NCBI GenBank assembly: GCA_014879845.1
Contig: JACSRI010000230.1
Span: 1-43,474 of the forward strand
Direction: 5' to 3'
Source of the DNA: Opitutaceae bacterium
GTDB taxonomy: Bacteria > Verrucomicrobiota > Verrucomicrobiia > Opitutales > Opitutaceae
DNA length: 43,474 nt
The translations under genes were made by a program, and so were the position numbers. The notes under the pieces were generated by a model that was not told the origin of the DNA, did not search any database, and was given only the letters and a program-made list of their open reading frames with translations. How positions within the stretch are numbered: the stretch's first letter is position 1; every line of letters starts with the position of its first letter. Shown piece by piece: positions 1 through 43,474 of this stretch.

Positions 1-2
1 TC

Positions 3-386
3 GGCCTCACCGGCACCAAGTTCGGCTGCGGCATGGCGATGTGCGGCGCATGCACTGTCCACATCGACGGCGCGGCCGAGCGCTCGTGCTCGGTCACGCT
101 TGGCGAGGTGGCCGGCAAGAAGGTGGTGACGATCGAGGGTCTCGCTGCCGCCGCCGGGCGCGACCTGCACCCAGTCCAGCAGGCGTGGATCGAGGAGGAC
201 GTCGTCCAGTGTGGTTATTGCCACAGTGGCCAGATCATGAGCGCCGCCGCGCTGCTCTCCGCGAAGGCACATCCGACCGACACCGAGATCGTCGAGGCCA
301 TGCAGGGCAACCTATGCCGCTGCGGCACCTACCAGCGTATCGTCGCCGGCATCCGCCGCGCCGCCCGGATCGCAGCCACGAAGTAA
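3..386 (+). CDS. [2Fe-2S] subunit of a molybdenum hydroxylase, IorA-like (5' end missing)
   Basis: The reading frame is open from base 3, so the gene starts before the window. It carries both iron-sulfur clusters of the small subunit of xanthine dehydrogenase/aldehyde oxidase-type enzymes: an N-terminal plant-ferredoxin-like cluster (CGMAMCGAC) and a C-terminal helical cluster (CGYCHSGQ and NLCRCGTY). These clusters pass electrons from the molybdenum cofactor of the partner subunit to an acceptor. The stop lies 20 bases before the large-subunit start, so the two genes are surely cotranscribed. No FAD subunit gene is seen on the visible side, which fits two-subunit enzymes of the isoquinoline 1-oxidoreductase type, where electrons may leave via a cytochrome. 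The true substrate cannot be told from sequence. Confidence 0.93.
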
Positions 387-406
387 CCGTCGACGACGCT
401 CCCACC

Positions 407-2665
407 ATGATCACCGAGTCCATCCGCCGCGAGGCCGCCGCCGTCGGTTCCGCCTTCCAGATCGCCGTCCTGCCACCCGCCGCCGTCGAGGACCTCTCGC
501 GCCGCGGCTTCCTCAAGTGCGCCGGCGCCTCCGCGCTCGTGCTCGCCTTCGCCTTCTCCGGACGCCGCGCCGTCGCCGGATTGTCCACGATGCGCGACCT
601 CAAGCCCACGGCCACCTTCTCCCCCAACGCCTTTCTCTCCGTCGGCACCGATGGCTGGACGACCATCGTGGTCAACCACGCCGAGATGGGCCAGGGCGTC
701 GCCACGTCGCTGCCGATGCTCATCGCCGAGGAACTCGACGCCGACTGGTCGAAGGTGCGCACCGAGTTCGCCCCGGTCGATCCGGCCTTCAATCACGCCG
801 CCTTCGGCATTCAGATGACCGGCGGCTCCACCTCCGTGCCCAGCGAGTTCGAGCGCCTGCGCCTCGCCGGCGCGACCGCGCGTGCGATGCTCGTCGCCGC
901 CGCCGCGGCCGAGTGGAAGGTCCCGGTCTCCGAATGCCGCACCGAACCGGGCGAAGTCGTCCACAGCTCGGGCAAGCGCATCGCCTATGGTGCGCTCGTC
1001 GGCCGTGCCAGCCTGCTCGTGCCGCCGCCGCTTCCGCCCACGCTCAAGTCCCCGGACCAGTTCCGCCTCCTCGGCAAACCGACGCGGCGCCTCGACTCGC
1101 GCGCGAAGGTCACGGGCTCGGCCGAGTTCGGCCTCGACGTGCGGCTGGGCGGATTGCTCACCGCGGTGGTGGCGCGCCCGCCGACGTTTGGCGGCGGGGT
1201 GGAGGGCTTCGACGCCGAGGCCGCGCGCGCGGTCGCCGGCGTTTTGGCCGTCGTGGCCGTGCCGAGCGGCGTCGCCGTGGTGGCGCGTGATTTTTGGGCG
1301 GCCGAGAAGGGCCGCGAGGCGCTGCGAAAGACCATCCGATGGAAGATTCCCGCGGAGTCCGAGATCGACACGTCGGCGCAGGCCGAGGCCTTCGCGAAGC
1401 TCGCGCGCCAGCCCGGGGCCGTGGCGGAAAACACCGGCGACGTCGCCGCAGCACTTAAAGGCGCGGCCCGGGTGATCGAGGCCGATTACCACATGCCGTA
1501 CCTCGCGCATGCGCCGATGGAGCCGCTCAATGCCGTGGTCGACATCCAGGGCGACCGCGCCCGGGTGTGGACCGGCACGCAGTTCCAGACCATGGACCGC
1601 GCGGCGGTGGCCGCAGTGCTCGGCATCGATGCCGAGAAGGTCGTGCTGCACACGACGTATCTGGGCGGTGGATTCGGCCGCCGGGCGACTGTCACGTCCG
1701 ACTGGGTCGTCGAGGCCGCCCAGGTGGCGAAGGCGGCGCGCGCCGCCGGGGTGGCCGCGCCGATCAAGGTCGTGTGGACGCGCGAGGATGACCTCGCGGG
1801 AGGGTATTACCGGCCCATGTTTCACCACCGCCTCGTCGGCGGGCTCGACGCCTCGGGCAAGATCCTGGCCTGGCAGCAAACCCTCGTGGGTCAGTCGTTC
1901 ATGGCGGGCACGCCGTTCGAGAGTTTTGCCGTCAAGAACGGGGTCGACGACTCGAGCGTCGAGGGCGCCGCGCACTCGCCCTACCGCATCCCCGCGCGCC
2001 GCGTGGAGCTGCACAGCCCGAAGGTCGCCGTCCCCACGCTCTGGTGGCGTTCGGTCGGTCACTCCCACACGGCCATGGCGGTGGAGTGCTTCCTTGATGA
2101 ACTCGCGCAGGCCGCCGGCCGCGACCCCCTGGAGGTGCGCCGCGAACTCCTGCCGGCCGGCTCGCGCGAGCGCCGGGCGCTCGACCTCGCGGTGGAGAAA
2201 AGTGGATACGGCAAGTCTACGCTGCCGGCCGGGCATGCGCAGGGTCTCGCCGTGCACGGCAGCTTCGGCAGCGTCGTGGCCATGGTCGCCGAGGCGTCGG
2301 TGGAGAAGGGCCGGCCGCGCGTGCACCGCGTGACCGCCGCCGTGGACTGCGGGGTCGTGGTCAACCCGCTCACGATCGAGGCGCAGATCCAGAGCGCCGT
2401 CGTCTACGCGCTCAGCGCGATCCTCTATGGCGAGATCACCATGCGGAAGGGTCGCGTGGAGCAGGACAACTTCCACACCTATGAGATCGCCCGCATCGAC
2501 GATGCCCCCGTGGTGGACGTGCACCTGATCGCGCAGGGCGATCCGATCGGCGGGGTCGGCGAGCCCGGCGTTCCTCCGACTTTCGGCGCCGTGCTCAACG
2601 CGCTCGCCGCCGCGACCGGCCGGCGCGCCCGCACGCTGCCCTTGGCGAAGATGACGTGGAGCTGA
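407..2665 (+). CDS. Molybdopterin-binding large subunit, isoquinoline 1-oxidoreductase beta-like, Tat-exported
   Basis: This 752-residue protein is the catalytic subunit of a molybdenum hydroxylase. The ATG at 407 is chosen because it sits just after the small-subunit stop and gives a twin-arginine signal (SRRGFLK at residues 31-37, then a hydrophobic stretch), as usual for the IorB group. The frame stays open upstream only as an overlap with the previous gene. Visible family motifs are the MGQG segment near residue 100, the GGGFGRR cofactor loop in the middle and GVGEPG near the C-terminus, where Glu719 is the expected active-site base. The enzyme would act in the periplasm on an N-heterocycle or aldehyde. 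The substrate is unknown; isoquinoline is only the name of the type enzyme. Confidence 0.92.
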   Translation: MITESIRREAAAVGSAFQIAVLPPAAVEDLSRRGFLKCAGASALVLAFAFSGRRAVAGLSTMRDLKPTATFSPNAFLSVGTDGWTTIVVNHAEMGQGVATSLPMLIAEELDADWSKVRTEFAPVDPAFNHAAFGIQMTGGSTSVPSEFERLRLAGATARAMLVAAAAAEWKVPVSECRTEPGEVVHSSGKRIAYGALVGRASLLVPPPLPPTLKSPDQFRLLGKPTRRLDSRAKVTGSAEFGLDVRLGGLLTAVVARPPTFGGGVEGFDAEAARAVAGVLAVVAVPSGVAVVARDFWAAEKGREALRKTIRWKIPAESEIDTSAQAEAFAKLARQPGAVAENTGDVAAALKGAARVIEADYHMPYLAHAPMEPLNAVVDIQGDRARVWTGTQFQTMDRAAVAAVLGIDAEKVVLHTTYLGGGFGRRATVTSDWVVEAAQVAKAARAAGVAAPIKVVWTREDDLAGGYYRPMFHHRLVGGLDASGKILAWQQTLVGQSFMAGTPFESFAVKNGVDDSSVEGAAHSPYRIPARRVELHSPKVAVPTLWWRSVGHSHTAMAVECFLDELAQAAGRDPLEVRRELLPAGSRERRALDLAVEKSGYGKSTLPAGHAQGLAVHGSFGSVVAMVAEASVEKGRPRVHRVTAAVDCGVVVNPLTIEAQIQSAVVYALSAILYGEITMRKGRVEQDNFHTYEIARIDDAPVVDVHLIAQGDPIGGVGEPGVPPTFGAVLNALAAATGRRARTLPLAKMTWS

Positions 2666-2793
2666 GCGGCAGGGTGGGGTGGACACCCGGCCGATAGGGC
2701 GCCAGGTCGCGTGCGCGCCTCGCGCCGGCGAAGGCGCACGCGGTGCGCGCGAAACCGCGTCGCCTTTTGCGGCTGTGTGTTCACGCTGGCGGC

Positions 2794-5223
2794 ATGATGC
2801 GCCGCATCCTGCCCCTGGTTGCCATGGCCGTTCTCTCGTCGCTCCCCTGGACTTCCACCATCCTCGCATCGGGTCCGGCGCTCGCACCGGCGCCGCTCAA
2901 ACCCGAGGCGATGCGCTTCGACCGCGCCTGGCGCGCGCGCTGGATCGCGCCGCCGGCCGTGTCTCTGGCCGATTACGGCGTCTACCTCTTTCGTCGCGAG
3001 TTCGACCTCGCGACGGCGCCGGCCCGTTTTGTCGTATCGGTCTCTGCGGACAATCGTTATCGGCTCTTCGTCAACGGCACATCCGTCTGTTTCGGACCGC
3101 AGGCCGGCGAGCCGTTGTCGTGGCGCTTCGAGACCGTCGATCTCGCCCCGTGGCTTCGCGTCGGGAAGAACGTCCTCGCCATCCAGGTCTGGAACTTCGG
3201 CGAACACCGCCCCTACGCGCAGATGAGCGTGAGCACGGGCCTCATCGTGCAGGGCGACGGCGACCTCGCCCAGGTGGTCGACACCGGCGCCGACGGCTGG
3301 CGCGTGCACCACGATCGCGCGTGGTCGCCGCTCCCCGCCGACCGGGCCGCGCTGCAGACCTTCATCGTCGTGTCTCCCGGGGATGAGGTCGACGGGGCGA
3401 AACATCCTTGGGGATGGCGCGACGTGGGCTTCGACGACCGGGGCTGGGCGGCGCCGCGTGTGCTCGACAACGGCACGCCCGCGGGCGTCGGCACCGACAT
3501 CGAGCGCTGGCTCTGGCCGCGCGAGATCCCGCTCATGGAGGAGACGCCGCAGCGACTCGGCCGGGTGCGCCGTGCGGCCGGCTCCACGCCGCCGGAGGGA
3601 TTCTCCGAGGGCAAGGCCGCGTGGACGATCCCGCCGCGCACGACTGCCGCGGTGCTGCTTGACCAGGGTTTTGAGACCAATGCCTTTCCGCGTCTCACCG
3701 TCAGTGGCGGCCAGGGTGCCGCGATCACGCTCGCCTACGCGGAGGCGCTCGTCGATGCGCAGCGCCGCAAGGGACCGCGGGACGAGATCGAGGGGCGCAC
3801 GCTCATCGGCGTCGAGGACCGCTTTCGTCCCGACGGCGGGGCGCGGCGCGTCTTCACCACGCTCGACTATCGCACCTGGCGTTATTTCGAGCTGCACGTG
3901 CAGACCGGCGACGAGCCGCTCACGATCGACGATCTCACGGCCGATGCCACCGGCTACCCGCTCGCACTCAACGCACGTTTCTCCAGCGACGATCCCGCGC
4001 TCGCGCGGATCTGGGAGGTGGGCTGGCGCACGGCGCGGCTGTGCGCGGCCGACACGTATATGGATTGTCCCTACTACGAGCGGTTGCAGTACGTGGGTGA
4101 CACGCGCATCCAGGCGCTGATCTCGCTCTACCTCTCCGGCGACGATCGGCTCATGCGCAACGCCATCGCGCTCTACGATCGCTCGCGCCTGCCCGACGGC
4201 CTGACGCAGAGTCGCTATCCCTCGCGCAGTCCGCAGGTCATCAGCCCGTTTTCGCTCTTCTGGATCGGCATGGTGCATGACTACTGGATGCACCGCGACG
4301 ACCGCACCTTCGTGGCCGCGCAGCAGAGGGGCGTCGATGCCGTGCTCAGTTGGTTCGCTGAGCACGTCGACGCGCGTACCGGCTTGCTCGGCCCGCTGCC
4401 GTATTGGTCGTTTGTCGATTGGCCCGACGCCTGGCCCTGGAACAACGAGGCGCGCATCGGTGGCGAACCGCCGGGGGCACGCACGGGCGGCAGCTCAATC
4501 CTGACGTTGCAGTATGCGATCGCGCTCGATCGCGCGGCTGATCTCGCCCGTGCATTCGGCCGCGGGACGGAGGCGGCCGCGTGGGCGAAGGCCGCGGCCG
4601 ATCTGCGTGCCGCGGTGATGGCGCAGTGTTGGGACGCGCAGCGCCGGCTCATCGCCGACACGCCGGAGAAGTCGAGCTTCAGTCAACATGCCCAGGCCGT
4701 CGGCGTGCTCTCCGGCGCGATCGAGGGGGCGGCGGCGCGCGAACTGGTCGAGCGCACGCTGGCCGACAGCACGCTGATCCCGTGCACGGTCTATTTCCGG
4801 TTCTATCTCCTGCGAGCCATGAAACAGGTCGGACTCGGCGACCGCTACCTCGATCAACTCGTGCCGTGGCACGACATGCTCGCGCTCGGGCTCAGCACCT
4901 TTGCCGAACGCCCCGAGCCCACACGCAGCGACTGCCACGCCTGGAGCGCGTCGCCGATCTACGAGTTCCTCGCCACCGTTTGCGGCGTCGAGCCGGGGAG
5001 CCCGGGCTTCAAGACCGTCCGCGTCGAGCCCCACCTCGGACGGCTGCAGCAGGTCGAGGGTCTCGTGCCGCATCCGCGCGGTTTCGTTCGTGTCGGTATC
5101 GTCCGCCGCGGCGCGCGTGGACTGCAGGGCTATGTCGATCTCCCGTCGGACACACCCGGTGTGCTCGTCTGGCAGGGTTTCGAGATCCCGCTCGAGCCGG
5201 GACGAAACCGGATCGATCTCTAG
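2794..5223 (+). CDS. Secreted six-hairpin glycosidase, alpha-L-rhamnosidase (GH78)-like
   Basis: The protein has about 809 residues from the ATG at 2794 (2797 is also possible) and begins with a signal peptide ending near ILASG. An N-terminal beta-sandwich (RWIAPP, then a sugar-binding-like fold) is followed by an (alpha/alpha)6 barrel and a C-terminal beta-domain with the typical GVEPGSPGF and VEPHLG stretch. The barrel holds [13 protein letters not shown]; by family comparison Glu429 is the likely general acid and Asp424 and Asp436 help bind sugar. GH78 enzymes remove terminal rhamnose from plant or bacterial glycans, though some related families act on other sugars. The gene is a lone glycosidase between a molybdenum hydroxylase and adenine deaminase, so context does not fix its substrate. 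Confidence 0.85.
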
Positions 5224-5257
5224 CCGGTCGCGGCACAGACGGTGCTCAACGCCTCCC

Positions 5258-7051
5258 GTGAAGAAGACTTTTGCCGTCGCTCCGCTTCATCGACTGACCC
5301 GCCAGCTCGCCGACGTCGCTGCCGGCCGGCGCGCCCCCGATCTCGTCATCACGGGCGGGCGCCTGCTCTCGACTTACACCGAACGTGTGCACAACGAGCG
5401 TGAGATATGGGTCTCGGCCGGGCGCATCGCCGCGGTCAAACCCGCGGGCACGGCCGCGAAGGCGAAGGGGACGGCGTTCTTCGACGCGAGCGGCGGCATC
5501 CTCGCGCCCGGACTTGTCGACCCGCACGTCCACGTCGAGAGTTCGATGATGTCGGTTTGCGCCTACGCCGAGGCCGCGCTGCTCAATGGCACGACGACGA
5601 TTTTCTGCGACAGCCACGAGATCGGCAACGTTTGCGACACCGCCGGCGTGGAATGGATGCTGGCCGATGCGCGCCAGGCCGCGCTCAACGTCTTCCTCAC
5701 CGTGCCGAGCACGGTGCCGGCGACGAACGCCAGGCTCGAGACCGCGGGCGGCGACCTTACACCCGCCAAGATCGGGAGGATCTTCGACCGCTGGCCCGAG
5801 GCCGTCGCGCTGGGCGAGAAGATGGATTTCGTGCCCGTCACGCTCGGCGACAAGCGCAGCCACGCCATCCTCGCCGAGGCGCTCAGGCGCGGTCGGCCGG
5901 TCAGCGGCCACATCTATGGACGCGAGTTTGTCGCCGCGTATGCGGCGAGCGGAGTCACCGACACACACGAGGCCATCGACCGCGACATCGCCGCGGATTT
6001 TCTCGAGGCGGGCCTCTGGGTCTTCCTCCGCGGCGGTCCGCCCACCACGCCGTGGCACAGCCTGCCCGAGGCGATCAAGGTCGTGACCGAGCTCGGCGCA
6101 CATCCCAAGCGCGTGTGCGTGTGCACGGACGACCGCGACGCCGACGACCTTTCCCTCTTCGGGCTCGACTGGGTGACGCGCCAGGCGGTGAAAGCCGGGC
6201 TGTCGCGCGAGACCGCCTGGAGCCTGGGCTCGCTGCATCCGGCCACCCGATACGGGATGGATGGCGAAATCGGCGGCCTCGGCCACAGCCGTCGCGCCGA
6301 CATCGTGCTGCTCAACGATGCCCTCGAGCCGCAGTGCACCTGGTACGGTGGCGCCCTCGTGGTGAGGGATCGCAAGGTCACGCCCGTGCTCGAGAAGGTC
6401 CTGGCGAAACCCTACCGGTACCCGAAGGCCGCGCGACGCACGGTCCACTACGCGAGAAAGCTGCGGCTCACGCCGACGCTGCCGCCCGCGCCGTGCACGG
6501 CCCACGTCATCCGCACCGCGCTGCCGGGCATCATCCTGTTCCACGAGAAGATCGCTCTCGACGTGGTCGACTCGTGGGAGGCGATCTGCGCGCGACACCA
6601 TCTCTGTTTCGTCGCGGTGATCGAGCGGCATGGACGCAGCGGCGCGGTCGCGCACGGTCTGCTCAAGGACTTCGGCCTCAAGGCCGGGGCCGTTGCCTCG
6701 AGTGTCGGCCACGACGCGCACAACGTCATCGTCGCGGGCACGAACGAGGCCGACATGCAGCTCGCGGCCGACACGTTGCGTCGCTCCCAGGGCGGGGTGT
6801 GCGTGGTGCGCGATGGCCGAGTGAACGCGATGGTCGAGTTGCCGGTCGCCGGACTGCTCTCCGACAAACGGGCCGGCGTGGTCGCGCGCGAGACCACCGC
6901 GCTGAAGCAGGCCTGGCTCGAAGCCGGCTGCACCTTGCCCTACATGGGCTTCAATCTCATCCCGCTGTCCGTCATTCCCGAGATCCGCATCACCGACAAG
7001 GGACTCGTCCTCGTCCCGGCGATGACGCTCGTGCCGCTGTTCGAGCCGTGA
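5258..7051 (+). CDS. ade: Adenine deaminase family amidohydrolase
   Basis: A GTG at 5258 gives 597 residues, close to the usual length of adenine deaminases. The frame is open further upstream but only over the end of the glycosidase gene. The protein has the amidohydrolase metal motif DPHVHVESS (His90 and His92), then [18 protein letters not shown] and the CTDD segment with the predicted metal-binding aspartate. A C-terminal domain unique to this family contains [14 protein letters not shown]. Adenine deaminase turns adenine into hypoxanthine in purine salvage or nitrogen recovery. The start is 34 bases after the glycosidase stop, so cotranscription is possible. Some members of this family use substrates other than adenine, so the exact substrate is likely rather than certain. 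Confidence 0.88.
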
Positions 7052-7154
7052 GCGCTGAGCCGGAGTCGGGCCTCGATGGTGCGCGTCGCCGGGCGCAGGG
7101 ATTGCCTTTGGCGGGACGGTATGAAAGCTCCGGGCGTCCAACCCAGGCCCCCCG

Positions 7155-7715
7155 ATGAATGCTCTTCTCGCCCTTTGGTTGCCGATCCTGCTCAGCGCGG
7201 TGGTCGTTTTCTTCATCAGCTCGCTCGTCCACATGGTGTTCAAGTGGCACGCGCCCGACTACCGCGGATTCTCCAACGAGGACGCCGTGCGCGCGGCCAT
7301 CCGCGCGGGCCATCCGGCGCCCGGGCCGTATGTCGTGCCGTATTGTTCCGACATGAAGGAGATGGGCAGCGAGGCCATGCAGGCGAAGTACCGCGACGGT
7401 CCCGTGGGCTACGTCACGCTGGCTCCGAACGGGTCGCCCAACATCGGGAAATCGCTCCTGGTGTGGTTCGTCTTTACCGTCGTGATCGCGAAGGTCGCGG
7501 CCTTCGTCGCGACGCAGGCATATGGCCTGGATCCGACGAAGGCCGGCGCAGCGGCGTGGCTCGCGGGTGTGGTCAGTTTCGTCGCCTACGGCTTCGGCAC
7601 GATCACCGAGTCGATCTGGATGGCGCGGCCGTGGACGTCGTCGGCGAAGTACCTCCTCGACGCTGCCCTTTACGCCACGGCCTCGGCCTTCGTCTTCTTC
7701 TGGCTGTGGCCGTGA
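7155..7715 (+). CDS. Conserved hypothetical membrane protein, four predicted TM segments
   Basis: This 186-residue protein has one N-terminal membrane helix (about residues 4-25), a soluble stretch of about 70 residues rich in Gly, Pro and charged residues, and then three helices to the C-terminus, which ends in FFWLWP. The soluble part includes YRGFSNEDAVRAAIRAG and PYCSDMKEMGS. It begins 103 bases after adenine deaminase on the same strand. I do not recognise a named family or an enzymatic motif, and no function is proposed. Codon use matches the neighbours. Confidence 0.8.
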   Translation: MNALLALWLPILLSAVVVFFISSLVHMVFKWHAPDYRGFSNEDAVRAAIRAGHPAPGPYVVPYCSDMKEMGSEAMQAKYRDGPVGYVTLAPNGSPNIGKSLLVWFVFTVVIAKVAAFVATQAYGLDPTKAGAAAWLAGVVSFVAYGFGTITESIWMARPWTSSAKYLLDAALYATASAFVFFWLWP

Positions 7716-8089
7716 GCGACGTCGATCGCCCTGCGGACCGCAACCATCGCTCCCGCTCCGCGCAGCTGGCCAGACCCGCCCGGACAAAAGCTCGTGCGTG
7801 TGGAACCTGCGCCGCCCTCACCCTATCCGCGGGCGGAGCCAGATCGCGACGGCATCGACGGCCGATGACACGACGGCAACGACTGTGACGACCACACCAA
7901 CATACCCACGGAAGAGCGTCTGCTTCACGACTCCAGCTCAGGCCTGGGTTGCGAGGGCGCCAACCCGGTCGTTCCCCCTAAATTGGGGGGCTTGTCGACT
8001 CGACGTCGCCTTCACGCAAGCGACGGTGCTTGCGCGATCCGGGCAGGGTCGCCGGTGTCTCCTCCGTATGCCTCGAAATCCCCCACGCC
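7716..8089. other. Intergenic stretch with no firm gene
   Basis: These 374 bases separate the membrane protein from the DUF4256 gene. No RNA gene, operator or strong terminator was seen. The only coding candidate is a 36-codon minus-strand frame (7818-7928), listed separately. A short TA-containing run, CCCCCTAAATTGGGGGG near 7975-7991, forms a small inverted repeat and could act as a weak hairpin. Confidence 0.5.
7818..7928 (-). CDS. Candidate 36-residue single-span membrane protein
   Basis: A minus-strand frame runs from a GTG (7928-7926) to TGA (7820-7818). Its product has a positively charged start (KQTLFRG), one hydrophobic helix rich in Val and Ala (GVVVTVVAVVSSAVDAVAIW) and a basic end (LRPRIG), the pattern of a small inner-membrane protein. 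A GGAG lies only two bases before the GTG, closer than a normal ribosome binding site, which weakens the case. No homologue is recognised, and high-GC intergenic DNA can make Val/Ala-rich frames by chance. Confidence 0.25.
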   Translation of the reverse strand: MKQTLFRGYVGVVVTVVAVVSSAVDAVAIWLRPRIG

Positions 8090-8647
8090 ATGACGACTAG
8101 GCTTTCCCCCAAGCAACGCGACGAACTGCTCGCCACCCTTCGGACCCGCTTCGACAAGCACCCGCGCCGTCACGGCTCCATCACCTGGGCGGAAGTGCAG
8201 GCGAGGCTGGACGCATGTCCGGATAAACTCCCTTCGCTCGCCGCGATGGAGGCCACGGGCGGCGAGCCCGACGTGGTCGGCCGCGACGCGAAGACGGGCG
8301 AGATACTCTTTGTCGACTGCGCCTCGCAGAGTCCCAAGGGACGGGTGAGCCTGTGCTACGACCGCGCGGCGCTGGACGCGCGCAAGGAGCATAAACCGAA
8401 AGGCTGCGTCACCGACCTGGCGGCGGCCATGGGAGTCGAACTCCTGAACGAGGAGCAGTACCACGAGCTGCAGGGTCTCGGCGAATTCGACACGAAGTCG
8501 TCGAACTGGCTGCGCACGCCGCCGGAGATTCGGGCACTCGGCGGCGCAATCTTCGGAGACCGGCGCTTCGGTCGGGTGTTCATCTACCACAACGGCGCTG
8601 AGTCCTACTACAGCGGCCGGGGTTTCCGCGCGTCGCTGCGTGTCTGA
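8090..8647 (+). CDS. DUF4256 family protein
   Basis: This 185-residue protein matches the DUF4256 pattern as I know it: a helical N-terminus (LSPKQRDELLATL), the GEILFVDCASQSPKGR segment, SLCYDRAALDARKEHKPKG, LLNEEQYHELQ, LGEFDTKSSNWL and a C-terminal HNGAESYYSGRGFRASL. The length is typical. The ATG at 8090 is preferred over an upstream start at 8030 because homology begins at MTTRLSPK. The function of the family is unknown; it is cytosolic, with no signal or membrane helix. The gene stands alone, and the next genes point the other way. Confidence 0.9.
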   Translation: MTTRLSPKQRDELLATLRTRFDKHPRRHGSITWAEVQARLDACPDKLPSLAAMEATGGEPDVVGRDAKTGEILFVDCASQSPKGRVSLCYDRAALDARKEHKPKGCVTDLAAAMGVELLNEEQYHELQGLGEFDTKSSNWLRTPPEIRALGGAIFGDRRFGRVFIYHNGAESYYSGRGFRASLRV

Positions 8648-8669
8648 GTGGCCGCGGAGGGTGTGCTGG

Positions 8670-9080
8670 TTACTGCCAGTCGCGCAGGCCGTAACGCCGG
8701 AGGATCTTCTCGAGATCGCCCGACGCCCGCATGCCCTCGTCGAAGATGGCCGCATGCTTCCGGCCGGCATCATTGTGCGCGATGGCGAGATCGATGGCCT
8801 CGGCCGTGTTGGCACCGATCGCCGCGTTCATGCGTCCCTCGCGCACGGATGAGAGCGCGTCTTCCCAGGGCATGACTGTATAGGTGACTGCGATACCGCG
8901 GGGCGTGAAGATGGCGCGCGCCAACTCGGTCACGTACCCGGGTGACTCCGCCTCCGCTCCGCCGTTGAAGGGCATCCACTCGTCGGCGCAAAGCCGGAGC
9001 CCGGGTTCGTCGGCCCGGGATATCCCGAGGGCGAGCATGACGGCGCCGCAGACGACCGTGATTGCGTGGGGCAGACGCAT
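8670..9080 (-). pseudogene. Internally deleted periplasmic amino-acid-type solute-binding protein (SBP_bac_3)
   Basis: The frame codes for 136 residues: a signal peptide (ending near ISRADE), the first lobe of a family-3 solute-binding protein (LRLCADEWMPFNG, GYVTELARAIFTPRGI, VTYTVMPWEDALSSVREGRMNAAIGA), and then at once the family's C-terminal helix (MRASGDLEKILRRYGLRDW). Full-length members have roughly 230-260 residues, so about 100-110 residues from the middle, including the second lobe, are missing while the frame is kept. It could be a decaying remnant or a shortened protein that still folds as one lobe. No transport permease or ATPase lies nearby. A TTGATC with TGTACT 15 bases on, just before the ATG, looks like a promoter. 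Confidence 0.7.
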
Positions 9081-9181
9081 ATTCAGTACAACTCGTCGGA
9101 GCCGGGATCAACTTGAGCTGGAGGAGAGTGGGGCGAGTTCGATCCCCTTGCCGTCGTCGCTGAAACCGGCAGCCTTTCTCC

Positions 9182-9532
9182 ATGCGACTTCAGGTCCTGC
9201 AGCAGTTCGCCCTCTCCCTTCCTGCGACGAGCGCGGTCAGGCAATGGGGCGAATGTCTCGTCTTCAAGGTGGCCGGGAAGATGTTCCTCATCCTCGCGCT
9301 TGAGGCGGAGACGCTCGACGGCGTGGTCTTCAAATGCACGCCCGAGGAGTTCGATGCGCTGACGGAGATCGACGGCATCGGGCAGGCGCCGTACTGCGCA
9401 AAGCGGCACTGGGTGCGTGTCAGTGACCTGCTCGCCCTCCCACCGGACGAACTGCAGCGGCGCATTCGCCGGAGCTACGAACTTGTCGTGTTGAAACTCC
9501 CGAAAAGAGCTCGGCCGTCGTCTGGGAGCTGA
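9182..9532 (+). CDS. MmcQ/YjbR family protein
   Basis: This 116-residue protein fits the MmcQ/YjbR (DUF419) family, small proteins with a double-wing, CyaY-like fold. Visible landmarks are the N-terminal helix, ECLVFKVAGKMFLIL, the VVFKC strand with the following PEEFDAL helix, the APYCAKRHWVRV segment and the final SYELVVLKLPKR helix. The length is typical. Members are often called DNA-binding, but the role is not settled. It ends 10 bases before the end of hrpB on the opposite strand, so the two genes converge with no room for a separate terminator. Confidence 0.85.
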   Translation: MRLQVLQQFALSLPATSAVRQWGECLVFKVAGKMFLILALEAETLDGVVFKCTPEEFDALTEIDGIGQAPYCAKRHWVRVSDLLALPPDELQRRIRRSYELVVLKLPKRARPSSGS

Positions 9533-9542
9533 GTGTCGATTG

Positions 9543-12095
9543 CTATCGCCACTCGTGGCGCGGGTAGCGGCGGGAGAGGGCGGGTTTGATTTCCGGATAC
9601 GTCACCTGCCAGAAGCGGGTGAGGTCGTCCGTCACCTGGAGCGGGCGATGGTTCGGGGCGAGTATCTCCATGCGGAGCGGAAGCCGGCCCTGCGCGATGA
9701 CGATATTCTTCTCCACGCCGAAGAGTTCCTGGATGCGCGCCGAGATGGTGGCGCCGCCGTCGCGCGTGTAGGTGATCTTGGCGCGGCGGCCGTTGGGCAT
9801 GTCGAGTTTCTCGGGCAGCATCCGCTCGAGCGCAGCGAGTTGCTCGGGCGCGAGCCAGTCCTTGAGCGTGCGCCAGAGATCGCAGTCGCGCACCTCGCGG
9901 AAACTGCGGGCGCCGTGCACGAGCTGCTCGAGGAGCGTGGGTTTGTCCTCGGGCGTGATGGGGGTGACGCCGTATTCGGGAAACAGCTTCGCGAGCAGGT
10001 TGACGCGTGCGATCCAGTGGTCGACCGACTCGTCCCACTGGGGCAGGGGGCAACGGCCGTCGAGGATCTCCTGCACGAGGATCTTCGTGGCGGCGTCGGT
10101 GGAGACCTCGCCGGCCTCGCGATCCTCGAGCACGAGGTCGCGGAAGACCTTGCGGCGGCGGACCATCACGCGCTTGGCCTGGGTGTCGAGCAGCGCGGTG
10201 TCCTCGGTGCGCAGCGATCCGGGGAACATGTCGGCCAGCAGGGCCTCGTCGATCGCCGTGCAGAGTGTGAGGATCGTGGTGACGTCGCCGCCGCGTCCGC
10301 CGATCTCGCTGATCTCGGCGGCGACGAGGAGCGGCGCCTTCTGCACCACGCTCTCGCGCGCAAGCATGCCGCGGCGGCCGTGCACGAGTTCGCAGCGCAG
10401 CGTGCCGGCGTCGAGCCGGCGCGCGACTTGGTCGGCGAAACCCGCTAGCACGCAGCGGACGATGGCCTCGCGACGCGCCGGAGCGTCCTCGAGGCGCAGG
10501 CCGGAGTTTTCCGCGAGGTCGAGAAACTGCCGGGCGAGCGGGCGCACGAGGCGCGCGCCCTGCGCGTGGATGCCGAGGCGGCGGCAGGCATCGACGTCGA
10601 AGTTGCGCTCCTCGGCGTAGCGCAGCGCGGCCAGCACGACAAAGAAATCGGAGACCGTCTCCTCGCCGAGCGCGGCCTCGCGAGCGTCGTCCATCTCCCG
10701 GCCGGTGCTCTTGAGCAGGATGGAGCGACCCTGGGTGAGCGCGGCGATGAGCGCGACGTCGTGCACGCAACCGAGGCGGCCAGCCTCGACGAGCATGCGT
10801 GCGTAGCGCGGGTGGGCGGGGAAGGCCAGCATCTGGCGGCCGACCTCGGTGATCGCGCCGTTGGTGGCGTCGAGGGCGCCGAGGTCGGTGAGCAGTTGCT
10901 CGGCGCGGGCGAGGGCCTTCGGGTCGGGCGGCTCGAGCCAGGGGAAGTTGACTGCGTCGACGATGTCAGCGGCCTTGAGCGTGAGGAGCACCTCGGCGAG
11001 GTCGCGGCGCTTGATCTCGGGAAGTTCGGCGACCGGGCGGTGCGCGTGCTCGCGCTCCGTCCAGAGGCGCAGGCACACGCCGGGCGCAGTGCGGCCGGCG
11101 CGGCCGGCGCGTTGTTCGGACGAGGCCTGGCTGATCTTTTCGATGAGCAGCGTGTCGATGCCGCGGTGCGGATCGAAGCGGGCGATCCGCGCGAGGCCGG
11201 CGTCGACCACGAGACGCACGCCCGGAATCGTGAGCGAGGTTTCCGCGACATTGGTCGCCACGATGATTTTGCGGCGTTCAGAGTCGGCCACGGCGCGATC
11301 CTGGTCGGCGGGTGGGAGCTCGCCGTGCAGGGGCAGGATGTCGAAGTCGCGTGCGCCGAGGCGGAGGCGCAAGGCCTCGCACGTGCGCGAGATCTCATAC
11401 GCGCCGGGCATGAAAACGAGCGCATCGCCCTCGATGCCGCCCGAGGCAAGCGCGCGCTCGGTCAGCGTGGCCGCAACATCCCACGGCGGGGTTTTCTCGA
11501 AATCGACGGATTTCTCGAGATAGCGGACGTCGACCGGGTAGGTGCGGCCCTGCGAAGTCACCTGGGCGCAGGGCTGCAGGTAGGTCTTGAGGCGCTCGGT
11601 CTCGAGCGTGGCCGACATCACGATGATGCGGAGGTCGGGGCGTGTCGTGCACTGGAGCTGGAGGGCTCGGCCGAGCGTGATGTCGCCGTAGAGGTGGCGC
11701 TCGTGGAATTCGTCGAACACGACGACAGACACGCCGCGTAGTTGCGGATCGGCGACCATCTGGCGGAGCAGGATGCCCTCGGTCACGAAGCGGATGATCG
11801 TGCTGCGCGATACGCGGGACTCGAGCCGCACCTGGTAGCCGACCTCGGCGCCGAGCGGCACGTCCATCTCCTCGGCCACGCGGCGCGCGAGCAGGCGGGC
11901 GGCGATGCGTCGTGGCTGGAGCACGACGGCCTGGCCCTCGCGCAGCAGGCCGGCGCGCGCGAGCATCTGGGGGATCTGCGTCGATTTGCCGGAGCCGGTC
12001 GGCGCCTGCACCACCACGCGCCCGTGCGCGCTCACGGCGTCGAGCAGCGGTCGCTCGACGTCGTAGATGGGCAGCGTGCGTGGATCGACGTGCAT
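9543..12095 (-). CDS. hrpB: ATP-dependent helicase HrpB
   Basis: This 850-residue protein is a DEAH-type superfamily 2 helicase of the HrpB group. Motifs appear in order: Walker A APTGSGKST (31-39), DEFH (128-131), SAT (161-163), TNVAETSLTI (281-290) and QRAGRAGR (328-335). The HA2-like region follows, and then the HrpB-specific C-terminal domain near PNGRRAKITYTRDG. Length and start agree with the family. HrpB is widespread; its RNA or nucleoprotein substrate is not firmly known. The gene is transcribed alone, away from the structured RNA candidate at 12460. Confidence 0.97.
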   Translation of the reverse strand: MHVDPRTLPIYDVERPLLDAVSAHGRVVVQAPTGSGKSTQIPQMLARAGLLREGQAVVLQPRRIAARLLARRVAEEMDVPLGAEVGYQVRLESRVSRSTIIRFVTEGILLRQMVADPQLRGVSVVVFDEFHERHLYGDITLGRALQLQCTTRPDLRIIVMSATLETERLKTYLQPCAQVTSQGRTYPVDVRYLEKSVDFEKTPPWDVAATLTERALASGGIEGDALVFMPGAYEISRTCEALRLRLGARDFDILPLHGELPPADQDRAVADSERRKIIVATNVAETSLTIPGVRLVVDAGLARIARFDPHRGIDTLLIEKISQASSEQRAGRAGRTAPGVCLRLWTEREHAHRPVAELPEIKRRDLAEVLLTLKAADIVDAVNFPWLEPPDPKALARAEQLLTDLGALDATNGAITEVGRQMLAFPAHPRYARMLVEAGRLGCVHDVALIAALTQGRSILLKSTGREMDDAREAALGEETVSDFFVVLAALRYAEERNFDVDACRRLGIHAQGARLVRPLARQFLDLAENSGLRLEDAPARREAIVRCVLAGFADQVARRLDAGTLRCELVHGRRGMLARESVVQKAPLLVAAEISEIGGRGGDVTTILTLCTAIDEALLADMFPGSLRTEDTALLDTQAKRVMVRRRKVFRDLVLEDREAGEVSTDAATKILVQEILDGRCPLPQWDESVDHWIARVNLLAKLFPEYGVTPITPEDKPTLLEQLVHGARSFREVRDCDLWRTLKDWLAPEQLAALERMLPEKLDMPNGRRAKITYTRDGGATISARIQELFGVEKNIVIAQGRLPLRMEILAPNHRPLQVTDDLTRFWQVTYPEIKPALSRRYPRHEWR

Positions 12096-12163
12096 GGAGA
12101 TGAAGCAGCGGAGATAGGCGGATGCGCGCGCGGCGTGAAAGCGGAAAGGTTTCCAGAGATTGG

Positions 12164-12360
12164 GTCACAGAGAACACGGAGGGGACACAGAGTTCACAGA
12201 GGCACGAACGAGATTCGGACGTTCGGCGCAGTGCGCGGGGGCCGAAAATCACGCGGATTCAGAGTGGAACGAATGTGGGCGCGAGCGTCGGGCCGGTTGG
12301 CTTGCGGCGCCGAATCGGCGCTCCGTGACCTCCGTGCCTCCTCTGTGCTCTCTGTGACCT
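12164..12360. repeat. Dispersed CACAGAG-type inverted repeat, copy 1
   Basis: The left arm (12164-12202) has repeated CACAGAG units (GTCACAGAGAACACGGAG, then GACACAGAGTTCACAGAG). The right arm (12321-12360) has the complement (CTCCGTGACCTCCGTG, then CTCTGTGCTCTCTGTGAC). The spacer of about 118 bases includes a CACGCGGATTCAGAG piece. It lies upstream of hrpB and of the structured RNA. Sister copies are at 24176, 25291 and 43193. Confidence 0.85.
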
Positions 12361-12459
12361 GCCTTGTTCGAGCCGCCTCGCGCCGGTGAATAACCGGTGG
12401 ATATCTTTATTCACAAGTTATGCATTTGTGCTTGATGGTGAGTATCTTGTGCAAAAGAA

Positions 12460-13357
12460 AGTCTTGAAAACCCCGGGCCGGTTTCGTTTCATCATCCCGT
12501 TCTTTGAAAGAACTGGGAGACGCCCGGTGGAATGAAAAAACCGCTGGTGACGCCCCAGAGATAATCCCGGGTGACCGGGGAACGGACGGTGGAGCTGGTC
12601 CACCGGTCCCCTTCCGACCGCGAGGTCGGGTAGGCAGCTTTCACCAGTTCCTCTGGGCGGGGTCGCACCCGCCGAGAAATGCGAATAAGGAACTGTGGCG
12701 GCGAGGCGCGAACTAGAAACCGCGACCGAGCCGAGTCAGGTCTGTCGGGAGTTTCGACCCGGCGGACTGACACAGTGACCCAGAGGGTCCAGGTTACTAC
12801 TGTGAGCCAGCACGGGCACGCAGGCCGGGCGAGACCACCTCGCCAAAAGGCCCCAGCTGCGAAGCGGGGCGCGAAAGCGGCGGGCGGGTTCGGGGAGCGG
12901 GCGAATGTGGCAAAGTTCGCAAAACCTCCTGATTGGGGCGGATGGAAAAACCGATCCACCCAACTGCAATAACGAGGTAACCTGAGGGATAAGAGGTCAG
13001 ACCCGTCGCGCGGGGTCAACGCACCGAGACCATCGGTGGCCGCCCCTGCGAAAAACGGTGGTGACGCGATCGCACCTGAATTGCAGGCGTGTCAGCACCA
13101 TGTCCGGCGAGCTGTCATCGGCAGATGGTGGCCGAACCGGGCTAAGAGGCCTCACCCAATAAATTCCGCGCCGCAAGGGGCGGGACGGTCCTGCTATGAG
13201 ACCGACAACTCTGCTTGCCGCAGGGAATGGCGTCGGGGAGCCGGCAGCCGATCGCAAGGTCGAGCGCCCAATGTCGGCGCAAGGGAAAGAGAGCGTGGCG
13301 AACTCCCACTCCCGATATTACCCCGCGGGGCCGCAAGGTCCCGCGGGGTCTTATTTT
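12460..13357 (+). ncRNA. Large (about 900 nt) structured non-coding RNA of unrecognised class
   Basis: No credible protein is coded here, but the + strand is packed with hairpins. Clear helices (all read by eye): 12495-12518 (TCCC and GTTCTT arms), 12566-12579 (GTGA loop), 12584-12609, 12614-12629 (GCGA loop), 12735-12771 (14 pairs, two G-U), 12828-12844, 12850-12870 (GCGA loop), 12870-12879 (GAAA loop), 12933-12963, 13000-13017, 13022-13038, 13096-13130, 13166-13183 (GCAA loop), 13186-13204, 13211-13223, 13249-13262 (GCAA loop). Unpaired A-rich joints link them. GNRA loops occur only when read on +, and a strong terminator ends the unit on +. An AT-rich tract at 12398-12470 probably holds the promoter, but no clean consensus was found, so the 5' end is approximate. 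I see no RNase P P4 core, tmRNA TPsiC arm, SRP or rRNA signature, or group II domain V. Size and style recall GOLLD, ROOL and OLE RNAs; membership was not tested. Confidence 0.75.
13320..13357 (+). terminator. Strong Rho-independent terminator of the large RNA
   Basis: A perfect 10-bp outer stem (13320-13329 with 13340-13349, core CCCCGCGGG) continues through G-U, C-G and C-G pairs to a GCAA tetraloop and is followed by CTTATTTT. The T-run is on the + strand only, which fixes the direction of the transcript. Confidence 0.9.
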
Positions 13358-13503
13358 GTACGCCTGGCGCGCGGAGCCGGCGCGCGGTGGGCGGGATGCG
13401 GCACTCCTGCACCGCCCGCGACGGCGAGCGTCGTCTCGACGCTTTCCGCGATCGAGCACGCGCGTCTTGACGTCGTGTGCGGCGGCCCTCCCTTAATCGC
13501 GCC

Positions 13504-14172
13504 ATGTCCTCACCTTCAGCTCTCGATCCGCATGCGGGCCGGGCGGTGTTTCACGCCGGCGTGCCGCTCGACGCAGCGCGCGCCGTCGTGATCCTGCTCC
13601 ACGGTCGTGGCGGCGACGCCGAGCGTGCCCTCGATATGTCACGCATGCTCCCGGGCGAGGGCGTCTGCTATCTGTCGCCGGCCGCAGCCGATAACTCCTG
13701 GTATCCGCAGCGCTTCATCGCGCCGCTCCAGCTGAACGAGCCGTGGCTCAGCTCCGCCCTTGCCGTGGTGTCGCGCGAAGTGGACCGCGCGGCCGCGGCC
13801 GGCATTCCGCGCGAGCGTGTGCTCATCGGCGGCTTCTCCCAGGGCGCGTGCCTCTCGCTCGAGTGGGCGCTGCGCACGGGCGGGCGACTCGGTGGCATCT
13901 TCGCCCTGAGCGGCGGTGTGATCGGCCAGCCAGGCGCGGCGCGCGCGTTTGATCGCGACCTCGCGGGCACGCCAGTGCTTCTGGCCTGTGGCGATTCCGA
14001 CGGGCACATTCCGCTGGCCAGTGTGAAGGAGAGCGCCGCCGTCCTGCGCGCACACGGCGCCACCCTGACCGAGAAGATCTATCCAGGTCTCGGGCATGTC
14101 ATCGTCTCCGACGAGTTCGCACGCATCGGTCGCATGATCGCGACCGTGGCCGACGCGGGCGCAAGTCGTTGA
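13504..14172 (+). CDS. Phospholipase/carboxylesterase family alpha/beta hydrolase
   Basis: This 222-residue protein belongs to the small carboxylesterase/thioesterase group (PF02230 type). The nucleophile is Ser112 in GGFSQGAC, the acid is most likely Asp166 in CGDSDGHIP, and the base is His198 in YPGLGHV. LLHGRGGD near residue 31 forms the oxyanion-hole loop. No signal peptide is seen, so it is cytosolic. The ATG at 13504 is used because homology starts soon after it; a start 27 bases upstream is possible. It begins 146 bases after the RNA terminator, so it is probably not part of that transcript. Natural substrate unknown (esters or acyl thioesters). Confidence 0.88.
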   Translation: MSSPSALDPHAGRAVFHAGVPLDAARAVVILLHGRGGDAERALDMSRMLPGEGVCYLSPAAADNSWYPQRFIAPLQLNEPWLSSALAVVSREVDRAAAAGIPRERVLIGGFSQGACLSLEWALRTGGRLGGIFALSGGVIGQPGAARAFDRDLAGTPVLLACGDSDGHIPLASVKESAAVLRAHGATLTEKIYPGLGHVIVSDEFARIGRMIATVADAGASR

Positions 14173-14232
14173 TCGGTCGTTGCCGGGCGAGGAGGGCAGG
14201 CTTCGATCCGGCGACCCTGGCGCGCCCGGGCA

Positions 14233-14259
14233 GAGCAGGCAGGAAACCTGCGCCACCGT
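14233..14259. repeat. REP-like half-site, related to the palindrome at 26920
   Basis: The sequence GCAGGCAGGAAACCTGCGCC followed by ACCG matches the right arm of the 26920-26990 palindrome (GCAAGCAGGAAGCCTGCGCT then ACCG) except at a few bases. The left arm is not clear here. It lies between the carboxylesterase and typA. Confidence 0.45.
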
Positions 14260-14385
14260 GGGACGCCACGCGGCGCGCCCGGCCTTGCGATTGCGCGTCG
14301 GCCGGAATCCCGCTTGCCTAAAGACCCTGCGGTCCGCACGTTCGGCCCCTTTTTCCAGAGGCGGGCCCCCGTTCCCGCACGTGTC

Positions 14386-16215
<1,830 letters not shown>

Positions 16216-16231
16216 GCCCCTGGCGCTGCGC

Positions 16232-16264
16232 CTCGCCCAGCTCCCGCTCCGCGGGAGCGGCGAG
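16232..16264. terminator. Hairpin downstream of typA
   Basis: The arms CTCGCC and GGCGAG enclose a 7-bp inner stem CTCCCGC/GCGGGAG with a TCC loop. No T-run follows, so it is a weak candidate terminator. A related arm, GAGCGGGAGGCGAG, recurs at about 16306-16319. Confidence 0.45.
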
Positions 16265-16396
16265 ACGACGGCTGAGCGTCCTCTGTGACGCCTACCTCAC
16301 GCAGAGCGGGAGGCGAGAAGCAGGCGCGGAGCACCCTGTCCCGCCCTGTGCGATCACGCTGCGCCGGGTGCGCGCTCGCGCGCCGCTCAGTTGCGC

Positions 16397-16858
16397 TCAG
16401 TTGGTGTGATAGGGGTAGGAGACCGGCTCGCCAGGCCCGTCCTCCGAGTCGAAGCACAATTTGATCTCGGGCACGACGTAGGGTGCCGGGTCGTCCGGAT
16501 GGATCTTGGCGGCGAAGCGAAATGCTCGGGCCCGGGCGACCGCCGCGGCATCGACGTCGGGCTTTCCACTGCTCTTCACGACCGCGACCTCTCGGACGGT
16601 GCCGTCGCGATTGACGAGAATGTCGACGACGACCGTGCCTTTGAGATTGTGGGTTTGGACCGGCTTAAACTCGGAGCGGACCGCGGCCCGGGCGGGTTGC
16701 TTGTAGGTCGGCAGGTCGCCCCAAGGACTGGCGCACAGGCCGGTGCTGGGGGCGTATTCGGGCTCGGTGGCGTGCATCTTGGTCTTGGCGTCGGGTGACG
16801 AGCAACCGGCCACCATGAGCGACAGGACGAGCAGGAGTGCAGCGATGCGGGATATCAT
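16397..16858 (-). CDS. Lipoprotein with TonB C-terminal-like domain
   Basis: From the ATG at 16858 the product has 153 residues and starts with a lipoprotein signal (LMVAGC, lipidated Cys19). The region from about residue 70 (VRSEFKPVQTHNLKGTVVVDILVNRDG, here described in parts) shows the TonB-C pattern: TVVVDILVNRDGTVREVAVVKSSGKPDVDAAAVARARAF was read as VVVDILVNRDG, VKSSG and DAAAVARARAF. Such domains occur in TonB energy transducers, but this protein has no transmembrane helix or proline-rich linker, so it is unlikely to be a classical TonB. The frame is open for 48 more codons upstream, without a signal peptide, so the shorter start is chosen. The gene is convergent with typA. Confidence 0.75.
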   Translation of the reverse strand: MISRIAALLLVLSLMVAGCSSPDAKTKMHATEPEYAPSTGLCASPWGDLPTYKQPARAAVRSEFKPVQTHNLKGTVVVDILVNRDGTVREVAVVKSSGKPDVDAAAVARARAFRFAAKIHPDDPAPYVVPEIKLCFDSEDGPGEPVSYPYHTN

Positions 16859-17122
16859 GCGGGTTCGGCGGACCGCGCCGTCACCGTGACAGGCGGGCGC
16901 GAAGTCAGGAAAGCGAACGGAGGCCGCCGTGCGATATCGTTCACCTCGGAAGGGCTCGGAGAAATCGGTTCGTCGCGATGAAGGGTTCGGAGGCGAGCGC
17001 ATGCCGCCGTCTTCCGGACGGGCATTGCGCTGGCGAGACGCGCCCGGTTCGCGGGAACCTGTTCACACCGATTGCGGTCCCTTGACGCGTGGCGCGCATG
17101 ATCCGTGCTACAACCTGAAACC

Positions 17123-17329
17123 ATGAACGCGACGACCTATGGAGCACCTTTTCGCGATCGCCTCGATCGGCTGGTCTTCCGCGGGGATCGGGTGAGAAAT
17201 ATCCGGACCGGCCTCGAGTACATCGTGAACAACATTGTCAGCGCTGAGCGCCTCGACGCCGTGCGCGTGGAGCGCGGCGTGTCCGCCATGGCCTCGCTGC
17301 CGGCGGACGAGACGGAATTGCTCAACTGA
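17123..17329 (+). CDS. Small hypothetical protein, 68 residues
   Basis: A short frame starting at ATG 17123 codes for a charged, soluble protein with FRDRLDRLVFRGDRVRNI and an internal IVNNIVSAERLDAVRVERG segment. I recognise no family. A TGCTACAAC (extended -10-like) lies just upstream of the ATG, with TTGACG a little too far away at 17082. It faces the next small gene and shares a hairpin terminator region with it. Confidence 0.45.
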   Translation: MNATTYGAPFRDRLDRLVFRGDRVRNIRTGLEYIVNNIVSAERLDAVRVERGVSAMASLPADETELLN

Positions 17330-17390
17330 GCCGCATCCGGTTGGCGATGCGGTCCTGCGGTGGGGCGGTCGCCGTCCGGGGAAAACAGAA

Positions 17391-17415
17391 CCGCCGCACC
17401 GCAGACGTGCGGCGG
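17391..17415 (-). terminator. Intrinsic terminator between two convergent small genes
   Basis: CCGCCGCAC pairs with GTGCGGCGG over 9 bp around a 7-base loop. On the minus strand the hairpin is followed by TTCTGTTTTC, so it best serves the minus gene ending at 17444; it may also stop the + gene ending at 17329. Confidence 0.65.
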
Positions 17416-17443
17416 TCGCGGAATGGCGGAAACGAGGCGGACC

Positions 17444-17731
17444 TCAGGCGGCGGCGCGGTATCCGACCCGATGCGACACCGGGAAGGCGATGAGCGCGGC
17501 CTTCGGCGCGGCCGGGACCTCGACGTCCTCGCGCTCGGAACGAAGCGCGATGTGGCGCGGGCCGGCGTAGGAGAGCTCGGCGATCGCGACCACGCCGTAG
17601 GCGGCGAGGAGGCTGAACCCGACCACGGTCGGGATGGCGAAGAGCCCGGAGAAGAACGCGGACGAGAGGACAAAGGAAACGAGACCGAAGAAGGTCGCGG
17701 CGGAAAGGGTGGAGCGGATGTTGGAGGTCAT
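17444..17731 (-). CDS. Small hypothetical membrane protein, two TM segments
   Basis: From ATG 17731 the product has 95 residues: MTSNIRSTLS, two hydrophobic helices (about residues 11-30 and 33-53), then a soluble tail with SYAGPRHIALRSERED and a final AFPVSHRVGYRAAA. I do not recognise the family. The open frame extends further upstream, but the upstream part lacks hydrophobic pattern and the methionine at 17731 directly precedes the membrane domain. The gene has its own strong minus-strand terminator at 17391-17415. Confidence 0.6.
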   Translation of the reverse strand: MTSNIRSTLSAATFFGLVSFVLSSAFFSGLFAIPTVVGFSLLAAYGVVAIAELSYAGPRHIALRSEREDVEVPAAPKAALIAFPVSHRVGYRAAA

Positions 17732-17956
17732 GGCAGTGATCTTGTGGTTGTTGATGCACCATAAACACGTGCCATGCCGCAGGAGTTGCACGTTTCGTAT
17801 CGTGTTCGGCACCAGGATGATTTTGTCGACACGGGTCGGACCGGCGCTCGCGCTTGAGCGTCCTGGTGTCCCGTGACCCAGACACGCGGGTCCCGGAAGT
17901 GGGACGCAGCGGGGCATGCGCCGCATCCGCCTCTTCCGCTTGCGGGCTGCTGGACG

Positions 17957-19450
17957 TTACTTCGGCTGGTTGAGCCGGCCGATCGCCTCGATCTCCTGCG
18001 CGAACGCCGCGTCTTCGAGGTGGAAGCGCCGCACCGCTCCTGGTGCGTCGGTGCCGATTCCGTCCACCAGGCGTCGCAGGGAGGCAAGCCGCGTGTTCAG
18101 CGCGGCGATGAGCATCGTGCGGCGCGTCTCGGTGCGCAGGCCCGCGGCGAATCGGAGCGATTCGAGCGTGGTGATCCAGCGCTCGTAGAAGGGAATCAGC
18201 ATGGAGGAGATCCAGGCGCGGTGCACGGCGGTCTGCCGGCCCTGGGCCAGGTCCGCTGTGGCGGTGTCGAAGCGCTTCACCAGCGCCGCCTCCTCACGCC
18301 CGAGGGACTTGTGGGCGTCTTCCCACGCGATCTCCTCGCCGATCCTGTAGTCGAATCGTGGAGTCGCGGCTACGCCCCCGATGATGAGAACCGCCAGGGC
18401 GATCGTGCCAAGGCGCAGGCGGGGGAAAACGAGGGTCCGGCGCGCCTCGGCCTCCAGCGGCATGGCGAGGAGCCATCCGAAGAAAAATCCCGCCGCCGCG
18501 CCGCCGAGGTGTGCGGCCTGGTCGATCGCGGGATGAGCGAACCCGTAGACGAGGTTGTAGAAGCCGAAGGCGAGCGAACTCCTGAGGATGGACTGAAAGA
18601 CCGCGGGCGGCACGGAGCCCTTCTGGCGGACCATGTGGCCGAGGATCGCGCCGTAGACGCCAAACACCGCGCCCGAGGCTCCCGCGCTCCATGCCTGGTC
18701 GCCATGCCAGACGATGCTGGCAAACCCGCCGGCCAGCCCGCTTCCGAAATAGGTGAGCACGTAGTGCGAGCGCCCCTGCAGCTTCTCGAGAAACAACCCG
18801 GCCTGCTGCAGGGCCCACATGTTGAGCAACAGGTGCACGAGGCCGTAGTGGCTGAACATCGCCGTGAGCAGGCGCCACCATTCACCGCCGGTCGTGGCGG
18901 CGCCATTGTTGGCCGCAAAGGCCAGGTAGGGGCGCATGCTCTCGACCTTGAACCAGCCCGCGCCGAAGAACGCCGCCAGCACGACGAAGCTCAGGACATT
19001 CGCTGCGATCAACCCGGCCGTGATGGAGATCCAGGGGTCGCGCATCCCGCCGCTTTGATCGAGACGCGCAAGGAAGTCCTGGGCGGGAGTCGGCGGCGAG
19101 ACGGACGCATCGGGCAGCAGCCCGGCGATCGTGACGGCGTCCTTCTCGTCGCGGCAGAAGAAGATGAAGGTTCTCTCGGCTTCGCTTTTCCGCCAGGAGC
19201 GCACGACGAAGCGTATGTCGCGTCCCTTGACCGAGACGCCGGCGATCTCCGAGGGCTGGAACACGCGTTCGATGTGGCCACCCGGGAGAAACCGGCGCGG
19301 TCGGCCGGAAAAGGTGTAGCTGGGGCCGCCGGGTCGGACGCGGAGTTCGCCAGTGCCCTTGAACTGGAAGTTCACTTCCGTGCCCGTGAACTTCTCGTAG
19401 GCGACCGTGAATACCAAGTCGCTCTCGGCGGCGGGAGGTTCGGCGGACAT
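17957..19450 (-). CDS. Rhomboid-family intramembrane serine protease with extra N- and C-terminal domains
   Basis: This is a 497-residue protein. The rhomboid core spans roughly residues 140-335: WWRLLTAMFSHYGLVHLLLNM, then the catalytic Ser259 in GASGAVFG and His314 in AHLGG, both intact. Ahead of it is a soluble domain of about 135 residues (beta-rich, with PGGPSYTFSGRPR and FVVRSWRKSEAERTFIFF); after it comes one more hydrophobic helix (about 345-362) and a helical tail of about 130 residues. Bacterial rhomboids are often 200-300 residues, so the flanking domains are unusual. They may recruit substrate or form a membrane-proximal sensor. The protease cuts membrane-anchored proteins; the target is unknown. 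Confidence 0.9.
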   Translation of the reverse strand: MSAEPPAAESDLVFTVAYEKFTGTEVNFQFKGTGELRVRPGGPSYTFSGRPRRFLPGGHIERVFQPSEIAGVSVKGRDIRFVVRSWRKSEAERTFIFFCRDEKDAVTIAGLLPDASVSPPTPAQDFLARLDQSGGMRDPWISITAGLIAANVLSFVVLAAFFGAGWFKVESMRPYLAFAANNGAATTGGEWWRLLTAMFSHYGLVHLLLNMWALQQAGLFLEKLQGRSHYVLTYFGSGLAGGFASIVWHGDQAWSAGASGAVFGVYGAILGHMVRQKGSVPPAVFQSILRSSLAFGFYNLVYGFAHPAIDQAAHLGGAAAGFFFGWLLAMPLEAEARRTLVFPRLRLGTIALAVLIIGGVAATPRFDYRIGEEIAWEDAHKSLGREEAALVKRFDTATADLAQGRQTAVHRAWISSMLIPFYERWITTLESLRFAAGLRTETRRTMLIAALNTRLASLRRLVDGIGTDAPGAVRRFHLEDAAFAQEIEAIGRLNQPK

Positions 19451-19540
19451 CAGGGGATCGGGTTGCGCAGCACGATCGCCGGCCGGCGTGGGATTGTCAC
19501 GACCGATTGCCTCGCCATCCCTGCCGATGTGCGGGTCCGG

Positions 19541-20092
19541 TCAGTTCTCGCACCCGGGGTCGAGTGTCCGGGCAAACTCGAGGAGGAGCCGGAGTCCTTC
19601 GGGCCACGGGCCGTGGCCGCTGGCGGCATGGATGTGTCCGGCGCGCTCGAGGAGGTGGTGCCCGGCTCCCCAGGTCCGCGCGCAACGGGCGCCGAACCCA
19701 GCATCTGAATACGGATCATCCGTGCTCGAAACTACGAGCGCGGGGACCTGGAGCGGAACCCCGGCGAGCGTGGAGAATCCCGTGATGGCCGGCGGAAACG
19801 CGGCGTGCCGAGGATCCGGCGGCGCGACGAGAAAGGCTCCGGCGATGCCGGCCGAGCCGCGGCTCGCGATATGGCCAGCCACGAGCAAGCACGCGAGCGA
19901 GTGCGCGATCAGCAGGCTCGGTTCCGCGGAGGCATCGAGCGCCTCCTGGAGGGTCCGGCCCCATCCCCGTGCGTCGGGTTGGTCCCAGGTCTGGAAGTCC
20001 ACGCGGGCAGACCCTGGGAGCCTTTGCTCCCAGAGGGTCTGCCAATGTCCCGGACCGGAGTTGCCATAGCCGGGCAGCATGAGCATGCGCAT
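19541..20092 (-). CDS. RBBP9/YdeN-type alpha/beta hydrolase
   Basis: This 183-residue protein has the small serine-hydrolase fold of the RBBP9/YdeN family: LPGYGNSGPGHWQ at the N-terminus, nucleophile Ser65 in AHSLAC, acid Asp126 in SSTDDPY and base His153 in AGHIHAASG. The usual GHSLG elbow is AHSLA here, as in many RBBP9-type members. Three methionines crowd the start (MRMLML), so the exact start could shift by a few codons. It follows the rhomboid gene's promoter side by 90 bases on the same strand and may be transcribed ahead of it. Substrate unknown. Confidence 0.87.
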   Translation of the reverse strand: MRMLMLPGYGNSGPGHWQTLWEQRLPGSARVDFQTWDQPDARGWGRTLQEALDASAEPSLLIAHSLACLLVAGHIASRGSAGIAGAFLVAPPDPRHAAFPPAITGFSTLAGVPLQVPALVVSSTDDPYSDAGFGARCARTWGAGHHLLERAGHIHAASGHGPWPEGLRLLLEFARTLDPGCEN

Positions 20093-20411
20093 CGTGCGTC
20101 GAAGGGGAGGGGATTCACACCGAGGTCAAATGCCGCGCGGCGAAGGAGGTTTGGAAAGTCCCTCGATCGATAGAGCTCGGACAGCTGGCGCAGAGCGCGG
20201 GACGGTTGCGTAGCGCGGGGTCGACGTGGCGCGGGTGATGAAGTCAACGAGTTGCCCGGTAAATCACTTGCGATGCCCCGGTGCGGAGGATTCAACCGTC
20301 GGCACCTCATACCCTTTGCCCGCACCTGGTCGGCGCGCGAGCCGCACCCCGGTCTTGTTGCTCGCGTCATCCGCTCCCGGGTCCGGCGACCTAGGCTTCG
20401 GATCCTACTCC
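20093..20411. other. Divergent intergenic region ahead of the FucP-like gene
   Basis: These 319 bases lie between the outward-facing RBBP9-like and FucP-like genes, so they should hold both promoters. I found no convincing -35/-10 pair. A near-palindrome TTGCCCGGTAA (20252-20262) is the only operator-like site. Frames open through the region lack coding character. Confidence 0.4.
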
Positions 20412-21968
20412 ATGCACGAAAAGAAAAGCCTCTTCATCCTCCCGGACGGCCGCAACGTCGTGGTCACGTTCATCCTCGTGAGCTCGCTCTTCCTGCTCTG
20501 GGGCTTCTGCAACGGGATGATCGATACGATGGACAAGCACTTCCAGGATCAGCTCCACCTGACGAAGGCGCAGTCCGCCTGGGTGCAGTTCGCGCACTAC
20601 ATGGGCTATTCGATCATGGCGTTGCCGGCCGGCCTGATGATCCAGCGCACGGGCTACAAGTGGGGCATCATCGTCGGGCTCGCCATGGTCGCGGTCGGCG
20701 GCTTCTGGTTCATCCCGGCGACGCACATCTCGACCTTCTGGGCCTTTCTTCTCGGCGTGTGCGCCATCGCGATGGGCCTGACCGTGCTCGAGACGGTGGC
20801 CAACCCGTACACGACCGTGCTCGGCGGCAAAGATTTTGCCGCCACGCGCATCAACCTCGCACAATCGTTCAACGGCGTGGGCTGGATCCTCGGCCCGGTC
20901 GTGGGCGGCGCGTTCTTCTATTCCGACCAGGGACACCAGGTCGCGCACGGCCAGCTCTGGATACCCTATGCGGGCGTGGGTGTGGTGGTGCTCGTGCTTG
21001 CGGTGCTCTTCTTCTTCGCGCCCGTGCCGGAATTGAAGGTGGAGGATGAATACCACACCGACGCCGCCGCCGGCTTGCCCGCGGCCGCGGCGCGGCCGAA
21101 ACACCCGGGACTCGTGGCGCTCTTCCTCTTCCTCAACGTCGTGGTGCTCGCGGTGTCGCTCTACCTCGTGCTCAACGCGATCCTGCCGTTCTGCGGCGTG
21201 AGCCCGGCCGGAATCCGCTACGTGACGATCGGCATCGCGGTGGCCGCGCTGCTCACGATCCCGAGCCTGCTCAAGACCTCGCGCACGATCACCGAGCACA
21301 GCATCTGGGCCCACCCGCACTTCGCCGGGGCGACGGTGGCGCAGTTTCTCTATGTCGCGGCGCAGGCGGGCATTTTCAGCTTCTTCATCAACTACGTGAT
21401 CTCGGAAATGCCCGCGATCTCGCAATCGGTCGCGAACCTGTGGCCGCTCAACGGTCGCGTCATCGAGCGCGACGGTGCACTCTTCGTGACGGAGCAGGGG
21501 GCAAGCCGCCTGCAGGGTTTTGTGGCGTTCCTGCTCTTCACCATCGGGCGCTTTGTCGGGTCGGCCATCCTCAAACGCACACCCGCCCATCGCGTGCTCG
21601 GCTTGTATGCAGCGATCAATGTCGTGCTCTGCGGCGTGGTCGCGCTCGACCTCGGCTGGATCTCCGTCGCGGCCGTGTTCCTGAGCTTCTACTTCATGTC
21701 GATCATGTTCCCGACGGTGTTTGCGCTCGGCATCCACGGGCTCGGCGCGCAGGCGAAGAAGAAGGCCGCGGCCTTCATCGTCATGGCGATCACCGGCGGC
21801 GCGCTCATGCCGAAGATCATGGGGCACCTCGGCGACGTCTACTCGATGGCGACGAGCTTCATGATGCCGTTCGGCTGCTTCATCGGTATCGCGATCTACG
21901 GCTTCATTTGGCCGAAACTCAGCGGGCACACGACCGGCCCGGCGATCGCGGCCGGCAAGGGGCACTGA
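20412..21968 (+). CDS. FucP-like sugar permease (MFS, FHS family)
   Basis: This 518-residue membrane protein resembles the L-fucose:H+ symporter group. Features include the first helix with LLWGFCNGMIDTMDKHFQ, the FAHYMGY segment, GLTVLETVANPYTTVLGG and the C-terminal half with IMFPTVFALGIHGLG and GGALMPKIMGHLGD. It is longer than E. coli FucP (438), partly through an insert around NGRVIERDGALFVTEQGASR between two C-terminal helices, predicted to be outside the bilayer. The ATG at 20412 starts MHEKKSLFILPDG, typical of the group. The likely substrate is a hexose or fucose-like sugar taken up with protons; it is not fixed by sequence. Confidence 0.88.
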   Translation: MHEKKSLFILPDGRNVVVTFILVSSLFLLWGFCNGMIDTMDKHFQDQLHLTKAQSAWVQFAHYMGYSIMALPAGLMIQRTGYKWGIIVGLAMVAVGGFWFIPATHISTFWAFLLGVCAIAMGLTVLETVANPYTTVLGGKDFAATRINLAQSFNGVGWILGPVVGGAFFYSDQGHQVAHGQLWIPYAGVGVVVLVLAVLFFFAPVPELKVEDEYHTDAAAGLPAAAARPKHPGLVALFLFLNVVVLAVSLYLVLNAILPFCGVSPAGIRYVTIGIAVAALLTIPSLLKTSRTITEHSIWAHPHFAGATVAQFLYVAAQAGIFSFFINYVISEMPAISQSVANLWPLNGRVIERDGALFVTEQGASRLQGFVAFLLFTIGRFVGSAILKRTPAHRVLGLYAAINVVLCGVVALDLGWISVAAVFLSFYFMSIMFPTVFALGIHGLGAQAKKKAAAFIVMAITGGALMPKIMGHLGDVYSMATSFMMPFGCFIGIAIYGFIWPKLSGHTTGPAIAAGKGH

Positions 21969-21993
21969 CCGACGCGGGCCGGCCGCGGGGAGG

Positions 21994-22007
21994 TGACACC
22001 GGTGTCA
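21994..22007. promoter_or_regulatory. 14-bp perfect palindrome, LacI-type operator candidate
   Basis: TGACACCGGTGTCA is a perfect palindrome with a central CG, the design of many LacI/GalR-family operators. It lies 25 bases after the permease stop and 226 bases before the SSS symporter. No regulator gene of this family is in the window. Confidence 0.5.
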
Positions 22008-22043
22008 ACGTCGTGAATGCGGCGACGCGGTCACCCATTTGAG

Positions 22044-22064
22044 GGGTGCCGCGCACCCGCTTTT
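22044..22064 (+). terminator. Possible terminator or attenuator between the two sugar transporters
   Basis: GGGTGC and GCACCC form a 6-bp stem with a three-base loop, followed by GCTTTT. It could end the permease transcript or attenuate readthrough into the symporter gene. Confidence 0.5.
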
Positions 22065-22233
22065 CCGTTGCTTCGCCCCGAGGCCGGGGACTTAACGGTG
22101 CCGCAGCTTCGGGAACGGATACTCCCCAGCACGACGCCTCTCCCCCCCCAGGGCGCCGGGTTGCCGCGCTCGATCGCTGTCGCTCCATCTCATCCCCATC
22201 CTCGGTCACGATCCAGCACGTAGCGCTCCTGCC

Positions 22234-24159
22234 ATGCCAGACACCTTCAGCCTCTCCACGTTCGATATCAGCATCTTCATTGTCTTCATCGTCGCGGTCA
22301 TCTCGGTCGGCCTGATCAAGAGCCGCGGCGAGGGCAAGGACTCCGAGTCCTACTTCCTCGCCGGCCGCGGGCTGAAGTGGTGGCTGATCGGCGTCTCGCT
22401 CATCGCGGCAAACATTTCCTCCGAGCAGTTCGTCGGCATGTCCGGCTCCGCGGCCGACTACATGGGCCTGGCGATCTCGAGCTACGAGTGGATGGCGGCG
22501 ATCACCCTCGTCGTCGTGGCCTTCGCGTTCCTCCCGTATTTTCTGAAGACCGGCATCTTCACGATGCCGCAGTTCCTCGATCACCGCTACGGTCACGCCA
22601 CCCGCGCGCTCATGGCGTTCATGACGATGGTGCTGCTAATCTTCGTCTCGCTCACGGGCGTGATCTACGCCGGCGGCCTGACCATGAGCGAGCTCTTCGC
22701 CGGGCACGCCTTTCTCGGTTTCAGCCTCACGACATGGTGCTGGATCATCGGCATGATGGCCGCGGTCTACATCGCGGCCGGTGGACTCAACGCCTCCGCC
22801 TGGGCCGATCTCATCCAGGGCATCGCGCTCATCCTCGGCGGCGCCGTTATCGCCTATTTCGCGCTCACCAAGATGGGGGCCACACCCGTCGCCGAGTTGA
22901 CGGCAGGTTCGGCCAACCCGAAGGATGTCGCGGACACGGCCAGCGGCATGGCCAAGCTCGTCGCCCTCAATCCCGACAAGCTGTCGATGATCCTCCCGCG
23001 CGAGGACAAGAACATCCCCTGGACCGCGCTGCTTATCGGCCTGTGGATCCCGAACTTCTACTATTGGGGCCTCAATCAGTACATCACCCAGCGCGTGCTC
23101 GGCTCGGCCTCACTGCGCCAGGGGCAGAAGGGCATCGTTTTCGCCGCGGCGATGAAACTGGTCATCCCGTTCGTCATCGTCATCCCCGGCGTGCTGGCCT
23201 TCAACCTCTTCAGCAAGGACCTCGCCGACATCGATCGCCGGAAGAACGCGGCTGAGTGGACCGCCTACGAGACGCACCTCGGCAAGCCTGAGTCCAAGGT
23301 CTACTTCGAGGTCGGCCACCAGTGGACGCGCCTCAACGCCGACCAGGCCGCAGCCGTGCAGGCGCACAACCTCGCCGTGCTCGCGGCCGCCGGCGGCAAG
23401 GTCGACGACCTCACCGGCCACGCGCTCTCCGGAAGCGATCGCGCCGAACTGCTCGCCCGCCTCGACAAGGTCCAGGGCCTGGAGAAGCACTCGATCCAGG
23501 GATACAAGTACGACGCCGCGCTCAATCTCCTCATCAAGAAACTCCTGCCCGAGGGCAGCGGCTGGCGCGGCTTCGTCATCGCGGCGTTGCTCGGCGCGAT
23601 CGTGAGTTCGCTCGCCGCCATCCTGAACGCGGCCTCGACCATCTACACGATGGACGTCTACCAGCGCTATATCTCCCCGAACGCCACGCAGGCCGGGCTG
23701 GTGAAGTCGGGCCGCATCGCGGTGGGTGTGTTCGCCGTGATCGGCTGCCTGCTTGCGCCCAACCTCGATAAGTTCGGCAGCATCTTCAAATACATCCAGC
23801 AGTTCCAGGGCTACGCCTCGCCGGGCATCCTCGCCGTCTTCGTCTTCGGCATCATGAACCGTCGCGGCCCCGGCATCTGTGGTGTGGTCGGCCTCGTGCT
23901 CAATCCGATCCTCTACTTCTGCCTCGATCAGTACACCGACATCGCGTTCCTCGACGCCATGGCCGTGTGCTTCTTCACCGTGCTCGCGGTGATGTGGGGC
24001 ATCGCGCTGGCCAAGCCGCTGCCGCAGCCGGTCGAGTTCAAGGTCAACTCGCGGCTCGATCTCACCGCCTCGTCGGGTGCGAAGGTCGCCGGCATCGCCG
24101 TGGTCATCGCCACGCTGGTGCTCTACGTGATCTTCAGCCCGCTCGGCATCGCCGGCTGA
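22234..24159 (+). CDS. Sodium:solute symporter (SSS family), SGLT-like, with a long inserted loop
   Basis: This 641-residue protein has the SSS pattern: SYFLAGRGLKWWLIGVSLIAANIS near the N-terminus, EQFVGMSGSAADYMGLA, the NFYYWGLNQYITQRVLG helix and, later, AALLGAIVSSLAAILNAASTIYTMDVY, which in vSGLT-type members contributes to sodium binding. It probably imports a sugar. Between the helices ending near residue 330 and beginning near 443 lies a soluble insert of about 110 residues (DLADIDRRKNAAEW to KKLLPEG) rich in Ala, Asp and Lys; vSGLT-type transporters have only a short loop here. It lies next to the FucP-like permease and opposite a PfkB kinase. Confidence 0.92.
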   Translation: MPDTFSLSTFDISIFIVFIVAVISVGLIKSRGEGKDSESYFLAGRGLKWWLIGVSLIAANISSEQFVGMSGSAADYMGLAISSYEWMAAITLVVVAFAFLPYFLKTGIFTMPQFLDHRYGHATRALMAFMTMVLLIFVSLTGVIYAGGLTMSELFAGHAFLGFSLTTWCWIIGMMAAVYIAAGGLNASAWADLIQGIALILGGAVIAYFALTKMGATPVAELTAGSANPKDVADTASGMAKLVALNPDKLSMILPREDKNIPWTALLIGLWIPNFYYWGLNQYITQRVLGSASLRQGQKGIVFAAAMKLVIPFVIVIPGVLAFNLFSKDLADIDRRKNAAEWTAYETHLGKPESKVYFEVGHQWTRLNADQAAAVQAHNLAVLAAAGGKVDDLTGHALSGSDRAELLARLDKVQGLEKHSIQGYKYDAALNLLIKKLLPEGSGWRGFVIAALLGAIVSSLAAILNAASTIYTMDVYQRYISPNATQAGLVKSGRIAVGVFAVIGCLLAPNLDKFGSIFKYIQQFQGYASPGILAVFVFGIMNRRGPGICGVVGLVLNPILYFCLDQYTDIAFLDAMAVCFFTVLAVMWGIALAKPLPQPVEFKVNSRLDLTASSGAKVAGIAVVIATLVLYVIFSPLGIAG

Positions 24160-24175
24160 GCGAGAGGACAACTCA

Positions 24176-24336
24176 GGTCGCAGAGTTCACAGCGAAGGCG
24201 CAGAGATCACAGAGGGGAGGGTCGACGGTTCCGCCGACCTTCCCTTTGTTTTTGTGGTGGTCGAGGGAGCGATGCCGATCGCGCGTCTCGCCGGCGCTCC
24301 GTGAGCTCTGTGTCTCCTCTGTGCCCTCTGTGACCC
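24176..24336. repeat. Dispersed CACAGAG-type inverted repeat, copy 2
   Basis: The left arm (24176-24216, CGCAGAGTTCACAG and GCGCAGAGATCACAGAG) and the right arm (24296-24336, CTCCGTGAGCTCTGTG and CTCTGTGCCCTCTGTGAC) flank a spacer that itself holds a small hairpin (GGTCGACGG/CCGCCGACC). The unit fills the gap between two convergent genes and so may help end both transcripts. Confidence 0.85.
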
Positions 24337-24351
24337 ACTCGGAACCGGCTC

Positions 24352-25272
24352 TCAGAATCCAAACGGAGTGAGATCGAAATCGGCCACGCCCTCGGACGCG
24401 GCGTTGGCCGCCGCGAGCGGCAGGGCGAAACGCACGGCCGCCTCGAGCGAGTCGCCGCGCTCGAAGAGCGCATACAGTGTACCCGCGTGCAGCACATCAC
24501 CGCTGCCGGTGGGCGAGGCTTCCTCGATCGCCGGCGGGGCGATGCTCGTCGCGGCGGCGGCGCCGGTCTCATACAGCCACACGGTGTTCGGGCCGTCGGT
24601 CACGACCCAGCGCGCCACCGTGCTCGCCCGCGCGATGGTCGGCAGCAAGTCGGCCATGCGCGCGTCGGTGAGCTCGGCCTGGGGCACGCCGGCCAGTCCG
24701 GCGAATTCCTTGCGGTTGATCTTCACCAGCGCCGCCGACATCGAGACGAGCTCGGCGAGCGGCGGTCCGTAGGTGTCGACCGTGAGCGGGCCGCGCGCGG
24801 CCAGCCGTCGGATGGCCTCGCCGAGGGGTTTCCAGGCCTTGTCCTGCCAGGCGGGGATGCTCCCGCACACGGCCAGGATCGTGCCGGGCTCCTGTGCATC
24901 CAGAAAACGGGCACAGGCAAGGATCGCGCGCGCATCGATGACATTGTCCAGACCGAGAAACGTCGTCTCGGCCCGGCCGGGCGCGCGCACGACCGCACCG
25001 GTGCGCGTCTCGTGCGGCGTAACGAACGGCTCGGTTGGCACGGCGTGCTTGCGCAGCCAGCCGGCGCAGCGCTCGCCGGTCGAGCCGCCGGGAAAATAGA
25101 GCGCCACCGAGTCGAGACCGAGCCGCGCAAGCAAACGCGTGACGTTGATGCCCTTGCCACCGACCTGGAAAAACTCCGCCCGCGCGCGCTGCGTCGCGCC
25201 TTCGGCCCAGGCGTCGTAGGTGTAGGTCGTCTCGGCGAGAAGGTTGGCGGTAAGGGTGAGGATGCGGGGCAT
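24352..25272 (-). CDS. PfkB-family sugar kinase, 1-phosphofructokinase/tagatose-6-phosphate kinase-like
   Basis: This 306-residue ribokinase-fold kinase shows the N-terminal signature VGGKGINVTRLLARLG (38-53) of the hexose-phosphate branch (FruK/LacC). The C-terminal signature is SPTGSGDVLHAG, with catalytic base Asp259 and anion hole TGSG. KINRKEF (about 184-190) matches the LKPN-type region of FruK. It would phosphorylate a sugar or sugar phosphate with ATP in the cytosol. Its place beside two sugar importers suggests a shared sugar pathway, but it is transcribed the other way, so this is inference. Confidence 0.88.
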   Translation of the reverse strand: MPRILTLTANLLAETTYTYDAWAEGATQRARAEFFQVGGKGINVTRLLARLGLDSVALYFPGGSTGERCAGWLRKHAVPTEPFVTPHETRTGAVVRAPGRAETTFLGLDNVIDARAILACARFLDAQEPGTILAVCGSIPAWQDKAWKPLGEAIRRLAARGPLTVDTYGPPLAELVSMSAALVKINRKEFAGLAGVPQAELTDARMADLLPTIARASTVARWVVTDGPNTVWLYETGAAAATSIAPPAIEEASPTGSGDVLHAGTLYALFERGDSLEAAVRFALPLAAANAASEGVADFDLTPFGF

Positions 25273-25290
25273 GGCGGTGAAAGAATCTGA

Positions 25291-25408
25291 ACCACAGTGG
25301 GCCCAGAGGTCACAGAGAAAAGAGGCGGGAAATTCGCTGTGAGAACGCGGGGGCTCGTTCAGTGGACACGGGTGCCAGGTTCAGTTGGACTCTGTGCTTT
25401 CTGGGGTT
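25291..25408. repeat. Degenerate CACAGAG-type inverted repeat, copy 3
   Basis: CCACAGTGGGCCCAGAGGTCACAGAG (25291-25318, read in parts) is answered by GGACTCTGTGCTTTCTGGGG at 25387-25406. Both arms have decayed compared with the other copies. It sits between two same-strand genes. Confidence 0.6.
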
Positions 25409-25422
25409 CAAACGCTCCGGCC

Positions 25423-26889
25423 TCACTCCCGCCGCTGCTTGGTGAACACGTAGTTCAGCATGAACGACATTCCCAGCAGGGCGAAGACCTGGCGGTAGGA
25501 GCGCATCGCGCCGACCACCTGGCTCAGCGGCGAAGACTTGGGTTCGGCGACCTTGAGCAGCACGATGCCGGAGAAGAGCACGAGGATGTGGTGGGCGATC
25601 GCCATCGCATGGTAGCCGTCGAGCCGCGCCACGCCTCGATCCCAGAGGTGGTCGAGGATGAGGCCGCCGAGGATCGGCGCGACAGCCGCAGCGAGCGAGG
25701 TGACCGCGACGTTGATCGAGATGGCTGCGGTCTTCGCTTCGGGCGGCACGAGCTTGAGCAGGAGGTTGAACGAGCCGAGCAGGTAACCCGCCGAGAAAAT
25801 CCCGCCGGAGGCGTAGACGAACTTGATCATCCACGAGTTCTCCGGCGTCAGCAGCGCCCAGAGGAATCCGGGGAGCATCCACGCCACGAGCGCGACGTTC
25901 ATCGACGGACGGTTGCCATAGCGGTCGGTGAATTGTCCCCACGCCGGCAGCGCCATCGCGCCGGTGACGTTGAAGATCACGGTCAGCATGCTGACCTGCG
26001 CGATCGACATGCCGATGCTGTCGTAGAGGAAGACATTGAAGAACGGCCCGAAGACGTTGGTGAGAAAACCAAATGCCGCGCCGAAGGCGTAGAGCCAGAG
26101 CAGCGGGCGGTTCTTGAGGATGAGTTTGATCTGCTCGCGAAAATCCAGCCCGGCCTCGTGCGTGCGACTCGTGCTGGTCGCCAGAATACGGTACTGCGCC
26201 AGGATCGAGAACATGCGCAGCAGCACGGATACGCCGATCACCACCTGGAACCCGAGCACGGGTGTGATGATATTGAGCTGGGTGAGCGCTTCGCCCGCGC
26301 CGAGCAGGAAGATGACGGTCGAGATCTGCAGCAGGCGATTGCGGCGGCCGAAGTATTTTCCGCGCAGCCGGTCCGGCACCCACTCCTGCACCCAGGAGGT
26401 CCACGCCACGCCGACGACGGAATGGAAGAGCGCGGAGAGTGCGAAGAAGAGGAACAGCCAGCGCCCGGCGCGGCCGACGTCGTCCAGCGGGATGTGCGGG
26501 AGCGCGAAGGCGAGTGCGATCCACACGAGCAGGTGCAGCCACGAGATCGTGAGCGAGATCGCCTTCTGCGACCAGCGGCGCGTGAGGAAAGGCACGACGA
26601 AGAGCTGCACGACGTTGCACCAGTAGGGCAGGGACACGATGACGCCGAACAGCGTCTCCGGCAGCCGGAAGGTCTGCGAGAGCAGCATCGCCACGATGAA
26701 GTTGCCCGGTTGCGTCATGAAGACGATGGGCATGGCGACGAGCCCCTCGCCCGTGCACAGCGCGATGTTGCGCCGCAGCGTGGAAGCGCGGCGCGCCGCG
26801 GATGGCGGGGATGCTGGTGATGTGGTGGGCGTCGTGAACGGCGCGGAACTCACGGCTTGGAGACTGAGCGGCTGGCGCCGACGGGCCAA
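25423..26889 (-). CDS. MFS transporter
   Basis: This major-facilitator protein has about 12 predicted helices. Landmarks are the first helix GLVAMPIVFMTQPGNFIVAMLL, the intracellular WVPDRLRGKYFGRRN segment between helices 4 and 5, and ISINVAVTSLAAAVAPILGG in the second half. The long start is a TTG at 26889; the first 40 residues are Ser/Pro/Arg-rich without known homology, and a GTG at 26853 is an equally plausible start, so the N-terminus is uncertain. The last residues (NYVFTKQRRE) follow the final helix. Substrate unknown; the gene follows the same strand as the PfkB kinase and lies upstream of it, separated by repeat copy 3. Confidence 0.85.
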   Translation of the reverse strand: MARRRQPLSLQAVSSAPFTTPTTSPASPPSAARRASTLRRNIALCTGEGLVAMPIVFMTQPGNFIVAMLLSQTFRLPETLFGVIVSLPYWCNVVQLFVVPFLTRRWSQKAISLTISWLHLLVWIALAFALPHIPLDDVGRAGRWLFLFFALSALFHSVVGVAWTSWVQEWVPDRLRGKYFGRRNRLLQISTVIFLLGAGEALTQLNIITPVLGFQVVIGVSVLLRMFSILAQYRILATSTSRTHEAGLDFREQIKLILKNRPLLWLYAFGAAFGFLTNVFGPFFNVFLYDSIGMSIAQVSMLTVIFNVTGAMALPAWGQFTDRYGNRPSMNVALVAWMLPGFLWALLTPENSWMIKFVYASGGIFSAGYLLGSFNLLLKLVPPEAKTAAISINVAVTSLAAAVAPILGGLILDHLWDRGVARLDGYHAMAIAHHILVLFSGIVLLKVAEPKSSPLSQVVGAMRSYRQVFALLGMSFMLNYVFTKQRRE

Positions 26890-26919
26890 TAGCGAAGAGC
26901 GGAAGACGCGCGACTCCGC

Positions 26920-26990
26920 CCGGTAGCGCAGGCTTCCAGTCTGCCCTCCGGAACCTACCGAGCCGGCAAGCAGGAAGCCTGCGCTACCGG
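26920..26990. repeat. REP-like palindrome with 18-bp perfect arms
   Basis: The left arm CCGGTAGCGCAGGCTTCC (26920-26937) is matched exactly by the right arm GGAAGCCTGCGCTACCGG (26973-26990), with a further partly paired stretch inside. It lies between the divergent MFS and alpha-2-macroglobulin genes. A related half-site is near 14233. Confidence 0.85.
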
Positions 26991-27144
26991 TCCTGACATC
27001 TTCTGATGCGCCATGACGACTTCCCCGCGCGATTCGGCTGGCCTTGTTACCAAGCCGTTACGCGGGGAATCGGTTCGCCGCGTAGAATCATTTGCGCCAC
27101 CGTATGCCTCTCGAACCCGCAGTCTCCTCGCGTCTGCTTCTGCC

Positions 27145-30100
27145 ATGAAGAAACCGCTATTTGCGACTCTGCTCGCACTTTGTCTCATGTCGTTCTCCTC
27201 CTTCGCCGGTCCCCGCGACATCCAATGGCGCGCCGTCGACGAGGCCGTGCGCAAGGGCCTCCCGAAGTCCGCGATCGAGGCGCTCGATCCGATCATCTCT
27301 GGCGCGCTGGCCGACCAGGCCTACCCGGAGGCGATCCGGGCGATCGGGCGCAAGATCGTCCTCGAGGGCACTATCGAGGGCAACAAGCCCGAGGAGAAGA
27401 TCATGCGCCTCGAGTTCGAGGTCGCGAAGGCCCCGCCGGCCATGAAGCCGCTGATGGAGGCGATCCTCGGGCATTGGTACTGGCACTATTTCCAGCAGAA
27501 CCGCTGGCGCTTCATGCAGCGCACCCAGACGGCGGCCGAGCCGGGCTCGGACATCCAGACGTGGGACCTGGCCCGCATCCTCGCGGAGATCGACCGCCAC
27601 TTCACCGCGGCGCTGGCCGATGAGCAGGCTTTGCGTGCGACTCCGATCGCTGAATACGATGGCCTGCTCGAGCGCGGCACCGCCTCGGATCTCTACCGGC
27701 CGACGCTCTGGGACTTCCTCGCCTATGAGGCGCTCGAGTTCTACCAGGCCGGCGAGCAGGGCGCGCTGCAGGCCGAGGACACCTTCGAACTCGATGCCGT
27801 CGCGTCGCCGATCTTCGGACCCGCCGCGGAGTTTGCCGCCTGGCAGCCGCCTTCGGGGGATGCGTCCTCGCCGATCCTGAGAGCCGTGCAGTTGTTTCAG
27901 AAACTCCTGCGCGCCCACGCGGCCGAAGCCGATCGCGCGGCCTACCTCGACGCCGATCTCGCGCGCCTGCGCTTCGGCTCCAACCACGCCACGGGCGAGG
28001 ACAAGGACACGCGCTACAAGGCCGCGCTCGAGAGACTGGCCGCCGAGGCGGCCGGACATGAGATCGAGGGGCGCGTGCTCCTCAGTCTCGCCTACGTGCT
28101 GCACGGCGAGGGCGACCTCGTACGCGCCCACGAGCTCGCCCGGCGCATCGTGGCCAGGGACCGGCACACCTACGCCGCCGCCGAGAGCGAGAACCTCATC
28201 GGGCAGATCGAAGCGAAGTCCGCGCGCATCGAGACGGAAGGCGTGTGGGATGCCGCGGCGGAGATCACCGTGCACTACCGCAATGTCGCGCAGGTCTACT
28301 TTCGCGCCGTGCCGCTTGAGTTTGAATCCTACCTTCGCCGCTCGCGCTGGGGTCTCGGCAATTTCGACGGCGATCGACGCCGCGAGTTGCGCGCGGCGGA
28401 GCCTGCGCTCGCCTGGAGTGCGGATCTGCCGGCGACTGCCGACTTCGCGGAACGCGCGCACGGCGTGGCCGTGCCCCGGGGCCTGCGCCCGGGATTCTAT
28501 GGCGTCCTCGCAAGCCACGACGCAGCTTTCGACGAGGACGACAATCAGCTGAGCGTCGCGTACGTGTGGGTGAGCGAACTGGCACTCGTCACCCAGACGC
28601 GCACGGACGGGTCGCCGCTGCGCGGTTTTGTGCTGGAGGCGCAGAGCGGCGAGCCGGTGACCGGCGCCCAGGTGCAGGTCTGGTCGCGCGACCGCGAGGG
28701 CCGCTACCGCCCGCAGGGGCGCGTGGCGACCGATCGCGAGGGCCGCTTCGACTGGGCCAGCGGCGGTGACGGCCTCATCCTCGTGGCTGAGCATGCCGGG
28801 CGCGCGGTCTCGAGCGCCAGCGAGGTCTGGGCGCGCGACGGGCGCGATCCCGAACGCACGGATACGCAGACCGTCTTCTTCACTGACCGCGCCCTCTACC
28901 GGCCGGGCCAGTCGATCCATTACAAGGGCGTGTCGGTGCGCTACGACCAGAAGGCCGCCAAGTACTCCGCCCTCGATCGACTCGACCTGACGGTCGTGTT
29001 CAAGGACCCCAACGGCAAGGAGATCGCCCGCGCGACGCATCGCACCAACGAATACGGCTCTTTTTCGGGTGTGTTCACCGCGCCGCGCGACCGGCTGATG
29101 GGACGCATGTCCATCCAGGTGCTGAACCGGCCGAGCAGCGTCTCATTCAGCGTCGAGGAATACAAGCGCCCGAAGTTCCAGGTCGAGCTGGAGGCACCGG
29201 ACGAGGCGCCGCGGCTCGGCGCAGCGGTCGTGCTCAAGGGCACGGCCACGGCCTACACGGGTGCGTCGATCGGAGGCGCCGCGGTCGCGTGGCGCGTCGA
29301 GCGCAGCGTGCGCCTGCCCGGCTGGTGCTGGTGGTGGCAACCGCCCGCGAGCAAGGCGGTCGCGCACGGACGCGCCGTCACCGCCGCGGATGGCACCTTC
29401 GAGGTGCGGTTCGAGGCCGTGCCGGACCGGTCGGTTCCGGAAAAGAACGAGCCGGTTTTCACCTACACCCTACACGCGGATGTCACCGACACGACGGGCG
29501 AGACGCGCTCGTCCGAGCGCGCCGTGCGTGCGGGTTACACCGCCCTCGCCGCATCGCTCGCCACCGACGAGTGGCAGGTTCCGGACAAGCCCGTGGTGAT
29601 TTCGCTCCGCACCACCTCGCTCGACGGCGAGCCCCAGGCCGCCGAGGGCACGTTGACCATCCACGCGCTCGTGCAGCCCGAGCGGGTCCAGCGAACTCCG
29701 CTGCAGCGAGAGCGTTTCTGGTGGCGGAGCGGCGACGAGGAACCGCCGATCGACCCCTCAAACCCGGATTCCTGGACACTCGGGGCCAAGGCCGCGACGC
29801 TGCCCTTCGAGACGGGCGCGACGGGTGTGGCCAAACTCGAGGCGCGCCTTCAGCCCGGCATCTACCGCGCGTCGCTCGAGACGAAGGATCGTTTCGGCAA
29901 GCCGGTGACCGCGCGGCAGACCATCCGCGTCGTCGACCCGGCCGCACGCGCGCTGCCGGTCAAGGTGGCGCAGGTCGTCGCTGCGCCAACGTGGACGGTC
30001 GAACCCGGCCAGGACCTCACGGTGCTGTGGGGAACTGGATACGAGTCGGGTCGTGCCTACGTGGAACTCGAGTGCGACGGCCGGATGATTCGCAGTGGCT

Positions 30101-33100
30101 GGACCGAGGCCGGGCGCACGCAGGCCGTGATCGAGCAGAAGATCACCGAGGAGATGCGCGGTGGGCTCACGCTGCGGCTCACCTATGTCCGCGAGAATCG
30201 GGCCTACCTCGTCCAGCGCGTCATCGATGTGCCCTGGTCGAACAAGCAACTGACGGTGAAGTGGGAGAGCTTCCGTTCGAAGCTCGAGCCCGGGGCCAAG
30301 GAAACCTGGACCGCGATCGTCGGCGGTCCAGACGCCGAACGGGCCTCGGCCGAGATGGTCGCGGCGTTGTATGACGCGTCGCTCGACCAGTATCTCGCGC
30401 ACTCCTGGGCGCAGGCGTTCTCGGTGTTTCGGCGGGAGTTCGTTCGCTCGCAGATGAGTTTCCAGAACCAGCGCCTGGACTTCCGGGTGCTGGAGAATCG
30501 CTGGTATCAGCAGACGCGCGCCGCCGTGTGGACCTATCGGTCGTTTCCAGCCGAGCTGACGACCAACATGCGGTTCTATGAATTTGAGAAGGGGATGATG
30601 GCGCGAGCGATGCCGGCCGCTGCGGCGTCGGCGCCGGGAGCGGAGGGTATGGAAGTGGTAACGCTCCAGGAATTCTCCATTGCCGGCGCACGGCAAGGGA
30701 CGGCGATGGCGCTCGCCGAAGACCGAGCCGACTTTGTTGCCGCGGATGCATTCGGCGATATCGGGGGCGAGGCCGCGCGCAAATTCAAGGAAGTCTTGGA
30801 GAAGCCGGCTGCCGACCTCACCCAAGTCACCGCCCGGCGAAACCTCAACGAGACCGCCTTCTTCTTCCCGCACCTCACCTCGGGCCAGGACGGCACGGTG
30901 CGCATGACCTTCACCATGCCGGAGGCGCTGACGGAGTGGCGCTTTCTCGGGTTCGCCCACGACGCGCAGTTGCGCGCCGGGTATCTCGAGGGGCGCGCGG
31001 TCACGGCGAAGGACCTCATGGTCGAGCCGAACCCGCCGCGCTTTGTCCGCGAGGGCGATGCGATCGAGTTCACCGTCAAGGTGAGCAACCAGTCCGACGC
31101 GCCCCAGACCGGCCGGGTGAAACTCACCTTCGCTGATGCGGCCACGCTTGCGCCAGTCGACGCCGCGCTCGGCAATGACTCGGCCGAGCGGGCCTTCGAC
31201 GTGCCGGCCAAGCAATCGCGCAGCTATTCCTGGCGCGTGACGGTCCCCGACGGCATGGGTTTCCTTACCTGCAAGGCCGTCGGCGCCTCGGCGTCCGTGA
31301 GTGACGGCGAGGAGGGATTCCTGCCTGTGCTCAGCCGGCGGATACTCGTGACCGAATCGCTTCCGCTCCCCGTGCGCGGCAAGGGCACGCGGGAGTTCGA
31401 GCTCAAAAAACTCGTGGAGTCCGGCGGCTCGACCACGCTGCGCCACCAGTCATTGACCGTGCAGATGGTCTCGCAGCCCGCCTGGTATGCGGTGATGGCG
31501 CTGCCGTACCTGATGGAGTATCCGTACGAGTGCAGTGAACAGATCTTCAACCGCTACTATGCGAACACGCTCGCGCGCCACATCGCCGGGTCCGACCCGA
31601 AGATCCGGCGCATCTTCGATCTGTGGAAAAACACGCCGGCGCTCGACAGCCCCCTCGAGAAAAGCCAGGACCTGAAGTCCGTCATGCTTGAGGAGACACC
31701 GTGGCTGCGCGATGGCGCGGGCGAGAGCCAGGCGCGGCGCAACGTCGGACTTCTCTTCGACGACAACCGCCTGGATGAGGACGCGACGCGCACGCTGCAA
31801 AAGCTCGCGGAGCGTCAGCTCGAGGACGGCCTCTGGCCGTGGTTCCCGGGCGGGCGCCCGAGCGAATACATCAGCCTCTACATTACGACCGGCTTCGGCC
31901 GCCTGCGCCAGCTCGGCGCCGCGATCGATGTCGCGCCGGCCGTGCGTGCGCTCAGCGGCCTCGATGCGTGGATGGATCGCCGCTACCGCGACATCCGGCC
32001 CGAGCACCGTGACGACTATGTGCCCGCGCATGTGGACTGCATCTATCTCTATGGGCGCAGTTTCTTCCTGCGCGACCAGCCGATCGACGGCGCGCATCGC
32101 GAGGCGGTCGAGTATTTCCAGCGACAGGCGGGTCGCCACTGGCTGAAGACGGACTGCCGCATGTGCCAGGCGCAGGCGGCCATCGCGCTGCAGCGGTTTG
32201 GCGACACGGAGACGCCGCGGGCCATCCTACGCTCGCTCCAGGAGCGGAGCGTCTCGAACGACGAACTCGGCATGTTCTGGCGCGACACCGAGGCGAGCTG
32301 GTGGTGGTACCGCGCGCCCATCGAAACCCAGGCCACGATGATCGAGGCTTTCGCCGAGGTGGCACAGGACGCCGTCGCTGTGGAGGCGATGCAGGTCTGG
32401 TTGCTCAAGCAGAAGCAGACCCAGGACTGGAAGACGACCAAGGCCACGGCCGACGCCGTCTACGCGCTGCTCCTGCGTGGGAGAAACCTGCTGGCGAGCG
32501 ACGCGCTCGTCGAGGTGGCGCTCGGCGGCGAGACGATCAAGCCGGAGAAGGTCGAAGCGGGCACCGGCTTCTACGAGCAGAAGTTCGTGCGCGGCGAGAT
32601 CCGGCCGGAGATGGGACGCGTCACCGTGACCAAGACCGACGAGGGCGTGAGCTGGGGCAGCGTGCACTGGCAGTACCTCGAGGACATGGCGAAGGTGACA
32701 CCGCACGAGGCCACGCCGCTCAAGCTGAAAAAGACGCTCTGGGTGAAGGAGACGACGGACAAGGGCCCGGTGCTGCGGCCCGTGAGCGGGGCCATCGCGG
32801 TCGGCGACGAACTCGTCGTGCGGATCGAACTTCGCACCGACCGCGATATGGAATACGTGCACCTCAAGGACCAGCGCGGCAGCGGCACCGAGCCGGTCAA
32901 CGTCCTCAGTCGCTTCCGCTACCAGGACGGCCTGGGTTACTACGAGAGCACGCGCGACACGGCCTCACACTTCTTCATCGAATACCTGCCGAAGGGAACC
33001 TACGTCTTCGAGTATTCCACGCGCGTGCAGTTGCGCGGCAACTACCAGAGCGGCATCGCGGAGATCCAGTGCATGTATGCGCCGGAGTTCAACAGCCACT

Positions 33101-33129
33101 CCGAGAGCGTTGTCCTCGAGGTGAAGTAG
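27145..33129 (+). CDS. Bacterial alpha-2-macroglobulin family protein with intact thioester motif
   Basis: This 1994-residue protein begins with a cleavable signal (MKKPLFATLLALCL to SSFA), not a lipobox, so it should be periplasmic or released rather than lipid-anchored. After an N-terminal helical region of about 400 residues come macroglobulin domains (DRALYRPGQSIHYKG near residue 590, EYKRPKFQV), a bait-like variable stretch near 1150-1230, the complement-like strand domain with PPRFVREGD, and the thioester domain with CSEQ (Cys1463 to Gln1466). The (alpha/alpha) TED and a receptor-binding-like end (GTYVFEYSTRVQLRG) follow. Family members trap proteases by thioester chemistry and protect the cell. 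No PBP1C gene, the usual neighbour in Proteobacteria, is beside it. A TAGAAT at 27083 with weak TTACGC 18 bases upstream may be its promoter. Confidence 0.93.
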   Translation: MKKPLFATLLALCLMSFSSFAGPRDIQWRAVDEAVRKGLPKSAIEALDPIISGALADQAYPEAIRAIGRKIVLEGTIEGNKPEEKIMRLEFEVAKAPPAMKPLMEAILGHWYWHYFQQNRWRFMQRTQTAAEPGSDIQTWDLARILAEIDRHFTAALADEQALRATPIAEYDGLLERGTASDLYRPTLWDFLAYEALEFYQAGEQGALQAEDTFELDAVASPIFGPAAEFAAWQPPSGDASSPILRAVQLFQKLLRAHAAEADRAAYLDADLARLRFGSNHATGEDKDTRYKAALERLAAEAAGHEIEGRVLLSLAYVLHGEGDLVRAHELARRIVARDRHTYAAAESENLIGQIEAKSARIETEGVWDAAAEITVHYRNVAQVYFRAVPLEFESYLRRSRWGLGNFDGDRRRELRAAEPALAWSADLPATADFAERAHGVAVPRGLRPGFYGVLASHDAAFDEDDNQLSVAYVWVSELALVTQTRTDGSPLRGFVLEAQSGEPVTGAQVQVWSRDREGRYRPQGRVATDREGRFDWASGGDGLILVAEHAGRAVSSASEVWARDGRDPERTDTQTVFFTDRALYRPGQSIHYKGVSVRYDQKAAKYSALDRLDLTVVFKDPNGKEIARATHRTNEYGSFSGVFTAPRDRLMGRMSIQVLNRPSSVSFSVEEYKRPKFQVELEAPDEAPRLGAAVVLKGTATAYTGASIGGAAVAWRVERSVRLPGWCWWWQPPASKAVAHGRAVTAADGTFEVRFEAVPDRSVPEKNEPVFTYTLHADVTDTTGETRSSERAVRAGYTALAASLATDEWQVPDKPVVISLRTTSLDGEPQAAEGTLTIHALVQPERVQRTPLQRERFWWRSGDEEPPIDPSNPDSWTLGAKAATLPFETGATGVAKLEARLQPGIYRASLETKDRFGKPVTARQTIRVVDPAARALPVKVAQVVAAPTWTVEPGQDLTVLWGTGYESGRAYVELECDGRMIRSGWTEAGRTQAVIEQKITEEMRGGLTLRLTYVRENRAYLVQRVIDVPWSNKQLTVKWESFRSKLEPGAKETWTAIVGGPDAERASAEMVAALYDASLDQYLAHSWAQAFSVFRREFVRSQMSFQNQRLDFRVLENRWYQQTRAAVWTYRSFPAELTTNMRFYEFEKGMMARAMPAAAASAPGAEGMEVVTLQEFSIAGARQGTAMALAEDRADFVAADAFGDIGGEAARKFKEVLEKPAADLTQVTARRNLNETAFFFPHLTSGQDGTVRMTFTMPEALTEWRFLGFAHDAQLRAGYLEGRAVTAKDLMVEPNPPRFVREGDAIEFTVKVSNQSDAPQTGRVKLTFADAATLAPVDAALGNDSAERAFDVPAKQSRSYSWRVTVPDGMGFLTCKAVGASASVSDGEEGFLPVLSRRILVTESLPLPVRGKGTREFELKKLVESGGSTTLRHQSLTVQMVSQPAWYAVMALPYLMEYPYECSEQIFNRYYANTLARHIAGSDPKIRRIFDLWKNTPALDSPLEKSQDLKSVMLEETPWLRDGAGESQARRNVGLLFDDNRLDEDATRTLQKLAERQLEDGLWPWFPGGRPSEYISLYITTGFGRLRQLGAAIDVAPAVRALSGLDAWMDRRYRDIRPEHRDDYVPAHVDCIYLYGRSFFLRDQPIDGAHREAVEYFQRQAGRHWLKTDCRMCQAQAAIALQRFGDTETPRAILRSLQERSVSNDELGMFWRDTEASWWWYRAPIETQATMIEAFAEVAQDAVAVEAMQVWLLKQKQTQDWKTTKATADAVYALLLRGRNLLASDALVEVALGGETIKPEKVEAGTGFYEQKFVRGEIRPEMGRVTVTKTDEGVSWGSVHWQYLEDMAKVTPHEATPLKLKKTLWVKETTDKGPVLRPVSGAIAVGDELVVRIELRTDRDMEYVHLKDQRGSGTEPVNVLSRFRYQDGLGYYESTRDTASHFFIEYLPKGTYVFEYSTRVQLRGNYQSGIAEIQCMYAPEFNSHSESVVLEVK

Positions 33130-33230
33130 TGCTGAAGAGATTTGGAGTGGGGAGGCCGCGAGGATGCGGTGAGAGACTGGATCTCCGGGATGGTGACACG
33201 CTTGTCCCGACCTTTCGGATTCGAACTTCT

Positions 33231-33253
33231 GTATCCGTGGTATCTGTGCAATC
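33231..33253. repeat. Solitary piece of a CACGGAT/CACAGAT-type dispersed repeat
   Basis: GTATCCGTGGTATCTGTGCA with following ATC is the complement of a CACAGAT..CACGGAT unit. Similar units occur in the spacer of repeat copy 1, which suggests one broad repeat family; this one lacks a visible partner arm. Confidence 0.4.
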
Positions 33254-33346
33254 AGCGCCTTGTGCCGGACGACAGAAGCGCGATGTGGTTCACTCCGACT
33301 GCTCCGGTCAGGCTCTCATCTTGGTCGACGTGCCTGCGTCGTATCC

Positions 33347-33366
33347 CCGAGGCATCCCTGCCTCGG
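33347..33366. terminator. Perfect 8-bp hairpin between convergent genes
   Basis: CCGAGGCA and TGCCTCGG pair fully around a TCCC loop in the 299-base gap between the alpha-2-macroglobulin gene and the minus-strand hydrolase. There is no T-run, so it may be a repeat rather than a terminator. Confidence 0.45.
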
Positions 33367-33428
33367 AGACGCGAAGGCGATGACGCTTCGGCGGTTGCGC
33401 GGGCGTGCGGTGGTTGTCGGCTTCCTGC

Positions 33429-34583
33429 TCAGCCCTTGGCCGGGATCTCCCAGACGTTGGGCATGTCGCCCTTCGGGCGGCGGCTGCGTCGCGGATCGTT
33501 GAGCGCGAGGCCCTCGATACTGTGGCGGATGTCCAGGTTCGTCAGGCCGGAGGAGTAGTAGCTGTGCTGCACCCAGTCGTTGTCGATCCCGGCCACCGGC
33601 GTGCAGTCGACCTGGTGGATCTTGTTGTGCAGCGCGGCCGGGCGGGCGGCGCCATTGGTGCCGAGGCGCTCTGGGTTGCCCTTGGTGTAGTCGGAGATGT
33701 ACATAGCCTTGTCTCCACGGTTGTGGTACACGGTCACGCAGCGTGCGATCTCGTGCACGCGGCCGAGCGGCTGGCCGGGCTCGAGGACGGAGTCATCGAC
33801 GTCGGGGGCGCAGAGGAAGACGTGCTCGAAGAGGCGGGGCAGGGCGTTGCCCGGCGTGTGGTCGTCCATGCGGGAGAGCGCGTTTTGCAGGACGAAGTTG
33901 CCCATGGAGTGGCAGGCGATGTGGATGTCCTGGCCGCAGAGCACGGCGCCGGTGGCGCGGTCGCGCAGGCCGGCGAGGAAATCGCGCAGCTTGAGGAAGG
34001 CGCGGCCGACGGCGTAGCCGGAGCCGGAGGCTTCGGTGCGGTCGGACTTGTAGGAGACGAGCGGCAGGGCCATGCCGTCGGACGGCCAGGAGAAGAGCAC
34101 GACGTTGACCTTCTGCGCCGGGTCCGCGCCGTCGGCGCGGTTGAGCGCGACCTGCAGGGCGAGGGCCGAGCCGACGGCGCTCTCCCAGGAGACGTTGAAA
34201 CCGTGGATGAAGATCACCGTATCCGTACCGCCCATCATGACCTGCTGCAGGTCGGCGAAGAAGCCCGCGGAGCCGAGCGCGATGTTGGGCTGGCCGTCCT
34301 CGGAGAGCGTGGGATCGATCTTTTCCGCATAAGCGCGGATGTCGGCCTTCTTGGCGAGTCCGGTGAGGTAGGAGCCGAGGGCGCCGCCGTTGACGGGACC
34401 GCCGGCGCTGGATGAAGCCATCGCGGCCCGGAGCTTTGCGTCGTCGGCTTTCACCGTGAGGCGTCCGAAGCGCAGATTCTCCATGCCGTCGGCGCTGAAC
34501 GATTTGCCGTAGCGCTTGGGGCGCCAGCGATTGGCGCCTTCGTGTTTGCGGTTGGTCGCGTAAAACAGGGTCAGGTCGGACAT
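33429..34583 (-). CDS. DUF900 alpha/beta hydrolase
   Basis: This 384-residue protein matches the DUF900 group of alpha/beta hydrolases. It opens with LTLFYATNRKHEG, has an oxyanion-type IFIHGFNVSWE (125-135) and the nucleophile elbow CHSMGNF with Ser226; FLCAPDVDDSVLEP and ITRCVTVYHNRGDKAM-like strands follow (here IARCVTVYHNRGDKAM). The ATG at 34583 is chosen because homology starts there; the frame is open for over 200 more codons upstream, across the glycosylase gene on the other strand, which is plainly an antisense artefact. There is no signal peptide. The substrate of the family is not known to me. Confidence 0.88.
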   Translation of the reverse strand: MSDLTLFYATNRKHEGANRWRPKRYGKSFSADGMENLRFGRLTVKADDAKLRAAMASSSAGGPVNGGALGSYLTGLAKKADIRAYAEKIDPTLSEDGQPNIALGSAGFFADLQQVMMGGTDTVIFIHGFNVSWESAVGSALALQVALNRADGADPAQKVNVVLFSWPSDGMALPLVSYKSDRTEASGSGYAVGRAFLKLRDFLAGLRDRATGAVLCGQDIHIACHSMGNFVLQNALSRMDDHTPGNALPRLFEHVFLCAPDVDDSVLEPGQPLGRVHEIARCVTVYHNRGDKAMYISDYTKGNPERLGTNGAARPAALHNKIHQVDCTPVAGIDNDWVQHSYYSSGLTNLDIRHSIEGLALNDPRRSRRPKGDMPNVWEIPAKG

Positions 34584-34633
34584 GGGATTCGTTCGTGGTC
34601 TTGGCTGCGTGGGCTGTGGAGGTGGGGGACGAA

Positions 34634-34660
34634 CGTTCGCGCGCGCAGACGGCGCGAACG
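34634..34660. promoter_or_regulatory. Perfect 9-bp inverted repeat in a divergent promoter region
   Basis: CGTTCGCGC and GCGCGAACG are separated by 9 bases, between the starts of the DUF900 and glycosylase genes. It could be an operator or just a GC-rich hairpin; no regulator is nearby. Confidence 0.3.
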
Positions 34661-34874
34661 CGCCACGGGGAGTGGGCCGAGGCTGCGTCGGGTGCGCCCT
34701 CGGCGCAACGGCTTTTGCACGCACGCGCGCGTCGCGCCCATGGGGAGCACATCGGCCCGGCGTCGTTGCCTGTCCGGTCATGCCCGTGTTCGGGCAGGGC
34801 CGGCCCGATGGCCTGCGTCCGATCGTGCAACTTTTCCGTCGCGCGACAGCCGCGCCGCGCGAAACCTCGGCGCC

Positions 34875-35432
34875 ATGGCACGTGTGTTGACAGCCGAGGC
34901 GTGGGCGGGTCGGGATACCGCCGCGATCGCGCGCCGCCTGCTCGGGTGCAGGCTCGTCGTGGGCGGGTCGGAAGGCCGTCGGGCGCTGCGGATCACGGAG
35001 GTCGAGGCGTATTGTGGCCCGCACGACCGTGCGTCCCACGCCAGCCGCGGACGGACGCCGCGCAACGCCGTGATGTTCGGCCCGGCCGGTTTTTGGTATG
35101 TGTATCTTTGCTACGGCGTGCACGAGATGCTCAATCTCGTGACCGGTCCTGCGGATTATCCGGCGGCGGTGTTGATCCGTGGGGTCGAGGGGATCGAGGG
35201 TCCGGGAAGACTCACACGTGCGCTGAGAATCGATCGCCGCTTCAACCACCTGCCGGCGACGCGGACGACTGGACTCTGGATCGAGGAGCGCGACGTCCCG
35301 GTGGAATCGGGCGACGTCGCGGCGACACCGCGCATCGGCGTCGACTACGCCGGCCCCGAGTGGTCGGGCAAGCCGTGGCGGTTTGTGCTTCGCGCACCGG
35401 GCGAAGCTCGGGCCAGACGCGCCAAGCGCTAG
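34875..35432 (+). CDS. DNA-3-methyladenine glycosylase, AAG/MPG family
   Basis: This 185-residue protein is an alkyladenine glycosylase of the AAG (MPG) fold, which removes alkylated purines such as 3-methyladenine in base excision repair. It has RLLGCRLV, the active-site segment ITEVEAYCGPHDRASHA with catalytic Glu44, RTPRNAVMFGPAGFWYVYLCYGVHEMLN (read in parts: TPRNAVMF, YVYLCYG, MLNLVTG) with the DNA-intercalating tyrosine, and the conserved GPGRLTRALRI. The length is typical of bacterial members. The ATG at 34875 is preferred; longer upstream frames lack homology. Alkyl-damage repair enzymes are often housekeeping genes with no operon partner, as here. Confidence 0.93.
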   Translation: MARVLTAEAWAGRDTAAIARRLLGCRLVVGGSEGRRALRITEVEAYCGPHDRASHASRGRTPRNAVMFGPAGFWYVYLCYGVHEMLNLVTGPADYPAAVLIRGVEGIEGPGRLTRALRIDRRFNHLPATRTTGLWIEERDVPVESGDVAATPRIGVDYAGPEWSGKPWRFVLRAPGEARARRAKR

Positions 35433-35475
35433 CCCGGTGCGGGAGTCGGGACCCGCGTCGGGCGGATCCGGGCGC

Positions 35476-36321
35476 CTACGGCTTCGTCGACGCCTTCTCG
35501 TCCGCGAACGTCTCCTCGCTCAGCGCTGCGACGATCGTGCCGACTTTGGTTTTCATATCCAGGCGGACGAGTTGGGGGCGCTTGCCACGCGAGATGTAGA
35601 ACTTCATCGAGCCACCCTTCTTGAAGAAGCCCTTCAGTTCGCCGACCTGCTTCGGCTCGAGCACGATGACGTTGAACTTGCCGGCGGGCGTCTTGATCTC
35701 GTCCTCCTCGAGCGCAGTGACCTCGAGGGTGTAGAACTCGTCGGCAAAGGAGCACACCACCGTGCGTTTTTCGCCGGCGCGCATGTTCCACGTGCGTGCC
35801 TGCATCATCGTGACCATGAGGTCGAACACGGGATCCTTCGGAAGCGTGGCCGTGCCGCTGCGTTTCGGGCGGATGTGGTCGGTGTGCTCAACGATGCCCT
35901 TCTCGTAGTCGAAGACCGTGGTTTGCCTGGTCGTGCGGCTGCCTTCCTTGCCCTCGGTCGTGATGAGCAGCGGACGCGCGTTGACCGCGTCGATGAGCGA
36001 CTCCGAGTAGTTGCGAAGTGGATAGAAGGTCTCGACGAGGCCCTTCGATGTCGTGGACACCTTCACGCGCAGGCGGGGCCCGTCGGGCGAGTCCTCCGGG
36101 GTCGTCTCGAAACGCGTCTCACCGCCGTTGGTGATCAAGCCGTAGCTGAGCCGCAGCACGACGGTCTCGCCTGGGCGAAGGAAGGAGGCGGCGGGTGGCA
36201 CGATGGGAGCGGCGTTGGGTGTCGGGAGATCAGCGGAGGATTCGCCGTCCGCGCGACAGGCCGCGCTGAGGCAGAGGCCGGCGAGGCAAGCGGCGATCGA
36301 GAAGCGGAGGCGCAGGAGCAT
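35476..36321 (-). CDS. DUF3108 family exported protein
   Basis: From ATG 36321 the product has 281 residues with an export signal ending at LSAAC (Cys22), which could be a lipobox. The mature part matches DUF3108: FLRPGETVVLRLSYGLI, then VSTTSKGLVETFYPLRNYSESLID, the FDYEKGIVE turn, PKDPVFDLMVTMMQAR and the C-terminal GKFNVIVLEP and KRPQLVRLDMK strands. The family is thought to form a periplasmic beta-structure of unknown role. A 17-codon upstream extension to 36372 is open but spoils the signal peptide. It converges with the glycosylase gene; a small GCGGG/CCCGC hairpin lies between them near 35442-35459. Confidence 0.85.
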   Translation of the reverse strand: MLLRLRFSIAACLAGLCLSAACRADGESSADLPTPNAAPIVPPAASFLRPGETVVLRLSYGLITNGGETRFETTPEDSPDGPRLRVKVSTTSKGLVETFYPLRNYSESLIDAVNARPLLITTEGKEGSRTTRQTTVFDYEKGIVEHTDHIRPKRSGTATLPKDPVFDLMVTMMQARTWNMRAGEKRTVVCSFADEFYTLEVTALEEDEIKTPAGKFNVIVLEPKQVGELKGFFKKGGSMKFYISRGKRPQLVRLDMKTKVGTIVAALSEETFADEKASTKP

Positions 36322-36454
36322 CGGCGTGTTCACTTGGTTGGACCTGGATGGGAGTCTCGGCGGGAAGGACATGTTCCCGCCAGCCGAAATGCGGGGGACG
36401 CGTCACCGCCTCAGTCGCGCCTGCCCGGTGCGCAACCGACTCGAGGGCTGGGTG

Positions 36455-37453
36455 TTAGCCGAAAAGACCGAGGTCGAGCTGGTTTTCGCGGCCCAGGGCC
36501 CAGGCCTCGATCCCGCGTTCCCGCAGGTCGCGGGCGAACTCCGCGGCGAATCCGTGCACGGTGTAGACGAGCCGGGGACGCACCGCTGCGACGAAGCGAA
36601 CCAGGTCGTCGTAGTCGGCATGGTCGGAGAGCGGAAAGGCCGCGTCGTAGCGGTGCCTCGGCATGGTCCACGGGTCGAGCGCCCAGCCGGAGATCATGGC
36701 GGTGCGACGACTGCGGATGCGGCGCACCTCGGGCGACCGGTTGATCTGCGGCGGGCCGATCACGACGTGCCCGGCCGCCTCGTCCGGATCGAAGAGCCGA
36801 TGCGCGGGAAAATGCATCCCGCACGCTTCATACACCGCGGTTATGCGCGCGGTCTGCGCGTGGAGCATGATCGGCAGTCCACTCTCGCCCAGTCGTGCCA
36901 GGACCTCCTGGCTCTTGCCCAGGCTGTAGCAGAAGAGCAACGGCACGGCTCGCTCGTCGATCGCGCGCCGGCAGAAATCCACGATGTCCGCCGCGACCGA
37001 CTCGTCCGGCGGGAAACGGTAGCGCGGCTTGCCGAAGGTCGTCTCCATGATGAGCACGTCCGCGCCACCCGGCGGCACGCGGCAGGGTTCGGCCGAGAGC
37101 CCGGGGCGGAGTTTGAAGTCGCCGGTGTAGAGCAACCGGCCCTGGGCATTTTCGACCAGCACCTGGGCGGAGCCGAGGATGTGGCCGGCTGGATACAGCG
37201 TCGCGCGCGCCTCGGGCGTGATCGGCCAGCTCTCGTCGTAGGGCAACACGATCGTCTCCCGCCGGCCCGGCAGGCGTGCGGCCATGAGCCGCGCCGTCGG
37301 GCCGGTGCACAGGACCGTGCGGTGCCGCCCGAGATGATCGCTGTGCGCGTGCGAGACAAAACTCGCGTCCGCGCGCTCGTGGGCGTCGAGGTGCCACCCG
37401 ATCTGTGGCAGGAAGATGCCGCCGCCGCGCGAACTCTCGACGGTCCAGGCCAT
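36455..37453 (-). CDS. MBL-fold beta-CASP protein, DNA ligase-associated exonuclease-like
   Basis: This 332-residue metallo-beta-lactamase-fold protein carries the metal motif HAHSDHLGRH (His35, His37, Asp39, His40), GHILGSAQVLVE, YTGDFKLRPG with the bridging aspartate, METTFGKP, and, after the beta-CASP insert, SDHADYDDL and VHGFAAEF. This resembles the CPSF73/SNM1-like proteins annotated as DNA ligase-associated exonucleases. No ATP-dependent ligase or Lhr helicase gene, the usual partners, is visible nearby, so the job (DNA or RNA end processing) is open. It ends where the AI-2E permease gene's stop is 22 bases upstream on the same strand, so the two are likely cotranscribed. Confidence 0.85.
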   Translation of the reverse strand: MAWTVESSRGGGIFLPQIGWHLDAHERADASFVSHAHSDHLGRHRTVLCTGPTARLMAARLPGRRETIVLPYDESWPITPEARATLYPAGHILGSAQVLVENAQGRLLYTGDFKLRPGLSAEPCRVPPGGADVLIMETTFGKPRYRFPPDESVAADIVDFCRRAIDERAVPLLFCYSLGKSQEVLARLGESGLPIMLHAQTARITAVYEACGMHFPAHRLFDPDEAAGHVVIGPPQINRSPEVRRIRSRRTAMISGWALDPWTMPRHRYDAAFPLSDHADYDDLVRFVAAVRPRLVYTVHGFAAEFARDLRERGIEAWALGRENQLDLGLFG

Positions 37454-37475
37454 CGGGGCTGGTCGGGCGTGCGCG

Positions 37476-38618
37476 CTAGACGAGCTGGCGGACGTACTTG
37501 CGTTTCGCCAGGCGCCAGGCCGTGACCAGGAACGCCGTGAGCGGGATGGCCAGCACCATGCCGAGGATGCCGTCGAGCGCGGAGCCCCAGAAGAAGATCG
37601 CGATGATGATCGCCACGGGATGCAGGCCGGTCTGCTTGCCCATGATGCGCGGGGTGAGCACGTATCCTTCTATCAACTGCACGAGCACGAACACGCCGAG
37701 GCAGAGCGCGACCGTGAGCAGCCCGCCCTCGTTCTGGAAATACGCCATCGGCAGCACCGCACTCAGGCCGAGGATCGTGCCGAGGTAGGGGATGACGTTG
37801 AGCAGGCCGATCGTGAGCCCGAGCACGAAGCCGAATTGCAGGCCCACGGCCCAGAAGCCGAAGGCGAGCAGCACGCCCATGATCAGCCCGATCACCAGCT
37901 GGCCGCGGAAGAACGCCACCACGATGCTGATGAACTCGCTCACGAGGAAGATCACGTCCTTGCGGGTCTCGTCCTTGAGGAACGGCAGGTTGTCGCGCAG
38001 GGAGTGCGTGGGGTCCTCGTCCGACTGCAGGAAGAAGAACAGGTAGACCGGCACGATCGCGAGGTTGGCGAAGAACCCGACCACGCCCAGCACCGTGCCG
38101 CCGGCGGCCTTGAGATTGGGCAGCACGGCCAGGGCGAGGCTGCGGAGCTGCGTGAGCGTGCCGTCGATGATGCCGCGCAGGGTCTCGTTGGTCATGGCGC
38201 GCGCATACAAGTCGGACCACTCTGGATACTTCTCCTGGATGTGGGTGACCGCGCGATTCCACAGCTCCGGCGCGGCGTTGATGAAGTCGACCAGCTGGCG
38301 CACGAGCGACGGCACGAAGAGCAGCAGGAAACCGAGGAAGACGACCGTGACCAGGGCGTAGAGCACGACCGTGCTGGTCACGCGGGAGAGCTTGAGGCGG
38401 TGCTCGAAGAGTCCGACCACGGGCCGCAGGATCATCGCGAGGATTCCCGCGGCGGCCAGGGGCCAGATCACGGCGGAGAACGCGCCGATGACGCGGCCGA
38501 GCGCGAGGACGAGGATGACGAGCAGCGCGATCGACACCATGAAGGCGCCGAGGCCGAGGGCGAAGCCGATCACGCGTTTCTGGGCGGACGAGAGGAAGGG
38601 GGCCGCAGGTTCGGTCAT
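37476..38618 (-). CDS. AI-2E family transporter
   Basis: This 380-residue membrane protein belongs to the AI-2E/PerM-type permease family (PF01594). It has two N-terminal helix pairs, the long soluble segment between helices 3 and 4 (LVRQLVDFINAAPELWNRAVTHIQ), and the C-terminal GLTIGLLNVIPYLGTILGL with the closing LEGYVLTPRIMGK-like segment (IEGYVLTPRIMGK) and GSALDGILGMVLAIPLTA. Members export or exchange varied small solutes or ions; quorum signal transport is rare. The gene lies directly upstream of the MBL-fold gene on the same strand (22-base gap). Confidence 0.93.
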   Translation of the reverse strand: MTEPAAPFLSSAQKRVIGFALGLGAFMVSIALLVILVLALGRVIGAFSAVIWPLAAAGILAMILRPVVGLFEHRLKLSRVTSTVVLYALVTVVFLGFLLLFVPSLVRQLVDFINAAPELWNRAVTHIQEKYPEWSDLYARAMTNETLRGIIDGTLTQLRSLALAVLPNLKAAGGTVLGVVGFFANLAIVPVYLFFFLQSDEDPTHSLRDNLPFLKDETRKDVIFLVSEFISIVVAFFRGQLVIGLIMGVLLAFGFWAVGLQFGFVLGLTIGLLNVIPYLGTILGLSAVLPMAYFQNEGGLLTVALCLGVFVLVQLIEGYVLTPRIMGKQTGLHPVAIIIAIFFWGSALDGILGMVLAIPLTAFLVTAWRLAKRKYVRQLV

Positions 38619-38764
38619 GGGTGCGCGGTGGGCGGCAGTCTCGCAGAGGCGACCGGGTCAGCGAGCCTTTTCAGTTTGCGGGCGCGACCGGCATCCTTCC
38701 CTCGGATGCGTGAGCGCAGCGTTGGCCGCGGGGGCCTCCTCTCGCCCGCAAGCCGCCGCGCGGC

Positions 38765-39052
38765 TCACGCGATGTGGCTGTCGTCGGCGATGCCGAGCTG
38801 GGCCTGGATGTCGGGCCGCTCCTGCAACTCGTCGAGAAACTCGTCCACGCTGAAGTCGCTCACGATGAAGTCGCCGCATTCGAACGTCGGCGTCTGCGCC
38901 TGGCCGCTCACCTCGAGCAGGCTTTGCAGGTGGTTGTGATCCTGGTCGACATCGCGAATCTCGAGGGAGGCTCCGTGGCTCGAGAAGAATGCCAGCGCCT
39001 CGCGGCACCACGGACAACCTCGACGAACGTACAGAATCGGGTCGCCTCTCAT
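38765..39052 (-). CDS. Glutaredoxin-like protein
   Basis: From ATG 39052 the product has 95 residues and a thioredoxin fold with the CPWC active site (Cys13, Cys16), YVRRGCPWCREAL, the RDVDQD strand, the cis-proline region QTPTFECGDFIVSDFS and a final helix (VDEFLDELQ). It would reduce disulfides or act with glutathione-like thiols in the cytosol. A longer upstream frame lacks homology. Confidence 0.88.
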   Translation of the reverse strand: MRGDPILYVRRGCPWCREALAFFSSHGASLEIRDVDQDHNHLQSLLEVSGQAQTPTFECGDFIVSDFSVDEFLDELQERPDIQAQLGIADDSHIA

Positions 39053-39338
39053 GGCGGCGAGCTTAGCGGGCGCGCACCTGCCCTCAAGAGGTTTTGCCCG
39101 GCGGCGCGCCTGAAAAAGTCCGCGGATTTGTCGTGGGCTCGTTTGACAAGAGACCGTGTGATGGTGCGGCTCCGGTAGGTGATCCGACCTGTGTCGCGCA
39201 CGGACATCGTGTCGTCGGAGGACGCCCGCGAGCGGGCGGCGCAAGGTAGGCGGTCCCTCTCAGTCGCATCGCGACTCCGGGGGGCCGCACAGCGGCTTTG
39301 ACCTCCCCGGGTGAACGCGCATGCTCGGCGTTCACGCC

Positions 39339-39797
39339 ATGGCCTCCAGCACCACCCAGTCTCCCCGCCGCGAGCCGGTAAAGCAGTTCTCCATCTTCAC
39401 CGAGAACAAGGTGGGCCGACTCAACGAGGTGGTGAACCTCCTGCGCACGCACGACATCCACGTGATGGCGCTCACGACGATGGATACGACGGACAGCGCG
39501 ATCATCCGCGTGGTGGTCGACGATCCGGACAGCGCCGCGCGCCTGCTGCGCGAGCACGGCTTCCCCTTCAACGAGAGTGAACTGCTCGTCGTCGAGATGG
39601 CAAACGAGGGCGACCTCAACGCCGTGCTCTCCGTGCTCCTCGCGGCGGAGATCAACATCCACTACATCTATCCGTTTATCTTCCGGCCGCGCGAACGCGC
39701 GGCGCTGGCGCTCAATGTTGAGGACATGGACCTCGCGGCGCGGGCCCTGAGCGATCGCGGGCACCACGTGCTCATGCGGACCGACATTTCGAGGTGA
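39339..39797 (+). CDS. Tandem ACT-domain protein
   Basis: Starting at ATG 39339 (an ATG 18 bases upstream is also in frame), this 152-residue protein has two ACT-like regulatory domains: FSIFTENKVGRLNEVVNLLRTHDIHV with the VVVDDPDSA strand (about 15-75), and a second half VVEMANEGDLNAVLSVLL, INIHYIYPF and ALNVEDMDLAARALSDRG (about 80-145). ACT domains bind amino acids. No enzyme is attached, so it may be a stand-alone sensor. The partner is unknown. Confidence 0.87.
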   Translation: MASSTTQSPRREPVKQFSIFTENKVGRLNEVVNLLRTHDIHVMALTTMDTTDSAIIRVVVDDPDSAARLLREHGFPFNESELLVVEMANEGDLNAVLSVLLAAEINIHYIYPFIFRPRERAALALNVEDMDLAARALSDRGHHVLMRTDISR

Positions 39798-39908
39798 CGA
39801 AACGGGGTATTGGCGGGTCCGCGGCCCTTCCGCCCGGGTAACCCGAGGTGGTATAACTGCGTCACTCTTGCGCGCGCTCGTGCCGCCGCGTCGGCGTAGT
39901 CCCTACCC

Positions 39909-40928
39909 ATGAAAAACACCCGCATCGCCTTCGGCGTGCTTACCCTGCTCGCCGTCGCCGCGTCCGCCACGGCGGTGCACTACTATCTCGAGAACGATGA
40001 GCTGCGCCGGCAACTGCTCACGGCCAGTTCGGAGGCTGCGTCACCGGCCTCCCAAGCGGCGGATATCCAGGCGGCAAACCCGACGGTCGCCGCCGCGGCC
40101 CCAGGGCGCGAAGAGGCGCCGCCTGCGCCGCCGGAGGAACAGGCCGGCCCGCCGCCAGGCGCAGGTGCGCGGCGCGACGAGCGCCGCGCCCGCATGGCCG
40201 AGATGGCCGGCCGCCTCGCCAACGACCCGGAGGCGCGCGCCGCCATGCTTGGCCGCATGAAGAGCGAGGTCGACCGCGTCTACGGTGACCTCTTCGTCAA
40301 GCTCGGGCTCAACGAGGACCAGGCCGACATGTTGCGCTCGTTGCTGGCGGAGCGGCAGATGGCGCGCCTGGAGGGCGAGATGGCGGCGCGAGTCGCCGGC
40401 GACGACGCGGCCCGCGCGGCCGCGCGCACGACAGCGGACACACGGATGCAGTCAATCGAGAGCGGCATCAACGCCCTGCTCGGGCCCGACGGCGTGGGCG
40501 TGATCGACGACTACCAGCGCAGCCAGCCGATGCGGCAGGCGGTGAGCGACGTGGCCCGCCGCGCCAGCTATGCGGGTGTGCCGCTCAGCACCGAGGCCGG
40601 CGACCGGCTGGTCGCCGCCATGCAGTCGGCCGCGCAGGAACATCCTGTCAGTACCAGCGCGGGCTGGCGCCGCGAAACGCTCACGCAGCAGGCCGTCGAC
40701 ACGCAGCTCGCGACCCTGCGCGCGCAGAACGAGGCCGTGCTCACGCAGGCCCGGGAGTTCCTCTCGCAAGCGCAACTCGAGGCGCTCGTCGCGCGGCAGA
40801 TCGAGCAGTATGAACAAACCCAGGCGCAGCTGAACGTGCGCCTGCGCAATCCTGACGTGCCATTCATCGGCGGCGGGCCGGGCGGACCGTCGCCAGGCGA
40901 GTTCGGCGGTCGCCGCGGGGGCCCGTGA
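39909..40928 (+). CDS. Membrane-anchored hypothetical protein, helical, periplasmic
   Basis: This 339-residue protein starts with a single hydrophobic signal or anchor (about residues 6-24), followed by a Pro/Ala-rich linker with REEAPPAPPEEQAGPPPGAG, a long mostly helical domain (about 80-310) and a Gly/Pro-rich tail (GGGPGGPSPGEFGGRRGG). Helical segments are rich in Ala, Arg, Gln and Glu, e.g. LEGEMAARVAGDDAARAA and REFLSQAQLEALVARQIEQYEQTQAQ. The family is not recognised; the overall look resembles periplasmic metal- or stress-sensing helical hairpins, but no motif supports that. A TATAAC at 39852 is a possible -10. Confidence 0.7.
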   Translation: MKNTRIAFGVLTLLAVAASATAVHYYLENDELRRQLLTASSEAASPASQAADIQAANPTVAAAAPGREEAPPAPPEEQAGPPPGAGARRDERRARMAEMAGRLANDPEARAAMLGRMKSEVDRVYGDLFVKLGLNEDQADMLRSLLAERQMARLEGEMAARVAGDDAARAAARTTADTRMQSIESGINALLGPDGVGVIDDYQRSQPMRQAVSDVARRASYAGVPLSTEAGDRLVAAMQSAAQEHPVSTSAGWRRETLTQQAVDTQLATLRAQNEAVLTQAREFLSQAQLEALVARQIEQYEQTQAQLNVRLRNPDVPFIGGGPGGPSPGEFGGRRGGP

Positions 40929-40987
40929 GGCCCGTTTCGACAGGGGACGTTGCGGGCGACGGGTGACTGACTTTTCCGGCCGGCCGA

Positions 40988-41794
40988 TCAGGGCGATCGG
41001 GTCGCCGACGGATCGATCGGAACGGTGATCTGCGGTGGTGCGATGGGTTCGATCGCGGGCGGCGTGATCGCCGGCTGCACGGTCGGAAGCTCGACTTTCG
41101 GCGGCGTAGCCGGGGTGGAGGGGCGTGTGACGACGGGAGGGCTCGGGGGTCCTGCTGGACCGTCGCCGTGGACGACGGCGTGGGGCAGGTCGGCACGGAT
41201 CTCATCGGCACGTCGTTCGGCGGCGCGGATATCTTCGGGACGCCGGGCCAACCTGGCGCGCACCTGCTGGCTGGCGTCGGAGTCGGCTCCGCCCTGTTCG
41301 GCGACAAGCAGCCAGGCGAGGCCTTCGATGTAATTTCGTTTCACGCCCCGCGCGCTCACCAGCATCGCTCCTATGTTGTGCTGCGCCTCGGGCACGCCCA
41401 GGCGCGCCGCGGCGGTGTAGTGCTCGAGTGCCTTGGCATAGTCGCGGGCCACGCCCATGCCGTCATGGTAGAGTTTGCCGAGGCGGAAGTGGGCATCGGC
41501 GATGCCGCCTTCCGCCGCCTTGGACAACAGCGCGTGGGCCTCGGTCAGATCGACGGCGACCTCGCCATCGCCGAAGACCATGCGCGTGCCCAGCTCAAAG
41601 CACGCCTGCGGATCACCCTGGGCGGCCCAGCGCCGCAGCTCCTTCGTGTTCTTCCAACGCGCCCCGCCACCTTCGGTGGAGATCAGCTGCGGTGCCTGGT
41701 CGGCTGGCGTCTTGTCCGCGCCGGCGCGAGCGCCGGACCCCAGCGCGAGGTTCAGGAGGAGAAACAGCGCGCAGACCGCGGGGCGAACGTGCAT
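40988..41794 (-). CDS. Secreted Sel1-repeat protein
   Basis: This 268-residue protein has a signal peptide (ending near GARAGA), then about four Sel1-like repeats from residue 55 to 180 (ACFELGTRMVFGDGEVAVD, AHFRLGKLYHDGMGVARDY, AQHNIGAMLVSARGVKRNY), and a proline/threonine-rich tail (about 205-268). Sel1 repeats form helical scaffolds for protein binding. The protein is exported and probably works outside the cytosol. The gene stands beside pyrC on the same strand but has its own character. Confidence 0.88.
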   Translation of the reverse strand: MHVRPAVCALFLLLNLALGSGARAGADKTPADQAPQLISTEGGGARWKNTKELRRWAAQGDPQACFELGTRMVFGDGEVAVDLTEAHALLSKAAEGGIADAHFRLGKLYHDGMGVARDYAKALEHYTAAARLGVPEAQHNIGAMLVSARGVKRNYIEGLAWLLVAEQGGADSDASQQVRARLARRPEDIRAAERRADEIRADLPHAVVHGDGPAGPPSPPVVTRPSTPATPPKVELPTVQPAITPPAIEPIAPPQITVPIDPSATRSP

Positions 41795-41864
41795 GCAGAG
41801 CGATGGGTGGTGTCAGATTCGTGGAGACGGTGGCCTCTTCATTGCGGCCGACGGCGAAGCGGTG

Positions 41865-43160
41865 TCAGCGCATCAACCGGCAGTCATCGATGACCACGCG
41901 CCCGGCGACGACGGTGTAGCGTACGCGGCCGCGCATCTCCTTGCCGAGCCAGGGCGAGTTGGCGGACTTGCTTTGCAGCGCCGCGGCCTCGACCGTCCAC
42001 TTCTCCTCCGGGTGGAAGACGCAGATGTCGGCCATCGCGCCCGGGGCAAGCGTGCCGGCGGGGAGCTTCACGATCTGCGCGGGCTTGTGGGTCATCAGCG
42101 CGAGCACGTCCTTGAGCGGCATCTTCTCCTGGCGGTGCAGGATCTCGAGCGTCACGGGCAGCGCTGTCTCCAGGCCGATGATACCGAAGGGCGCGTAGTC
42201 GAACTCCTTGTCCTTTTCGTAGTTCGTGTGCGGCGCATGGTCGGTGGCGATGCAGTCGATCGTGCCGTCCTTCAGGCCCTCGATGATCGTGCGGCGGTCC
42301 GCCTCCGTGCGCAGGGGCGGGTTCATCTTGAAGTTGGTGTCGTAGCCGATGACCGACTCGTCGGTCAGGGCGATGTGGTGCGGCGAGGCCTCGCAGGTGA
42401 CGTTGACCTTGCGCTGCTTGGCGCGGCGCACGATCTCGACGGCCGTGCCCGAGCTCATGTGCTGGAGGTGGATGTGCCCGCCGGTGTGCGTGGCGAGGAT
42501 GACGTTGCGGGAGACGATGATGTCCTCGGCGGCGGCGGGCCAGCCGCGCAGGCCGAGGCGCAGCGAGACCAGGCCCTCGTTCATGACTGCACCCTTGGTC
42601 AGCGCCTCATCCTGGCAATGATCCATCACCGGCAGGCCGAACATGTTGGCGTACTCGACGGCTCGGCGCATGAGCTCGTTGTTCTGCACGCACATGCCGT
42701 CGTCGGTGATCGCGATGACGCCGGCGCGCTTGAGCGAACCTATGCCGGCGAGCGCCTCGCCCTTCATGCCGAGGGTGATGCAGCCGGTCGGGTAGACGTG
42801 GACGAGGGCCTCGCGCTTGATCGCGTCGACGATGTACTGGATCGTGCCGGCGTTGTCGGCCGGGGGCGAGGTGTTCGGCATGCACACGATCGTGGTAAAC
42901 CCGCCGGCCGCGGCGGCGAAGGAGCCAGTCTGGATCGTCTCCTTGTGTGTCTGGCCGGGCTCGCGCAGGTGCACGTGGATGTCGACGAGGCCCGGGCACA
43001 CGACCATGCCGGTGGCGTCGATCACGCGGGCCGCGGTCTTCTGCTCGGCGCTGAGCGAGGCCACGATGTGGCCATCGACCGAATACACGTCGCCGGTGGC
43101 GTCGCGACCGGCGGCGGGGTCGATCACGCGACCGTTCTTGATCCAGAGAATCTCAGGCAT
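41865..43160 (-). CDS. pyrC: Dihydroorotase
   Basis: This 431-residue amidohydrolase is a class I-type dihydroorotase. Motifs are DIHVHLREPG (metal His62 and His64), MPNTSPP, the DDG segment (153-155), His181 in MDHCQDE, the ASPHH stretch and the catalytic Asp307 in ATDHAPH. It forms dihydroorotate from carbamoyl aspartate in pyrimidine synthesis. It lies downstream of pyrB on the same strand, with repeat copy 4 in the gap. Confidence 0.96.
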   Translation of the reverse strand: MPEILWIKNGRVIDPAAGRDATGDVYSVDGHIVASLSAEQKTAARVIDATGMVVCPGLVDIHVHLREPGQTHKETIQTGSFAAAAGGFTTIVCMPNTSPPADNAGTIQYIVDAIKREALVHVYPTGCITLGMKGEALAGIGSLKRAGVIAITDDGMCVQNNELMRRAVEYANMFGLPVMDHCQDEALTKGAVMNEGLVSLRLGLRGWPAAAEDIIVSRNVILATHTGGHIHLQHMSSGTAVEIVRRAKQRKVNVTCEASPHHIALTDESVIGYDTNFKMNPPLRTEADRRTIIEGLKDGTIDCIATDHAPHTNYEKDKEFDYAPFGIIGLETALPVTLEILHRQEKMPLKDVLALMTHKPAQIVKLPAGTLAPGAMADICVFHPEEKWTVEAAALQSKSANSPWLGKEMRGRVRYTVVAGRVVIDDCRLMR

Positions 43161-43192
43161 GGTGGGAAAATTGAAGGTCGGACAGCAGACTG

Positions 43193-43291
43193 GCCACAGA
43201 GGTCACAGCGGGGCCACAGAGATCACAGAGTGCGGGAGGTTTATGATGGTCGTTCTCTGTGGCCTCTGTGTCTCCTCTGTGAACTCTGTGA
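43193..43291. repeat. Dispersed CACAGAG-type inverted repeat, copy 4
   Basis: The left arm (43193-43230, CCACAGAGGTCACAG and CCACAGAGATCACAGAG) and the right arm (43254-43291, CTCTGTGGCCTCTGTG and CTCTGTGAACTCTGTGAC) enclose a short spacer of about 23 bases. It is the most compact copy and lies within the pyrB-pyrC gap. Confidence 0.88.
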
Positions 43292-43312
43292 CAAGGTCGG
43301 GTATGTTCACAA

Positions 43313-43474
43313 TCACTCCGGGCTCGCGTGCGCGGCCTCGGTGGCCTGCAGCACGGAGCTGGGCGAGCAGCCGGCGCAGAGGAAGAGCACGGCCATGCGC
43401 ACGGCGATGCCGTTGGTCACCTGGTCGAGGATGACCGAGCGCGAGGAGTCGGCCAGGTCGGAGTCGATCTCGAC
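43313..43474 (-). CDS. pyrB: Aspartate carbamoyltransferase catalytic subunit, C-terminal end only
   Basis: The last 53 codons lie on the minus strand; the stop is at 43313-43315 and the rest of the gene is beyond the window. They read [20 protein letters not shown] and then [13 protein letters not shown], the C-terminal signature of aspartate carbamoyltransferase. The enzyme makes carbamoyl aspartate, the substrate of the dihydroorotase encoded next, so the two genes form a pyrimidine operon. Confidence 0.9.

Follow-up and report, generated by a model that had tools for sequence, protein, structure and literature searches.

A MISL-family RNA in an Opitutaceae genome, with a boxA-like 5′ motif and, upstream, conserved clustered sites resembling DnaA boxes

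The window, by which we mean the whole analysed stretch of 43,474 nucleotides from an Opitutaceae bacterium, carries a large structured RNA between two protein genes. On one side lies hrpB, a divergent neighbour on the minus strand (9543-12095, assigned by Pfam HrpB_C and synteny); on the other, downstream, lies typA/bipA on the plus strand (14386-16215, assigned by Pfam BipA_C and synteny, with a start codon of our choosing). A cmscan of the window places between them a full-length match to the MISL family, Rfam RF03079, at 12559-13306 of the plus strand. The match covers model positions 1-751 of 751 and scores 488.9 bits (E 2.1e-147) against a gathering cut-off of 274.6; it is the sole match above any gathering cut-off in the window. 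That the stretch is a member of MISL is virtually certain.

The locus had been singled out from its letters alone. The original prediction of a structured RNA agrees with the Rfam match in strand and approximate position, and its exclusion of RNase P, tmRNA, SRP and rRNA is upheld by the cmscan. Its proposal of a divergent member of GOLLD, ROOL or OLE, or else of a new class, gives way to a catalogued family; by the prediction's own rule, such a match refutes the novelty only. The models of GOLLD, ROOL and OLE, all presumably in Rfam, gave no match at the gathering cut-off in the window, nor at E ≤ 1 in 12000-13700. The only other match at E ≤ 1 around the locus, to a group II intron fragment model (18.1 bits versus a cut-off of 36), is most likely due to chance. 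What lies here is a genuine structured RNA, about 860 letters long, whose class has been catalogued before and is thus not new. This verdict comes from homology and covariation, not from folding energy: the z-scores are -4.7 for the plus and -5.3 for the minus strand (20 shuffles each), the minus strand folding about as well as the plus strand relative to shuffles. The original remark that no credible coding frame exists needs qualification, as open reading frames of up to 175 aa overlap the MISL region. The family, which reportedly goes back to Weinberg 2017 (NAR), is a name without an assigned function as far as our limited literature search reached. SHAPE data exist for a section of a MISL RNA, according to the Ribonanza source (PMC10925082).

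In its own genome MISL is single-copy, with one match. Homologues were to be expected in related genomes if the RNA was genuine, and they occur both in the same family and elsewhere in Verrucomicrobiota. Among 200 family genomes, 103 gave a MISL match at E ≤ 0.001, 101 of them over the gathering cut-off, and 33 of 49 genera are represented; the RNA is present in 81 of the 147 more complete genomes. Since 97 of the 200 gave no match (66 among the more complete ones), MISL is dispensable in this lineage. Draws from the phylum and the order, both of which contain family members, gave matches in 31 of 387 genomes (28 over the cut-off) and 48 of 223 (35 over the cut-off), respectively, and none of 14 well-known control genomes gave one. 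Scanning named genomes with a conserved pattern yielded at least 118 stretches; all 80 matches listed belong to Verrucomicrobiota by title, including Opitutaceae, Pedosphaera, Limisphaera, Verrucomicrobiales and others, with one titled Akkermansia. For the comparisons below, 100 further family loci were added to the window, together with 20 from other lineages outside the family. Ten of the 111 match rows in the family search were left unfetched (3 full-length, 7 partial or weak), and sequence was fetched for 20 of the 39 out-of-family genomes with a match.

A second MISL, in another gene context and without the DnaA-box cluster described below, was seen in genomes G095, G067, G145, G046 and G092 (loci L094, L119, L127, L128 and L130, respectively; L129 was grouped with them). 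Two weak matches in one genome, of 103 and 40 bits (G199:C5), are possibly decaying or very divergent copies. By blastn, which could miss distant copies, no similar record was found among phages and plasmids. A link to these elements was rejected on this ground, the one IMG/VR contig at hand being a probable chimera that we describe further below.

Within the family, hrpB stands divergently beside MISL in 86 of 101 loci, at a median of 273 nt, and typA follows in the same direction in 79 of 101, at a median of about 1 kb, several contigs ending too soon to tell. Neither gene was found at any of the 20 out-of-family loci, with up to 7 kb fetched on each side. All 22 genomes examined among the 97 without MISL have hrpB, and in seven of them typA lies within 1.5 kb of it, the gap being 147-437 nt in five and about 1.1 kb in two. 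In the 30 loci of this search nhmmer gave no MISL match; a profile of the same kind recovers every one of the 7 control loci, even when built without 6 of them. MISL is gained or lost at the hrpB-typA site. Because these neighbours are absent from the out-of-family stretches fetched and paired without MISL in some family genomes, they reflect an inherited position and not a function, and we rejected them as conserved gene partners.

Covariation was assessed in 120 extended homologues aligned with MAFFT. The score was a G statistic with APC correction, for which 20 alignments simulated along the tree served as the null; L144, which meets a contig end, was omitted. The procedure is our own and R-scape-like, not R-scape itself, and a few of the pairs at E < 5 can be expected to be due to chance. 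Eight pairs covary at E < 0.05 and 28 at E < 5. All 28 best-covarying pairs are at least 80% canonical and 18 are pairs of the Rfam model; of the other ten, five belong to the terminator, two are long-range contacts and three lie inside or next to Rfam hairpins. Mapped on the window, the Rfam structure has five 4-base hairpin loops, of which four are GNRA (GTGA 12571-12574, GCGA 12620-12623, GCAA 13173-13176 and GCAA 13254-13257) and one is not (GGCA 13120-13123). The predicted count of at least six internal GNRA loops is thereby reduced to four, plus the GCAA of the terminator.

Outside the Rfam model lies a 5′ domain (12513-12558, plus strand), whose closing helix, 12513-12517/12554-12558, surrounds an inner hairpin, 12525-12530/12541-12546. 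The closing helix is 99% paired in 101 family sequences (12-47% in slid controls) and 92% paired in the 120; the inner hairpin reaches 85-91% per pair. Compensatory changes indicate that the RNA very probably also forms two pseudoknots, both of which cross Rfam helices. In pseudoknot 1, the plus-strand segments 12792-12797 and 12977-12982 join in six pairs, each 95-98% canonical, with the changes GGTTGC/GCAACC, GGTTAC/GTAACC and GGCTGC/GCAGCC; over the eight columns tested, pairing is 79% versus 21-58% in slid controls. Pseudoknot 2 joins a loop strand, 13193-13197, to 13227-13231, also on the plus strand, in five pairs, each 96-100% canonical (GCCAT/GTGGC, GCTAT/ATAGC, GCTGC/GCAGC), and is 99% paired versus 20-61% in slid controls. 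An outer helix, 13283-13285/13311-13313, is 90-96% paired but hardly above slid controls, and we do not claim it.

The RNA has a Rho-independent terminator of its own on the plus strand, as had been predicted. Its stem at 13320-13349, with a GCAA loop, is followed by a T tail to 13357; the stem covaries among the 120 homologues and is 90% paired in them, versus 25-60% when slid. At the other end we propose, from its position, a sigma-70 promoter at 12464-12492 of the plus strand (TTGAAA as -35 box at 12464-12469, a spacer of 17 nt, and TTTCAT). It lies at -35 from the 5′ motif described below and scores 9 of 12, its distance being that of the TTGACA promoters outside the family. There, a TTGAC-type promoter occurs at a fixed distance from the 5′ motif, about 36 nt upstream of it or about 50 nt where an extra hairpin precedes the motif, and 12 of 18 loci score at least 9 of 12 (shuffles 13.6%). 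For the GC-rich family we deduce the promoter from its position: among 101 family loci only that of the window reaches a score of 9, where shuffles would give about three, and an automated promoter scan of the window found none. As the family promoter fails to beat shuffles, we lowered our confidence that MISL is a stand-alone transcript to a level at which we still call it likely.

The RNA probably spans about 12499 to 13357. Of the extent first proposed, 12460-13357, the end agrees with the terminator; the start falls at the proposed promoter. Compared with this probable transcription unit, the Rfam model starts 60 nt after the likely RNA start, stops before the terminator and, being a covariance model, holds no pseudoknots; the upstream DnaA boxes also lie outside it. 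What the model misses amounts to a 5′ stretch of about 60 nt, the two pseudoknots and the terminator.

Upstream of the proposed promoter the window contains three sites resembling DnaA boxes: TTATTCACC at 12385-12393 (minus strand, one mismatch to TTATNCACA), the exact box TTATTCACA at 12407-12415 (plus strand) and TTTTGCACA at 12448-12456 (minus strand, one mismatch). Their positions recur. Family boxes lie mostly at -80 to -100 from the 5′ motif on the plus strand, where sites recur outside the family as well, and at -50 to -60 and -110 on the minus strand, the bin around -110 alone holding 42 boxes in 94 family loci. Out-of-family boxes lie mostly on the plus strand, from -70 to -120. Neighbouring boxes on the same strand are mostly 11 bp apart (11 or 12 outside the family), and 3 of 320 boxes overlie the core promoter. 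The commonest form in the family is TTATTCACC; exact boxes are found in 28 of 94 main family loci and in 16 of 19 outside.

We counted as a box any 9-mer within one mismatch of TTATNCACA, over a 260-nt interval that extends from -320 to -60 relative to the Rfam start; one family locus with too little upstream sequence was excluded. All 94 main family loci have at least one box and 87 at least two, with 2.76 per locus on average; Markov shuffles give 0.077 per sequence and at least two boxes in 0.4%, and of 1815 other windows in these loci 0.22% contain two or more. In the out-of-family set, 18 of 19 loci have at least two boxes (shuffles 3.2%; 0 of 363 windows). A later set came from named genomes with core sequences differing from the first set: 119 stretches, of which 58 were dropped as already seen and 14 as too short, leaving 47, three of them without the 5′ motif and unscored. 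Among the 44 scored, 39 have at least one box and 34 at least two, and none of 1132 background windows has two. The six extra or odd-context MISL copies have one box in one case and two in none. Upstream regions of hrpB in MISL-less genomes have two boxes in 0 of 18 cases (one in 3 of 18), so the sites go with MISL and not with hrpB. Over the whole window the count of six boxes, with 4.2 expected, is not above chance; the signal thus consists in the clustering at 12385, 12407 and 12448 and in its conservation.

These sites are likely DnaA boxes, an identity that rests on the 9-mer. In its support, 9 of 14 readable genomes have an exact TTATNCACA no more than 140 nt upstream of their dnaA model match, and in G220 an exact 11-bp tandem pair also stands upstream of dnaA. 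In the window's own genome, the 9-mer of the 12407-12415 site is found 61 nt upstream of the dnaA model match. Across 19 genomes, exact same-strand tandem pairs gave 11 matches (0-3 each, none in 10) and a reversed control pattern 3; the only such pair in G020 and in G063 lies just upstream of MISL, and none lies at MISL in the other 17. Taking the sites together, we lean slightly towards DnaA as a controller of MISL. Other exact tandem pairs, of TTATNCAC, were noticed near other genes (L219, L223, L224 and L226), in L226 beside a frame that by eye resembles aspartate-semialdehyde dehydrogenase; they are candidate further DnaA targets.

The probable 5′ end of the RNA carries a boxA-like motif of 15 bases, GTTCTTTGAAAGAAC (12499-12513, plus strand), which can form a short hairpin. 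In 108 of 121 loci the pattern TTC[CT]TTGA turns up in the 150 nt ahead of the Rfam start. The other 13 include several variants (GTTCATTGA, GTCCCTTGA and GATCTTTGA), one locus cut by a contig end and two or three with no good match. A variant start, GTTCCTTGATAGCAC, is common to L119, L270, L295 and L311. The motif is a near-palindrome, and GAAC is conserved in most loci, so that a plain hairpin is possible. L148, L149, L151 and L156 no longer allow the full GTTC/GAAC pairing and keep the CTTTGA core. In these four and in L157 we noticed by eye a separate hairpin, with a TTCG or GCAA loop, upstream of the boxA-like motif; the order of hairpin and motif recalls boxB before boxA.

Of 18 genomes with a readable 16S leader, 16 have TC[TA]TTGA in it, among them the window's own genome. 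There the boxA-like core of the window, GTTCTTTGAAA, agrees with that of the 16S leader, GGTTCTTTGAAAT. The leader reads GGTTCTTTGAAATC in the own genome, TGTTCTTTGAAATT in G606 and TTGATCTTTGATAA in G255; leaders without the exact core are those of G220 (TTGTTCTTTTAAAT) and G491 (GAGATCTTTCACAG), the latter genome having CGCTCTTTGACAT in its 16S-23S spacer. In 13 further genomes TC[TA]TTGA lies roughly 100-145 nt before 16S in all, in one of them by eye. Two of the 13 have CATTGA in both leader and MISL, and seven others, of Limisphaera/Pedosphaera type, have CTTTGA in the leader but CATTGA in MISL. Some lineages carry CCTTGA or CATTGA in the MISL motif; family MISLs mostly have CCTTGATA, and the two family 16S leaders seen have CTTTGAAA. 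Judged by these letters, the resemblance between MISL and 16S boxA is strong in the window and looser elsewhere.

We consider it reasonably probable that the 5′ motif acts as boxA. Both the rRNA leader boxA and the MISL motif have a CTTTGA core and stand at the start of a long structured RNA that is not translated; unlike in rRNA boxA, GAAC follows the motif in most MISLs and permits a hairpin. According to PMC5725501, NusB/E binds boxA, suhB carries a boxA, and noncoding RNAs lie outside the boxA survey of that paper. The same paper states that on E. coli rRNA the Nus factors mainly serve folding, and that rRNA itself resists Rho (PMC5725501); Rho protection is for this reason the less certain half of a Nus-based proposal. 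In Legionella Lens, the boxA of a CRISPR array, GTTCTTTAAAA, raised precursor RNA about tenfold in a synthetic array, according to PMC7862264.

Comparison among loci establishes, at the level of sequence, the family membership, the covarying structure with its two pseudoknots, the terminator, the conserved 5′ motif and the phased cluster of DnaA-box-like sites. Our best reading, held with moderate confidence, adds to these the inferred binding of DnaA and Nus factors: MISL would be a large RNA transcribed on its own, under DnaA control and with the help of Nus. RNA polymerase would start near 12499 from the promoter at 12464-12492. DnaA, at sites centred about -110, -88 and -47 from that start, outside the core promoter, would act as a transcription factor, most likely as an activator, tying MISL output to replication initiation or growth. 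The emerging 5′ motif would load NusB-S10 and the Nus complex, as rRNA boxA does, and this loading would let the long untranslated transcript be completed, protected from Rho, and properly folded; transcription would stop near 13357. As the terminator closes MISL and its neighbours differ between families, MISL most likely works as a folded RNA or an RNA-protein particle, not as an mRNA leader or a cis-regulator.

Other readings of the locus have to be weighed against this one. MISL might be an ordinary, stand-alone member of its family whose upstream repeats are another transcription factor's sites and whose 5′ motif is just a protective terminal hairpin. Another factor is suggested by the prevalence of TTATTCACC among family sites and by the exact box being found in only 28 of 94 main family loci, but this leaves aside the TTATNCACA upstream of dnaA in 9 of 14 genomes and the 11-bp tandem upstream of dnaA in G220. 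The near-palindromic motif with its GAAC conserved in most loci, and a boxA match to 16S leaders that is loose in several clades, would suit a terminal hairpin; the CTTTGA core nevertheless stays where full GTTC/GAAC pairing is lost (L148, L149, L151 and L156). We regard this account as rather unlikely. MISL could also be read as a long 5′ leader of the gene that follows it (typA in the family), or as regulating that gene in cis; the co-directional typA of 79 of 101 family loci would fit. Against this reading stand the covarying terminator between MISL and typA, a median distance of about 1 kb often occupied by another frame, the lack of typA in all 20 outside-family loci over the stretch fetched, and hrpB-typA pairs that exist without MISL; it is extremely improbable.

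That MISL marks the replication origin, the boxes being oriC and MISL an origin-encoded RNA, is highly improbable. A cluster of DnaA boxes is what such a reading would call for, and the single exact tandem pair found in G020, like that of G063, sits just upstream of MISL. The GC skew of G020 weakens across MISL without a change of sign (-0.22 at -30 kb, -0.02 at +30 kb), and that of the window turns from minus to plus near 8-9 kb, a sign that 43 kb cannot settle. Skew is higher downstream than upstream of MISL in 37 of 70 family loci and 8 of 12 outside loci with enough flank. The complete genomes G020 and G491, sampled in 10 stretches of 20 kb each, have no minus-to-plus switch at MISL, the switch lying 1-3 Mb away, and in ten single-contig genomes, taken as circular, dnaA is 0.16-2.5 Mb from MISL. 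We rejected the origin on these two grounds, and because MISL is not at the origin, DnaA remains to be read as a transcription factor or as bound at a titration site. DnaA titration or reactivation sites are known in datA, DARS and the DnaA-box clusters of Bacillus; at such a site, MISL transcription would be secondary or would load or unload DnaA. Clustered boxes away from dnaA at a conserved place would fit, but their spacing from the 5′ motif is preserved where the flanking genes differ, and selection acts on the structure of the RNA as well; a titration site is improbable.

Returning to a DnaA-controlled, Nus-assisted transcript, a further step would make MISL replication- or cell-cycle-coupled, DnaA directly switching an rRNA-like, Nus-assisted unit whose sole product is a pseudoknotted RNA. 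We put this forward tentatively, as a possibility that falls short of our expectation. If true, an orphan large RNA family would be wired to the replication initiator across a bacterial phylum, and MISL may in turn act back on DnaA, on replication or on the supply of ribosomes. Should DnaA control hold, the replication initiator would drive a large structural RNA, a surprise to both the RNA and the replication fields. The promoter-phased cluster of DnaA-box-like sites and the boxA-like start offer a first testable handle on MISL control. The 5′ domain, the pseudoknots, the boxA-like start and the putative DnaA-box promoter are new to us, none having been met in a limited literature search.

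Like MISL, OLE, GOLLD and ROOL are large, highly structured bacterial RNAs, as described in PMC12286853. CcnA of Caulobacter offers a likeness of another kind, by description only: it is a noncoding RNA tied to bacterial cell-cycle control, acting on CtrA and GcrA by the title of PMC8959179, whereas MISL has no known target.

Two minor observations may be added. In the IMG/VR contig L365:1-2347, a MISL fragment of about 0.5 kb is joined to a levivirus-like RNA phage, which has a maturation protein by Pfam (Phage_mat-A, 7.1e-28). The fragment is cut at its 5′ end and, at 254.5 bits over model positions 1-567, falls slightly short of the gathering cut-off. RNA-phage contigs normally derive from RNA sequencing. 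The contig is probably an assembly chimera from RNA data, and the join suggests, circumstantially, that MISL was present as RNA. In the window, imperfect inverted repeats of the CACAGAG/CTCTGTG type occupy 12160-12370, outside MISL, between hrpB and the DnaA boxes.
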